DNA of 41,993 bases from a virus, in IMG/VR virus record IMGVR_UViG_3300021440_000055, positions 1 to 41,993 of that record; one strand, given 5' to 3'. A model generated the notes under the pieces. That model worked only from the letters and a program-made list of their open reading frames with translations, searched no databases and was not told where the DNA came from. Numbering within the stretch: position 1 is the stretch's first letter; each line of letters starts with the position of its first letter. Below, in pieces: positions 1 through 41,993 of this stretch. Position numbers and translations under genes: made by a program.

Positions 1-825
1 TAGGCTTGAGCGCGCCGTGGAGATTCGCCCTGTCGGGGTCCGACCGAGCCGTGTCTTGTCGACTAGGGGGGAGTTGATCAGTGCCCTGGCTAACTCCGTG
101 CCTGAGTCTACGTTGAAGACAGACCCAATCCGCTTATGTATGAACTCCGTTACTTGATCGAAGAACACCTCATAGAGTTGGATGTCGAACCAGAGCTTGG
201 TCCGGTCAATTCTGACGCCTCGCCGCTCCATGTCCATGAGGATAGGTGCCAGCTGGATTTCACGTTGGTACGCACTCTCCCACAGCTTCTCTTGAATCTC
301 GGTGTAGAGAAGATCGTGGAGTCCACGGGTGCGAACGACGTCACCGATAGCGTATGGACCCACAATCTGAGCTGGGACCTTGCATATGTAAGCCCCAGCC
401 TTCGAGCGTGCCTTAGTGTAGCCCGCCGCAAGCACGTAATCAGCAACGGCGTCCTGCTCATCCGGAGCCATCCCCAACAGGGTTTGAGCGCTTGGCTTAA
501 GGGAGACAGTCTTGGCGAGAGGATTGTGGAGGTAGATTTGGTACATCGTGTCGTCCCACTTCTCTGGGATGCCGAAGTCCCAGTGCTCTCGGGCCACACC
601 GATGTCAAACTTTCCGTGGTGGAAGAGGACTCCCTTGTTCCAAAGACGATATGCCTCATTCTTGGCCTCGTACTCCTGGCAATTGTTCCCATCAGGGTGC
701 CCCCACGACATGTACTTGGGTTCCTCCCCAGGTATCCAGAAGGCTAATCCCACCGGCTTGGGGGGAACCCCTGTCCCGTCCTCAATAGCTTCTGTCTCAA
801 AGTCTAGCGTGACGGGATCGCTCAT
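1..825 (-). CDS. DNA polymerase family A, N-terminal part (cut by window edge)
   Basis: These are the first 275 codons of the replicative DNA polymerase; the gene runs off the window start, and the complete version is at 39245-41026. They hold the 3'-5' proofreading exonuclease domain. Visible motifs are LDFETE near residue 7 (exo I), HHGKFD near residue 70 (exo II) and YAIGD near residue 160 (exo III, Y-x3-D). The ATG at 825 overlaps the TGA of the 62-codon gene upstream as ATGA, so translation is probably coupled. Sixteen residues differ from the right-hand copy, mostly outside the catalytic motifs. Confidence 0.93.
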   Translation of the reverse strand, partial: MSDPVTLDFETEAIEDGTGVPPKPVGLAFWIPGEEPKYMSWGHPDGNNCQEYEAKNEAYRLWNKGVLFHHGKFDIGVAREHWDFGIPEKWDDTMYQIYLHNPLAKTVSLKPSAQTLLGMAPDEQDAVADYVLAAGYTKARSKAGAYICKVPAQIVGPYAIGDVVRTRGLHDLLYTEIQEKLWESAYQREIQLAPILMDMERRGVRIDRTKLWFDIQLYEVFFDQVTEFIHKRIGSVFNVDSGTELARALINSPLVDKTRLGRTPTGRISTARSSL

Positions 826-1010
826 GCCTTCTCCACGCGGTCGCAGGTATAGCACTTCTCATATGAGTAGTGGGAATCGTGACCGTCGCCGCGCAGATCG
901 TGACCCAGTACCTCGCAAATACTGGAGAGCAATTTCTTGCGATTAGCTATGGCGTCTTCCAACTCCTTGATCTCGGCTTTGATACTGTCAATATCCACTA
1001 GCTTGCTCAT
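822..1010 (-). CDS. Small Cys/His protein, hypothetical
   Basis: This 62-residue protein starts MSKLVDIDS. Its first half is a charged, probably coiled-coil helix. The second half has CEVLGHD followed by CYTCD, giving a C-x4-H...C-x2-C pattern that could bind one zinc ion. The start at 1010 overlaps the stop of the upstream gene as ATGA, and its own stop overlaps the polymerase start in the same way. The gene is absent from the right-hand haplotype. Many phages carry small proteins of this general shape, but I cannot assign a function. Confidence 0.75.
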   Translation of the reverse strand: MSKLVDIDSIKAEIKELEDAIANRKKLLSSICEVLGHDLRGDGHDSHYSYEKCYTCDRVEKA

Positions 1011-1288
1011 TCGACAATCTCCGCATAGCGATCCTTGAACGTGTTGGGGTGGAGGACAGACACAACCCCGTTCTCGTCTCTGACCACCCAGTCGCCCTTC
1101 ACAGGCCGTGTCAGCCCTCCCGTACATACGATGTTAATGCCACTGTCATTTACGAACAGGTCCTGCTGCAGGAACGCACGGAAATTCTGAGTGAGCTCGC
1201 CGGGATACTGAAGCGCGTCCACGGTTAGCACCTTCTTGGCGTACTTGCGGGGCATCTCACCCCCGTCCTTGATTACTACTTCGCCCAT
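1007..1288 (-). CDS. Small phage protein with GDW(V/I)xR motif, hypothetical
   Basis: This 93-residue protein has RKYAKKVLTVDALQYPG near its N-terminus and GDWVVRDENG, then FKDRYAEI, near its C-terminus. That layout (basic K-K-x-V-x-V-x-A start, central GDW/Y-x-x-R, final F-x-x-x-Y) is seen in a large family of small phage proteins of unknown function. The ATG at 1288 follows GGAG with good spacing. Translation from the internal ATG (MPRKYAK) is possible. It belongs to the cassette missing in the other haplotype. Confidence 0.75.
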   Translation of the reverse strand: MGEVVIKDGGEMPRKYAKKVLTVDALQYPGELTQNFRAFLQQDLFVNDSGINIVCTGGLTRPVKGDWVVRDENGVVSVLHPNTFKDRYAEIVE

Positions 1289-1303
1289 TATACACTCCAG
1301 AAT

Positions 1304-1330
1304 TGAAAAACGGCCCGTTGACGGGGGCCA
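1304..1330 (-). terminator. Hairpin terminator or attenuator upstream of polymerase operon segment
   Basis: Read leftward, a GC stem GGCCCcCGT/ACG-GGGCC is followed by GTTTTTC. The equivalent site in the other haplotype (41044-41066) keeps the stem and U-rich tail with different bases in the stem and loop, which supports a real RNA hairpin. It lies after the Acb2-like gene and before the polymerase segment, so it could attenuate readthrough. Confidence 0.7.
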
Positions 1331-1424
1331 GGCGGCTAGTTCATCCAGGCGGAGGGACCATCTTGGTACTTGACCCAAACACTAGCTGCGGTAGTTTTGT
1401 GGCCAGGCACCCACCGCTAATCCT

Positions 1425-1438
1425 GGGGCTTGCGCCCC
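1425..1438 (-). terminator. GC hairpin just after the Acb2-like gene
   Basis: Read leftward it is GGGGC-GCAA-GCCCC, a five-pair stem with a GNRA-type loop, eight bases after the stop of the Acb2-like gene. There is no U tract. The other haplotype has GGGGGG-CGA-CCCCCC at the same place (41162-41176), so pairing is kept although both arms changed. It may be a 3' stabilising or pausing hairpin. Confidence 0.5.
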
Positions 1439-1446
1439 TACTGCGA

Positions 1447-1722
1447 TCAAAACGTGGTGGGTTGGGCGATCCCGCGAATGATGGCCATGAATCCTTGCTG
1501 GAGTTGCGTAGACCCGACGCTGATCCAGCGTTGGTCGAGGGCTAGCACCGCCTTGATCTCATCCGGGGTTGCCCCATCGCGCACGGTTCCGTCGTGTTGG
1601 TGCAACCGCTTAACGTATGCGCCACAGGCTTCGGCCAAGGCCTTGCCCTCGTTCATGAGGGCAACCTCTGCCTCCGTCAGTTGACGGTATCCAGTGATCT
1701 TCGGTTGGATGAAAGTTTCCAT
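1447..1722 (-). CDS. Acb2/Tad1-like anti-CBASS cyclic nucleotide sponge
   Basis: This 91-residue protein has the two-helix hairpin layout of the Acb2/Tad1 family: TGYRQLTEAEVALMNEGKAL at residues 10-29, a Gly/charged turn, then DQRWISVGSTQLQQGFMALI-like sequence ending IAQPTTF. Characterised Acb2 proteins are small phage sponges that bind cyclic di- and trinucleotides and so block CBASS signalling. As I recall, a Tyr near residue 11 and a Lys near residue 26 are key binding residues; Tyr12 and Lys27 fit those positions here. Some relatives bind Thoeris signals, so the ligand is uncertain. The gene follows the probable ssDNA-binding gene and has an AGGA ribosome binding site. Confidence 0.75.
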   Translation of the reverse strand: METFIQPKITGYRQLTEAEVALMNEGKALAEACGAYVKRLHQHDGTVRDGATPDEIKAVLALDQRWISVGSTQLQQGFMAIIRGIAQPTTF

Positions 1723-1772
1723 GATGTCCTAGATAAAAGAATGGTTGTGGGCCTTTTCTAGACATGCCCAGG

Positions 1773-1827
1773 TCAACCCTCAACAGTTCCCCGTATATTC
1801 GTGGGAAGAAGGTTGAGAGAGGGTTCA
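1773..1827 (-). promoter_or_regulatory. Conserved structured RNA element between SSB-like and Acb2-like genes
   Basis: Read leftward from the stop codon of the upstream gene, AACCCTCTCTCAAC pairs with GTTGAGGGTT (four bases bulged), and an inner CTTCCC/GGGAAC stem closes an A/T-rich loop. The right-hand haplotype (41511-41565) keeps both stems and differs only in the loop (TAT to TGT) and in the bulge. There is no terminal U tract, so an attenuator, processing site or translation control element is more likely than a terminator. Confidence 0.55.
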
Positions 1828-2646
1828 ATACTTGTTCGAACCTCCTGCGGCGCGCTCGGCCATTTCCGCCTTGGTCGGGTACACCGGGAAGGGCTCCTGC
1901 TCGTGCTTCCAGTTGCGGGTCGCCAACTGCTCCAAGATGGCCTCGTCTTTGATCTGCTCCATCGCCTTGAAGTGGACTTGGAACAGTGACGTGGGGTGGG
2001 GTTTCACCGACATTTCCACGACGAACTGGAACATGGCGTTACCGCTGGCCGCGCAGTCATTGGCGAACTTGCTGAAGTTCTTGATACTGGTGACCGGGAG
2101 GTCGCACTGGATAAAGTCAGTGACGCGGACCTTGTCGGGGGAGTTCACCACGGAGGCCGGGAGCAGCCAGAGGCGACGGCTGTTCGTACAGGCCTTGCCC
2201 TTGGAGCCGCCCCCAGCTGATCCCCACTCGTTCTGGGGGCACTCGGAGCAGTAGTCGGCCTGGGGGTCTTCCGCCCCAGGGTTCTCGTTGCCGTCGCCCT
2301 CGCTGGGCTCCATGCTCTCTTCTTCACGCCCGAAAGCGTAGCAAGCCGGAGGGCTGGGCTTGTTCGCGTTGTACGGCGTGTCGAAGTACTTGTTGTGGAT
2401 CAGGTAGTCCACGAGGACACATTCGATCTTGTCGCCGGGCATGAGGTTGTCCCCGATGCTGAGGCGACCGGACTTGAAGCTGATGAACCCACCGGATGGG
2501 GCTTCGGCCTCTGCCGTCTTGACGGCGACTTGCTTCATGCGATCCCGCCAGTTGACCGGCATCGCGACGGCGGTGGGGCGGGGAGCCGCGACGGCGGTGC
2601 CGGGCTCGGCGGCGGGGGTCTTGTGTGCTTCGGGTTTCGTGGCCAT
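1825..2646 (-). CDS. Probable ssDNA-binding protein with Cys cluster
   Basis: This 273-residue protein has an Ala/Pro-rich N-terminus (1-30). A central Cys region, YCSECPQNEWGS then GKACTNSRRLWLLP (about 133-163), has C-x2-C...C spacing that could bind zinc or stack on nucleic acid. A conserved C-terminal half follows. Phage proteins with the CP-x-NEWGS/GKACxNxRRL signature sit in replication modules, often beside the coiled-coil gene found here at 2656-3009. The role in single-stranded DNA binding is inferred from that context, not proven by the sequence. The stop feeds straight into the conserved hairpin. The ribosome binding site is weak. Confidence 0.6.
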   Translation of the reverse strand: MATKPEAHKTPAAEPGTAVAAPRPTAVAMPVNWRDRMKQVAVKTAEAEAPSGGFISFKSGRLSIGDNLMPGDKIECVLVDYLIHNKYFDTPYNANKPSPPACYAFGREEESMEPSEGDGNENPGAEDPQADYCSECPQNEWGSAGGGSKGKACTNSRRLWLLPASVVNSPDKVRVTDFIQCDLPVTSIKNFSKFANDCAASGNAMFQFVVEMSVKPHPTSLFQVHFKAMEQIKDEAILEQLATRNWKHEQEPFPVYPTKAEMAERAAGGSNKY

Positions 2647-2655
2647 TGTAGACTT

Positions 2656-3009
2656 TCAGATGTTGAACTTCAGGGTGTGCTTGTCGGCCGCTTGGACGCC
2701 TGGGATGGCGATCTTCTCCGCCCAGCGGGCCTTGATGGCGGAGGGTGTGAGCCGCTTCTGGAGGATGTCCAAAGAGTCGTTCTCACGGATGTAGTCGAGC
2801 AGAGCGGGCCAGTCGGTGGCGACGGGCTCCTGGGTGGTGATGAGCACCACCTGATCTTCACCGTCGGTGAAGGCGTCGAGGTTCTTGCCGATCATGTAGT
2901 TGACCAGATCGCTCTGAAGCTGCTTTTCCTTCTGCTCCAGAAGGTCGGCTTCACGTTGCAGGCTGAGGCGCTGCTTACGCACGGACAATAGCTCGGACAG
3001 GGTAGACAT
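2656..3009 (-). CDS. Coiled-coil replication-module protein, hypothetical
   Basis: This 117-residue protein has an N-terminal helix rich in Leu, Glu and Lys (residues 4-40, a likely coiled coil). A small folded part follows with DWPALLDYIRENDSLDILQK (66-85) and a closing section with WAEKIAIPGV. Proteins of this shape travel with the Cys-cluster protein encoded next to it in other phage replication modules, so the two may form a complex. No catalytic motif is visible. The start has no clear Shine-Dalgarno sequence. Confidence 0.7.
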   Translation of the reverse strand: MSTLSELLSVRKQRLSLQREADLLEQKEKQLQSDLVNYMIGKNLDAFTDGEDQVVLITTQEPVATDWPALLDYIRENDSLDILQKRLTPSAIKARWAEKIAIPGVQAADKHTLKFNI

Positions 3010-3137
3010 AGTTGCTTTTGTGGAAGTAGTGAGGGCGGGGTGGTGTCTTGAGCGCTTTGAGTTGCTGGCCTCGATATAACATCTGTCGCCTCTGGCTTGT
3101 GCTCTACCGCCCCGCCCCCTATTCTAGCCGGATTCAT

Positions 3138-3151
3138 CCCCCCAAGGGGGG
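3138..3151 (-). terminator. Short perfect C6/G6 hairpin after the 3165 gene
   Basis: CCCCCC-AA-GGGGGG lies 14-27 bases past the stop of the leftward gene at 3165-3710. No U tract follows, so it may be a pausing or stabilising hairpin. The rest of 3010-3164 holds no gene I can support. Confidence 0.35.
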
Positions 3152-3164
3152 AACTTTCGGCTGG

Positions 3165-3710
3165 TCAGCGGCTGGCCTTCTTGCCCTTCTTGGGAGCCTC
3201 GGATTCCGGGGCCGTAGGCGCGTCGGAAACCGCCGAGCTACCCGAGCCCTCCGACGCCGTTTCGGAGGCTGCAGGGGCCGATTCCTCGCTGCCAGAGGCC
3301 TGTTCCGCGCCGGGGGTCGCCGCCTTCTTCGCCTTCGCCTTCGCGGCGGCAGCGTTGGCCTGGGCCTGGCGGTCCATCTTCAGCGGCTTGAACTCATAAC
3401 CCTCCGGGAACTGGAAGATGTAGTTCGGCTCTTGGCTCAGCTGGCCCGCCACGTAGAAGTCCACACCGTTGTACTGGAAGTACGTGTAGTGCTTGTCCTT
3501 GAACGCGGTCGCGGCGGCTTGGACCATCTCACCGTTGATCGACAGCTCGAAACGGGGGGCCTTGACGGGCATCGGATACTTGGCCACCTTCCACTCGCCG
3601 GCATCCGACTTGAGGGTGAGAACGGCAGCGACACGCTTCGGCAGGTTGCTGACCTTGGCGGGGGCTTCGGCTTGGGCTTGGGCTTCTTGGGTCTGAACTT
3701 CTTCAGTCAT
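3165..3710 (-). CDS. First gene after leftward promoter, hypothetical Ala/Glu-rich-tailed protein
   Basis: This 181-residue protein has a short acidic Gln/Ala start (1-20). A folded core of about 100 residues includes PRFELSING (51-59), KHYTYFQYNGVDFYVAG (72-88) and FPEGYEFKPLK (101-111). A long low-complexity tail of Ala, Ser, Glu and Lys ends KKGKKASR. The tail suggests a flexible or nucleic-acid-contacting region. It is the first gene downstream of the strong leftward promoter at 3766-3793, so it is probably expressed early and abundantly. I do not recognise the family. Confidence 0.75.
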   Translation of the reverse strand: MTEEVQTQEAQAQAEAPAKVSNLPKRVAAVLTLKSDAGEWKVAKYPMPVKAPRFELSINGEMVQAAATAFKDKHYTYFQYNGVDFYVAGQLSQEPNYIFQFPEGYEFKPLKMDRQAQANAAAAKAKAKKAATPGAEQASGSEESAPAASETASEGSGSSAVSDAPTAPESEAPKKGKKASR

Positions 3711-3736
3711 GATTAACTCTCAGGTTGGGTTGGGAA

Positions 3737-3759
3737 CACGACCCAAAACATGGGTCGTG
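3737..3759 (-). promoter_or_regulatory. Perfect 9-bp inverted repeat at predicted transcript start
   Basis: CACGACCCA and TGGGTCGTG flank a 5-base spacer. The predicted leftward start site, about seven bases after the -10 box, falls at the upstream end of this repeat. It would be either a 5'-terminal mRNA hairpin that stabilises the transcript or an operator overlapping the start site. Confidence 0.55.
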
Positions 3760-3765
3760 GTAGAG

Positions 3766-3793
3766 ATTATACCGTGTTAGCGGCACTAGTCTA
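3766..3793 (-). promoter_or_regulatory. Sigma70-type leftward promoter
   Basis: On the minus strand there is a perfect TATAAT (-10, 3766-3771) and TAGACT (-35, 3788-3793, four of six consensus bases) with a 16-bp spacer. Upstream lies AAACGTAACCA (3807-3817, minus strand), an 11-mer also found upstream of the rightward promoter near 8.04 kb. The promoter drives the gene at 3165-3710 and probably the whole leftward replication and modification block. Confidence 0.7.
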
Positions 3794-3844
3794 GCTGTTT
3801 CGATTGTGGTTACGTTTTGTCTCCCGTCTTACGTTGGGTCTTGT

Positions 3845-4009
3845 TCATTTGCTGAGCTCCATGAAAAGGATGATGGCGAAGGACAGGCCGATGATAATGG
3901 CCAGGATGGATGACGCCCACCGCTCAGAGCGGGGGCGACGATGGGGGCCACTGAAGGCCGAGGTACGCTTGAGGTCGTACACTGATGTGTGGGATTTGAG
4001 TTCGCGCAT
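3845..4009 (-). CDS. Small single-span membrane protein
   Basis: This 54-residue protein has a basic, soluble N-terminal half (residues 1-31, including PHRRPRSERW) followed by one hydrophobic span, ILAIIIGLSFAIILFM (35-50), and a short MELSK end. The positive-inside rule suggests a cytoplasmic N-terminus. The gene starts two bases after the stop of another tiny membrane gene (4011-4127), so the two are probably cotranslated. Its function is unknown; an early host-membrane modulator is possible. Confidence 0.6.
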   Translation of the reverse strand: MRELKSHTSVYDLKRTSAFSGPHRRPRSERWASSILAIIIGLSFAIILFMELSK

Positions 4010-4010
4010 G

Positions 4011-4127
4011 TTAGTGGAACCAGAAGCGGAACGGCACGTTCCAAAGGTACAAGGACAGGGGGACCAGTACCCCCCCGATGAAGCCCAGTATCGCTAGGGC
4101 AGCGAGGAACTTGAGAAGGGTGTTCAT
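4011..4127 (-). CDS. Tiny membrane peptide
   Basis: This 38-residue protein has one long hydrophobic stretch (residues 4-30, with GFIGGVLVPLSL) and an aromatic end (FRFWFH). The ATG at 4127 follows GTAGGAC, a weak ribosome binding site. Its stop is one base from the next start. It is probably one of a pair of early membrane peptides with the gene at 3845-4009. No family is recognised. Confidence 0.5.
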   Translation of the reverse strand: MNTLLKFLAALAILGFIGGVLVPLSLYLWNVPFRFWFH

Positions 4128-4208
4128 GTCCTACTCGCTGATGAGCTTAGGATCGTTGAGGTCGATGGAGTCGCCCTCATCCGAGCTGCACGCGCTTGTA
4201 GCAACGAA

Positions 4209-4397
4209 TCAGCGCTTCTTTCGGTGTGCGGGCGGCAGCGGTATGGAGATCCCGGTGCCCTTGGTCGGATCGCCGATCAGTCGGCGCACGTCGGCGAGCA
4301 GGTAGCTGCCGCTGCGGGCCAGGTTGGCCTCCATGCTGGTGACCACTTCCTTAAGCGTTCGCTGGTCGAGGGTCTTCCTAAGATTCGCCTTGGTCAT
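4209..4397 (-). CDS. Small hypothetical protein
   Basis: This 62-residue protein starts MTKANLRKTLDQRTLKEV and ends in a basic tail (PPAHRKKR). The middle is helical and charged. The ATG follows GGAGA at good spacing and overlaps the stop of the upstream gene as ATGA. After its TGA the same frame stays open for 25 more codons with an acidic, gene-like ending at 4132. No start codon lies in that extension, so I did not annotate it. No function can be given. Confidence 0.6.
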   Translation of the reverse strand: MTKANLRKTLDQRTLKEVVTSMEANLARSGSYLLADVRRLIGDPTKGTGISIPLPPAHRKKR

Positions 4398-4579
4398 GAG
4401 AAGTCTCCGTCTTCGATCGCTGCGTCCCAGGGCTTGTGCCTGACCCATCGGAACTTTCTGTCGGAGGTGATTACGGCGATCTCGATCGGGCCCCCGCACA
4501 CCTGGGCGCCGGTCGAGAACTTCATGGCCTTGATCGTGCAATAGATAGCGGAATGGACATAGTCAATCGCGTCGCGCAT
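4394..4579 (-). CDS. Small hypothetical protein
   Basis: This 61-residue protein (MRDAIDYVHSAIYCTIK...) has a beta-rich middle and ends EDGDFS. The ATG at 4579 was chosen over the GTG at 4600, although neither has a strong ribosome binding site. The gene lies inside a chain of overlapping small genes, overlapping the upstream gene by 58 bases and the downstream one by four. No domain is recognised. Confidence 0.55.
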   Translation of the reverse strand: MRDAIDYVHSAIYCTIKAMKFSTGAQVCGGPIEIAVITSDRKFRWVRHKPWDAAIEDGDFS

Positions 4580-5076
4580 CGGCAACCGCGCCCGCGGCAC
4601 TGGAGCTCGTAGATGGGGGTCGGCTCCTTGGAGGGCTCACGGTAGCCGACCACGACGCGGCGGCAAGTGTCGCTGTCCTCCTTGAAGTTGGCCGTAACCG
4701 ACACGGACAGAGTGGGTTTGTACCCGGTCTCATAGTCGGTCGGACCATCCCAGGTGAACGAGAACATCCGGGAGTAGCTGTCCGGGTAGTCGTTGGTCCT
4801 GCTCGCGGTCGGGTTGGAGTAGACCAGTGCTTCCAGCATGTCGGCCAGGTTCTGGTCCTTCAGGCCGGTGAGCCCTTTCATCGTCAGGTAGATGCACGAT
4901 GAGTAGGCGCCGACTTCGGAGTAGCACTCCATCTGGTACTTGTCCACTAGGTGACCGATCGTATCCAGGATACGCTTGACCGGAGCGGTCTTGAGGTACG
5001 CAGTATTGGTGCGGATACGGTTGATGGTGAACTTGCTACGCTCGTTCATGGTTTCGAGGATATTGGTAGTGGTCAT
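4522..5076 (-). CDS. First gene of the leftward block, hypothetical
   Basis: This 184-residue protein starts MTTTNILETMNERSKF. It has an N-terminal helical half and a C-terminal beta-rich half with PTLSVSVTANF and RVVVGYRE, then a Cys/Arg-rich end (CRGRGCRC). I do not recognise a family. The frame stays open upstream to 5361, but that stretch is the divergent control region, so the ATG at 5076 is preferred. As first gene of the early leftward unit it may act in host takeover, which is an inference from position only. Confidence 0.65.
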   Translation of the reverse strand: MTTTNILETMNERSKFTINRIRTNTAYLKTAPVKRILDTIGHLVDKYQMECYSEVGAYSSCIYLTMKGLTGLKDQNLADMLEALVYSNPTASRTNDYPDSYSRMFSFTWDGPTDYETGYKPTLSVSVTANFKEDSDTCRRVVVGYREPSKEPTPIYELQCRGRGCRCATRLTMSIPLSIARSRP

Positions 5077-5129
5077 ATCAGTAGCCTGAGGCTCCGGTGA
5101 CTGTCGGGAACCGCCGACACGGTAACGAT

Positions 5130-5135
5130 AGTATA
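5130..5135 (-). promoter_or_regulatory. Leftward -10 box in divergent control region
   Basis: TATACT is on the minus strand, 54 bases before the start at 5076. The best -35 partner is poor (TTCCCT at 18-bp spacing), so activation by a regulator is possible. It mirrors the TATACT of the rightward promoter. Confidence 0.4.
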
Positions 5136-5181
5136 AGCTACAGAAGACTGTGCAGGGAAGTGTTTCGTATGTAGCGTGGGG

Positions 5182-5306
5182 GTAGCCTACGAAGTTGCGC
5201 GCGGGTGCGGGCGCGCGTATACTACGATCATAGCCTGCAGTAAAGTGGTATCTCTTGGGGGCCATACTGTAGCCCTTTCCTTGGAGGGGGGATCGGCGTA
5301 GACTAC
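5182..5306. promoter_or_regulatory. Three copies of a GTAKMCTAC near-palindrome
   Basis: GTAGCCTAC (5182-5190), GTATACTAC (5217-5225) and GTAGACTAC (5298-5306) lie between the divergent starts. The middle copy covers the rightward -10 box. Each is a near-dyad around a central base, as expected for a regulator binding site. The core TAGACTA recurs in the leftward promoter (minus strand, 3787-3793). Confidence 0.45.
5195..5223 (+). promoter_or_regulatory. Rightward promoter for primase-helicase gene
   Basis: TTGCGC (-35, 5195-5200), a 17-bp spacer, then TATACT (-10, 5218-5223). Only three of six -35 bases match consensus, but the spacing is ideal. The leader to the GTG at 5346 would be about 115 bases. 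Confidence 0.45.
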
Positions 5307-5345
5307 CCGCTCCCCCCTCGCGATCAAAAACCACCAGGAGAATCA

Positions 5346-7550
5346 GTGGCAACATTTCCAACGAACATTAATCCACTTTCTGCCCTTCTGGAGAAGCGAC
5401 ACTTAACAGCTGCTGAAGGTGCCCTCATGGGTCTGGCCATTACCAGTCCAACTAATGCGGAGGGCGACCTGGGCTGGGTTCCTGGTGGACCTATCGAGCA
5501 CCTGGAGCGGTTGCCCTACTATGACCTTACTGGCAACACCATCAAAGACCCCAAGATTGGTAACATAGACTTCGTGCGATACCGCATCCAGCGACCGTCT
5601 GGATGGGCCCCCACCCCCAAAGGCACGATTGGGCGGAACGGCAAGCCTATCAAGGATGCGAAGTACCTCAGTCCCAAGGGATCGAGCACGTTCGTGTACT
5701 TGCCCCGGCTCGACGGGTTGGACTGGACCGAAGTTGCCGCTAACCCGAACATCCCTGTCATGATCACGGAAGGGGAGTTCAAGGCATACTCAATGTGTAA
5801 GGTGGGAACGATCTGTATTGGCCTTACAGGCGTACAGGCGTTTGGAAAGAACGGTGAGCCGTTCCCCTACCCACTCAGTGAGTTTGCCCATCTGGGAAGG
5901 CAGTACATCATTGCCTTCGACGCAGACTCTGAGAGTGACTCGGAGACAACCCTCAAAGTGGAAGTTGCCCAAGCCGCGATGCGGTTGGCCTCGAAGCTGG
6001 CTATCGCAGGGGGCGACCCTCGGCTGGTCCATATCGCACGGACGGCAACCTTCAAGATTGCTCGGGAGGGAGACAGCAACTGTAAGATGGGGCTGGATGA
6101 CTTCCTGTTCGCAGGAGGGACACCAGCTGAGCTTCTGGCCACTGCGACGATAGCGGTGAACTGCCAAGATATGGCGGTGCTTAGAAGTACGTATGCGTAC
6201 TACACTGGTGAGGGGCCCCATATTGTCAACACACAAAATGGAAATGTGTATAAGACAGGGGCCTTCGTCAATGAGCTGGAGGTGAAGCGGGTTCGCCTCC
6301 AGGAGCGGGCGCAAGGGGCTCCGATCAAGGTCTACGTGGCCAAGGAGTTTGTTGAGGCTCGGGATCGGCCTGAGATTGATCGTAAGGTGTTCTGGCCCCA
6401 CTTCCCGATGGGCTTCGATCCTGAGGCCAGGATATACAACGAGTGGCGGGGGTTTGCTGTTGAGGGCTCTGTCGGGGCAGGGGAGGGGGACAAGTACAAT
6501 AATGTGGTCAAGGTCTGGAAGAAGTTCATCAAGGGCCTGTTTGGGGACCACGACTGGTACTTTGAGAAGTGGTTAGCTCATATGTTCCAGAAGCCAGGGG
6601 AGAAGACAACCTTGGCGGTGATCTTGGCGAGTCCACTGAATGGCGTGGGGAAGAGTCTTCTGGGGGAGATCATCCGTGGGATGGTCGGCGTGGAGTCCTC
6701 GGTGGCTATTGAGCTAGACCGGGCGATGAAGAACTTTAATGCTCCCCTAGCCCGCAAGATATTCCTCCAGATGGACGAGGCTGAGGGGAAGTTCTCTGGC
6801 CACGAGTCGAAGCTCAAGGACTTGGTCACGGCGGACACGGTGGTCATTGAGAAGAAGAACTTTGACCCCATCGTCGTTGATAACTTCGCCCGTGTGTTCC
6901 TGACCTCGAACTCGGTGGCCCCTATCAGGCTCGACGCCGAGAACAGGCGCTTCCTCGTGGTCGTGCCGAACATGACCAAGGCGTTCAGCCTGGGGGAGTG
7001 GGGTCCGTGGGTTTCTGACGTCGTGGCCAAGACACTGAAGTCAGCGGATGGCCTCAGGATGCTTCGGTGGTACTTGGATAAGGTGGACCTCACGGGGTGG
7101 GACCCCTGCGCTCGGGTTGTGGTGACCGAGGCCATGATGGAAATGGTGGAGGCGTCACGGTCCAAGAGCAGCGATGTGGTGGACGGACTCTGGGAGGCGT
7201 TCGGTGAGGACGAAGCAGGGCTTTGGGTGCTTATCCCTGAGTTGCGTAAGAAGGATGCCCCGGTCTGGGCGAACTTCATCGCCAAGCTGAAGAGTGAGGG
7301 AGGTCAGACGCTGGCTCATACGTACAAGATGAAGGGCGGCAAGACTCAGAAGTGCGTTGTTATTGATAGAAGTGGTCGGTTGCCTCGCCATAAGCCCCCG
7401 GCATCGGATCAGTGGCATTTAATGAATGCGGGCTCAGATGGTGAGCGGTTCGTGCTCTCAGGCGAGGATTGCGTTGCGGCCGAACGCAGGGCGTCAACCG
7501 CATACGTGACGTGGAAAGGCTTGGTTCTCCCGGACGCGAAGTACAGCTAA
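5346..7550 (+). CDS. Replicative primase-helicase (Toprim-like DUF3854 plus SF3/DUF5906-type ATPase)
   Basis: This 734-residue protein likely primes and unwinds DNA at the phage fork. Residues about 130-260 form a Toprim-like region: VMITEGEFKAYSM carries the catalytic Glu, IIAFDADSES the Asp pair, and KMGLDDFLFAGG closes the domain. Residues about 385-540 form an ATPase: ASPLNGVGKSLLGEI (Walker A), IFLQMDEAEG (Walker B) and VFLTSNSVAPIRLDAENRRF (sensor and arginine finger). The C-terminal 150 residues are unassigned. The GTG start has AGGAG in front of it. The gene faces away from the leftward replication block and is the first of the rightward block. Confidence 0.88.
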   Translation: MATFPTNINPLSALLEKRHLTAAEGALMGLAITSPTNAEGDLGWVPGGPIEHLERLPYYDLTGNTIKDPKIGNIDFVRYRIQRPSGWAPTPKGTIGRNGKPIKDAKYLSPKGSSTFVYLPRLDGLDWTEVAANPNIPVMITEGEFKAYSMCKVGTICIGLTGVQAFGKNGEPFPYPLSEFAHLGRQYIIAFDADSESDSETTLKVEVAQAAMRLASKLAIAGGDPRLVHIARTATFKIAREGDSNCKMGLDDFLFAGGTPAELLATATIAVNCQDMAVLRSTYAYYTGEGPHIVNTQNGNVYKTGAFVNELEVKRVRLQERAQGAPIKVYVAKEFVEARDRPEIDRKVFWPHFPMGFDPEARIYNEWRGFAVEGSVGAGEGDKYNNVVKVWKKFIKGLFGDHDWYFEKWLAHMFQKPGEKTTLAVILASPLNGVGKSLLGEIIRGMVGVESSVAIELDRAMKNFNAPLARKIFLQMDEAEGKFSGHESKLKDLVTADTVVIEKKNFDPIVVDNFARVFLTSNSVAPIRLDAENRRFLVVVPNMTKAFSLGEWGPWVSDVVAKTLKSADGLRMLRWYLDKVDLTGWDPCARVVVTEAMMEMVEASRSKSSDVVDGLWEAFGEDEAGLWVLIPELRKKDAPVWANFIAKLKSEGGQTLAHTYKMKGGKTQKCVVIDRSGRLPRHKPPASDQWHLMNAGSDGERFVLSGEDCVAAERRASTAYVTWKGLVLPDAKYS

Positions 7551-7589
7551 GATGCGTTGAGAATTGGGCCGGTGTGATGGCCCGCAGGG

Positions 7590-7776
7590 GGTTCCGGGGG
7601 CAGCGTGTGGGTTCCCGGACCAAGGAACCGAAAAAAGCCTTATAAATCAACGACTTACATAGCCAGGTTACTGGGTTCCTGGGGTTCCTGGGTTAAAGTC
7701 TATCGAGCGCCCCCTCTCCCGACTCTCAGCCTTAAGCGACTTAGACCCCCCCAGGAACCGGGGAACCGGGAACCGG
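7590..7776. repeat. GGTTCC/GGAACC repeat cluster, candidate origin or control region
   Basis: Eight copies of this 6-mer inverted pair occur in 187 bases: GGTTCC at 7590, 7610, 7674 and 7683; GGAACC at 7624, 7754, 7762 and 7769. GGTTCCTGGG (7683-7692) and CCCAGGAACC (7750-7759) are perfect inverted repeats, extended inside by GTCTA and TAGAC, so a large stem-loop can form. The cluster lies just past the primase-helicase gene in a 540-base non-coding stretch. A replication origin or iteron-like binding array is a reasonable inference. Confidence 0.5.
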
Positions 7777-7912
7777 AAATCCACAAAATCTCATAGATTT
7801 CCCAGGGTTTCCACTGATGTGAACTCTCAGGAGCGATGACTTACTTGTTTTACTTGGCATGCCTGTGTGCTGTTGCTCCCCTGTCGCAAGCATACCCGAG
7901 TGAATCACTCTG

Positions 7913-8032
7913 ACGTAAGCTCTGCGTAAGGTTTCAGGGGTATACGCGCACGATCGCGCGCATCTTATGCTACCGCAAACGTAACCAAACGTAACACATC
8001 CGAAAGCATCGTGGCCGTAAGTTTCACGTAAG
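7913..8032 (+). promoter_or_regulatory. Three helically phased pairs of CGTAA(C/G) sites
   Basis: CGTAA occurs at 7914 and 7925, 7980 and 7990, and 8016 and 8027: three pairs, each spaced 10-11 bp. The middle pair is an exact tandem CAAACGTAAC repeat (7976-7995). The array ends just upstream of the -10 box at 8043. The 11-mer AAACGTAACCA at 7977 also precedes the leftward promoter (3807-3817, minus strand). This looks like a binding array for a transcription regulator. Confidence 0.5.
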
Positions 8033-8048
8033 GTTCGCACGATATAGT
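8021..8048 (+). promoter_or_regulatory. Rightward promoter for the 8094 gene
   Basis: TATAGT (-10, 8043-8048) follows a poor -35 (GTTTCA, 8021-8026, 16-bp spacing) that overlaps the last pair of CGTAA sites. A weak -35 beside phased repeats suggests an activated promoter. Confidence 0.5.
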
Positions 8049-8093
8049 AGATGTATCGGTCGGGCGATTCCCCGAAGTCAAGTGGAGAATGAA

Positions 8094-8459
8094 ATGATCA
8101 AGCAACAAGTCACGTCGAATCTCGGCACCATCGGTACGCTTTCCCCCTACTCGTACCAGGTCAAGCCGAAGACCCAGCGCGATCCGATCAAGGTCGTGTT
8201 CAACGAAGTCGCGTATCAGGGCCGGCTCACCAGCGGTCAGGGCAAGGGCGCAGTTCCGCGTTTCTACGCTTACTTCATCCAAGGCGACTTCCAGCATTGG
8301 ATCGAGCTCACCGCCGAAGCTCACGCCGAGCTCAAGGCCAACCCGGCGGCAACGCTCAACCTCTTCAGCGTCGTCGCAGGCACCGGCCCGGCCCCGGACG
8401 CGACCGAAGCCCCCAAGGCCAAGGGTCGCAAGGCCAAGCGCGAAGCGGCCGCAGCGTAA
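8094..8459 (+). CDS. Small highly expressed-type protein with basic tail, hypothetical
   Basis: This 121-residue protein (MIKQQVTSNLGTIGTLSPYS...) has a beta-rich core with IKVVFNEVAYQGRLTSG and a C-terminal Ala/Lys tail (KAKGRKAKREAAAA). The ATG at 8094 has GGAG seven bases upstream and is preferred over the in-frame GTG at 8082. It stands alone between its own promoter and strong hairpins and uses GC-ending codons throughout, which fits an abundant early protein. The basic tail suggests nucleic acid contact. The family is unknown. Confidence 0.75.
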   Translation: MIKQQVTSNLGTIGTLSPYSYQVKPKTQRDPIKVVFNEVAYQGRLTSGQGKGAVPRFYAYFIQGDFQHWIELTAEAHAELKANPAATLNLFSVVAGTGPAPDATEAPKAKGRKAKREAAAA

Positions 8460-8464
8460 GCAGG

Positions 8465-8488
8465 CTATGGGGGCGCAAGCCCCCATAG
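8465..8488 (+). terminator. Perfect 10-bp GCAA-loop hairpin
   Basis: CTATGGGGGC-GCAA-GCCCCCATAG lies five bases after the stop of the 8094 gene. There is no U tract, so it probably protects the mRNA 3' end or pauses polymerase before the terminator at 8601. Confidence 0.65.
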
Positions 8489-8497
8489 GCTACCACT

Positions 8498-8584
8498 ATG
8501 GCTAGCATCCTCATCCTCATCGCCTGCGTCAGCACCATGGGCCCCATCGGCATCCTCGTGTGGTGGGTGCTAGCAGCAGCATAG
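8498..8584 (+). CDS. Tiny hydrophobic peptide
   Basis: This 28-codon frame sits between two hairpins and encodes one membrane span (ILILIACVSTMGPIGILVWW, residues 4-23). Its ribosome binding site is weak and its start is ten bases after a strong stem. Being almost wholly hydrophobic with a clean start and stop, it may be a small membrane peptide, but chance cannot be excluded. Confidence 0.35.
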   Translation: MASILILIACVSTMGPIGILVWWVLAAA

Positions 8585-8600
8585 CACCAACGCATCACCA

Positions 8601-8640
8601 AGCAAGCACCCCCAGTGGGTGCTTTGCTTTGCGCATTTTT
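8601..8640 (+). terminator. Rho-independent terminator
   Basis: AGCAAGCACCC-loop-GGGTGCTTTGCT forms a long stem with one bulged base and a 5-base loop. It is followed by TTGCGCATTTTT. It ends the short 8094 transcript and separates it from the late genes. Confidence 0.8.
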
Positions 8641-8840
8641 GTTGATGTGTGCTGTGCTCGTGTTAATGTGGCTTGGAATGAGGCGGGGCGGGGGTGGGGT
8701 AAGGGATGGCCCGTCTGGTTTCGCAGCTACCCACACCTTTTGACACACATGGCACCTTAGACACATCGCACTTCAGAAATCACGCGCCCCCGCGCGAGGG
8801 GACACTATATGCAACGAAATTCCACACAAAAAACCAGGTG

Positions 8841-8876
8841 CAGGGGCTTCCCCTGGCCGAAAATCCGCCCTATAAT
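8841..8876 (+). promoter_or_regulatory. Late promoter with dyad, next to terminase start
   Basis: A perfect TATAAT lies at 8871-8876. The start site would fall at about 8883, one or two bases before the terminase ATG at 8885, giving a nearly leaderless mRNA. The -35 (TTCCCC, 8848-8853) sits inside the dyad CAGGGG-CTT-CCCCTG (8841-8855), a possible operator. The stretch 8641-8840 holds no other feature I can support. Confidence 0.5.
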
Positions 8877-8884
8877 CCCGTGTC

Positions 8885-9340
8885 ATGAGCTCCCCCCTCC
8901 CCAAACCCGAGCGTGATCCTGCCCTCCAAAACCTATTGACCGAGATAGAGAGTGACCCCACCGGAGTCCTCCACGGCCTGAATTTGGAGATGTCCCCCGA
9001 ACTGACACGGCTGCTGGAGCGCGGGCTGATAGGCTCATCCCTCCCCCCTGTCCTGAAGGACTCCAAGGCAGCGAAGGCATTCCAGCAGGCCTTTGACATG
9101 ATTGGGGGCGTCCCCCGACTGGCGCTATGGGCCGACCAAAACCCCACGAAATTCTACACGCTCTACAGCAAACTGGTCCCCTCCACCGCTGAGATAACAG
9201 AGAAGCGCGACATTAACGTCACCATTTCCTGGGCCTCGGCAGATCGCCTGAGCTACCAGAACAGGCCCCCCTCCCCCTCCCCCGTCAGCGACGCCCTCAC
9301 CATTGAAAATGAGGCCCCCGACCGTGGCCCAGAACATTGA
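8885..9340 (+). CDS. Terminase small subunit (probable)
   Basis: This 151-residue protein would bind the packaging site and load DNA onto the large subunit. Its C-terminal half has the helical segment FDMIGGVPRLALWADQNPTK, then FYTLYSKLVP (about residues 71-100), typical of small terminase proteins in this phage group. It directly precedes and overlaps the large terminase gene. The ATG has no Shine-Dalgarno sequence; see the promoter at 8841. No clear DNA-binding helix-turn-helix is visible, so the call rests on position and the LWA/FY-x-L-Y-x-K motif. Confidence 0.7.
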   Translation: MSSPLPKPERDPALQNLLTEIESDPTGVLHGLNLEMSPELTRLLERGLIGSSLPPVLKDSKAAKAFQQAFDMIGGVPRLALWADQNPTKFYTLYSKLVPSTAEITEKRDINVTISWASADRLSYQNRPPSPSPVSDALTIENEAPDRGPEH

Positions 9341-10673
9341 GTACGCCCCCCGCGAGCAGTTTCTCGCGTTCCACAACCGGCGCCAACGTTGGGCCTCCCT
9401 CAACACGCACCGCAGAGCAGGGAAAACTGTCGCCCTCGTCAATGACGTCATTGTCGGGGCGCTCCAATGCCCCCTCCGCAAGCCCCAGCTGGCTTATGTG
9501 GGCCCGACATTCACACAAGCGAAACGCATTGCGTGGATGTACCTCAAGGACTACAGTGAGAAGTACTGGTCCAAACCCCCCTCGGAGTCAGAACTCAAGG
9601 TCACGCTCCACGGTGACAGGACAATTTACTGTCTGGGAGCGGACAACCCAGACTCCCTGCGGGGCATGTACCTCGATGGCGGGGTGGGAGACGAGTATGC
9701 CCTGTGGAGACCGTCAGTTTTCACGGCCGTCATACGCCCTGCCCTGTCCGATCGCAACGGATGGTGGGTATTTGCCTCCACCCCACGAGGCAAGAACCTG
9801 TTTTACAGGACCCACCGCCAAGCTGAGACAGACAAAGATTGGTTCGCCCTGACGCTCAAAGCCTCAGAATCGGGCATCATATCCGCAGAGGAGCTGGTAG
9901 ATCTACGAAAGGACATGGACCCAGAGGAGTTCGCGCAGGAGTACGAGTGCTCCTTCGATGCGGCCCTGAAGGGGGCCATCTACGCGGAGGAGGTGAACAC
10001 GCTGTTTTACGACAAGCGGGCCTCTGCTAACTCGCTGTACGATCCGAATTTGCCCACCCACGTGGTGTTTGACCTCGGATTCACGGACTCGACTGTGGCG
10101 ATCTGGTGGCAAGAGGCCAATGACGGCACAATTCGTATTGTCAACGTCGAGGCCACGCAGGGCAAGGACATTTTCCACCATATTGAGCGGATTTCGCAGT
10201 TCACGACCCAAGGAGAACTGGGGGACGTGTGGCTCCCCCATGACGCGCGAGCCAAGAATCTGCAAACTGGGCGCTCGATCGTGGAGCAGTTCCTGGAAAA
10301 CGACATTCGGCCCCAAATCGTGCCCAATCACAAGGTGCGCGACCGCATTTCTGCCGCCCGTAAACTGTTCCCCCGCATCCACATTGACGCCGATGTGGGG
10401 GACGATCTCATTGAGGCCCTGAAGGGTTACCGCCGCAAGTGGGACGAGAACCTGTTGGTGTTCTCCGATACCCCCCTCCATGACTGGTGCTCAGATTACG
10501 CTGACTCTTTTGGGTATATGTGTGTAGTGGCCGTCCAGAAGTACGGGACCACGGAGGCGGACACGTCACCAAAGCGCAAAGACGCCAACGGCAACTCGAC
10601 TTACAACCTGTTCTATCTATTCAATGATTACGAGGACAACTTGTCCCGTAACTCGCACAGGAGAATAATGTAA
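9309..10673 (+). CDS. Terminase large subunit
   Basis: This DNA-packaging motor has about 454 residues. The ATPase part has THRRAGKTVALVND (Walker A) near residue 40 and GGVGDEYALW (Walker B with catalytic Glu) near residue 130, then the coupling motif FASTPRGKNLFY. The nuclease part starts with VVFDLGFTDSTVAIWW, which holds the first catalytic Asp. The ATG at 9309 is two codons after an alternative TTG start. It overlaps the small subunit and ends with a TAATG overlap into the portal gene. The length is normal for the family. Confidence 0.92.
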   Translation: MRPPTVAQNIEYAPREQFLAFHNRRQRWASLNTHRRAGKTVALVNDVIVGALQCPLRKPQLAYVGPTFTQAKRIAWMYLKDYSEKYWSKPPSESELKVTLHGDRTIYCLGADNPDSLRGMYLDGGVGDEYALWRPSVFTAVIRPALSDRNGWWVFASTPRGKNLFYRTHRQAETDKDWFALTLKASESGIISAEELVDLRKDMDPEEFAQEYECSFDAALKGAIYAEEVNTLFYDKRASANSLYDPNLPTHVVFDLGFTDSTVAIWWQEANDGTIRIVNVEATQGKDIFHHIERISQFTTQGELGDVWLPHDARAKNLQTGRSIVEQFLENDIRPQIVPNHKVRDRISAARKLFPRIHIDADVGDDLIEALKGYRRKWDENLLVFSDTPLHDWCSDYADSFGYMCVVAVQKYGTTEADTSPKRKDANGNSTYNLFYLFNDYEDNLSRNSHRRIM

Positions 10674-12808
10674 TGGCCTCCCTAGAAACCAGCGCCAACG
10701 GCCCCACAATTGAGAACCCGGACGCTCTCCCCCCTGCTCAGCGGTGGGCTGAAGAGATTAAGATGGCGGAGAAGGAGCTCAACACCTTCCATGAGCGGGC
10801 AAGGCGAGTGGTGAAGCGGTATCTGGACGAGCGGGACACGTTGGACACCGGCCGTAAGTGGTTTAACATCTTCTACGCCAATACGCAGATTCTGGAGTCG
10901 GCGCTGTACAGCCAGATCCCGAAGCCCGCTGTGACCCGCAGGTTCAAGGATTACGATGACGATGTCGCGCGCGTAGGCGCTACGATACTGGAGAGGTGCA
11001 TCACCCAGGATTTGGATGACCCGTCGGACACGTTCGACTCCACGATGCGCCACGCCGTTCAAGATAGGCTAGTATCGGGGTGTGCGCAGGCTTGGTTGCG
11101 ACTGAAGACGAGCACGGAGGACATCGAGGACGTTGAGGCCGAACCAGACACGGAGGTGGGGGAGGAAGCTGAGGAGGGGGCTGACGCAGAGCCGTTGAAG
11201 CGCATTGTCGATCAGCAAGTATGCGTCGATTACGTGTTCTGGTCGGACTTCCTCTGGTCCCCCTGTCGCACCTGGGAGGAGAAGCGATGGGTGGGTCGCA
11301 AAGTCTATATGTCCCGCGAGGAGTTGGTGGAGCGGTTTGGTTCCAAGGGCGAGAGCGTGCCACTGGACCACAACCCGAACCACTTCAGGGACGGTCAGAA
11401 TGTGGTTGGCTCCACCCCCAAGAACGAGGTGCTGAAGAAGGCCACCGTGTACGAGATTTGGGAGGGGTCCACCAAGAAGGTGTACTGGTTCGCCAGAGGG
11501 GTGGAGTTCTTACTTGACGAGGAGGATGATCCTCTCACCCTGGAGGGGTTCTACCCCTGCCCACGTCCGATGCTTGCGAACATTTCTACAAGCAATACGA
11601 CCCCGCGCCCAGATTACTACATGATCCAGGACCAGTACACGGAGCTGGATACGGTTAACAACCGCATTTCCATGCTGGTCCAGGCATGTAAAGTGGTGGG
11701 TGTGTACGACAAGGCGGCAACGGGCATTTCCCGTATGCTTACAGAGGGCTTTGACAATCAACTGATCCCAGTCGATAACTGGGCGGCGTTCGCTGAGAAG
11801 GGAGGAGTCAAGGGTGCGGTGGATTGGCTCCCCTTGGATGTGGTAGTTGCTGCCTTGGAGAAGCTCAACCAAGCTCGGGACGCCATCAAGGGGCAGATTT
11901 ATGAGTTGACGGGTATAGCAGACATTGTGCGCGGGGACACCAAAGCGTCAGAAACGCTCGGCGCCCAGCAGATCAAGGCTCAGTTCGCCTCTGTACGTAT
12001 CAAGAAGCTCCAAGATGAGGTGTCCCGCTTTGCATCCGACATTATGCGGATCAAGGCCGAGATCATGGTCAAGCACTTTGACGAGGACGTGCTGATTCGC
12101 AAGTCTAACATAGAAGCTGTGACCAACGACCAACCCTTCATTCAGCCTGCCCTTGAGATGCTCAAGACAGCAGCAGGCTTTGAGTGGCGGGTACAGGTCA
12201 CAGCTGACTCCATCGCCCAGGCCGACTACTCCATGGAGAAGGCCGACCGCGTGGAGCTCTTGGCTGCCGTGTCGGGGTACTTGGAGAAGGCATCTACGAT
12301 GTTCCAAGTCAATCCTGACATGGCCCCCTTGATGGTTGCTATGCTGAAGTGGACCGTTGCAGGGTTCCGCAACTCTAGCGAACTGGAGGCCATGCTTGAC
12401 CGAGAACTTGACTCCATCACCAAGAACCCCACGCAGCCCAAGCCCGATCCCGAGGCCGCAAAGGCCCAGTTGGAGATACAGACCGCCCAGCAGAAGGCCC
12501 AGATGGACGCCGAGGCAAAGCAGCAAGATTTGGCCCTCAAGAAGCAACTTGCCGACATGGAGCTCCAAAAGAAGCAAATGGAGCTCCAGTTCAAGATCAA
12601 AGAGTTGGAATTGAAAGAGCGCGAAATGCAGATGAACATGCAATACGCGGAAGCTGAGGCGGCTCGCAACGAGCGCACTGCGCTTATGGAGCAGCAGATG
12701 AACCTGGAATCCCAGGCCGCTCAGCACGCTCAGAAGCAGGAGTTCAGTCAACAGGATCACGAGATTCGTCTTCAACAGGCCAAGGAGGGTAAGAAAAATG
12801 GCGAGTAG
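10673..12808 (+). CDS. Portal protein
   Basis: This 711-residue protein would form the dodecameric channel through which DNA enters and leaves the head. The N-terminal part has the mixed helix pattern usual for large podophage portals, with DYYMIQDQYTELDTVNNRIS and TGIADIVRGDTKASETLGAQ as recognisable conserved stretches. The last 120 residues are Gln, Glu, Lys and Met rich and strongly coiled-coil (QKKQMELQFKIKELELKERE), probably the barrel or crown helices inside the head. It is coupled to the large terminase by TAATG. Confidence 0.88.
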   Translation: MASLETSANGPTIENPDALPPAQRWAEEIKMAEKELNTFHERARRVVKRYLDERDTLDTGRKWFNIFYANTQILESALYSQIPKPAVTRRFKDYDDDVARVGATILERCITQDLDDPSDTFDSTMRHAVQDRLVSGCAQAWLRLKTSTEDIEDVEAEPDTEVGEEAEEGADAEPLKRIVDQQVCVDYVFWSDFLWSPCRTWEEKRWVGRKVYMSREELVERFGSKGESVPLDHNPNHFRDGQNVVGSTPKNEVLKKATVYEIWEGSTKKVYWFARGVEFLLDEEDDPLTLEGFYPCPRPMLANISTSNTTPRPDYYMIQDQYTELDTVNNRISMLVQACKVVGVYDKAATGISRMLTEGFDNQLIPVDNWAAFAEKGGVKGAVDWLPLDVVVAALEKLNQARDAIKGQIYELTGIADIVRGDTKASETLGAQQIKAQFASVRIKKLQDEVSRFASDIMRIKAEIMVKHFDEDVLIRKSNIEAVTNDQPFIQPALEMLKTAAGFEWRVQVTADSIAQADYSMEKADRVELLAAVSGYLEKASTMFQVNPDMAPLMVAMLKWTVAGFRNSSELEAMLDRELDSITKNPTQPKPDPEAAKAQLEIQTAQQKAQMDAEAKQQDLALKKQLADMELQKKQMELQFKIKELELKEREMQMNMQYAEAEAARNERTALMEQQMNLESQAAQHAQKQEFSQQDHEIRLQQAKEGKKNGE

Positions 12809-13127
12809 AGAAACCTGGGTGTACCCATCAGACGGTGGGGAGCCCTATCTGAAGGGCACTAGACCGGAAAGAGACACCTCCAGCGGGTTTGCTACTATCC
12901 TTCCCGATCTGCCCGATTTTGTGTCCCCCGTAGATGGCAAGCTCTACTCTGGTAGGCGCGGCTTGCGGGAGCACAATCTTCGCAACGATGTTGTTCCCGT
13001 CGCTGACCTTAAGGGGTTGCCGCCCCTCATGACTAACAGCGACACCCGCTCTCCTGAGCAGAAAAGAGCCTCCGCAGAGCAGCGGAAGCAAATGATCATC
13101 AACCAAGTTAACCGCCATTATAGGTGA
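12798..13127 (+). CDS. Conserved small protein between portal and scaffold
   Basis: This 109-residue protein overlaps the portal end by 11 bases and has GGAGGG in front of its ATG. The middle reads FVSPVDGKLYSGRRGLREHN, a pattern seen in small proteins that follow portal genes in other podophages. The end is basic and helical (PEQKRASAEQRKQMIINQV). A role in head assembly is likely from position; no enzyme motif is visible. Confidence 0.75.
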   Translation: MASRETWVYPSDGGEPYLKGTRPERDTSSGFATILPDLPDFVSPVDGKLYSGRRGLREHNLRNDVVPVADLKGLPPLMTNSDTRSPEQKRASAEQRKQMIINQVNRHYR

Positions 13128-13130
13128 CCC

Positions 13131-14237
13131 ATGGACCCAGAAGTTATTGACGATCGTCGCGCCGCCATTGAAGCTGCCTTTGCCGAAGCCGAGGAGGTAA
13201 GCAATGAAGTTGCGTCACAAGCATCGACTACTGCCCCGGTCGCTGACCAAGGCGGAGAGACTGCGGAGGGCAATGATGAGGGGCAAAATGAGGGCAGCGA
13301 GACTGAAGGGGGACTGGATAATACTGGTGGCGAGGACGGTGTCAAAGATAATACCGCCACACTTAAGGACGGGGAGCAGGAGCCTGCGCAGGTTGCCGCG
13401 GACCGACCCCCCGCATCTTGGCGCGCTCCGCAAAAGGCCAAGTGGGCTTCTATTGACCCTGAAGTTAAACAGGAGATTGTCCGACGCGAGAAGGACGTCA
13501 CCCGAGTGCTCAGCGAAACGGCCCAAGCTCGGCAAACCGTCGCTCAGCTTAATCAAGTGATTCAGCCCTTCCAGGCTCGGCTCCAGGCCTTGAACGCTCA
13601 CCCCTTGGCGGCGGTCCAGGAATTGCTCAAGGCGGACTATGTCTTGGCCACTGGACAGAAGAACCAGAAGGCGCAGCTAATCGCTAAATTGATCAAGGAC
13701 TACGACGTTGACGTCCAGGAGCTTGACGGGGTGCTTGCGGGCATACAGTCTTCGCTTGACCCGGTAACCAACACCGTCGAGCAGATGCTACAGCAACGGT
13801 TGGCTCCGTTCAATCAGTATCTTCAGCAGGTCAGGCAGCAGGAGCAACTGCGGGAGCAGGCGCAAAACCAGCAGATCGCTGAGACGGTCCAGTCTATGGA
13901 GAACAACCCTAAGTTTCCTTACTTCGATGCGGTGCGGGAAGATATGGGGGACATTATCGACCTGGCGGCGAAAAAAGGGCTTTACTTATCGCTCGAACAG
14001 GCGTATAGTCGCGCTATTGCGATGAATCCCGAGGTTAGTGCGCAGATGGCGGCTAAGCAACAGGAAGAAGCCAGAAAGGCAGCAGCTAAGGCGTCCAACG
14101 CCAAAGCTCAGCGAGCCTTGAAAGCTTCCAAGTCTGTTGGCGGAGCCCCCACCCCCGTAGCCGCTGGAGCATCATCGGCAAATGATCGGCGTGCCACTAT
14201 CGCGGCGGCATTCGATGCAGTTGGAGGAAGTCGATGA
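13131..14237 (+). CDS. Scaffold protein (probable)
   Basis: This 368-residue protein has an acidic, Gly/Glu-rich N-terminal third (residues 20-85). A conserved WRAPQKAKWASIDPEVKQEI section (about 101-120) follows. The rest is long helical Gln/Ala-rich stretches (LRQ...QQVRQQEQLREQAQNQQ near 230-250) and a short basic C-terminus. This composition and the place directly before the major capsid gene fit an internal scaffold that templates the procapsid. Confidence 0.82.
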   Translation: MDPEVIDDRRAAIEAAFAEAEEVSNEVASQASTTAPVADQGGETAEGNDEGQNEGSETEGGLDNTGGEDGVKDNTATLKDGEQEPAQVAADRPPASWRAPQKAKWASIDPEVKQEIVRREKDVTRVLSETAQARQTVAQLNQVIQPFQARLQALNAHPLAAVQELLKADYVLATGQKNQKAQLIAKLIKDYDVDVQELDGVLAGIQSSLDPVTNTVEQMLQQRLAPFNQYLQQVRQQEQLREQAQNQQIAETVQSMENNPKFPYFDAVREDMGDIIDLAAKKGLYLSLEQAYSRAIAMNPEVSAQMAAKQQEEARKAAAKASNAKAQRALKASKSVGGAPTPVAAGASSANDRRATIAAAFDAVGGSR

Positions 14238-14422
14238 GCTTGCTTAGCTACGTCAGACGCATTCTCGGCCCTGCGTCGTTTCCCGTGAGCCAGAGTCAGG
14301 AACTGCCGTCAGGAAATGGAAACCCTGATATGCAACCGTTGCCTCCAGACAAGCTTGCGAAGTCACCTAACAGACCATCGGTGAATTCGTCAGCCCTCAA
14401 AGCCTGGACGCTCAAACTCTGA
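14234..14422 (+). CDS. Small hypothetical protein before major capsid gene
   Basis: This 62-residue protein starts MSLLSYVRRILGP and is rich in Pro, Ser and Asn afterwards. Its ATG overlaps the scaffold stop as ATGA and follows GGAGGAAG, so it is translated. It has no recognised domain. A minor head role is possible from position. Confidence 0.65.
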   Translation: MSLLSYVRRILGPASFPVSQSQELPSGNGNPDMQPLPPDKLAKSPNRPSVNSSALKAWTLKL

Positions 14423-14434
14423 GAAGGACATGAA

Positions 14435-15454
14435 ATGGCATTCCCAAATACCTCGGTCAGCGATATCATCGCTACTACCATCCAGTCGCGTACTGGCGTC
14501 ATCGCCGACAACGTCACCTCCAACAATGCTCTGTTGACTCGCCTTAAGCAGCGTGGGAACATCAAGACGTTCTCTGGCGGTAACACGATCCTGCAAGAAC
14601 TGAGCTTCGCGTCCAACGGCAACGCCGGCTGGTACTCGGGCTATGAGACCCTGCCCATCGCGGCGCAGGACGTCATTAGCGCTGCTGAGTACACGATCAA
14701 GCAAGCTGCTTGCCCTGTTACGATCAGCGGCCTGGAGCAACTCCAGAACGCTGGCAAAGAGCAGATCATCGACCTGCTGGACTCTCGTCTGGACGTGGCC
14801 GAAAGCTCGATGGCCAACTTGATCGCAACTGGTCTGTACTCGGACGGCACCGCTGCCGGCGGCAAGCAGATCGACGGTCTGCTGAAGCAAGTCTCGACCA
14901 CGCCGACCAACACCGTTGGTGGTATTGACCGTAACACCTGGCTGTTCTGGCGCAATCAGTACTTCCGCTGCACCACCACCGGCGGCGCGGCTATGTCGGC
15001 GTCGAACGTCCAAACGTACTTCAATCGTATGTGGTCCACTCTGGTTCGTGGCAATGACCGACCGGATCTGATCATGGTGGATAACATCACCTGGTCGTTC
15101 TACATGGCTTCGCTCCAGGCGATCCAGCGTTTCGCGGGCACTGAGACCGCCAAGCTGGGCTTCGTCAGTGTCAAGTATATGGACGCTGACGTGGTGCTGG
15201 ACGGCGGTATGCAAATCAACTGGACCTCGACCGGCGCTGCGGGCACTGCCCCGTCCGCCGTCCCGGCCACCAGCGCGTACTTCCTGAACACGAAGTACCT
15301 GTTCTATCGCCCGCACGCGCAACGGAACATGGTTCCCCTGTCGCCGGGCCAGCGCTACTCGGTTAACCAAGATGCTGCGGTGCAGATTCTGGCTTGGGCT
15401 GGTAACCTGACTTCGTCGGGCCTCCAGTTCCAAGGTCGGATGGATAACACCTGA
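14435..15454 (+). CDS. Major capsid protein
   Basis: This 339-residue protein is the head shell subunit. Recognisable conserved stretches are TSNNALLTRLKQRGNIKTFS (residues 28-47), a GWYSGYETL motif, TISGLEQLQNAGKEQIIDLL (about 95-115) and TVGGIDRNTWLFWRNQYF (about 158-175). This set is typical of podophage capsid proteins with a HK97-like fold. It has a good AAGGA ribosome binding site, favoured codons and a strong hairpin after its stop, all fitting high expression. Confidence 0.9.
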   Translation: MAFPNTSVSDIIATTIQSRTGVIADNVTSNNALLTRLKQRGNIKTFSGGNTILQELSFASNGNAGWYSGYETLPIAAQDVISAAEYTIKQAACPVTISGLEQLQNAGKEQIIDLLDSRLDVAESSMANLIATGLYSDGTAAGGKQIDGLLKQVSTTPTNTVGGIDRNTWLFWRNQYFRCTTTGGAAMSASNVQTYFNRMWSTLVRGNDRPDLIMVDNITWSFYMASLQAIQRFAGTETAKLGFVSVKYMDADVVLDGGMQINWTSTGAAGTAPSAVPATSAYFLNTKYLFYRPHAQRNMVPLSPGQRYSVNQDAAVQILAWAGNLTSSGLQFQGRMDNT

Positions 15455-15460
15455 TCCAAA

Positions 15461-15505
15461 GCGCGGGCGGGCAAGGTTTCTGCCTTTCTCAGAGCCCGCC
15501 CGCGC
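15461..15505 (+). terminator. Perfect 12-bp GC hairpin after capsid gene
   Basis: GCGCGGGCGGGC (15461-15472) and GCCCGCCCGCGC (15494-15505) enclose a 21-base loop. No U tract follows, so it is more likely an mRNA stabiliser or partial attenuator than a full terminator, keeping capsid mRNA in excess of downstream genes. Confidence 0.65.
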
Positions 15506-15531
15506 AGCGGACTAACCATAGGAGAATCTGC

Positions 15532-15930
15532 ATGAGCCAAGGAAATTCTTGCGCAGCTATCGGTCTTGCTAATACTAGCAAGATTCCGGCCATTGGCGCC
15601 TACGTTCAGGATACCACGTATCCGGGCCCAGGCGCTGACGGACCATTTGTTGGCGTACAGGCGGGCACTTACTGGGCTACTAACTGGCTCGGGGAAGATT
15701 ACACCGTTGCCAGCGGGTATCTTTGCGCGTGCAACAGCGGAGCGGCTACTGGGAAGAACGCGCGTTGGGTAAGTAATACTGCCCAGCTTACGGTTCCGGC
15801 AGATGGTCGAGTGGCGGTCAGCGCTGGGGGAGTTGCTACCGCAGCTTCCGGCACCGGCGCTTACGACAGTTACTTTGCCAGTGGTACCGTAATCCCTGCC
15901 AACAGCTTCTGGTGGGCCATCGAGCGATAA
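15532..15930 (+). CDS. Small structural protein, possible capsid accessory protein
   Basis: This 132-residue Gly, Ala and Thr-rich protein has beta-type composition and three to four Cys residues (NSCAA, LCACNSG). GGAGAATCTGC precedes the ATG. It lies straight after the capsid gene, where decoration or cement proteins are often found. It shares its Gly/Ala-rich style with the next gene; the two are one base apart. No domain is recognised. Confidence 0.65.
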   Translation: MSQGNSCAAIGLANTSKIPAIGAYVQDTTYPGPGADGPFVGVQAGTYWATNWLGEDYTVASGYLCACNSGAATGKNARWVSNTAQLTVPADGRVAVSAGGVATAASGTGAYDSYFASGTVIPANSFWWAIER

Positions 15931-15931
15931 G

Positions 15932-16282
15932 ATGCTACCCCAGACCGACGCCAACGGGCGGGTTCATGTTGCGGCGGCAGGAACCCCGGTATCTTGGAAT
16001 CAGGGTATCGGGTATTCCGCCAACGGCGCGATGTGCACTACGGTAGCCCTATCCGGCACGGACCAATATATTGGGGGTTGGCGCCTTGATGCGGTGGGTC
16101 GGGTTGTAGTGGCTGCTCAATCTGGCTCCTTGTTCTACAACGAGGGCCTTCCGTTCAACCTCGCTGACGGCAGCCTTGCCTGTCAGATCGATGTTGTACC
16201 TGGAGTCAACGATCCGTATGTCTCCAGCATTCGCGTAGGCCCCTCAGGCGGGGTCTACTTCACTACAGCAGCCCCCTCCTGA
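15932..16282 (+). CDS. Small structural protein, hypothetical
   Basis: This 116-residue beta-rich protein has repeated DANGRVHVAAAG- and DAVGRVVVAAQSG-like strands (residues 6-17 and 53-66), which suggests an internal duplication of a D-A-x-G-R-V-x-V-A-A unit. It starts one base after the previous stop, so translation is probably coupled. A virion surface or head accessory role is likely from position. Confidence 0.6.
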   Translation: MLPQTDANGRVHVAAAGTPVSWNQGIGYSANGAMCTTVALSGTDQYIGGWRLDAVGRVVVAAQSGSLFYNEGLPFNLADGSLACQIDVVPGVNDPYVSSIRVGPSGGVYFTTAAPS

Positions 16283-16291
16283 GGAACAGAA

Positions 16292-16873
16292 ATGTCCACC
16301 CAAGAAATTGATTTCGCAATGAATTTTGAAGATAACCAGCAGTCCGAGGCGGACAAGAAATTGATGGTTATCTTCTATCGCGACACGATCAAGAACGAGC
16401 CCAAGTCGGTTGAGGCAGGCCGTCCGATCTTTGACGAGATTGATCTGGTCAAGATAATCACTCCTGGCTCCCGCGATAGCTTCGTCGGGGACGCCACCGA
16501 GGAGTATCAGCATCGTTTCCCCAAACAGTGGGCGGCGTACAAGTCCGGTCGGGACCAGTCGGCGGGCAGCGGTACTCCGCTCAATCAACTTCCGTGGCTG
16601 AGCATTGGCCAGATCGCGGAATTCAAGGCGGTCAACGTCCATACCGTCGAGCAGTTGGTCTCGATGGCCGATGCCGTATCCCAGAAGTTCATGGGGCACC
16701 ACGCTATCAAGCAGCGCGCCCAGGCCTATCTGGACGCATCGAAGGATGCTGCCCCGCTCCTGAAGCTCCAGGCTGAGCTGGAAAAGCGGGACGAGCAGAT
16801 CGCCTTGCTCCAGAAGCAGATGAGCGATCTGATCGAAGCTTCGCAGAAGAAGGCAGCAACCACTAAGGCGTAA
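16292..16873 (+). CDS. Head-module protein with coiled-coil end
   Basis: This 193-residue protein has an N-terminal domain (DTIKNEPKSVEAGRPIFDEI, about 31-50), LPWLSIGQIAEFKAVNVHTV (about 100-119), which looks like a small helix-hairpin-helix unit, and a C-terminal coiled coil (LQAELEKRDEQIALLQKQM). Similar proteins lie between capsid and connector genes in related podophages. The GAGGA ribosome binding site is good. It is probably a virion or assembly protein. Confidence 0.7.
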   Translation: MSTQEIDFAMNFEDNQQSEADKKLMVIFYRDTIKNEPKSVEAGRPIFDEIDLVKIITPGSRDSFVGDATEEYQHRFPKQWAAYKSGRDQSAGSGTPLNQLPWLSIGQIAEFKAVNVHTVEQLVSMADAVSQKFMGHHAIKQRAQAYLDASKDAAPLLKLQAELEKRDEQIALLQKQMSDLIEASQKKAATTKA

Positions 16874-16875
16874 AC

Positions 16876-17613
16876 ATGGCTCAGTATTGGACCGCGCTAG
16901 ACATTCTGAAGCAGATCGCCGGCGAATTGGGGCTACCGCAGCCTACGACGCTGACGGGGGTTTCTGACGTCCAAGCGATCCAATTGCTGAGCTTGCTCAA
17001 TTCCTCGGGTAATGAGCTCCAACTCTATTACCCTTGGGAGCAATTCGTGCGCGAATGGGTATTCGACACCGTTGTCGACCAGGCCGCATACGATTTGCCT
17101 TCAGACTACAACTACTTCACCGACCAAACTCAGTGGGACAGAACCAACCACTGGCCTCTGCTTGGTCCGAAGTCGCCCCAGGAGTGGGCCTGGTTGAAGG
17201 GCGCCTTAGTCGCAGCTCTGCCGCGACTGCGGTTTCGCATTTCCGACAATCAACTTTTGATCTTCCCGACCCCCACCACTGGGTCCTCCCCTTCCCCGTT
17301 CCAGTTGTCCATGGAGTACATCAGTAAAAACTGGGTATTGGCGGAGGGCACCTCGAACGAGGCCGATATGATCGTTGCGGGCGGGGACGTGGTGCAGTAC
17401 AACCCTTGGCTGATTATCAAGTTTGTTAAGTTCAAGTTCTATGAGCTGAAGGGGATGAACGCTACAGGCGTGCAAGCTGAGTTTATGCGAGTCTACAATT
17501 CCTTGACGGGCAAGGATACCGGCGCTAAGATTCTATCCCTCAGCCCGCAGGTGACGAGTCAATACATCGGGCCGTGGTCGGTGCCAGACGGTTCTTGGAA
17601 CGTATACGGGTGA
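16876..17613 (+). CDS. Head-tail connector / tail tubular protein (probable)
   Basis: This 245-residue protein has a helical N-terminus (TALDILKQIAGELGLPQP) and then QLLSLLNSSGNELQLYYPWE, typical of podophage head-tail adaptor proteins. It continues with a beta-rich domain (AAYDLPSDYNYF and ISDNQLLIFPTP). It follows the capsid genes and precedes the large tail hub protein, the usual order for the adaptor ring. Confidence 0.78.
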   Translation: MAQYWTALDILKQIAGELGLPQPTTLTGVSDVQAIQLLSLLNSSGNELQLYYPWEQFVREWVFDTVVDQAAYDLPSDYNYFTDQTQWDRTNHWPLLGPKSPQEWAWLKGALVAALPRLRFRISDNQLLIFPTPTTGSSPSPFQLSMEYISKNWVLAEGTSNEADMIVAGGDVVQYNPWLIIKFVKFKFYELKGMNATGVQAEFMRVYNSLTGKDTGAKILSLSPQVTSQYIGPWSVPDGSWNVYG

Positions 17614-17616
17614 CGC

Positions 17617-19203
17617 GTGCCGTTCTTCCCGCCCCCCTCTCGTGCTGCTAACAAGGTAGCAACCGTTCCCGCTCCAATTGGAGGTCTCAATGCGCGCGAC
17701 TCCCTCGCGGCGATGGCCTCTACGGATGCCATCATCTTACAGAATTGGTGGCCGCAGCCCTACGGGCTCGCTGTTCGTAAGGGCTACCGTAAGTGGGCAA
17801 CGGAGCTTGGGGGCACCGTGGGGTCGCTCGCCCCCTGGTCTAGCGCAGACGGCACGCAGAAGTTGTTCGCCTGGGCGAATGGCAAGTTCTTTGACGCAAC
17901 TTCCCAAGGTCCGGTTGGAGCCGCTATCTACAGTGGGCTCAGTAACGACTACTGGCAGTGTACCCAATTGGTTAACGCCGCTGGTGCTCACTTGATTGCG
18001 GTAAATGGGGCTGATGACGGTATACGGTACAGCCCTACGGGTGCGGCACGAATCACGTTGGGCGGCGGCGCCGGGCAATGGACCCCCCTAGACCCCAAGG
18101 ATTGTATACAAGCCACAGTTCACCAGCATAGACTTTGGGTGGTAGAGAAGAATACGGCCAATGGGTGGTTCTTGCCGCCAGATGCTATACAGGGCACCTT
18201 TCAGAAATTTGACTTCGGTCCCCTCTTTGGTCTGGGAGGTTACCTCCAATACCTGACCACGTGGACCCTAGATGACGGCAACGGAGCCGAGGATCACCTG
18301 GTTGCCGTGTCCTCCACTGGACTGGCTGCGGTCTATGGGGGCACGGACCCCACTGACGACACTAAATGGACCTTGGTGGGGGTATATAACATCGGCGCCC
18401 CGGTATCTGGCCGGCGCTCGTTCGTCAAGGCGGGCGGGGACATACTTATACTGACCCAGCAAGGTATCGTGTCTTTGGTGGCACAATTGGCATCCACCAA
18501 GGTCAACCAAGCTGAGGACGTTCTCGCCTCCAAGAAGATTCAGTTCTTGATGTCTGAGCTAGTCTCTAGTTACAGCGAATTGACGGGTTGGGAGTTACAG
18601 TATTTTCCCAAGATAAACATGCTCTTGGCTAATGTACCTTCTGTAGTTGCCGGGGGCAATACGCAGCTGGCGTCTAATCAGATTATCAATTCTTGGACGC
18701 AGTTCACTGGTTTCGACGCTTCGTGCTGGGCTACGTTTGGCTCTACTCCGTACTTTGGTGATTACAACGGGGACATTAACATCGCCTGGTACGGCAACGA
18801 GGACGGTGTAGATGTAGACGGCACGGGCGGCACCTCGATCGTCGCCACGGCCCAGCAGGCGTACAGCTACCTTGGCGAAGGGGCGACCCAGAAGCAAGTG
18901 GGGATGTACCGACCGACCCTGGTCGTGTCTGCCCCCATTACGCTGGGCACTAATATACTATATGACTTCCAGCCCGTTAACTTGCCTACTCCGACCGGCA
19001 ACCCTCCCCCGACCGACTCCCTATGGGGAACCGGCCTTTGGGGCTCGGGGGTCTGGGGAGGCGGTGATCAGATCCAGAAGGTTTGGATTCAGGCTCAAGG
19101 AATGGGTGTTACCGCCTCCCTGGGCATGGTGGTTCAGACCAACGTTGATGTGCTTTGGGTAGCTACTGACTACAGTTACGTGGTCGGGTCGGGACTGCTA
19201 TGA
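17617..19203 (+). CDS. Tail stopper/hub protein (probable)
   Basis: This 528-residue beta-rich protein starts at a GTG. PAPIGGLNARDSLAAM (about 18-33) and ILQNWWPQPYGLAVRKGYRK (about 40-59) are conserved near the N-terminus of podophage tail tube and stopper proteins. It ends in a Gly/Trp-rich stretch (SLWGTGLWGSGVWGGG). Its role would be to close the portal channel and hold tail spikes. It overlaps the next gene by four bases. Confidence 0.75.
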   Translation: MPFFPPPSRAANKVATVPAPIGGLNARDSLAAMASTDAIILQNWWPQPYGLAVRKGYRKWATELGGTVGSLAPWSSADGTQKLFAWANGKFFDATSQGPVGAAIYSGLSNDYWQCTQLVNAAGAHLIAVNGADDGIRYSPTGAARITLGGGAGQWTPLDPKDCIQATVHQHRLWVVEKNTANGWFLPPDAIQGTFQKFDFGPLFGLGGYLQYLTTWTLDDGNGAEDHLVAVSSTGLAAVYGGTDPTDDTKWTLVGVYNIGAPVSGRRSFVKAGGDILILTQQGIVSLVAQLASTKVNQAEDVLASKKIQFLMSELVSSYSELTGWELQYFPKINMLLANVPSVVAGGNTQLASNQIINSWTQFTGFDASCWATFGSTPYFGDYNGDINIAWYGNEDGVDVDGTGGTSIVATAQQAYSYLGEGATQKQVGMYRPTLVVSAPITLGTNILYDFQPVNLPTPTGNPPPTDSLWGTGLWGSGVWGGGDQIQKVWIQAQGMGVTASLGMVVQTNVDVLWVATDYSYVVGSGLL

Positions 19204-19646
19204 TTGATACGAAGAACCAGGCAGAACTAGGTACGTGGCTTTGTCAGCGTATCGGCCTGGTTCCGACATATCATCTAATGTGTATTGGGCGCCGAAGTAG
19301 TGACCGCATTGTCGGTGTAGTAGGGTACGATGGCTACAATGGCGCATCGGTTATGATGCATGTAGCAGGCGAAGGAAACTGGTTTTCCAAGGAAATGTTG
19401 TTTGCGGTCTTTGACTACCCATTCAATATATTGGGAGTCAATATAGTTATTGGACTAGTGCCCTCAGATAATACCCAGGCAATCCGGTTCAATACCCATA
19501 TTGGATTTAAGGTAGAGAAAGTTATTGATGGTGCTCACCCTGATGGAGCCTTATGGATTATGTCCATGGCTCGTAGGGAGTGCCGATTTCTGAGTAGAAA
19601 TAGGAGCCATCATGGGCAAAAAGAGCAAGCCGCCGAAAGCACCTGA
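19200..19646 (+). CDS. GNAT-type acetyltransferase
   Basis: This 148-residue protein shows the C-terminal half of the GNAT fold: ILGVNIVIGLVPSDNTQAIR (about 76-95), where the last part matches the acetyl-CoA pyrophosphate site, then FNTHIGFKVEKVI. The N-terminal half is VVGYDGYNGASVMMHVAGEG. Genes like it often sit among podophage tail genes. The substrate is unknown; it could acetylate a virion or host protein, or less likely a modified DNA base. It overlaps the next gene by 35 bases. Confidence 0.75.
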   Translation: MIDTKNQAELGTWLCQRIGLVPTYHLMCIGRRSSDRIVGVVGYDGYNGASVMMHVAGEGNWFSKEMLFAVFDYPFNILGVNIVIGLVPSDNTQAIRFNTHIGFKVEKVIDGAHPDGALWIMSMARRECRFLSRNRSHHGQKEQAAEST

Positions 19647-21129
19647 TTACACGAAACTGGCGCAACAGACTGCAGCTTCACAAGCGCAAGCTGCTCAAAA
19701 GCAGACTGTAGCCAATCGTCCGAACCAAACGGATGTCTACGGCAACACGTCTACTTGGACGCAGGACCCGTCAGGCAATTGGACCCAAGTCCAAAAGCTG
19801 AGCGCCCAAAATCAGGCCCTGTTGGGTCAGCAGCAGCAGATGCGCGCTGGTTTGATGGGTCAGGCAGCTGGAAGCATAGGTAAACCCCTCGACATGTCGG
19901 GGCTCCCCGCATACGGTGGCTTTGACCCGTCTAAGCTCCAACAGGTGGATACGAACATCGGCGCCAATGCGGGGCAGATGGGCCAACTCTCGGGCCAGTA
20001 TGGCCCTATGGGTCAACTTGCTGCCGACTATGGCCCGACTGGTAAGTTCCAAGAGAACTACGGGCAGCTAGGAACGCTCCAGGAGAACTATGGGCCGACG
20101 GGTAAGCTCCAGGAGAACTACGGCCCTATGGGCCAGCTCCAAGGCGCGGGCCAGTTCAACATGGACCCGATGGGTAATGCGAAGGCGATCCAGGATGCCA
20201 CCTATAGCCTGCTCGCTCCGCAGCGGCAAATGGCCCTTGACAGCGAAATCCAGCGCCTGAAGAACCAGGGATTGACTGAAGACAGCCCCGCCTTCCAGCG
20301 GGCTATGATGCGCCAGAATCAGGCTGATACGGATGCGCAACTGAGGTCCCTGCTTGCCGGTCAGCAAGAGTACGGCAATCAATTTAACCGCGGGCTTCAA
20401 CAGAACCAAAGCAACTTCGGGCAGAACCTGAATGCTGCGGACTTCGCCAATAGGTCTCAGAATCAATTGTTTGGTCAAGACGTCACTCGTGCCAACTTGG
20501 CCAACCAACTTCAGAATCAGCTGTTCGGACAAGACTTGTCGCGGGCGGGGCTCGCCAGTTCCAACCAGGACCAGTTGTTCGGGCAGGACGTCACCCGTGC
20601 CAATCTAGCCAACCAGCTCCAGAACCAGTTGTTCGGTCAGGGGATGTCGCGGGCCCAGCTGGCGGATGCCCAAAACCAGCAACGCTACCAGCAGGACTTG
20701 GGACAGGCCAACTTCTACAATCAGTCACAAGCGCAGCGCTTTGGGCAGAATGAAGCGCAACAACGCCTAGCCATGGCCCTTCGTGGCCAGCAGTTCGGGG
20801 AACAAGGCGCACAGGCTGCATTGAACGCAGGCCAACGTCAACAAATGCTACAGGAGCAACTACTCGGTCGCCAGCAACCATTGAATGAGCTTCAACAACT
20901 TATGCAATTGAACTCCTATAACAACCCTCAGTTTGGTTCGTTCATGGGCGCAGGCGGTACTCAGGGCACAGACTACTTAGGGGCTGGTCAGCAGCAATAC
21001 AGCGCGAACTTGGCGAATTATAATGCAAGTCAAGCTCGCGGCAATGGTCTAATGGGTGGCCTATTCGGCTTGGCCGGTTCTGCCTTGGGAGGCCCCCTCG
21101 GGGGTGCTCTCGGAGGACTGTTCAAATGA
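19612..21129 (+). CDS. Gln-rich repeat internal virion/ejection protein (probable)
   Basis: This 505-residue protein carries two repeat arrays. Residues about 123-180 repeat a (Q/E)xYGPxGxLQ unit. Residues about 275-365 repeat QNQLFGQDxxRAxLAN roughly every 19-24 residues. The end is Gly/Leu-rich and membrane-active in look (LMGGLFGLAGSALGG). Such proteins are packed in podophage heads or tails and ejected with DNA. It has an AGGAG ribosome binding site and couples to the next gene. Confidence 0.7.
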   Translation: MGKKSKPPKAPDYTKLAQQTAASQAQAAQKQTVANRPNQTDVYGNTSTWTQDPSGNWTQVQKLSAQNQALLGQQQQMRAGLMGQAAGSIGKPLDMSGLPAYGGFDPSKLQQVDTNIGANAGQMGQLSGQYGPMGQLAADYGPTGKFQENYGQLGTLQENYGPTGKLQENYGPMGQLQGAGQFNMDPMGNAKAIQDATYSLLAPQRQMALDSEIQRLKNQGLTEDSPAFQRAMMRQNQADTDAQLRSLLAGQQEYGNQFNRGLQQNQSNFGQNLNAADFANRSQNQLFGQDVTRANLANQLQNQLFGQDLSRAGLASSNQDQLFGQDVTRANLANQLQNQLFGQGMSRAQLADAQNQQRYQQDLGQANFYNQSQAQRFGQNEAQQRLAMALRGQQFGEQGAQAALNAGQRQQMLQEQLLGRQQPLNELQQLMQLNSYNNPQFGSFMGAGGTQGTDYLGAGQQQYSANLANYNASQARGNGLMGGLFGLAGSALGGPLGGALGGLFK

Positions 21130-22409
21130 ATCAGTTATTTGATCCCAATCAACCGCAAAATCCCTACGGGGACTTTGCCAGTCAGACACAGCGTCTGGAA
21201 GCCCAGCGCCGTATGGCCGAGCTGCTGCGTAGGCGTGCTAATCAGAACCAGGGTCCAGGCCAGGGGCAGATGGTCTCTGGTATCTATGTTGCGCCTTCTT
21301 GGACGCAGCATCTAGGTAGTCTATTTGACCAGTTTCAAGCAGGTCAAGCTGAGCGTGCTGCTAATGCCCAAGCCCAGAATTTGGCTGGTCAAGTTTCTGC
21401 TGCCCGCCAGAAGTGGGGAGCAGCTCTTCCGCAGGCAGTGGCAGCTGTTCCCGAACAGGCTGGCCCCGTTGACCCGAATAACCCAACTGAGTTGGCAGCT
21501 CAGCCGGCTAAGCCCGTCACTGCGGGCCAGATTCTCAAGCATACGCTGGCGGGGCTGGAGATTCCGGGCAATGAGAGGGCCGCCGCGCTCTACAACCAGG
21601 GGGCGCTCGCCGATCTGACCCGCGAGGATACTCAGACGTTCCGCAAGGAGGAAGCTGCGGCCAACCGGGCGGCGACCCTCATGCAGCATCAGAGCCAGCA
21701 GGCCGCTCGACTGGAAGAGCTCAAGATGCGACTTGAAGACCGCAATCTTGACCGCCAGTCTCGTGAGCAGATGGCTGCGGAACAGCGCGCTCTCCAGGCC
21801 CAGATTGCGGCTGGCAACCAGGAGCTTCGTCGGCTGGCCCTTGAGGCCAAGAAAGAGGCTGACGCCGAGAAGGCCGCAGCTAAGCGTGAGGCTGCTGCGA
21901 AGGCGGCCACCACTACCGAGGGTGAGAAGTCCTCGGCTGGCTACCTCAACCGGATGAACGAGGCAGAGAAGACGCTCCAAAGTATCGGGGCCAAGGGAGA
22001 TATGGGTCTGTTCGAGAAGGCCGTGGGCGGCGTACCAATGGTGGGCAAGACAGTTCAGCCCTACGTGCTCGATAAGAACCAGCAGGCGTTGCTTCAGGCC
22101 CAGCGCGATTGGGTCCGCGCCAAGCTGCGCAAGGAATCGGGTGCCGTCATCGGTGACGAGGAAATGGCCGAGGAAATCCGCACCTACTTCCCGCAGCCTG
22201 GGGAGTCCTCAGAGATTGCCAACCAGAAGGCCGCTGCTCGCCAAGCGGCGGCTCGTCAGCTGGAAATTGGGTCCGGCCGGGAGCTTCCCAACGCCAACAT
22301 GGGCGCTCGCGGCGCTGCACAAAAAGTGACCACACAGGTTGAGGTAGACAAGTTGCCCTCTGGTACTCGGTTCGTCGGGCCTGACGGCAAGACCTACGTG
22401 AAGGATTGA
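21126..22409 (+). CDS. Internal virion/ejection-type protein
   Basis: This 427-residue protein has an N-terminal Gln/Asn-rich part, a long Ala, Glu, Arg and Gln helix (about residues 180-270, LEELKMRLEDRNLDRQSREQ) that should form a coiled coil, and a C-terminal globular part with EKAVGGVPMVGKTVQPYV and KESGAVIGDEEMAEEI. The order after the repeat protein and before another ejection-type protein supports a role in DNA ejection. No lytic domain is visible. Confidence 0.68.
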   Translation: MNQLFDPNQPQNPYGDFASQTQRLEAQRRMAELLRRRANQNQGPGQGQMVSGIYVAPSWTQHLGSLFDQFQAGQAERAANAQAQNLAGQVSAARQKWGAALPQAVAAVPEQAGPVDPNNPTELAAQPAKPVTAGQILKHTLAGLEIPGNERAAALYNQGALADLTREDTQTFRKEEAAANRAATLMQHQSQQAARLEELKMRLEDRNLDRQSREQMAAEQRALQAQIAAGNQELRRLALEAKKEADAEKAAAKREAAAKAATTTEGEKSSAGYLNRMNEAEKTLQSIGAKGDMGLFEKAVGGVPMVGKTVQPYVLDKNQQALLQAQRDWVRAKLRKESGAVIGDEEMAEEIRTYFPQPGESSEIANQKAAARQAAARQLEIGSGRELPNANMGARGAAQKVTTQVEVDKLPSGTRFVGPDGKTYVKD

Positions 22410-22410
22410 T

Positions 22411-24195
22411 ATGTTCAAGGGTGCTACACCAGTTGACGAAGCCCCTAGGGCCGTTGCACCGGGGTCGGCGGGGGGTAGCTCGGGCCTTCCCTTCCGGGGC
22501 GTTTCTAGGGCCGATTCCGGGCCTGCAGCGCCTGTCGGGGAAGCCCCCGATCTAGCCGAAGGAATGCCGTGGTACGAGAAGCTGCTCGTGGGTACTGGGG
22601 GCGGTGCGCGGAACATCTATCTGGGGGGGAAGCACCTGATAGGTCTGGGTACGCCTGAAGAATCCCAGGAGCGCAAGGACTGGACGAAGAACAAGGAAGC
22701 CCTTGGCGGGTGGGGTACTGCCGGCGAGGTCTTGGGCGAAGGGTTGGCTACCGCCCCCATCGGTGGGGCTGTAGGCTTCGGCGGCAAGGTCTTGGCCAAG
22801 GCGGTCCCGATCCTGTCGAAGCTCGCGCCTAGTGGTTGGGCGGCTCTGGCCGCTCGCGGTGCTGCCGAGGGGGCCGCTAGCAATGTCTTGGCTGGCCCTG
22901 AGGATAAGGCCATCGGGGAGAACGCCACGGAGGGGGGCGTCACTGGGGCCATTGCCGGCTCCGTGCTCCCCAAGGCGCTGAAGGGGGCGGGTAAGTTGGC
23001 CACCGCTACTGTGCGTGAACTGGCCCCCGGCGAGCGCGCCGCCTCTGCCCGTGGGCTGAAGGCCCTGGAACGCACTCTGGGCAAGGAAGCCCTGGAAGAC
23101 GTGACTCGTCAGGTCGAGAACCCCACCCCAAGTATGCTCCCCCGCACCACCGCAGCTAGGACTGATAGTGGTCGGATGGGCGCGCTGGAGCGTGGCGCTC
23201 GCAGCCGTGGCAACGTGGACTTCGCCCCCCACGATGAGGCGGTGAGCCGCAAGGCCTGGGAAGTGCTCCAGGGGGCTACCAAGTCTGCGGAGGATGTCCC
23301 TGCCCTCCAGAAGGGCGTGACGGATATCATGTCCGAGGGCAAGGAGCTCATGGACAAGCTCCCTCTGAGCCAGGCCAATCGTGAGCGGGTCGCCAAGGAG
23401 TTGATGGCTATCCGCAACGGTAACGAGGTCATCGCCAATCCGAATCTGGGCAAGGAAATCGACAATGCCCTGGCGGCCCTGGATAACCCAGAGGCTACCC
23501 TTGGTGTGCTCCCCCAACTGAACTGGCGTCTGAGCCAAGAGGCGGGGGACTCCACGGCCATTCGCAAGGTACAGAAGGTTCTCCAGGAGGTCACTGACGA
23601 TCGGAGCAAGGGTCAGTTCACCAACGTCCAATCTGGCTATGGCCAGACCATGGATCAGTTGAAAGCTGCCGAGGCTGCGGCTCGCCTGAGAGGCAAGTTT
23701 GTAGATGAGACCGGGTTCCCCTCAACTACCCAATACTACGGGGGGGCGGGGGTGGATGCGGTCCCCAAGATGGAGTCGGCCCCTCTCCGCAGGGCTATTG
23801 GCCAGGAATCCCGTAAAGGCAACGTACAGCTTATGGACCCGTCCAAGGTCGATGAGCTAGGGTTGTTGGCGGACCAGCTTCGTCAGCACGAGATTTACAA
23901 GCCTTCGTTGTCTTCTGGGGGTACCAGCATAGGGCTGGGGGAGGCTGAGGGCGCGGCGTCGAGCGTTCTCAACGCTAGCCCTATCTGGCGTCTGCGCGGG
24001 GCCTTGGGTTCCGTGTTCCAGGGACTCAACGAGGCTACCCAGAAGCAAGTAGATAAGGCTCTGCTGGACCCTGAAGCGTTCTTAAAGATGGTCGAGGCCA
24101 AGCGCGGGTTGGGGCGGGCGCTACAGCCTTGGGAAAATGCGTTGGACGCGACCTTGCGGGGGGCTACCCGCTCCAACGCCATTCAGGAGAACTAA
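22411..24195 (+). CDS. Large internal virion/ejection protein with glycine-rich hydrophobic region
   Basis: This 594-residue protein has a Pro/Gly/Ala-rich start. A glycine-zipper-like hydrophobic section (about residues 100-195, with ATAPIGGAVGFGGKVLAKAV and GGVTGAIAGSVLP) could insert in a membrane. Long charged helices make up the rest. With the two preceding genes it probably forms the set of pilot proteins that carry DNA across the envelope. I see no transglycosylase or peptidase motif. Confidence 0.65.
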   Translation: MFKGATPVDEAPRAVAPGSAGGSSGLPFRGVSRADSGPAAPVGEAPDLAEGMPWYEKLLVGTGGGARNIYLGGKHLIGLGTPEESQERKDWTKNKEALGGWGTAGEVLGEGLATAPIGGAVGFGGKVLAKAVPILSKLAPSGWAALAARGAAEGAASNVLAGPEDKAIGENATEGGVTGAIAGSVLPKALKGAGKLATATVRELAPGERAASARGLKALERTLGKEALEDVTRQVENPTPSMLPRTTAARTDSGRMGALERGARSRGNVDFAPHDEAVSRKAWEVLQGATKSAEDVPALQKGVTDIMSEGKELMDKLPLSQANRERVAKELMAIRNGNEVIANPNLGKEIDNALAALDNPEATLGVLPQLNWRLSQEAGDSTAIRKVQKVLQEVTDDRSKGQFTNVQSGYGQTMDQLKAAEAAARLRGKFVDETGFPSTTQYYGGAGVDAVPKMESAPLRRAIGQESRKGNVQLMDPSKVDELGLLADQLRQHEIYKPSLSSGGTSIGLGEAEGAASSVLNASPIWRLRGALGSVFQGLNEATQKQVDKALLDPEAFLKMVEAKRGLGRALQPWENALDATLRGATRSNAIQEN

Positions 24196-24197
24196 TC

Positions 24198-25124
24198 ATG
24201 CCCCGTAACGGATCTGGATACTACACCCTACCCGCCGGCAATCCGGTAGTGGACGACACGGTTATTGACGTGAACTGGGCGAATCCGACCATGGGTGACA
24301 TCGCTCTTCAGCTGAATAACGTGCTGACCCGCGACGGCGTTCTGGGCCCCACCCTCCCGTTCAAGCTTGTTGACGGCACTTCAGGTGCTCCTGGCCTATC
24401 CTTTGCCGCAGCCACCGGAACGGGCCTATGGCGCGACTCTACACAATTGGGGGTGAGCTACGGCGGGTCAACCGTTTTCTCAGTTAATGCAAACGGAATT
24501 GCCACCGCTAAGGGCTACAGTAGCTCGGCCGCAGAAGCCCTAACCCTTACCAATGCCACCTCTGCTATTATCTTCCGCAGCCCATCAAACCAAGAGCCCC
24601 CTGGGGTAGTTCTTAGTCGCAATAGTGGAGACGTATTCAAGGCGCGCGGCCTTGGCGGCCTTGTATTTGAAACCAATACTACTGGCCTTGAGTACCTCTC
24701 GAATGCTCTAACGCCCAGTATTGCTGGTACGGTTAATCTAGGCACTGCTGCTAAACCGTTCAATACACTTACGGCGCACTCCATATACGGAGTCTCAGCC
24801 ACGCCTGTAATCAAATTTATTGGCGGATTTAATGCTAGCGTTCAGTTCGATACGCAAATTGCGGTACCCACATCTGCGCTAACATCAGCCCTTTTGCTTA
24901 TCGGTGGTCCGCATGACCCAAGCGGAGTGGCCTGGTCTAGGCTTTTGCTTGTAGCTTTGCGCGTAAGCGGTGGGGCCTCTCCCGATGTTGCCTATACGCA
25001 AATTGCTACTGTAGGGAGCACTAGTCCGGTAGTTACGCTTTCTGTGGTGAGCGGAACGCTTAGAATTGACGTATCGGGGAATGGTACGGGTTCTACCTAT
25101 GTTCACATGCTTGGGGCATTCTAA
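24198..25124 (+). CDS. Short tail fibre-like protein
   Basis: This 308-residue protein starts MPRNGSGYYTLPAGNPVVDD, continuing to TVIDVNWANPTMGDIALQL, the N-terminal signature of many podophage tail fibres that attach to the virion. The C-terminal part is beta-rich and ends in a small domain (VAYTQIATVGS...STYVHMLGAF). AGGAG precedes the chosen ATG at 24198. It probably helps recognise the host surface. Confidence 0.8.
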   Translation: MPRNGSGYYTLPAGNPVVDDTVIDVNWANPTMGDIALQLNNVLTRDGVLGPTLPFKLVDGTSGAPGLSFAAATGTGLWRDSTQLGVSYGGSTVFSVNANGIATAKGYSSSAAEALTLTNATSAIIFRSPSNQEPPGVVLSRNSGDVFKARGLGGLVFETNTTGLEYLSNALTPSIAGTVNLGTAAKPFNTLTAHSIYGVSATPVIKFIGGFNASVQFDTQIAVPTSALTSALLLIGGPHDPSGVAWSRLLLVALRVSGGASPDVAYTQIATVGSTSPVVTLSVVSGTLRIDVSGNGTGSTYVHMLGAF

Positions 25125-25297
25125 TGATCTACTGGAAAGTTTCAGAACAAGAAGCTGATTACGTCTTTAAGGTGCTTCAGCAGCGTCCATTTGGTGAGGT
25201 AAATGGTCTGATCCAGAAGCTATTGGACCAAGCCAATGCCCCCAAGCAATCGGATATGTTCCCCGTAGACACAACCACACTTCAACGATCAGAGTAG
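25124..25297 (+). CDS. Small hypothetical protein after fibre gene
   Basis: This 57-residue protein starts MIYWKVSEQEADYVFKVLQQ and contains VNGLIQKLLDQAN. Its ATG overlaps the fibre stop as TAATG, so it is translated by coupling. The sequence is helical and amphipathic. Small helical proteins of this type, with a per-chain Q-x-L-L helix, occur near tail genes; the role is unknown. Confidence 0.7.
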   Translation: MIYWKVSEQEADYVFKVLQQRPFGEVNGLIQKLLDQANAPKQSDMFPVDTTTLQRSE

Positions 25298-25305
25298 GAG
25301 CCGAC

Positions 25306-25512
25306 ATGGATAGCCCTATCAACCTTAAATTGGCTCAGCGTAAGCGCGAGGATGCGGCCGGTCTGAATGACGAGGGCTCGGCACAGGCGACCTCTGCCGC
25401 CGCGTCGGCCCCGAACAATGCCAAGTTCTTCAAGGGTGCCCCGATGACGGAGGCGGAAAAAGCTGCTAAGGCCAAGAAGTTGTCTGAAATGCTTCGGGCG
25501 AGGGGAGACTGA
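25306..25512 (+). CDS. Small hypothetical protein
   Basis: This 68-residue charged, Ala-rich protein starts MDSPINLKLAQRKRED and ends in a Lys-rich helix (MTEAEKAAKAKKLSEML). TAGGAG precedes the ATG. It belongs to the chain of closely spaced tail-region genes. No domain is recognised. Confidence 0.7.
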   Translation: MDSPINLKLAQRKREDAAGLNDEGSAQATSAAASAPNNAKFFKGAPMTEAEKAAKAKKLSEMLRARGD

Positions 25513-25513
25513 C

Positions 25514-25900
25514 TTGATCACGTTACCTGACGCAGACTCCGTAGGGGGAGCCGCCGCAGTATCGGCACTGCGGACGGGAAAGCGTAGACCTGTGGTTGCC
25601 GAATCGGTATACTCGGGGTTCCTGGCCCCTAAAGCCATGCCGGACATCAGTAACATGCTGCGACAGGGTCGCCCCCCTCCGCCACCGTCTCCCCTTGAGG
25701 AAATGGCCGAGGCGGAACCCGTCGCAACTGTAGAGACTCTGGAAGTTGAGCCTAAGCCCCCGCCCAAGCCTAGGCTCACTCTGGAGTTCAAGAAAGTAGA
25801 TGGGCAGACGCGATCTGTAGACATCAAGGTGGGGGACAAGGTTAAAACCTTGACCATTAACCGCGATGAAGACGGTAATATGGTTTCCGCAACTTTGTAA
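25514..25900 (+). CDS. Proline-rich hypothetical structural protein
   Basis: This 128-residue protein starts at a TTG with GGGGAG upstream. It has a Pro-rich linker (GRPPPPPSP, then KPPPKPR) between an N-terminal segment and a C-terminal beta-rich unit (LEFKKVDGQTRSVDIKVGDK). The DNA of its reverse strand is also open for a long way, but codon pattern and spacing favour this frame. Probably a minor virion protein. Confidence 0.65.
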   Translation: MITLPDADSVGGAAAVSALRTGKRRPVVAESVYSGFLAPKAMPDISNMLRQGRPPPPPSPLEEMAEAEPVATVETLEVEPKPPPKPRLTLEFKKVDGQTRSVDIKVGDKVKTLTINRDEDGNMVSATL

Positions 25901-25909
25901 GGAATTGAA

Positions 25910-26533
25910 ATGAACCAAGTTCAGAAGGTGTATCGCCCCGTCAAGGGAGAGTTTGAAGTTCAGCATCTGATCCCCCACCCGGATCACTTGGACGAGTTTT
26001 GGCCTCTGTTCGAAGCCCGCAATAAGGCCATCGAGGCTGGCGACTCTGCTGAAGAGGCTCGCCTGACTGAGGAAATGCGTCCGTTCCAGATCCTTGACGG
26101 CACGTACCACGCCGAGAACATCGTCACGGACGTTGGTCTGAACGACATCCTCGACAAGTACTTGAAGGGGTCGGCATATACTCAGTCTATCGTCATGGGG
26201 CTGAAGGGCACCGGCACCGCCGTCGCTGGCGACACCCAGGCTTCCCACGCCGGTTGGCTGGAGCAGGGACTGGCCAACGCTCCCACGTACACCGGCAACC
26301 GCAAGTCGGTGACGATGTCCACCCCGTCGGGCAAGTCGTCCAACAGCGGCACCCAGGCCTTCGCGATCACCTCGTCGGGTACGGTATTCGGCTGCTTTAT
26401 CAACAACGGCGGCTCGACTACCAAGGACAGCACGACCGGCGTACTGTTCTCTGCGGGCGACTTCTCGGGCGGCTCCGTTGCGGTTATCAACGGTTCGACC
26501 TTGAACGTGGTATACACCCTCAACGCTGCCTAA
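25910..26533 (+). CDS. Virion-associated protein with beta-rich C-terminus
   Basis: This 207-residue protein has an N-terminal helical part (HPDHLDEFWPLFEARNKAIE), the conserved HAENIVTDVGLNDILDKYL section (about 67-85), and a Ser, Thr and Gly-rich beta domain ending VINGSTLNVVYTLNAA. Proteins with the N-x-V-T-D-x-G-x-N motif occur in podophage tail regions and are usually called structural. AAGGAATTGAA precedes the ATG. Confidence 0.7.
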   Translation: MNQVQKVYRPVKGEFEVQHLIPHPDHLDEFWPLFEARNKAIEAGDSAEEARLTEEMRPFQILDGTYHAENIVTDVGLNDILDKYLKGSAYTQSIVMGLKGTGTAVAGDTQASHAGWLEQGLANAPTYTGNRKSVTMSTPSGKSSNSGTQAFAITSSGTVFGCFINNGGSTTKDSTTGVLFSAGDFSGGSVAVINGSTLNVVYTLNAA

Positions 26534-26542
26534 GGAGAAGAC

Positions 26543-27043
26543 ATGAACCTCACCAACGCACAGCTTGACACGCTCAAGGCGGCGATCAACGCCAATACGG
26601 ACCCGCAATTTGTCATCTATCGTCAGAATGGACAAAACACCCAGATGGCGGCGTGGTACAACGTGGACTCTACGTTTATCGTGTTTAAGTCGACTGAGCA
26701 GACTCTCCAGATCGGCAACGTAGCCAATTACGTTGCCGTGGCAGCCCTGACGGACATCAAGAAGAACCAGTTGACCACGTTCTACGTGCTCAATCCCTCG
26801 ACTTTCGGACCCTCTCGCCAAGACCAGCGCGACTACTTGGCGGACACCTTCTCTGGTGCTCTCGGGGGCCAAGGCCAGGCCACCCGCGATGCGCTTGACG
26901 CCTTGTACCGCCGCCCTGCTCTCAAAGGGGAGCAGCTGTATTGCACCGGAACAGGTACCACGGCTACTCCCGGCGCTCTGAACGCCACCGCTTTTGGACA
27001 GATGACGGACGTCAATATCCAACAGGCGCTCGCTCGCCCGTAA
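26543..27043 (+). CDS. Conserved tail-region protein, hypothetical
   Basis: This 166-residue protein has an N-terminal helix (NAQLDTLKAAINANTDPQF), the central LTDIKKNQLTTFYVLNPSTF and RQDQRDYLADTFSG, and a C-terminal part with ATRDALDALYRRPAL. The family is found with the neighbouring genes in podophages, and no enzyme motif is visible. GGAGAAGAC precedes the ATG. Probably structural. Confidence 0.7.
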   Translation: MNLTNAQLDTLKAAINANTDPQFVIYRQNGQNTQMAAWYNVDSTFIVFKSTEQTLQIGNVANYVAVAALTDIKKNQLTTFYVLNPSTFGPSRQDQRDYLADTFSGALGGQGQATRDALDALYRRPALKGEQLYCTGTGTTATPGALNATAFGQMTDVNIQQALARP

Positions 27044-27052
27044 GGACACCCC

Positions 27053-27529
27053 ATGACCACGCTAAAAAACTCAGGGTACTTAGCCACTCTACAGGCTGTA
27101 GCGTGGACGGGCGCTACTCAGAAGATCGACTCCCTCACCGACAATGAGTGGACCGATCTTTCTGATGAGATTGATAATACGACGAACAAGTATGCCTTTG
27201 CCGACATTGACCTAGCGTTGGGCTCTGCCGCCTTTACGGGGTCGGACGCTGGATTTGAGGTCTACATTATTGAAACGGTAGATGGTACCAACTATCCAGA
27301 TTGGACAGGCAACACCACATCTGACGCTCCTGAGAATATGGGGTACTTTGTGACGTTTCTTCCCATTAAGTCAGGTACGTCTGCAAAGCGCGTGGTGTCT
27401 TCTGCCCAAGACGAGATAGAATTACCGCAAGGTAAGTTCAAATTTGGCTGCCGTAATCGGGGTAACGTCACTACGGCTGCTAGCGGTAATACGCTTGCTT
27501 GGCGCCCGCGCAGCTACGACTCGGTGTAG
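27053..27529 (+). CDS. Conserved tail-region structural protein
   Basis: This 158-residue protein has the conserved LTDNEWTDLSDEIDNTTNKY (about 26-45) and SAAFTGSDAGFEVYIIETVD (about 57-76), ending GNTLAWRPRSYDSV. The family is common in podophage tail modules next to the preceding gene; it looks like a single beta-sandwich that could be a fibre or baseplate-like attachment domain. The following 27530-27607 holds no feature I can support. Confidence 0.7.
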   Translation: MTTLKNSGYLATLQAVAWTGATQKIDSLTDNEWTDLSDEIDNTTNKYAFADIDLALGSAAFTGSDAGFEVYIIETVDGTNYPDWTGNTTSDAPENMGYFVTFLPIKSGTSAKRVVSSAQDEIELPQGKFKFGCRNRGNVTTAASGNTLAWRPRSYDSV

Positions 27530-27607
27530 TGTGTTAAGTGCGCAGCGGCTAACGCAGCGTCTGGTGCAGCTTATATTGGCAAGTGCGACGATGCGTAGGG
27601 TCGTGTA

Positions 27608-29065
27608 ATGTTGCTTGTTCGTAAACTTTGGGAGTTACAGCCTCCTGCGGCCGTTCAGGTCAAGCCTAGCTATGCGCAAGGCTTGCTCCAACTCAGTGCA
27701 CACATGCCCGGGACTACCGCTGTCCCGCCTAATGAGTTTAGAAACGGCCCTCAATTCATATTAGACTTTCCAGGCACACCAAGTCTGGAGCGTAGGTCTT
27801 CCTTATTTGGCCCAGTAACGGGTACGTTTACCTCCAGTATGGGGGGTACGGGTGCCGGTAAAGGCTACCGCCCAGACGCGTCCACGCTTAACACGATATT
27901 TGCTGCTACAGGCGAAGCAACTGTACTAGTATTGCTTCGTTCTAATACCACTGACGCAAGTGGCAATGGCGGTCCAATGGTGCTTCCGAGTTATGCGAGC
28001 AGTGCGCAGCACTATCCGTACACCGATGGAAACATCTACATCGGGCCGATGGGGAATCCGAGGTACGTCAATGCCGTTGCTCCCCCGTCGAGCATCTATG
28101 ATCCCCATACGCTGATAGCGACGCACAAGGTTAACGAACAGCGGTGCTACTTCAATGGTGCCCTGATAGGGTCAGGGACGCATACAGAAGTTCCATTCAT
28201 CTTAACTGACGGCACTTCGTCTATAGGCGGCAATGGGGCCGTTTACCTGTTTGTCATTTGGTCTCGGGTACTTACGCCACAAGAGTGCGAAACTCTTGGA
28301 CGCAATCCGTGGGCCCTGTTTCAACCAAAGAAAATCTGGGTGCCAGAGTCTTCCGGCCCAGCCGACTCCCTTCGTTCTGAAACTGTAACCTTTAGCTCTT
28401 CTCAGACGGGCATCCCCGATCAATCTGGTTCCCGCACTGAGACTGTTACTCTTTCGCATTCCCAGACAGGCATTCCCGATCAATCGGGGGCACGTACTGA
28501 AACTGTAACCTTTAGTGAGTCGGAAACCGGAACAGCCACTAACGACTCGCAGGCATCCGATACTGTCACCCTCTCGTCGTCCCAGACAGGGGTGCCTGAT
28601 CATATAGGAGCGCGTACTGAAACTGTTACTTTTAGCGAGTCTGAGACGGGGGTACCCGATCAGCCGGGAACGCGTACTGAAACTGTAACGTTCAGCTCCT
28701 CTCAAACGGGTTCTGGCATTGATCCAGGATCAGTTGATAGAACTGAGACAGTAACTTTTACGTCGTCTCAGACAGGCGTCCCTGACCAGCCCGGTGCTCG
28801 TACTGAAACTGTTACCTTTAGTGAGTCAGAAACAGGTGTAGACGTCACCCCGTCGCGTACTCAGTCCGATATCGTAACCTTCTCCGCCGCCCAGTCTGGG
28901 TTTGTACCCGGACAGACTATTGTTGGCCATATGGGCGGAGACGATGCGTGGGTCAAGAAGCGCCCTGTAGGGTCAAAAGTCAGGAAGGTGCTGTACCAGG
29001 ATGAGGACGAGCAGATTCTCGAAATGGTGCTGGCCGTAGTGGCCATGGAAGAAATATGGGGATAA
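27608..29065 (+). CDS. LamG/lectin-like adhesin with 20-residue tandem repeats
   Basis: This 485-residue protein has an N-terminal lectin-like (LamG/concanavalin-type) domain (about 50-240): YNGALIGSG-type strand ending and a closing SRVLTPQECETLGRNPWALF helix, as in phage LamG proteins. Residues about 258-440 hold nine copies of a 20-residue unit, RTETVTFSSSQTGVPDQPGA. The C-terminal end is charged (KKRPVGSKVRKVLYQDEDEQ). It is probably an exposed virion adhesin or fibre shaft binding glycans. The repeat makes length changes easy by recombination. Confidence 0.75.
   Translation: MLLVRKLWELQPPAAVQVKPSYAQGLLQLSAHMPGTTAVPPNEFRNGPQFILDFPGTPSLERRSSLFGPVTGTFTSSMGGTGAGKGYRPDASTLNTIFAATGEATVLVLLRSNTTDASGNGGPMVLPSYASSAQHYPYTDGNIYIGPMGNPRYVNAVAPPSSIYDPHTLIATHKVNEQRCYFNGALIGSGTHTEVPFILTDGTSSIGGNGAVYLFVIWSRVLTPQECETLGRNPWALFQPKKIWVPESSGPADSLRSETVTFSSSQTGIPDQSGSRTETVTLSHSQTGIPDQSGARTETVTFSESETGTATNDSQASDTVTLSSSQTGVPDHIGARTETVTFSESETGVPDQPGTRTETVTFSSSQTGSGIDPGSVDRTETVTFTSSQTGVPDQPGARTETVTFSESETGVDVTPSRTQSDIVTFSAAQSGFVPGQTIVGHMGGDDAWVKKRPVGSKVRKVLYQDEDEQILEMVLAVVAMEEIWG
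28370..28925 (+). repeat. 60-bp tandem repeats inside the adhesin gene
   Basis: About nine units of 60 bp encode R-T-E-T-V-T-F-S-(S/E)-S-(Q/E)-T-G-x-P-D-Q-x-G-(A/S). Two alternating types occur: SSQTG and SESETG. DNA-level differences are largely silent or conservative, so the protein repeat is under selection. Unit lengths vary slightly at the sixth copy, which is 22 residues. Confidence 0.85.
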
Positions 29066-29069
29066 GAAA

Positions 29070-29372
29070 ATGCGACAAGACGATTTGCCGCCGGAACTAT
29101 TCAAGATTCTCCCCGGCGCGTTGGGGAGTCTTGTTGCCCTTGGCTGGATTACCGGCACACTACTTCAGCGAGTGGCTTCCATATTTGGGGGGTCCATAGG
29201 TGCCTTTTACGCTACTCCGTATCTGACCTCTGCCGCGGGTACGGACGCGGGGCTCACAGGATTCTTAGTGGGCCTATTCGGCATGGCTATCGTATCGAAG
29301 TGCTACGAGGCCTTGTACGCCTTCGACCTAACGGGTAGACTGGACAAGATACTATCGAAATGGGGGCTGTAA
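29070..29372 (+). CDS. Holin-like membrane protein
   Basis: This 100-residue protein has two to three hydrophobic spans: about 17-32 (ALGSLVALGWITGTLL), 36-50 and 60-76 (GLTGFLVGLFGMAIVS), and a charged end. Size, membrane pattern and place after the last tail gene fit a holin that opens the inner membrane at lysis. It overlaps the next membrane gene by TAATG. No endolysin follows. Confidence 0.65.
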   Translation: MRQDDLPPELFKILPGALGSLVALGWITGTLLQRVASIFGGSIGAFYATPYLTSAAGTDAGLTGFLVGLFGMAIVSKCYEALYAFDLTGRLDKILSKWGL

Positions 29373-29683
29373 TGACGGCGCTCGGACTTCTCTCTGTACT
29401 GTGTCTAACCATAACCGGGTTGCTAGCTACGTGGGGTGTATTCAGTAGGCACTTTGACGACAACCTATCGCAGTGCGTAGGGTTGTCCACGGTCGCCATA
29501 GCTTGCTTCTTGAGGATACCAGCTAAGCTGGACTACCCCTATACCCCCCCAGAACTACTGCTGGCTCAGATAGGGCTATGCGCCTATGCCGTGGGCACCG
29601 CAGTGAAACTATGGCGGGCCTCCAAGGGAAAGGCCCACCATAGACGGCGCAGGGGTCTAAGTAGGTGGCTTTTGGATAGCTAG
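29372..29683 (+). CDS. Second holin-like membrane protein
   Basis: This 103-residue protein has hydrophobic spans at about 3-22 (ALGLLSVLCLTITGLLATW), 36-48 and 61-78, and a strongly basic tail (KGKAHHRRRRGLSR). It starts MTALGLL within the previous stop and has GGGGG upstream; an in-frame ATG at 29360 is also possible. It may be an antiholin or partner of the preceding protein. It is the last rightward gene before the terminators. Confidence 0.62.
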   Translation: MTALGLLSVLCLTITGLLATWGVFSRHFDDNLSQCVGLSTVAIACFLRIPAKLDYPYTPPELLLAQIGLCAYAVGTAVKLWRASKGKAHHRRRRGLSRWLLDS

Positions 29684-29691
29684 GAAGGGGC

Positions 29692-29728
29692 TCGACGCGA
29701 CCCGGTACCCGCGAGCGCGTCGATTTTT
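29692..29728 (+). terminator. Rho-independent terminator of the rightward block
   Basis: TCGACGCG (29692-29699) pairs with CGCGTCGA (29716-29723) and is followed by TTTTT. Confidence 0.75.
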
Positions 29729-29736
29729 GAAACTAG

Positions 29737-29758
29737 AGCGGCTAAGGTGCCGCTTTTT
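29737..29758 (+). terminator. Second terminator of the tandem pair
   Basis: AGCGGC-TAAGGT-GCCGCT followed by TTTTT, 13 bases after the first terminator. On the minus strand the same stem could also slow leftward transcripts. The remaining bases to 29823 hold no supported gene. Confidence 0.75.
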
Positions 29759-29823
29759 GTTGCCTACGGAGCCGGGTATCGGGGGAAGAAGCTTACCTAG
29801 CTCCTGCAAGCTCTAAATCCGCC

Positions 29824-30213
29824 CTAGAATCGCCTTCCAGGGGGTCGGTTATAGCTCGGGTCGGGCGCGGGTTCCGGCTCGCCTACGGGGCTGCCAGCGT
29901 AGCTTGCATTGTTTAGTGAGCCGAGGATTCGAGCCTGGTCCTGGTTCACATAGCCGTACCCAGTGGGCTCTGCTGGATCAGCCTCCTTCTTAGGCTTCAT
30001 CCCCTCAAGCTCGATGAGCTTCTCCAGGAAGTGCTGGGCCTTGAGCAAGTCTTCATAGCCGTTCTTGCTCTGGTAGCGTTCCACGTACTTCGTGATACAG
30101 CCGATGAAGTAGCCGGGGCCGAACATACGGTACACGCGGTCCCAGTGTTGCTCCCCGTTCGTCTGGTAGTGAAAACCCCCGACCTGGCGGTCATTAGCGG
30201 AAGATTGACTCAT
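29824..30213 (-). CDS. DUF3310 protein (SaV-like)
   Basis: This 129-residue protein matches the DUF3310 layout: RQVGGFHY (9-16), QHWDRVYRMFGPGYFIGCIT (22-41) and KYVERYQSKNGYEDLLKAQH (42-61). The tail is Pro-rich and poorly ordered. The family is widespread in phages near nucleotide metabolism genes and has no firmly proven activity that I know of. It is the last gene of the leftward block and overlaps the HD gene by 20 bases. Confidence 0.8.
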   Translation of the reverse strand: MSQSSANDRQVGGFHYQTNGEQHWDRVYRMFGPGYFIGCITKYVERYQSKNGYEDLLKAQHFLEKLIELEGMKPKKEADPAEPTGYGYVNQDQARILGSLNNASYAGSPVGEPEPAPDPSYNRPPGRRF

Positions 30214-30688
30214 ATAGTTCCTTTGCTTCGGTGGTTGGAAAATCCTTCTTGCGAAGGTGCATCAGTCCGTTGCCGAGAATCTCGCCAGCGTACTCATTCC
30301 CCATATTGACATGGTGTAGACAATACAGGCAAAGCTCGAAAGTGTCCGCCCATTTAAGGATGTCCAGCTCTTTGGGGGTCAACTGGTAGTCGATGTCGTA
30401 CCGTTGGTTGAAGCTCGCCTCCAGCTCGTCAAGGACGGACGACATGCGGGCGCTGCCCCACTTGGTAGTGGCCGGAATGTCCCCCGTTTCCGACTCCGCC
30501 AGATCGTGCGTAAGGGCCGCCATGATCAGGTTAGAGGGCACCCCGATATAGCCCACCCCCCGAGGGTAGATCATCGCCACGATCATGACGACCCCCCAGG
30601 AGTGCTGAGCCAGGGTCTGGGCCGGTACGTCTGCGGTATGGTACCGCTTGACGCGCCCCGCCCGGTAGAGCTTGTTGAAGTCGATCAT
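30194..30688 (-). CDS. HD-domain phosphohydrolase (YfbR-like)
   Basis: This 164-residue protein starts MIDFNKLYRAG. Metal-binding HD residues are visible in QHSWGV (about 27-32) and ALTHDLAESETGDIPA (about 53-68), with a third Asp in WADTFE (about 113-118). YfbR-type enzymes dephosphorylate deoxynucleoside monophosphates. Beside the thymidylate-synthase homologue it could clear dTMP or dUMP so that the unusual base is used instead. The start overlaps the synthase stop as ATGA. Confidence 0.78.
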   Translation of the reverse strand: MIDFNKLYRAGRVKRYHTADVPAQTLAQHSWGVVMIVAMIYPRGVGYIGVPSNLIMAALTHDLAESETGDIPATTKWGSARMSSVLDELEASFNQRYDIDYQLTPKELDILKWADTFELCLYCLHHVNMGNEYAGEILGNGLMHLRKKDFPTTEAKELYESIFR

Positions 30689-31650
30689 GCCCACTTCCTC
30701 CTGACGAGCCAGTCGATACACGCCGCCCTGACGGCGGAGTCCTGAACGCGGTCTGCGTAGTACAGAGCCCTGTCCTTGTCCTTGTTCTTGTAGGCGACCC
30801 AAGCCGTCAACATGGGGTTGGCGACCCGGACGATGTACGGAGCATCATATTGGTCGTCGGGGGCGTCCAGCCACTGCTCAAACTGGATAACGTCCCCGCT
30901 CCAGTAGCGCTGGGTGGTCAGCGGCTCGTGGTGGAAACTCGTCCTGTAGGGGTCGGGGTACGCCGGAGACTCCAGAAGCTCAAAGTGACGCTCGTAGATG
31001 TGGAAGTCGTTGCTGAACTGGTAGTACCTACCCACGTTGATCCCGAGGGCGCTAGCAATGAACTCTTGTAGCATGGACATGTGAACAGCGTTGGCCCCGT
31101 AGCAGCCCCAGATCATGTCGTTGGAGCGGCACGTCACGGTCATGTTGAGGACACCCCCGGCGATCCCGAAGTAGATGCCTGTATTGCATGGGATGTCCAG
31201 CCCGTTGTGGTCAGTATTGGGTTGGTCCGTCTGGGGGTCGTACATCGCCATGACCGCACGGCGGGAGTTGGGGTTCTTCCGCAGATGCTCGATGACCCAT
31301 ACCAGCTGATCGTCGTCCCAGTGGTTACGCCAGCGGTGGCCGTAGGCACCCTCGAACGTGACGGCGGTGTCGGAGTACTGACCAATGTTCGCGTTGAACT
31401 GACTGATCCACTTGACGTCGTTCCTCCCCGCCAGCATCCAGATGCCCTCAAAGATGTGGAAGAAGGGATTGGCGTCCCGCATGGGGTCCATCAACATGCG
31501 CTCTGTAGGGCGGCGATAGGTCGTGACCATCGGGCCGGGCATACGCATGACCTTTCCGTTGCGGCTGTCTGATACCTCCCCCATGATCTTCATCCGCCAA
31601 AGTGCCTCATGGTAGGCGTCGTTGACGTTACGAGCGGTGATAGATGGCAT
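30685..31650 (-). CDS. Thymidylate synthase homologue, probable dUMP hydroxymethylase
   Basis: This 321-residue protein has the catalytic Cys in LDIPCNTGIYFGI (about 151-163). The nucleotide-binding strand is TCRSNDMIWGCYGANAVHMS (about 171-190); the Asn there favours dUMP over dCMP. PCN in place of PCH, with the RSND-x-x-WG-x-YGANAVH form, is common in phage members that sit with DNA hypermodification genes. In that setting such enzymes make 5-hydroxymethyl-dUMP; plain thymidylate synthesis remains possible. GGAG precedes the ATG. Confidence 0.8.
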   Translation of the reverse strand: MPSITARNVNDAYHEALWRMKIMGEVSDSRNGKVMRMPGPMVTTYRRPTERMLMDPMRDANPFFHIFEGIWMLAGRNDVKWISQFNANIGQYSDTAVTFEGAYGHRWRNHWDDDQLVWVIEHLRKNPNSRRAVMAMYDPQTDQPNTDHNGLDIPCNTGIYFGIAGGVLNMTVTCRSNDMIWGCYGANAVHMSMLQEFIASALGINVGRYYQFSNDFHIYERHFELLESPAYPDPYRTSFHHEPLTTQRYWSGDVIQFEQWLDAPDDQYDAPYIVRVANPMLTAWVAYKNKDKDRALYYADRVQDSAVRAACIDWLVRRKWA

Positions 31651-31912
31651 TGAAATTCTCCAGGTGAAGTTTGAGCTCGACCTTGATGCGGCGGGCGTCG
31701 TCCCCCCGCCAGTGGGCAGCGTTGCTCAGAACGTGGGCGACGATCATGTCTCCGTACTCCATCCCGTACATGTCGGAGCAGGACTCCAGTTCGAGCATGG
31801 CCCGAACGTAGGGCAGCGCGAACCGTCTGACATTGACGGACGGCGGGGAGTACCTCCATAGCGTCACTATCTCTGCCGCGATCTTGTTTAGGGGGCGGGG
31901 TGGGTTACTCAT
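31628..31912 (-). CDS. Small conserved phage protein, hypothetical
   Basis: This 94-residue helical protein contains LNKIAAEIVTLWR (8-20), RFALPYVRAMLELES and VLSNAAHWRGDDARRIKVEL (about 65-84). Small phage proteins with the S-N-A-x-x-W-R-G motif occur near nucleotide metabolism genes. No function is known to me. It overlaps the synthase start by 23 bases. Confidence 0.7.
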   Translation of the reverse strand: MSNPPRPLNKIAAEIVTLWRYSPPSVNVRRFALPYVRAMLELESCSDMYGMEYGDMIVAHVLSNAAHWRGDDARRIKVELKLHLENFNAIYHRS

Positions 31913-32108
31913 CTCTGAACATCTCATCAAAGCATACCTCGCAGAAGCCGCTGATCTGAGTCTCGCGCCAGCCGAGGCGGGTAAAGGTGTTGTCGTTAGT
32001 GAAGACGCCACCGCAGTTGACGCAGCGCATGTTCTTCATCTTGAGGATGTTGTCCGCGAACCCACCCCCGTTGTCGGGAAGAAGGTTGCCTTTGAGTCCT
32101 GTCTCCAT
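31905..32108 (-). CDS. Small zinc-ribbon protein
   Basis: This 67-residue protein has CVNCGG (29-34) and CEVCF (56-60), two C-x2-C knuckles that should bind one zinc ion. The N-terminal 25 residues are Gly-rich. It overlaps the next gene by eight bases. It may be a DNA or protein adaptor; no specific family is recognised. Confidence 0.7.
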   Translation of the reverse strand: METGLKGNLLPDNGGGFADNILKMKNMRCVNCGGVFTNDNTFTRLGWRETQISGFCEVCFDEMFRDE

Positions 32109-32141
32109 GATATCTCCAGTATGTCGGAACCGTCCGACCCC

Positions 32142-33014
32142 CTATTCTAATCGATCCACCCTTGGGCGGTACGTCAAGGCGATGGGATTCGATTGGTACC
32201 GGGACTTGGCCCGTCCCCCGTGGTACTTGATCTTGATGAACTTGTGGAACTCGCAGAGGCAGTTCTGGACGTTCTGAGCATCGAGTGCCCACCCCGAATG
32301 TCGGAGTAGCTCCCTGACCTCACTCACCTCCTTGACGAAGTCCTTTTGGTTGATGACGTGCTCCTGCGGGCGGTCGTGGAGGAAGTTCAATCCCTTCGTG
32401 GAGCCGGGGCCGACCGCACACCAGTAGTTCCAGTCCTTGGCGTGGAGTAGAGGGTGGACATGCTTCAGATCGGCCACTACCTGGGCGGCGAGGAACGATC
32501 CTATGCCGGGTGTCTGTATCTTCCCCCAAGCCGACTCCAGTGTGTCGTCTGACGTGATCCGGGTCTTAGGATTGGTGAGCCTAGAATGAGCCCCATCCAG
32601 CACACGAGCAATGATCACCTCTTTGCTCTCGCCGCCTGCAGAAAATCCGCCTGTGACCATATAGGCCGAAGTCCAGACCTTGTCACCACGAAGCTTGCGG
32701 TCGGACAGGGTCTTGACGAAGTGAGCGGGATCCCACGTGTAAGGGAAGCCCAGTTCATCAAGTGTATCCGGCCAATTGACCATTCGAGCGACGCACATGG
32801 CAAAGGCCATGGTGTCGGGGTACACGTTGCGACTGAGCCAGTTGTCATGGATCCAGATGGTTACCCGGTCATCCTCGCGCCTCACGTTGCACCACCTGGT
32901 CTCGGTCATGATCGGGTCTTGGGAGTAGGGCAGTGCCCCCTCGTTCTTGCGAATTCGCATCCGGTCCCGCTCGTTGACCCAATAGAGTAAGTCGTCCAAG
33001 TACTTCACGATCAC
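32142..33014 (-). CDS. Base hypermodification protein with 5-hmdU-kinase helical domain
   Basis: This 290-residue protein starts at a GTG with AGGAG upstream. Its N-terminal part has the pattern of the 5-hmdU DNA kinase helical domain: VNERDRMRIRKNEGA (13-27), SQDPIMTETRWCNVRREDDR (31-50), VTIWIHDNW. LPG-like helix-hairpin-helix features follow (TPGIGSFLAAQVVADL). The family is linked to thymidine hypermodification in phages such as ViI and M6. It probably recognises or modifies 5-hydroxymethyluracil in DNA together with the P-loop kinase at 33822-34391. Confidence 0.75.
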   Translation of the reverse strand: MIVKYLDDLLYWVNERDRMRIRKNEGALPYSQDPIMTETRWCNVRREDDRVTIWIHDNWLSRNVYPDTMAFAMCVARMVNWPDTLDELGFPYTWDPAHFVKTLSDRKLRGDKVWTSAYMVTGGFSAGGESKEVIIARVLDGAHSRLTNPKTRITSDDTLESAWGKIQTPGIGSFLAAQVVADLKHVHPLLHAKDWNYWCAVGPGSTKGLNFLHDRPQEHVINQKDFVKEVSEVRELLRHSGWALDAQNVQNCLCEFHKFIKIKYHGGRAKSRYQSNPIALTYRPRVDRLE

Positions 33015-33330
33015 GTTTGTTTCTCCTGTAGTTGCGAGCCTTTTCGGCCGCAGAAATGGGCTTGACCTTCTTGTCCTTCTCCCCCGGACCCCAGGCGTAC
33101 AGGGGGATCATGGGGCAGTTATTGGCGGCCCTGTCGAAGCCCGCCACGTACACTAGCCCAGCCTTGCGTAACTCGCGGATGTACTCGTACAGCGTGGATT
33201 TGGCAAGACCAGTAGATTCGTGTAGATCGGCAACGTTGGTGGCCCCCTCGTTCAATTCCTTGAGCAAGCGGGCAAAGGTCATGGCCGTTATCCTGACCCT
33301 CTTTGTCTTAATGGTCCCGAACTCAGCCAT
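32869..33330 (-). CDS. Winged-helix DNA-binding protein
   Basis: This 153-residue protein has an N-terminal winged helix-turn-helix: TFARLLKELNEGATNVADLH (about 18-37), then ESTGLAKSTLYEYIRELRKA (about 38-57) as recognition helix, then the wing LVYVAGFDRA. KPISAAEKARNYRRNKR is the usual basic end for this phage family. Here the frame runs 46 more codons inside the next gene, an unusually long overlap. A one-base shift near 33015 would give a normal GTGA stop/start overlap. It probably regulates phage genes. Confidence 0.7.
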   Translation of the reverse strand: MAEFGTIKTKRVRITAMTFARLLKELNEGATNVADLHESTGLAKSTLYEYIRELRKAGLVYVAGFDRAANNCPMIPLYAWGPGEKDKKVKPISAAEKARNYRRNKRDREVLGRLTLLGQRAGPDANSQERGGTALLPRPDHDRDQVVQREARG

Positions 33331-33331
33331 A

Positions 33332-33511
33332 TCATTTGGCCTTGGTAGCCGTCCAGTTAGCCACGGACTTAACTTTGATATTCATGTTGTCCCCGTCAGC
33401 GGACGTGCGCGTAGCCCGTCGGGCCGTAGAGGTCCACACGGCATGTGGGTTCCAATTCTTGCCGAACCAAGCGCGGCAAGGCTCGGTGAAATACCCTGGT
33501 CTGTAGCTCAT
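33332..33511 (-). CDS. Small hypothetical protein
   Basis: This 59-residue protein starts MSYRPGYFTEPCRAWFGKNW and ends NWTATKAK. Its ATG overlaps the upstream stop as TAATG, and its stop lies two bases before the next ATG. It is basic, Trp/Thr-rich and without a recognised domain. The coupling on both sides supports it as a real gene. Confidence 0.65.
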   Translation of the reverse strand: MSYRPGYFTEPCRAWFGKNWNPHAVWTSTARRATRTSADGDNMNIKVKSVANWTATKAK

Positions 33512-33825
33512 TAGTGTCCCTTCCCGAAAGTGATGATCTGCTTTTCCTCCTTGCGGATGGTATCTATAAGGTACTTATGGGCCACGTCGTTGAAAGCAGA
33601 CATGGCGAGGGGAAACACCAGCATTTCGTTCTTCTCAAAGTACACTTCACATCGGACCATCTTGGCTTCTGGGTCAAGGGGAGAGTCGACGCAGTCTAAC
33701 CACCCGCACCCCTTGGCGTTGAAGATTAAGATGTCTACTAGCTGGTGAAGGTCGCCGTGGATCCAACGCTTGTTGACCACGTCGAGGAACTCACACCCCG
33801 TGATGATACAGCTTCCGTGGCTCAT
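33511..33825 (-). CDS. Hypothetical protein in modification cluster
   Basis: This 104-residue alpha/beta protein has GCEFLDVVNKRWIHGDLHQL (10-29) and FPLAMSAFNDVAHKYLIDTI (about 71-90). It lies between the kinase and the small 33332 gene with coupled starts and stops. AAGGAG precedes the ATG. It has no catalytic motif I recognise; its place suggests a role in base modification or nucleotide metabolism. Confidence 0.7.
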   Translation of the reverse strand: MSHGSCIITGCEFLDVVNKRWIHGDLHQLVDILIFNAKGCGWLDCVDSPLDPEAKMVRCEVYFEKNEMLVFPLAMSAFNDVAHKYLIDTIRKEEKQIITFGKGH

Positions 33826-34391
33826 TTCAGTAGCTCCTTGATTTGGGCGGCCATGTCGCCGTCGTGTTTGAGAACCACCACCTGGTGGCGGAATCCCATC
33901 TGGTTCCCGTTCTGAAGCTTCTTCCTCAGTGCCTCGATGGTAGCGTGCTTGTCCCTCGTCAGCTGAGGATTGAACTTATTGTTGCGCCCAGACGCCGCCC
34001 TACGCGCAACAACTCTTTCCAGACAGGTTTCAATGGGCGTGTCGAGGAAGGCATAGATGTAATCGTCGCCCCAACGGCGGGAATGTGCACCCATCGCTCC
34101 GTAGTATGTGCTCTGGAGTAGACCCTCAAATATGACGTTTCCGAGCCCCGCATATTTATCGAGCAAGGCCATAACCTCGGCTGCGGAGCCGACAGTATCC
34201 ATTCCTCCACAGGTGTTCTCGTAGGAACCCAGGACATATGTTCTCTCCAATCCGCCGCAAATGTAGGCTTCGGGTTTGTCCGTGTTGGGGCCGAACGGCT
34301 GGGCATCGTACCGCAACATGAATTGGCGAACGGCGGTGGTCTTGCCCGCCCCCGAACAACCGTGTATTTTGATGATCTTGTGCCCGCTCAT
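33822..34391 (-). CDS. P-loop kinase, probable 5-hmdU DNA kinase
   Basis: This 189-residue protein starts MSGHKIIKIHG; GGAG precedes the ATG. Walker A is HGCSGAGKTTAVRQ (10-23). FEGLLQSTYY (about 77-86) fits the substrate-binding loop and YIYAFLDTP the Walker B-like strand. ERVVARRAASGR fits the arginine lid. P-loop kinases in hypermodifying phages phosphorylate 5-hydroxymethyldeoxyuridine in DNA, activating it for later steps. The cluster context supports that role, but a nucleotide or polynucleotide kinase cannot be excluded. Confidence 0.72.
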   Translation of the reverse strand: MSGHKIIKIHGCSGAGKTTAVRQFMLRYDAQPFGPNTDKPEAYICGGLERTYVLGSYENTCGGMDTVGSAAEVMALLDKYAGLGNVIFEGLLQSTYYGAMGAHSRRWGDDYIYAFLDTPIETCLERVVARRAASGRNNKFNPQLTRDKHATIEALRKKLQNGNQMGFRHQVVVLKHDGDMAAQIKELLK

Positions 34392-35062
34392 GCCTTCTCC
34401 AAAAGGAAGTAAGATGCCCCGCCCCCACGACGCCATTTGGTCACCTTGTACCCGTACTGTAGATTCATGTACATGTCAAAGTATTCGTGGTAATTCTGAG
34501 GCGTGGGCTTCTCAGGGAAGAATTCCTTGTAAGCAGCCGTGTGGTTCTCCAGATGGCACCAATAGGAGCCGACGTCAGCGATGTAGATGTAGCTAGGCTC
34601 GCTGGCCACGATGTCGTCCATCAGCTTCTTCTTGCGCTTGTCCCGCCACATCTTGGGGAGGGTATTGTCGGAGAACTCGCAGATGATCAAGTCATACAAA
34701 GAGTAATCCCTGGGAGTGTACATATCCTCCAGCTTGGGGAACACTGCGGGTTGCTCAAGAAACACAGGAGAGCACGCCGGGTCGAGCTCAATGGAGTACC
34801 ACCGGCGGGCCTGGATCAACGGCTGGACGCATGCCGCCACTAGGCCGATGCCGCCACATAGCTCGATGACGTCCATACCCTTCGGCAATTCCTCCAGAAG
34901 CTCTGTGACGCAATTCAGGTACGCCTCGGTCTGGTGGGGGTTCTTGAAGCAGTAGTACAGCGGGTGGCCCCCATCAAGCAGCTTTGGGTCCGCCTCGACG
35001 CCTGGTGGAAGTGTTAGGGTAAGGTCCTGGTACTTCAGCTTAAGTGTGACGGAGGTTCTCAT
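34388..35062 (-). CDS. SAM-dependent methyltransferase-like protein
   Basis: This 224-residue protein has a class I methyltransferase core: VIELCGGIGLVAACV (about 65-79, SAM-binding motif I) and WYSIELDPAC (acidic residue binding ribose). The following strand is YDLIICEFSDN. There is no DPPY or NPPY, so it does not look like a standard adenine or cytosine DNA methylase. In this setting it may decorate the modified base, or modify protein. It is coupled to both neighbours by ATGA overlaps. Confidence 0.75.
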   Translation of the reverse strand: MRTSVTLKLKYQDLTLTLPPGVEADPKLLDGGHPLYYCFKNPHQTEAYLNCVTELLEELPKGMDVIELCGGIGLVAACVQPLIQARRWYSIELDPACSPVFLEQPAVFPKLEDMYTPRDYSLYDLIICEFSDNTLPKMWRDKRKKKLMDDIVASEPSYIYIADVGSYWCHLENHTAAYKEFFPEKPTPQNYHEYFDMYMNLQYGYKVTKWRRGGGASYFLLEKA

Positions 35063-35502
35063 GCGGAGTACTCCACTTCAGCGGCGAACGATGGCTCCGT
35101 CCACTCCCCCTCAGGGGTGGACTCGGGCATGTTTTCCAAGGCGGCGAGCATACGGCTTATGCCGTGCCGAGTCAGATGAGGGAACCGGATGAGGTACTCC
35201 GTACACATGTCCTGGGCGAAGAACACGAGCCACGAATAGTTGGCGTCATTCTGGATCGCCCATTGGGACCACGGATGGCACAGGTCGTTGGGGCCGAACA
35301 CGTTGGCGCCGTTCAGCGTGTAGTGAAGTGTCCCCTTCCCTCCGGTGGCCTTGGTCTTGGTCAAAGCTTGGGGCTCCAGCAGGTGCCATGCGTTGGAGAG
35401 GAAGATACAAGCTCGGATGGGGCCAGTAATGAGCCAGTCATTGCTGAGGGTTTTCACCAGCGTAGCGGTGTCACGCCCTGGGTAAATCAGTTCAACGGAC
35501 AT
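35059..35502 (-). CDS. Phage protein resembling pyrimidine-dimer-glycosylase-like family
   Basis: This 147-residue protein has IRACIFLSNAWHLLEPQAL (about 29-47) and CHPWSQWAIQNDANYSWLVF (about 75-94), then MCTEYLIRF. The H-P-x-x-x-W-A-x-x-N-x-x-N-Y-x-W-L motif is shared by a family of small phage proteins sometimes named for pyrimidine dimer DNA glycosylases, though activity is unproven for most. GGAG precedes the ATG. A role in handling modified or damaged bases would suit the cluster. Confidence 0.6.
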   Translation of the reverse strand: MSVELIYPGRDTATLVKTLSNDWLITGPIRACIFLSNAWHLLEPQALTKTKATGGKGTLHYTLNGANVFGPNDLCHPWSQWAIQNDANYSWLVFFAQDMCTEYLIRFPHLTRHGISRMLAALENMPESTPEGEWTEPSFAAEVEYSA

Positions 35503-35531
35503 ACGTTCTCCAAAGGGGTGGGGAGCTTCTA

Positions 35532-36893
35532 TTATAGCTCGGGCATCGTCTTCAGGGCGAGATTTAGCCTGTTCTGGGTGGCATCCTTATCAGCGAGCGT
35601 CTTGACCACGTCCACGTCTTTGGTGCTCTTCGCCACGATATGGTGACACGAGACCACCGGCGAGGGCTGGCCCTGGCGCCAGACGCGGGCGATGGCCTGC
35701 TGGTAAAGCTCCAGGTCCCACGTGATGCCGTACCAGCAGATGTCCTTACACGCCTCTTGGAGATTCAGGCCGTGGCCCATCGACTTCGGGTGGCCGATCA
35801 TAATGGGCACCTTACCCTCGTTGAAGCGACGGATGGTATCCGTGACGTTATTGCTATCGCTGATGTTGATGGCGATGGGGAAGTGGTTCAGGATGCGGGC
35901 TGCGTCCTCGATGAATTCGTAGCAGATGAGCAAGGGCCGACCCTGCATTTCCTCCACCAGTTCCTCCAGAGCCTTCAGCTTCTCGTCATGGATGTGGATA
36001 GCGATGTGGTCCTCATCGTAGATGAACCCGTTGGCTACCTGCCGGAGCTTGACCCCCAGAGCCGCCGTGTTGAACACCGCCACCGTTTCGTCCTGTAGCT
36101 TCAGGATAAAGTCCCGCTCCAGAATCTTGTACTGCTTCAGTACCGGGGGGGACAACTCGATCTCAATGTAGTTATTGATGAGCTCCGGCATCTCAAGGTG
36201 GTCTACTGCCATCATTCTCAGTAGCTTGGGTCTGACTCTCTCGTATATGCTGTGTTCTGCCCCCGGCGATAGGAGCCAGGAGAAACCATCGTGGCTTTGA
36301 TACATATACCTCTGCCGGAAGTGTGTGATGAACTTCCCCAGGCTCGTGCCCATGTCGCAAACGAACATCTGGCCAAAGAGGTCAGCAAGACCATTTGGTG
36401 CGGGGGTACCAGTGAGGATGACTCGTCGTGCAAACTTGTGTAGATGCTTCTTAAGCGCCTTGAACCTCTGAGTCTGTGTGCCTTTGAACTTTGTGCTCTC
36501 ATCAACGACGAGCATGTCAAAGGGCGTACCAAGCGCCCACGGATCGAGCTCAAGGATGCGGACGAGCGACTCAGGATTGATGACGTACACAAGGTGCTTC
36601 TCCTTCAACCGTTCGATGCGTTCCTCACGCGTCATTTCTGTTAGGTCGCATATAGACATGTGGGAGAAGTCCTCCCACTTCTCCGCCTCGACGGGCCACA
36701 CTGTTTTGGCGACCCGCAGGGGGGCTACCACCAGCACGTGATGAATGTGCCCCCCAGAGTGTAGAGTGTCGATAGCTGCCAGAGTCGTGCTGGTCTTGCC
36801 CAGGCCAACTAACCAGGGTCGAGCAATAGTCCGCAGTGGGGCTTTTCTACAAGCCACTCCAAGGACGTAAGCTGGTACGCCCTGGGATTCCAC
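35532..36893 (-). CDS. SNF2-type helicase, main body (frame-offset N-terminus)
   Basis: The open frame of 453 codons holds helicase motifs from VGLGKTSTTL onward: motif I GLGKTS, motif II LVVDESTKFKG, motif III VILTGTPAPNG, and motif VI QAIARVWRQGQPSP. The family translocates on duplex DNA and is common beside phage DNA polymerase. The first 28 residues from the GTG at 36893 are out-of-frame translation of a normal helicase N-terminus found in the other frame (36809-36937). The genuine protein would need an 8-nt skip at 36804-36814, or it is inactive or truncated. Confidence 0.78.
   Translation of the reverse strand: MESQGVPAYVLGVACRKAPLRTIARPWLVGLGKTSTTLAAIDTLHSGGHIHHVLVVAPLRVAKTVWPVEAEKWEDFSHMSICDLTEMTREERIERLKEKHLVYVINPESLVRILELDPWALGTPFDMLVVDESTKFKGTQTQRFKALKKHLHKFARRVILTGTPAPNGLADLFGQMFVCDMGTSLGKFITHFRQRYMYQSHDGFSWLLSPGAEHSIYERVRPKLLRMMAVDHLEMPELINNYIEIELSPPVLKQYKILERDFILKLQDETVAVFNTAALGVKLRQVANGFIYDEDHIAIHIHDEKLKALEELVEEMQGRPLLICYEFIEDAARILNHFPIAINISDSNNVTDTIRRFNEGKVPIMIGHPKSMGHGLNLQEACKDICWYGITWDLELYQQAIARVWRQGQPSPVVSCHHIVAKSTKDVDVVKTLADKDATQNRLNLALKTMPEL
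36804..36814 (-). other. Candidate ribosomal bypass or scar site in helicase Walker A
   Basis: Read leftward: GGT (36812-36814), TAG stop, TT, GGC (36804-36806), then CTG GGC AAG ACC. If the Gly-tRNA leaves GGT and lands on GGC, the eight bases are skipped and DPG-LGKT is restored exactly. A matched Gly take-off/landing pair with UAG right after take-off is also how T4 gene 60 bypassing works. I see no clear hairpin, so a plain insertion scar is an equal alternative. Confidence 0.4.
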
Positions 36894-36937
36894 CTTATCG
36901 GACTAGGCTCAACCCTGGATGGGTTCTCCTTAGTCAT
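36809..36937 (-). CDS. Helicase N-terminus, second version, ends in UAG at Walker A
   Basis: This 42-codon frame starts with ATG at 36937, overlapping the HNH stop as ATGA. It reads RWNPRAYQLTSLEWLVEKPH then CGLLLDPG, the standard start of a SNF2 helicase up to the Walker A loop. UAG follows the Gly codon. The rest of Walker A (LGKT) continues eight bases out of step in the main helicase frame. It is about 70 percent alike at DNA level to the other N-terminal fragment at 37491-37562, so it is not a simple recent duplication. Confidence 0.7.
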   Translation of the reverse strand: MTKENPSRVEPSPIRWNPRAYQLTSLEWLVEKPHCGLLLDPG

Positions 36938-37488
36938 GATTGGTTCCATCGGTTTTTGCGAACAGATTCGGCTATTTGCGCCTTTATCTGCTCAGAATGA
37001 GTTTTACCGAACATGGGATGCTTATCGCCCGTCCTGCCGTAGCAGGGGGCAAGCTCACCCTTAGTTCCGTACATGGGATTTTTCTCGCCTGAGTAATTCT
37101 CTGATTGTTGCCTACACCTTTCTGGGGTCCAATAGCGGTTAGATATGCCCTTTTTAGAGGCGTCGAGTTGATTATCTCGGTTCGTTCCAAGCCAAAGATG
37201 GTCGGGATTTACGCAGGAGGGGCGGTCACAAGAGTGGCACACGAACAACCCTTTGGGCACTTCTCCTTTGTAAATCTGATAAGCAGCTATGTGGGCTCTC
37301 CAATGAACGTAGCTATTAGAGTTGACACCGTTTAGTATGCCGTACCCGTTTTCGGTCAACCTACCCGTCCACAGTAGGCAGTCCTCTTCCGGTCGCACCC
37401 TAATGCGCAGCTGCTCGATTACCAATACAAATATTTCGTCTCCAGTTCGCGGAGTCTTGGTATTGGCTGGGAGCTTGTAATTGTCCAT
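36934..37488 (-). CDS. HNH homing endonuclease with NUMOD3-like tail
   Basis: This 184-residue protein has the HNH core: CLLWTGRLTENGYGILNG (about 38-55), HWRAHIAAYQIYKGEVPKG (about 62-80) and VCHSCDRPSCVNPDHLWLGT (about 83-102), with the Cys residues as structural zinc ligands. The C-terminal part repeats G-x-x-NPMYG and GDKHPMFGKTHSE, the NUMOD3 DNA-binding style of free-standing homing enzymes. Its ATG lies inside the first helicase fragment and its stop overlaps the second helicase start. It probably invaded the helicase gene. Confidence 0.85.
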   Translation of the reverse strand: MDNYKLPANTKTPRTGDEIFVLVIEQLRIRVRPEEDCLLWTGRLTENGYGILNGVNSNSYVHWRAHIAAYQIYKGEVPKGLFVCHSCDRPSCVNPDHLWLGTNRDNQLDASKKGISNRYWTPERCRQQSENYSGEKNPMYGTKGELAPCYGRTGDKHPMFGKTHSEQIKAQIAESVRKNRWNQS

Positions 37489-37562
37489 CGGGGCTTCTCA
37501 ATAAGCCACTCCAGCGAGGTCTCTTGATATGGTCGCGGGGTCCAGGTCTGCGGGACGCTCAT
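37419..37562 (-). pseudogene. Helicase N-terminus, first version, cut by HNH insertion
   Basis: This 47-codon frame starts MSVPQTWTPRPYQETSLEWL then IEKPRW, matching the start of the resumed helicase (36809-36937). It then runs into the HNH gene and ends in unrelated residues at a TAA at 37419. The start lies inside the end of the transferase gene, as expected for the original uninterrupted helicase gene in a dense operon. It marks where the HNH cassette entered. Confidence 0.7.
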
Positions 37563-38331
37563 ACTTGCTCCAATCTTGTTTGGTGGGCAGATACTTGTGG
37601 AACTCAGGGAACTTGCGTAGTTGCTCCCACTTGGAGTCAACGTCGTCGCCAATGGTGTGGGTCTTGGTGATCCCCCAACCTTTGAGCATACACAGGATGG
37701 TCTCCGCTTCTGGGAGTCCACACTTGCGGTCGGGAGCCCCTGGGGCGACCATATCACGGATATTGTAAGCGATGCTCTCCATGACGTAACCGAACTTGAA
37801 CTCAGGCCAGAGGGCCTTGGCGCACTTGCGAGGCTCGTCAGGGCAGTGGCGTTCTGCCTCGGCCCGAGTGAGGCTGATCGGTCGCTCAAAGACGCGATCT
37901 TGGAAATCCATGACCTTCCAGATGAAGTATGGCCCGAATCCGCACCCCTTGAAGTGGGAGTTGAAGACGCTCACCAGACCGGTGTAGCTGGGAGAGTACA
38001 TCGCTTTCATGGTGTCTCGGGGGGTGCCCTTCTTGGACAACTCCGTGACGTAGCGCAGACCGAGCTCACCCCTGGTATGGCGTCGCTCTGTACCCCTGGG
38101 AAATGCGGTATAGTTGTCCAGCACGTAGCTCCAAAAGTCAGTCTCTCCTGTGTCCCGAGCCGCCGCCAGCGCCCCTCCCATGTCGTAGAAGCAAAGATAG
38201 TGGACCGAGAATCTGTTGGCCCAGTCGTTGCCTAGCTCCATCCGGGCACGGTAGAGGAAGTCATAGGTGGGGTCCAGGTCGTGAGTTTCCACTGTTACCC
38301 TGGCGAAGTCTCTCCAATTCTTTATCAACAT
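37498..38331 (-). CDS. Amino acid:DNA transferase-like hypermodification protein
   Basis: This 277-residue protein starts MLIKNWRDFARVTVETHDLD. Recognisable sections are DPTYDFLYRARMELGNDW (20-37), FPRGTERRHTRGE, CGFGPYFIWKVMDFQDRVFE and PISLTRAEAERHCPDEPRKC. This order fits the phage family that includes amino acid:DNA transferases, thought to attach an amino acid or amine to activated 5-hydroxymethyluracil in DNA. Together with the kinase, helical-domain and synthase genes it completes a hypermodification set. The start overlaps the VRR-NUC gene; the ORF extends to 38364 without a better ribosome binding site. Confidence 0.72.
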   Translation of the reverse strand: MLIKNWRDFARVTVETHDLDPTYDFLYRARMELGNDWANRFSVHYLCFYDMGGALAAARDTGETDFWSYVLDNYTAFPRGTERRHTRGELGLRYVTELSKKGTPRDTMKAMYSPSYTGLVSVFNSHFKGCGFGPYFIWKVMDFQDRVFERPISLTRAEAERHCPDEPRKCAKALWPEFKFGYVMESIAYNIRDMVAPGAPDRKCGLPEAETILCMLKGWGITKTHTIGDDVDSKWEQLRKFPEFHKYLPTKQDWSKYERPADLDPATISRDLAGVAY

Positions 38332-38614
38332 TGTACGTCCATTCTTCCAAAAGAGTGATCCCATAGTCCTCGTTGTCCACTACGAACACGCAGGCCCCTG
38401 CTTTTCTCAGTTCTTCGTGAACGTGGGCTTGTAGGGGCGTTGGCTTCTCACCGGGTCTTTTGAACTCGATGAAGCAGATGCGGCCCCTGTACAGATAACC
38501 ATAGTCAGGCCACCCCTTCCGGCCCACTACGTTTATTCTAATTGAGATCAGGCCTTCGTAGTTTGCCCATATAGTGACACCCTCTTGGATCTCACGTTCT
38601 AAGCGGCTGGACAT
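38261..38614 (-). CDS. VRR-NUC domain nuclease
   Basis: This 117-residue protein starts MSSRLEREIQEGVTIWANYE. The catalytic core is GRKGWPDYGYLYRGRICFIE (about 30-49) followed by FKRPGEKPTPLQ: G-x-PD, then E-x-K, then a Q-x-x-H helix, the PD-(D/E)xK arrangement of VRR-NUC. Phage members probably act on branched or repair intermediates. It overlaps both neighbours and has AAGGGGGG before the ATG. Confidence 0.85.
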   Translation of the reverse strand: MSSRLEREIQEGVTIWANYEGLISIRINVVGRKGWPDYGYLYRGRICFIEFKRPGEKPTPLQAHVHEELRKAGACVFVVDNEDYGITLLEEWTYNVDKELERLRQGNSGNSRPGPHL

Positions 38615-39252
38615 GGGCCCCCCTTGCTTGCGGCGTAGTCGCACCAACGGCAAGCCCCGCCCGGATTGGGCAGGTAGTCGTTGTCGGCGAAGATGCGGAT
38701 AGCTCTGTCGTGCCAGGATTGGACCTTCTTGTCCATCATGTCTCCCCGGATGACGGCCCCCTCATTGGAGACGTGGCCGGTGTCGAGGTAAATGGCGCCA
38801 TACTCGGCCCGCTTGACGTCGGGGAACCGACATAGTCCAATGAGGGCATAGAGCTCCAGCTGGTCCCGGTGGTCGGGGTACTCCCGCCCTGACTTGAAGT
38901 CTCGGACGTGTAGCACGGTGTTGCCCTCTAGCCAGTGAACGTCCACGATGGCTTTAACCCAAGGGTTAACCATGTCGGGCTTCCACTTGTCGTCGAGGCA
39001 CCAGGTTTCCTCTGAGACGGCGCCCTTCATCTTCAGATCCATGAGGCGGGGGCCCATCTTCGACAGTTCCCAGGGGAGGACATGGGAGGATGTCTTGAGG
39101 AACTTCTCGCAGTCCAGGTGTAGCCTGCTCCCCCGCTCCATGGCGGCGCTCGCCTTGTAGGGAAGCTGATCAACGTATGAGTACTTCCACTTGGCGGGGC
39201 AGGACTCGTAGGTGGAGATGCTGGAGTAGGACCAGCGGGTTGGCTTATTCAC
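38599..39252 (-). CDS. Cas4/RecB-like PD-(D/E)xK exonuclease
   Basis: This 217-residue protein has WSYSSISTYESCPAKWKYSY (8-27) with the first Cys, ERGSRLHLDCEKFL with the His of the RecB motif, AIVDVHWLEG then VRDFKSGREYPDHRDQLELY (catalytic D-x-K and Q-x-x-x-Y), and a C-terminal CRWCDYAASKGGPC. The four Cys can hold an iron-sulphur cluster as in Cas4-type nucleases. It would resect DNA ends in phage recombination or repair. It overlaps the polymerase stop. Confidence 0.85.
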   Translation of the reverse strand: MNKPTRWSYSSISTYESCPAKWKYSYVDQLPYKASAAMERGSRLHLDCEKFLKTSSHVLPWELSKMGPRLMDLKMKGAVSEETWCLDDKWKPDMVNPWVKAIVDVHWLEGNTVLHVRDFKSGREYPDHRDQLELYALIGLCRFPDVKRAEYGAIYLDTGHVSNEGAVIRGDMMDKKVQSWHDRAIRIFADNDYLPNPGGACRWCDYAASKGGPCPAA

Positions 39253-41026
39253 GATATGGGCTCATTTCATGCCAGTTGTAACCTGTCTCCACCTCAGCGA
39301 CGAAGGGGACATCGAATCCTTCCAGGTCTTCCATTGCGCTCGTCAGTATTTCCTTGTTCTCCTTCAAGTCCTCTATGGGGGATGAGGTCACGTTCTCGTC
39401 GTGTACCGTCATCAGGAACCGGGCCGTGGCACCCATAGTGTGGTATTTGACGATGGAAGCCTTCGTCTGGTCGGCGGCGGACCCCTGTATGAGGTGGTTC
39501 GCCAGCTTGTAGCTGAAGTCCCAGTTGGTTCCTTCTGGCTTGTCGACGGGTATCCACCTACCGCCCCAGGTACGCACTCCTGGGCGGGATGTCACGTCAT
39601 CGATGAACTCCTTGAGCCCTGGGATGGACCTGAGGTAGTTGTCTCGGATGCGTCGGACGGCCCCAATGTCGTCCTCCATCTTGAGTTGGCCAGCTAGGTT
39701 AGGCACCCCTGCCCCGTAGATGAGGCTGAAGCCGACGATCTTGACCATCTTGCGCTTCAGGTCGAGTCCAGCCTCGTCGTGGAGGATGTCCCGAGCAATC
39801 TCGTGGAAATCCGCACGTGGATTGGTGCGGTAAATCTCTGCCGCCCGACCCTCTGCGAAGTGGGCCAGAAGCCGCATTTCCTGACCGTTGTAGTCGGCCC
39901 CGAGGATGATCTGGTCCTCATCGGGCAGGATGTACCTACGCATGAAGATCATTGGGGGGTAGCCCTCAATGTCTACATCCTCGAATTCAGTGGGCACGTT
40001 CTGGAGGTTGGGGGCAGAACAGGAGAGGCGACCGGTGCGGGTTCCATACTCGTCGCCTCTGACCTGATTCCAGGAGGGGTGAAGATGACCGTCTGCCGCT
40101 GACATCTCATACCAGGGCCGCATGAACGTCCCTAGCAAGGTCTTCAGTGCTCCCCGATACCGGAGCGCGGCGAGCAACTGTGGGTCCTGTACAGCGGCTT
40201 CTAGGCTTGAGCGGGCCGTGGAGATTCGCCCTGTCGGGGTCCGACCGAGCCGTGTCTTGTCGACTAGGGGGGAGTTGATCAGTGCCCTGGCTAACCCCGT
40301 GCCTGAGTCTACGTTGAAGACAGACCCAATCCGCTTATGTATGAACTCCGTTACTTGATCGAAGAACACCTCATAGAGTTGGATGTCGAACCAGAGCTTG
40401 GTTCGATCAATTCGCACGCCTCGTCGCTCCATGTCCATGAGGATAGGTGCCAACGCGATTTCCCGCTCATAGGCTTTGTCCCACAGCTTCTCTTGAATCT
40501 CGGTGTAGAGAAGGTCATGGAGTCCACGAGTGCGAACGACGTCACCGATAGCGTATGGACCCACAATCTGAGCTGGGACTTTACAGATAAAGGCACCAGC
40601 CTTCGAGCGTGCCTTTGTGTAACCCGCCGCCATCACGTAGTCGGCCACGGCATCCTGCTCGTCGGGGGGCATCCCCAGCAGGGTTTGGGCGGATGGCTTA
40701 AGGGAGACAGTCTTGGCGAGTGGATTGTGTAGGTAGATTTGGTACATCGTGTCGTCCCACTTCTTGGGGATGCCGAAGCCCCAATGCTCTCGGGCCACAC
40801 CGATGTCAAACTTTCCGTGGTGAAACAATACACCTTTGTCCCAGAGGCGGTATGCTTCTTGCTTCGCTTCATATTCTTGGCAGTTGTTCCCATCAGGGTG
40901 GCCCCAGGACATGTACTTGGGCTCTTCCCCAGGTATCCAGAAGGCTAACCCTACAGGCTTGGGGGATCGACCTGACCCGTCCTCAATAGCTTCTGTCTCA
41001 AAGTCTAGCGTGGTGGGATCACTCAT
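39245..41026 (-). CDS. DNA polymerase family A (T7-like), complete copy
   Basis: This 593-residue replicative polymerase has a proofreading exonuclease at the N-terminus (LDFETE 7-12, HHGKFD near 70, YAIGD near 160). The polymerase domain shows motif A (ADYNGQEMRLLAHF, near 378), motif B (KRKMVKIVGFSLIYGAG, near 428) and motif C (MTVHDENV, near 543). The catalytic Asp residues are present. GGAG precedes the ATG. The gene starts directly after the hairpin at 41044; the two-gene cassette seen in the left haplotype is missing. Confidence 0.95.
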   Translation of the reverse strand: MSDPTTLDFETEAIEDGSGRSPKPVGLAFWIPGEEPKYMSWGHPDGNNCQEYEAKQEAYRLWDKGVLFHHGKFDIGVAREHWGFGIPKKWDDTMYQIYLHNPLAKTVSLKPSAQTLLGMPPDEQDAVADYVMAAGYTKARSKAGAFICKVPAQIVGPYAIGDVVRTRGLHDLLYTEIQEKLWDKAYEREIALAPILMDMERRGVRIDRTKLWFDIQLYEVFFDQVTEFIHKRIGSVFNVDSGTGLARALINSPLVDKTRLGRTPTGRISTARSSLEAAVQDPQLLAALRYRGALKTLLGTFMRPWYEMSAADGHLHPSWNQVRGDEYGTRTGRLSCSAPNLQNVPTEFEDVDIEGYPPMIFMRRYILPDEDQIILGADYNGQEMRLLAHFAEGRAAEIYRTNPRADFHEIARDILHDEAGLDLKRKMVKIVGFSLIYGAGVPNLAGQLKMEDDIGAVRRIRDNYLRSIPGLKEFIDDVTSRPGVRTWGGRWIPVDKPEGTNWDFSYKLANHLIQGSAADQTKASIVKYHTMGATARFLMTVHDENVTSSPIEDLKENKEILTSAMEDLEGFDVPFVAEVETGYNWHEMSPYRE

Positions 41027-41043
41027 TTGGTCTCCAGAAGTAG

Positions 41044-41066
41044 AAAATGGCCCCTTACGGGGGCCA
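41044..41066 (-). terminator. Hairpin upstream of polymerase, right haplotype
   Basis: Read leftward it is TGGCCCC-loop-GGGGCCA followed by TTTTC. It is the counterpart of 1304-1330, with different stem and loop bases but kept pairing. The rest of 41067-41160 is similar to 1331-1424 but rich in indels, so I read it as non-coding. Confidence 0.65.
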
Positions 41067-41161
41067 GTCGGCTAGATCATTTGGGTGGAGGGTGCGGAGC
41101 ACATGAGTCCAAACTCTAGCTGCGGCAGTTATTGTGGCCAGGATACCCACCGCTTACACCT

Positions 41162-41176
41162 GGGGGGTCGCCCCCC
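41162..41176 (-). terminator. GC hairpin after Acb2-like gene, right haplotype
   Basis: GGGGGG-TCG-CCCCCC lies nine bases past the stop. It is the counterpart of 1425-1438, where both arms differ but pair. Confidence 0.5.
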
Positions 41177-41184
41177 TACTGCGA

Positions 41185-41460
41185 TCAGAAGGTAGTCGGT
41201 TGGGCGATCCCGCGAATGATGGCCATGAACCCTTGCTGGAGTTGCGTAGACCCGATGCTGATCCAGCGCTGGTCGAGCATCAGCGCTGCCTTGACCTCAT
41301 CCGGGGTTGCCTCATCGCGCACGGTTCCGTCGTGTTGGCGCAACTTCTTAACGTATGCGCCGCAGGCTTCGGCCAAGGCTTTGCCCTCGTTCATGAGGGC
41401 AACCTCTGCCTCTGTCAATTGACGGTATCCAGTGATCTTCGGTTGGATGAAAGTTTCCAT
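41185..41460 (-). CDS. Acb2/Tad1-like cyclic nucleotide sponge, right haplotype
   Basis: This 91-residue protein is the strain variant of the protein at 1447-1722, with seven substitutions (for example VRDEATPDEVKAALMLDQRW against VRDGATPDEIKAVLALDQRW). All changes fall in residues 38-72, between the two main helices and at the start of the second. The proposed ligand residues Tyr12 and Lys27 and the C-terminal QQGFMAIIRGIAQPTTF are unchanged. The AGGA ribosome binding site is kept. Confidence 0.75.
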   Translation of the reverse strand: METFIQPKITGYRQLTEAEVALMNEGKALAEACGAYVKKLRQHDGTVRDEATPDEVKAALMLDQRWISIGSTQLQQGFMAIIRGIAQPTTF

Positions 41461-41510
41461 GATGTCCTAGATAAAAGAAGTGTGGTGGGCCTTTTCTAGG
41501 CATGCCCAGG

Positions 41511-41565
41511 TCAACCCTCAACAGTTCCCCGTGTATTCGTGGGAAGAAGGTTGAGCGAGGGTTCA
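41511..41565 (-). promoter_or_regulatory. Conserved structured RNA element, right haplotype
   Basis: This is the counterpart of 1773-1827. The outer GTTGAGGGTT pairing and the inner CCC/GGG stem are unchanged, and the substitutions lie in the loop and the bulge. Confidence 0.55.
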
Positions 41566-41993
41566 GTACTTGTTGGAACCACCGGCGGCGCGCTCGGCCA
41601 GTTCCTCCTTGGTGGGGTACACCGGGAAGGGCTCCTGCTCGTGGCGCCAGTTCCGGTTGGCCAGAGCTTCCAGGATAGCCTCGTCCTTGATCTGCTCCAT
41701 CGCCTTGAAGTGGACCTGGAACAGAGAGGTCGGGTGGGGCTTGACCGACATTTCCACGATGAACTGGAACATCGCGTTCCCGCTGGCTGCGCAGTCGTTG
41801 GCGAACTTGCTGAAGTTCTTGATCGACGTAGCCGGCATGTCGCACTGGAGGAAGTCCGTCACCCGCACCTTGTCGGGGGAGTTCACCACGGAGGCCGGGA
41901 GCAGCCAGAGGCGACGGCTGTTCGTACAGGCCTTGCCCTTGGAGCCGCCCCCAGCTGATCCCCACTCGTTCTGGGGGCACTCGGAGCAGTAGT
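41563..41993 (-). CDS. Probable ssDNA-binding protein, C-terminal part (cut by window edge)
   Basis: This is the last 142 codons of the second version of the gene at 1825-2646. It includes the Cys region (YCSECPQNEWGS and GKACTNSRRLWLLP) and the conserved IKNFSKFANDCAASGNAMFQ section. The start lies outside the window. Differences from the left copy are mostly conservative, for example QCDMPATSIKNF against QCDLPVTSIKNF. Confidence 0.6.
   Translation of the reverse strand, partial: YCSECPQNEWGSAGGGSKGKACTNSRRLWLLPASVVNSPDKVRVTDFLQCDMPATSIKNFSKFANDCAASGNAMFQFIVEMSVKPHPTSLFQVHFKAMEQIKDEAILEALANRNWRHEQEPFPVYPTKEELAERAAGGSNKY

Follow-up and report, generated by a model that had tools for sequence, protein, structure and literature searches.

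Candidate translational bypass elements of 4–9 nt in the Walker A motif of phage helicases and their association with HNH genes

In bacteriophage T4 gene 60, bypassing involves a signal of the nascent peptide (KKYK) within the exit tunnel. Programmed bypassing of high efficiency has been described so far essentially for this gene and for yeast mitochondria (PMC5009743). Gene 60 is split from gene 39, with mobA (PMC5009743; PMC2988022). Stop-hops have also been obtained with synthetic E. coli constructs, for which +5 and +6 hops are reported (Weiss et al. 1987, as cited in PMC5009743). According to the 2016 review, no natural occurrence of in-frame stop hopping was known (PMC5009743). No earlier report of stop-hop inserts in helicases was found in open-licence papers.

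The window, by which we mean the whole stretch of DNA analysed here, comprises 41,993 nt (IMG/VR record IMGVR_UViG_3300021440_000055, positions 1 to 41,993). Its minus strand carries, in this order, an ADDT-like gene, a helicase N-terminal remnant, an HNH gene, a second helicase N-terminus, a TAG and the remainder of the helicase (Table 1). An earlier note on this DNA had described a helicase N-terminus cut by an HNH gene, a second N-terminus reading to LLLDPG, and, exactly in Walker A, a UAG followed by a frame displaced by 8 nt. The coordinates and the Pfam matches confirmed the UAG and the 8-nt offset just 3′ of the HNH gene, and the description of the split was accurate, with the refinement that the first N-terminus is only a 26-codon remnant, which stops short of Walker A and is overlapped by the end of the ADDT-like gene upstream. 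A hop between the matched Gly codons proposed in the note, GGT and GGC, would restore DPGLGKT, and their spacing is exactly 8 nt, equal to the frame offset of the helicase; the two codons are synonymous, however, and not identical. Directly after GGC follows CTG GGC AAG ACC (LGKT). The edges of the 8-nt insert are ambiguous, GG being repeated. The helicase matched SNF2-rel_dom and Helicase_C in Pfam and phrog_62, DNA helicase (E=5.6e-124), and the HNH protein matched HNH_3 (PF13392, E=5.5e-10) and NUMOD3 (PF07460, E=2.4e-8). The presence of an ADDT-family gene may point to modified DNA bases in the phage. No phage tRNA genes were found in the window.

Table 1. Features of the interrupted helicase locus (positions in the window)
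Feature	Position	Strand	Support
ADDT-like gene (amino acid:DNA transferase)	37498..38364	-	Pfam ADDT PF18724 E=9e-7; phrog_6364
Remnant of original helicase N-terminus, MSVPQTWTPRPYQETSLEWLIEKPRW	37485..37562	-	matches N-termini of L004-L006
Free-standing HNH gene, HNH_3 + NUMOD3, 184 aa	36934..37488	-	Pfam
Second, diverged helicase N-terminus (MTKEN...GLLLDPG), take-off codon included	36812..36937	-	
Proposed take-off codon GGT (Gly)	36812..36814	-	
8-nt insert TTAGTTGG	36805..36812	-	comparison with L002, L004-L006
In-frame stop TAG, immediately 3′ of take-off codon	36809..36811	-	
TT between TAG and GGC	36807-36808	-	
Proposed landing codon GGC (Gly), +8 from take-off	36804..36806	-	
Remainder of SNF2-type helicase, GLGKT... 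to stop, open frame	35532..36806	-	Pfam, phrog

In the nearest relatives (L002 and L004–L006, 71–76% identical) the helicase reads GAYCCCGGCCTGGG and the insert is absent. The alignment with related phages lacking the HNH gene, which the earlier note had proposed as a check, was made with L004–L006, where MNAVPWNPRSYQEVALRWLMEKPHSGLLLDPGLGKT is unbroken. Walker A is also unbroken in L002 and L003, in which a different ORF separates the helicase from the ADDT-like gene. This intervening ORF (L002:3504-3911 and its counterpart in L003) starts with MSAVRWSPRE, resembling a helicase N-terminus, followed by zinc-finger-like motifs, and is possibly another homing insertion beside an unbroken helicase. 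In the window, the HNH gene appears to have come with a replacement N-terminus, because the first N-terminus is a remnant ending before Walker A. A group I intron with the HNH gene was rejected: a search of positions 34500-39000 against Rfam gave no intron, even with E values allowed up to 5, and no other known RNA above threshold, and joining the remnant to LGKT would drop GLLLDPG.

The exact 8-nt insert of the window has no second occurrence in viral contigs, as would be expected if it were a sequencing or assembly error. Nevertheless, its position, the stop and the design of the flanking codons are common to 47 other loci from independent projects, isolates included, and the arrangement is repeated at the closest HNH relative. 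The latter (L066, 49% identity to the window HNH protein) is encoded directly upstream of a helicase that is likewise interrupted, with the Walker A DNA sequence GAT CCG GGC TGA GTA GGC CTA GGT AAA ACG (DPG-TGA-V-GLGKT), the stop-bearing insert being positioned as in the window with GGC at either side. An error is thus very improbable. A search for a similar insert beside HNH genes elsewhere, also suggested in the note, was answered by this locus and by others. The observation in the window is more than chance: its best HNH relative and 46 further helicases have a similar insert. The alternatives named in the note, a dead gene, a repair scar and an assembly error, are unlikely for the group of loci and only weakened for the window alone, because its exact insert was found nowhere else.

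Altogether, 48 distinct helicase loci with an insert of 4–9 nt in Walker A were collected from isolates, prophages, annotated phages and metagenomes, together with about 111–115 uninterrupted relatives. A set of 64 relatives of the window helicase included L016 (CTT TAG CTT) and L026 (CTG TGA CTG), both with an interrupted Walker A. Scanning for the exact pattern DMG-Leu-stop-Leu-GKT gave 14 cases in viral contigs, all of them helicases with frames open past the stop, and five true cases in genomes, namely Salimicrobium halophilum DSM 4771, Planococcus sp. A6, Enterococcus timonensis, a record named Enterococcus faecalis 13-SD-W-01 and Eubacterium callanderi FD. One further genome hit (L171) was a chance match in non-coding sequence. 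When any 6-nt insert between DMG and LGKT was allowed, 94 stretches were obtained; all of those in a true Walker A combine a stop with a codon duplication, either as Leu-stop-Leu or in a new class, Gly-stop-Gly, and no sense-codon 6-nt insert in Walker A was found among the 94. The scan of Asp-Pro-Gly helicases gave no 6-nt insert in any Walker A. In four samples of bacterial genomes, one of which was read at sequence level for flagged loci only, 15 prophage helicases among ~130 were interrupted, adding Gly types. In the first searches of annotated phages only uninterrupted relatives appeared among the rows judged; interrupted ones surfaced with Gly-type queries and include Paenibacillus phage Pd_22F, Fusobacterium phage phiPaco, Erysipelothrix phage phi1605, Streptococcus phage Javan422 and several gut phages. 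Candidates were dismissed where the flagged stop precedes the start codon (L296–L299, L391, L406, L411), where a 1-nt deletion occurs in an unverified record (L383) and where the frame breaks at another place (L325). In a longer SNF2-type helicase of another kind (L199:4300-4350), a Gly-stop-Gly insert, GGC TAA GGC, is followed by 950 open codons. Leu-stop-Leu inserts occur in L158, L160 and L163, which belong to a third, divergent group of helicases set off by a very long branch of the tree.

The step lengths of the 48 loci were 4 nt (4 loci), 5 nt (10), 6 nt (30), 7 nt (1), 8 nt (the window) and 9 nt (2). At 47 of them a stop (21 TAG, 18 TGA, 8 TAA) stands immediately after a Gly or Leu take-off codon, and at 42 a synonymous landing codon restores D[MP]GLGKT; the landing is unmatched at six, four with GAC at +4 and two with AGN at +5. 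The take-off codon is GGT at 29 loci, CTT at 13, CTG at 3 and GGC at 3. Counting related sequences as independent, GGT is used in 29/32 Gly-type take-offs versus 57/233 Gly codons of uninterrupted Walker A motifs (p=3e-13), and CTT in 13/16 versus 30/101 at the corresponding position of uninterrupted genes (p=1e-4). The site lies ~30–42 codons downstream of the start, and the folding z-scores for RNA structure at the site did not differ between interrupted and uninterrupted loci.

This pattern makes it likely, in our judgement, that the insert serves as a translational bypass element, or 'stop-hop', of very short length. In the window, the ribosome would translate up to ...LLLDPG (GGT), whereupon UAG would occupy the A site. 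The peptidyl-tRNA-Gly would then release, the mRNA would slip 8 nt and the tRNA would re-pair at GGC, and decoding would restart at CTG GGC AAG ACC, yielding the normal Walker A DPGLGKT. The other phage helicases would employ the same design with 4–9 nt steps and Gly (GGT) or Leu (CTT, CTG) take-off.

Readthrough or an ordinary frameshift (−1 in the window, +1 in the 4-nt GGT TGA C class, prfB-like) would instead produce a Walker A with extra residues. The inserts are in frame at 30 of the 48 loci (6 nt) and at the two with 9 nt, a −1 shift ahead of the window stop would give DPG-LVGLGKT, and the four 4-nt cases (GGT TGA CAAA) look like a +1 shift site. Readthrough, however, would add residues inside the P-loop, where no 6-nt sense-codon insert was found, and leaves the duplicated codon unexplained. 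Moreover, it is not a general explanation, because it cannot join the two sides of the 4-, 5-, 7- and 8-nt steps, for which the reading frame has to change. We consider this alternative unlikely for the set as a whole. The 4-nt class, GGT TGAC AAA ACC (L340, L341, L379, L413), occurs in diverse helicases without a matched landing codon; similar to a +1 shift site and under purifying selection between L340 and L341, it could be decoded by a +1 shift at GGT TGA C AAA. The one locus of the 48 without a stop has a 5-nt Walker A insert in which CTG takes its place (GGT CTG GA), with the frame intact beyond (L302:2070-2110, minus strand).

The codons past the stop are under strong purifying selection. 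Pairs with unsaturated synonymous sites gave dN/dS of 0.02–0.28 past the stop, and for pairs sharing the insert the values were 0.05 (L262/L331) and 0.11 (L340/L341). In the Gly-stop-Gly clade, which consists of 10 rows in a single tree group, the stop alternates between TAG and TAA and is never lost, and the changes cluster at third codon positions on both sides of it. A premature stop in Walker A of one genome would most simply be read as inactivation of a decaying or dispensable helicase, and the neighbours of homing cassettes can be damaged. Against such a dead gene, almost every complete case has an open frame of ~400–440 codons past the stop, low dN/dS is found even for pairs with the insert in common, and one clade retains the stop and the landing codon despite saturated synonymous change. 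The window branch is not accelerated either, its helicase having 30 unique amino acid changes versus 31 in the intact sister L002, and the 6-nt inserts are exclusively of stop-hop form. A dead gene is accordingly rather improbable. It might also be imagined that translation terminates at the stop and reinitiates just 3′ of it, the two pieces assembling as a split protein; two genes are indeed annotated in Fusobacterium phage phiPaco and Christensenellales phage NatCom_6392. The break, however, is inside Walker A with no conserved start codon beside it, and the codons from the stop to the first usable starts (LGKTVSTLTA) are conserved, which renders a split protein very improbable. On the helicase tree, presence or absence of the insert changed at least 22 times on well-supported branches. 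These changes are gains, losses or transfers and not necessarily separate inventions, because the N-terminal segment can move between phages.

Of 35 interrupted helicases, 11 have an HNH gene immediately upstream, against 2 of 111 uninterrupted ones (p=2e-6, related sequences counted as independent), the upstream calls being supported by Pfam except in L160, where the gene was identified by motif only. Annotated HNH genes are also found upstream of the helicase in Pd_22F and NatCom_29429, and the majority of interrupted loci are now without an adjacent HNH gene. Since the HNH proteins do not all belong to one type (zinc-finger HNH_3, NUMOD3 and NUMOD4 occur), their genes seem to have been recruited repeatedly. 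In the close relatives L026/L053 and L166/L261 the upstream segment has been exchanged, with matching flanks on both sides. Between close relatives of which one has the insert and the other lacks it, the differences fall mainly in the stretch from the upstream gene to Walker A, as expected from co-conversion of a unit of HNH gene, leader, first codons and insert. In pairwise comparisons of interrupted loci the codons before the insert are more similar than those after it; the reverse holds for uninterrupted loci. What is transferred appears to be a single block made up of the HNH gene, the first ~37 codons of the helicase and the insert, from which the HNH gene often seems to be lost later.

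The Walker A DNA would be the target of the neighbouring HNH homing endonuclease, and the insert would destroy this target at little cost to the protein. Protection from cleavage is probably the most economical reason for which the insert is kept. With HNH cutting in Walker A, error-prone repair might leave random small inserts, so that each would be a repair scar only, without any bypass. The confinement of the inserts to one short stretch and the near-tandem duplications seen in some of them (TTAGG TTAGG, L300) fit a scar. Random lengths and codons would then be expected, yet the stop position, the take-off and the landing codons are constrained, and the gene beyond the insert is still under selection. 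A scar alone is thus quite improbable, whereas it may be the origin of each insert. In another set of helicases (L020, L339, L292–L294, L330, L342) DCGLGK or ECGLGK replaces DMGLGK; an HNH gene lies upstream in L020 and a truncated start of a similar HNH gene in L339. This point change may be an alternative escape from cutting.

An extended Shine-Dalgarno sequence (≥7 nt) was found at 27/35 interrupted versus 16/111 uninterrupted loci, and the contrast holds with sampled genomes only (p=1e-5). Very long ones, for example AAGGAGGTGAT, stand just 5′ of the helicase start in L300, L301, L335 and L166 and are rare in uninterrupted relatives. Such a long Shine-Dalgarno sequence may compensate for infrequent hopping, or may stand in for coupling to the upstream gene that has been lost.

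The proposal of the earlier note, a short bypass cassette next to a homing gene after the manner of T4 gene 60, has gained support from comparative evidence: 48 loci with 47 stops and 42 matched landings, no sense inserts, purifying selection and upstream HNH genes. More broadly, it seems rather probable that natural stop-hopping is a common, repeatedly evolved means by which phages keep a homing-endonuclease-resistant Walker A insert of 4–9 nt, in all three frames, with an easy-release take-off (GGU, CUU). If true, this would explain the selection on broken-looking helicases, would mean that homing endonucleases can drive decoding changes, and would correct annotations that now omit the N-terminus and Walker A of interrupted helicases. 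The candidates number in the dozens, differ in step, frame, codon and stop and in several cases come from isolate genomes, so that the rules of hopping are directly testable.

Several features are shared with T4 gene 60, in which the HNH-type homing gene mobA stands beside a split or interrupted gene of DNA metabolism, the stop comes right after a Gly take-off codon with a matched landing codon, homologues lack the insert and protection of the DNA from the nuclease was proposed (PMC5009743; PMC2988022). The gap, however, is 50 nt in gene 60 versus 4–9 nt in the phage helicases, and the gene 60 bypass employs take-off and 5′ mRNA stem-loops while the helicase loci have no enriched RNA structure. 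Gene 60 encodes a topoisomerase, whereas here Walker A of an SNF2 helicase is concerned, in many parallel candidate cases with Gly or Leu. As with mobA and mobE, a gene with an HNH nuclease domain (here HNH_3 and NUMOD) is inserted between or into conserved phage genes and the flanks are co-converted; the presumed target-protecting change is here a stop-hop insert in the neighbouring gene. The byp elements of Magnusiomyces capitatus mitochondria are likewise short non-coding blocks in essential genes passed by translational jumping, with a landing match that is sometimes imperfect (PMC5009743); they are mitochondrial and spread over many genes, whereas the present inserts occupy one codon neighbourhood in one phage helicase family and are HNH-linked. 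The layout of the Weiss-type stop-hops, with matched codons around one stop so that 9 nt give one amino acid, is that of the 30 6-nt loci, and the window is an 8-nt version of it. Those stop-hops were constructs, whereas the helicase cases appear natural, recurrent and conserved.
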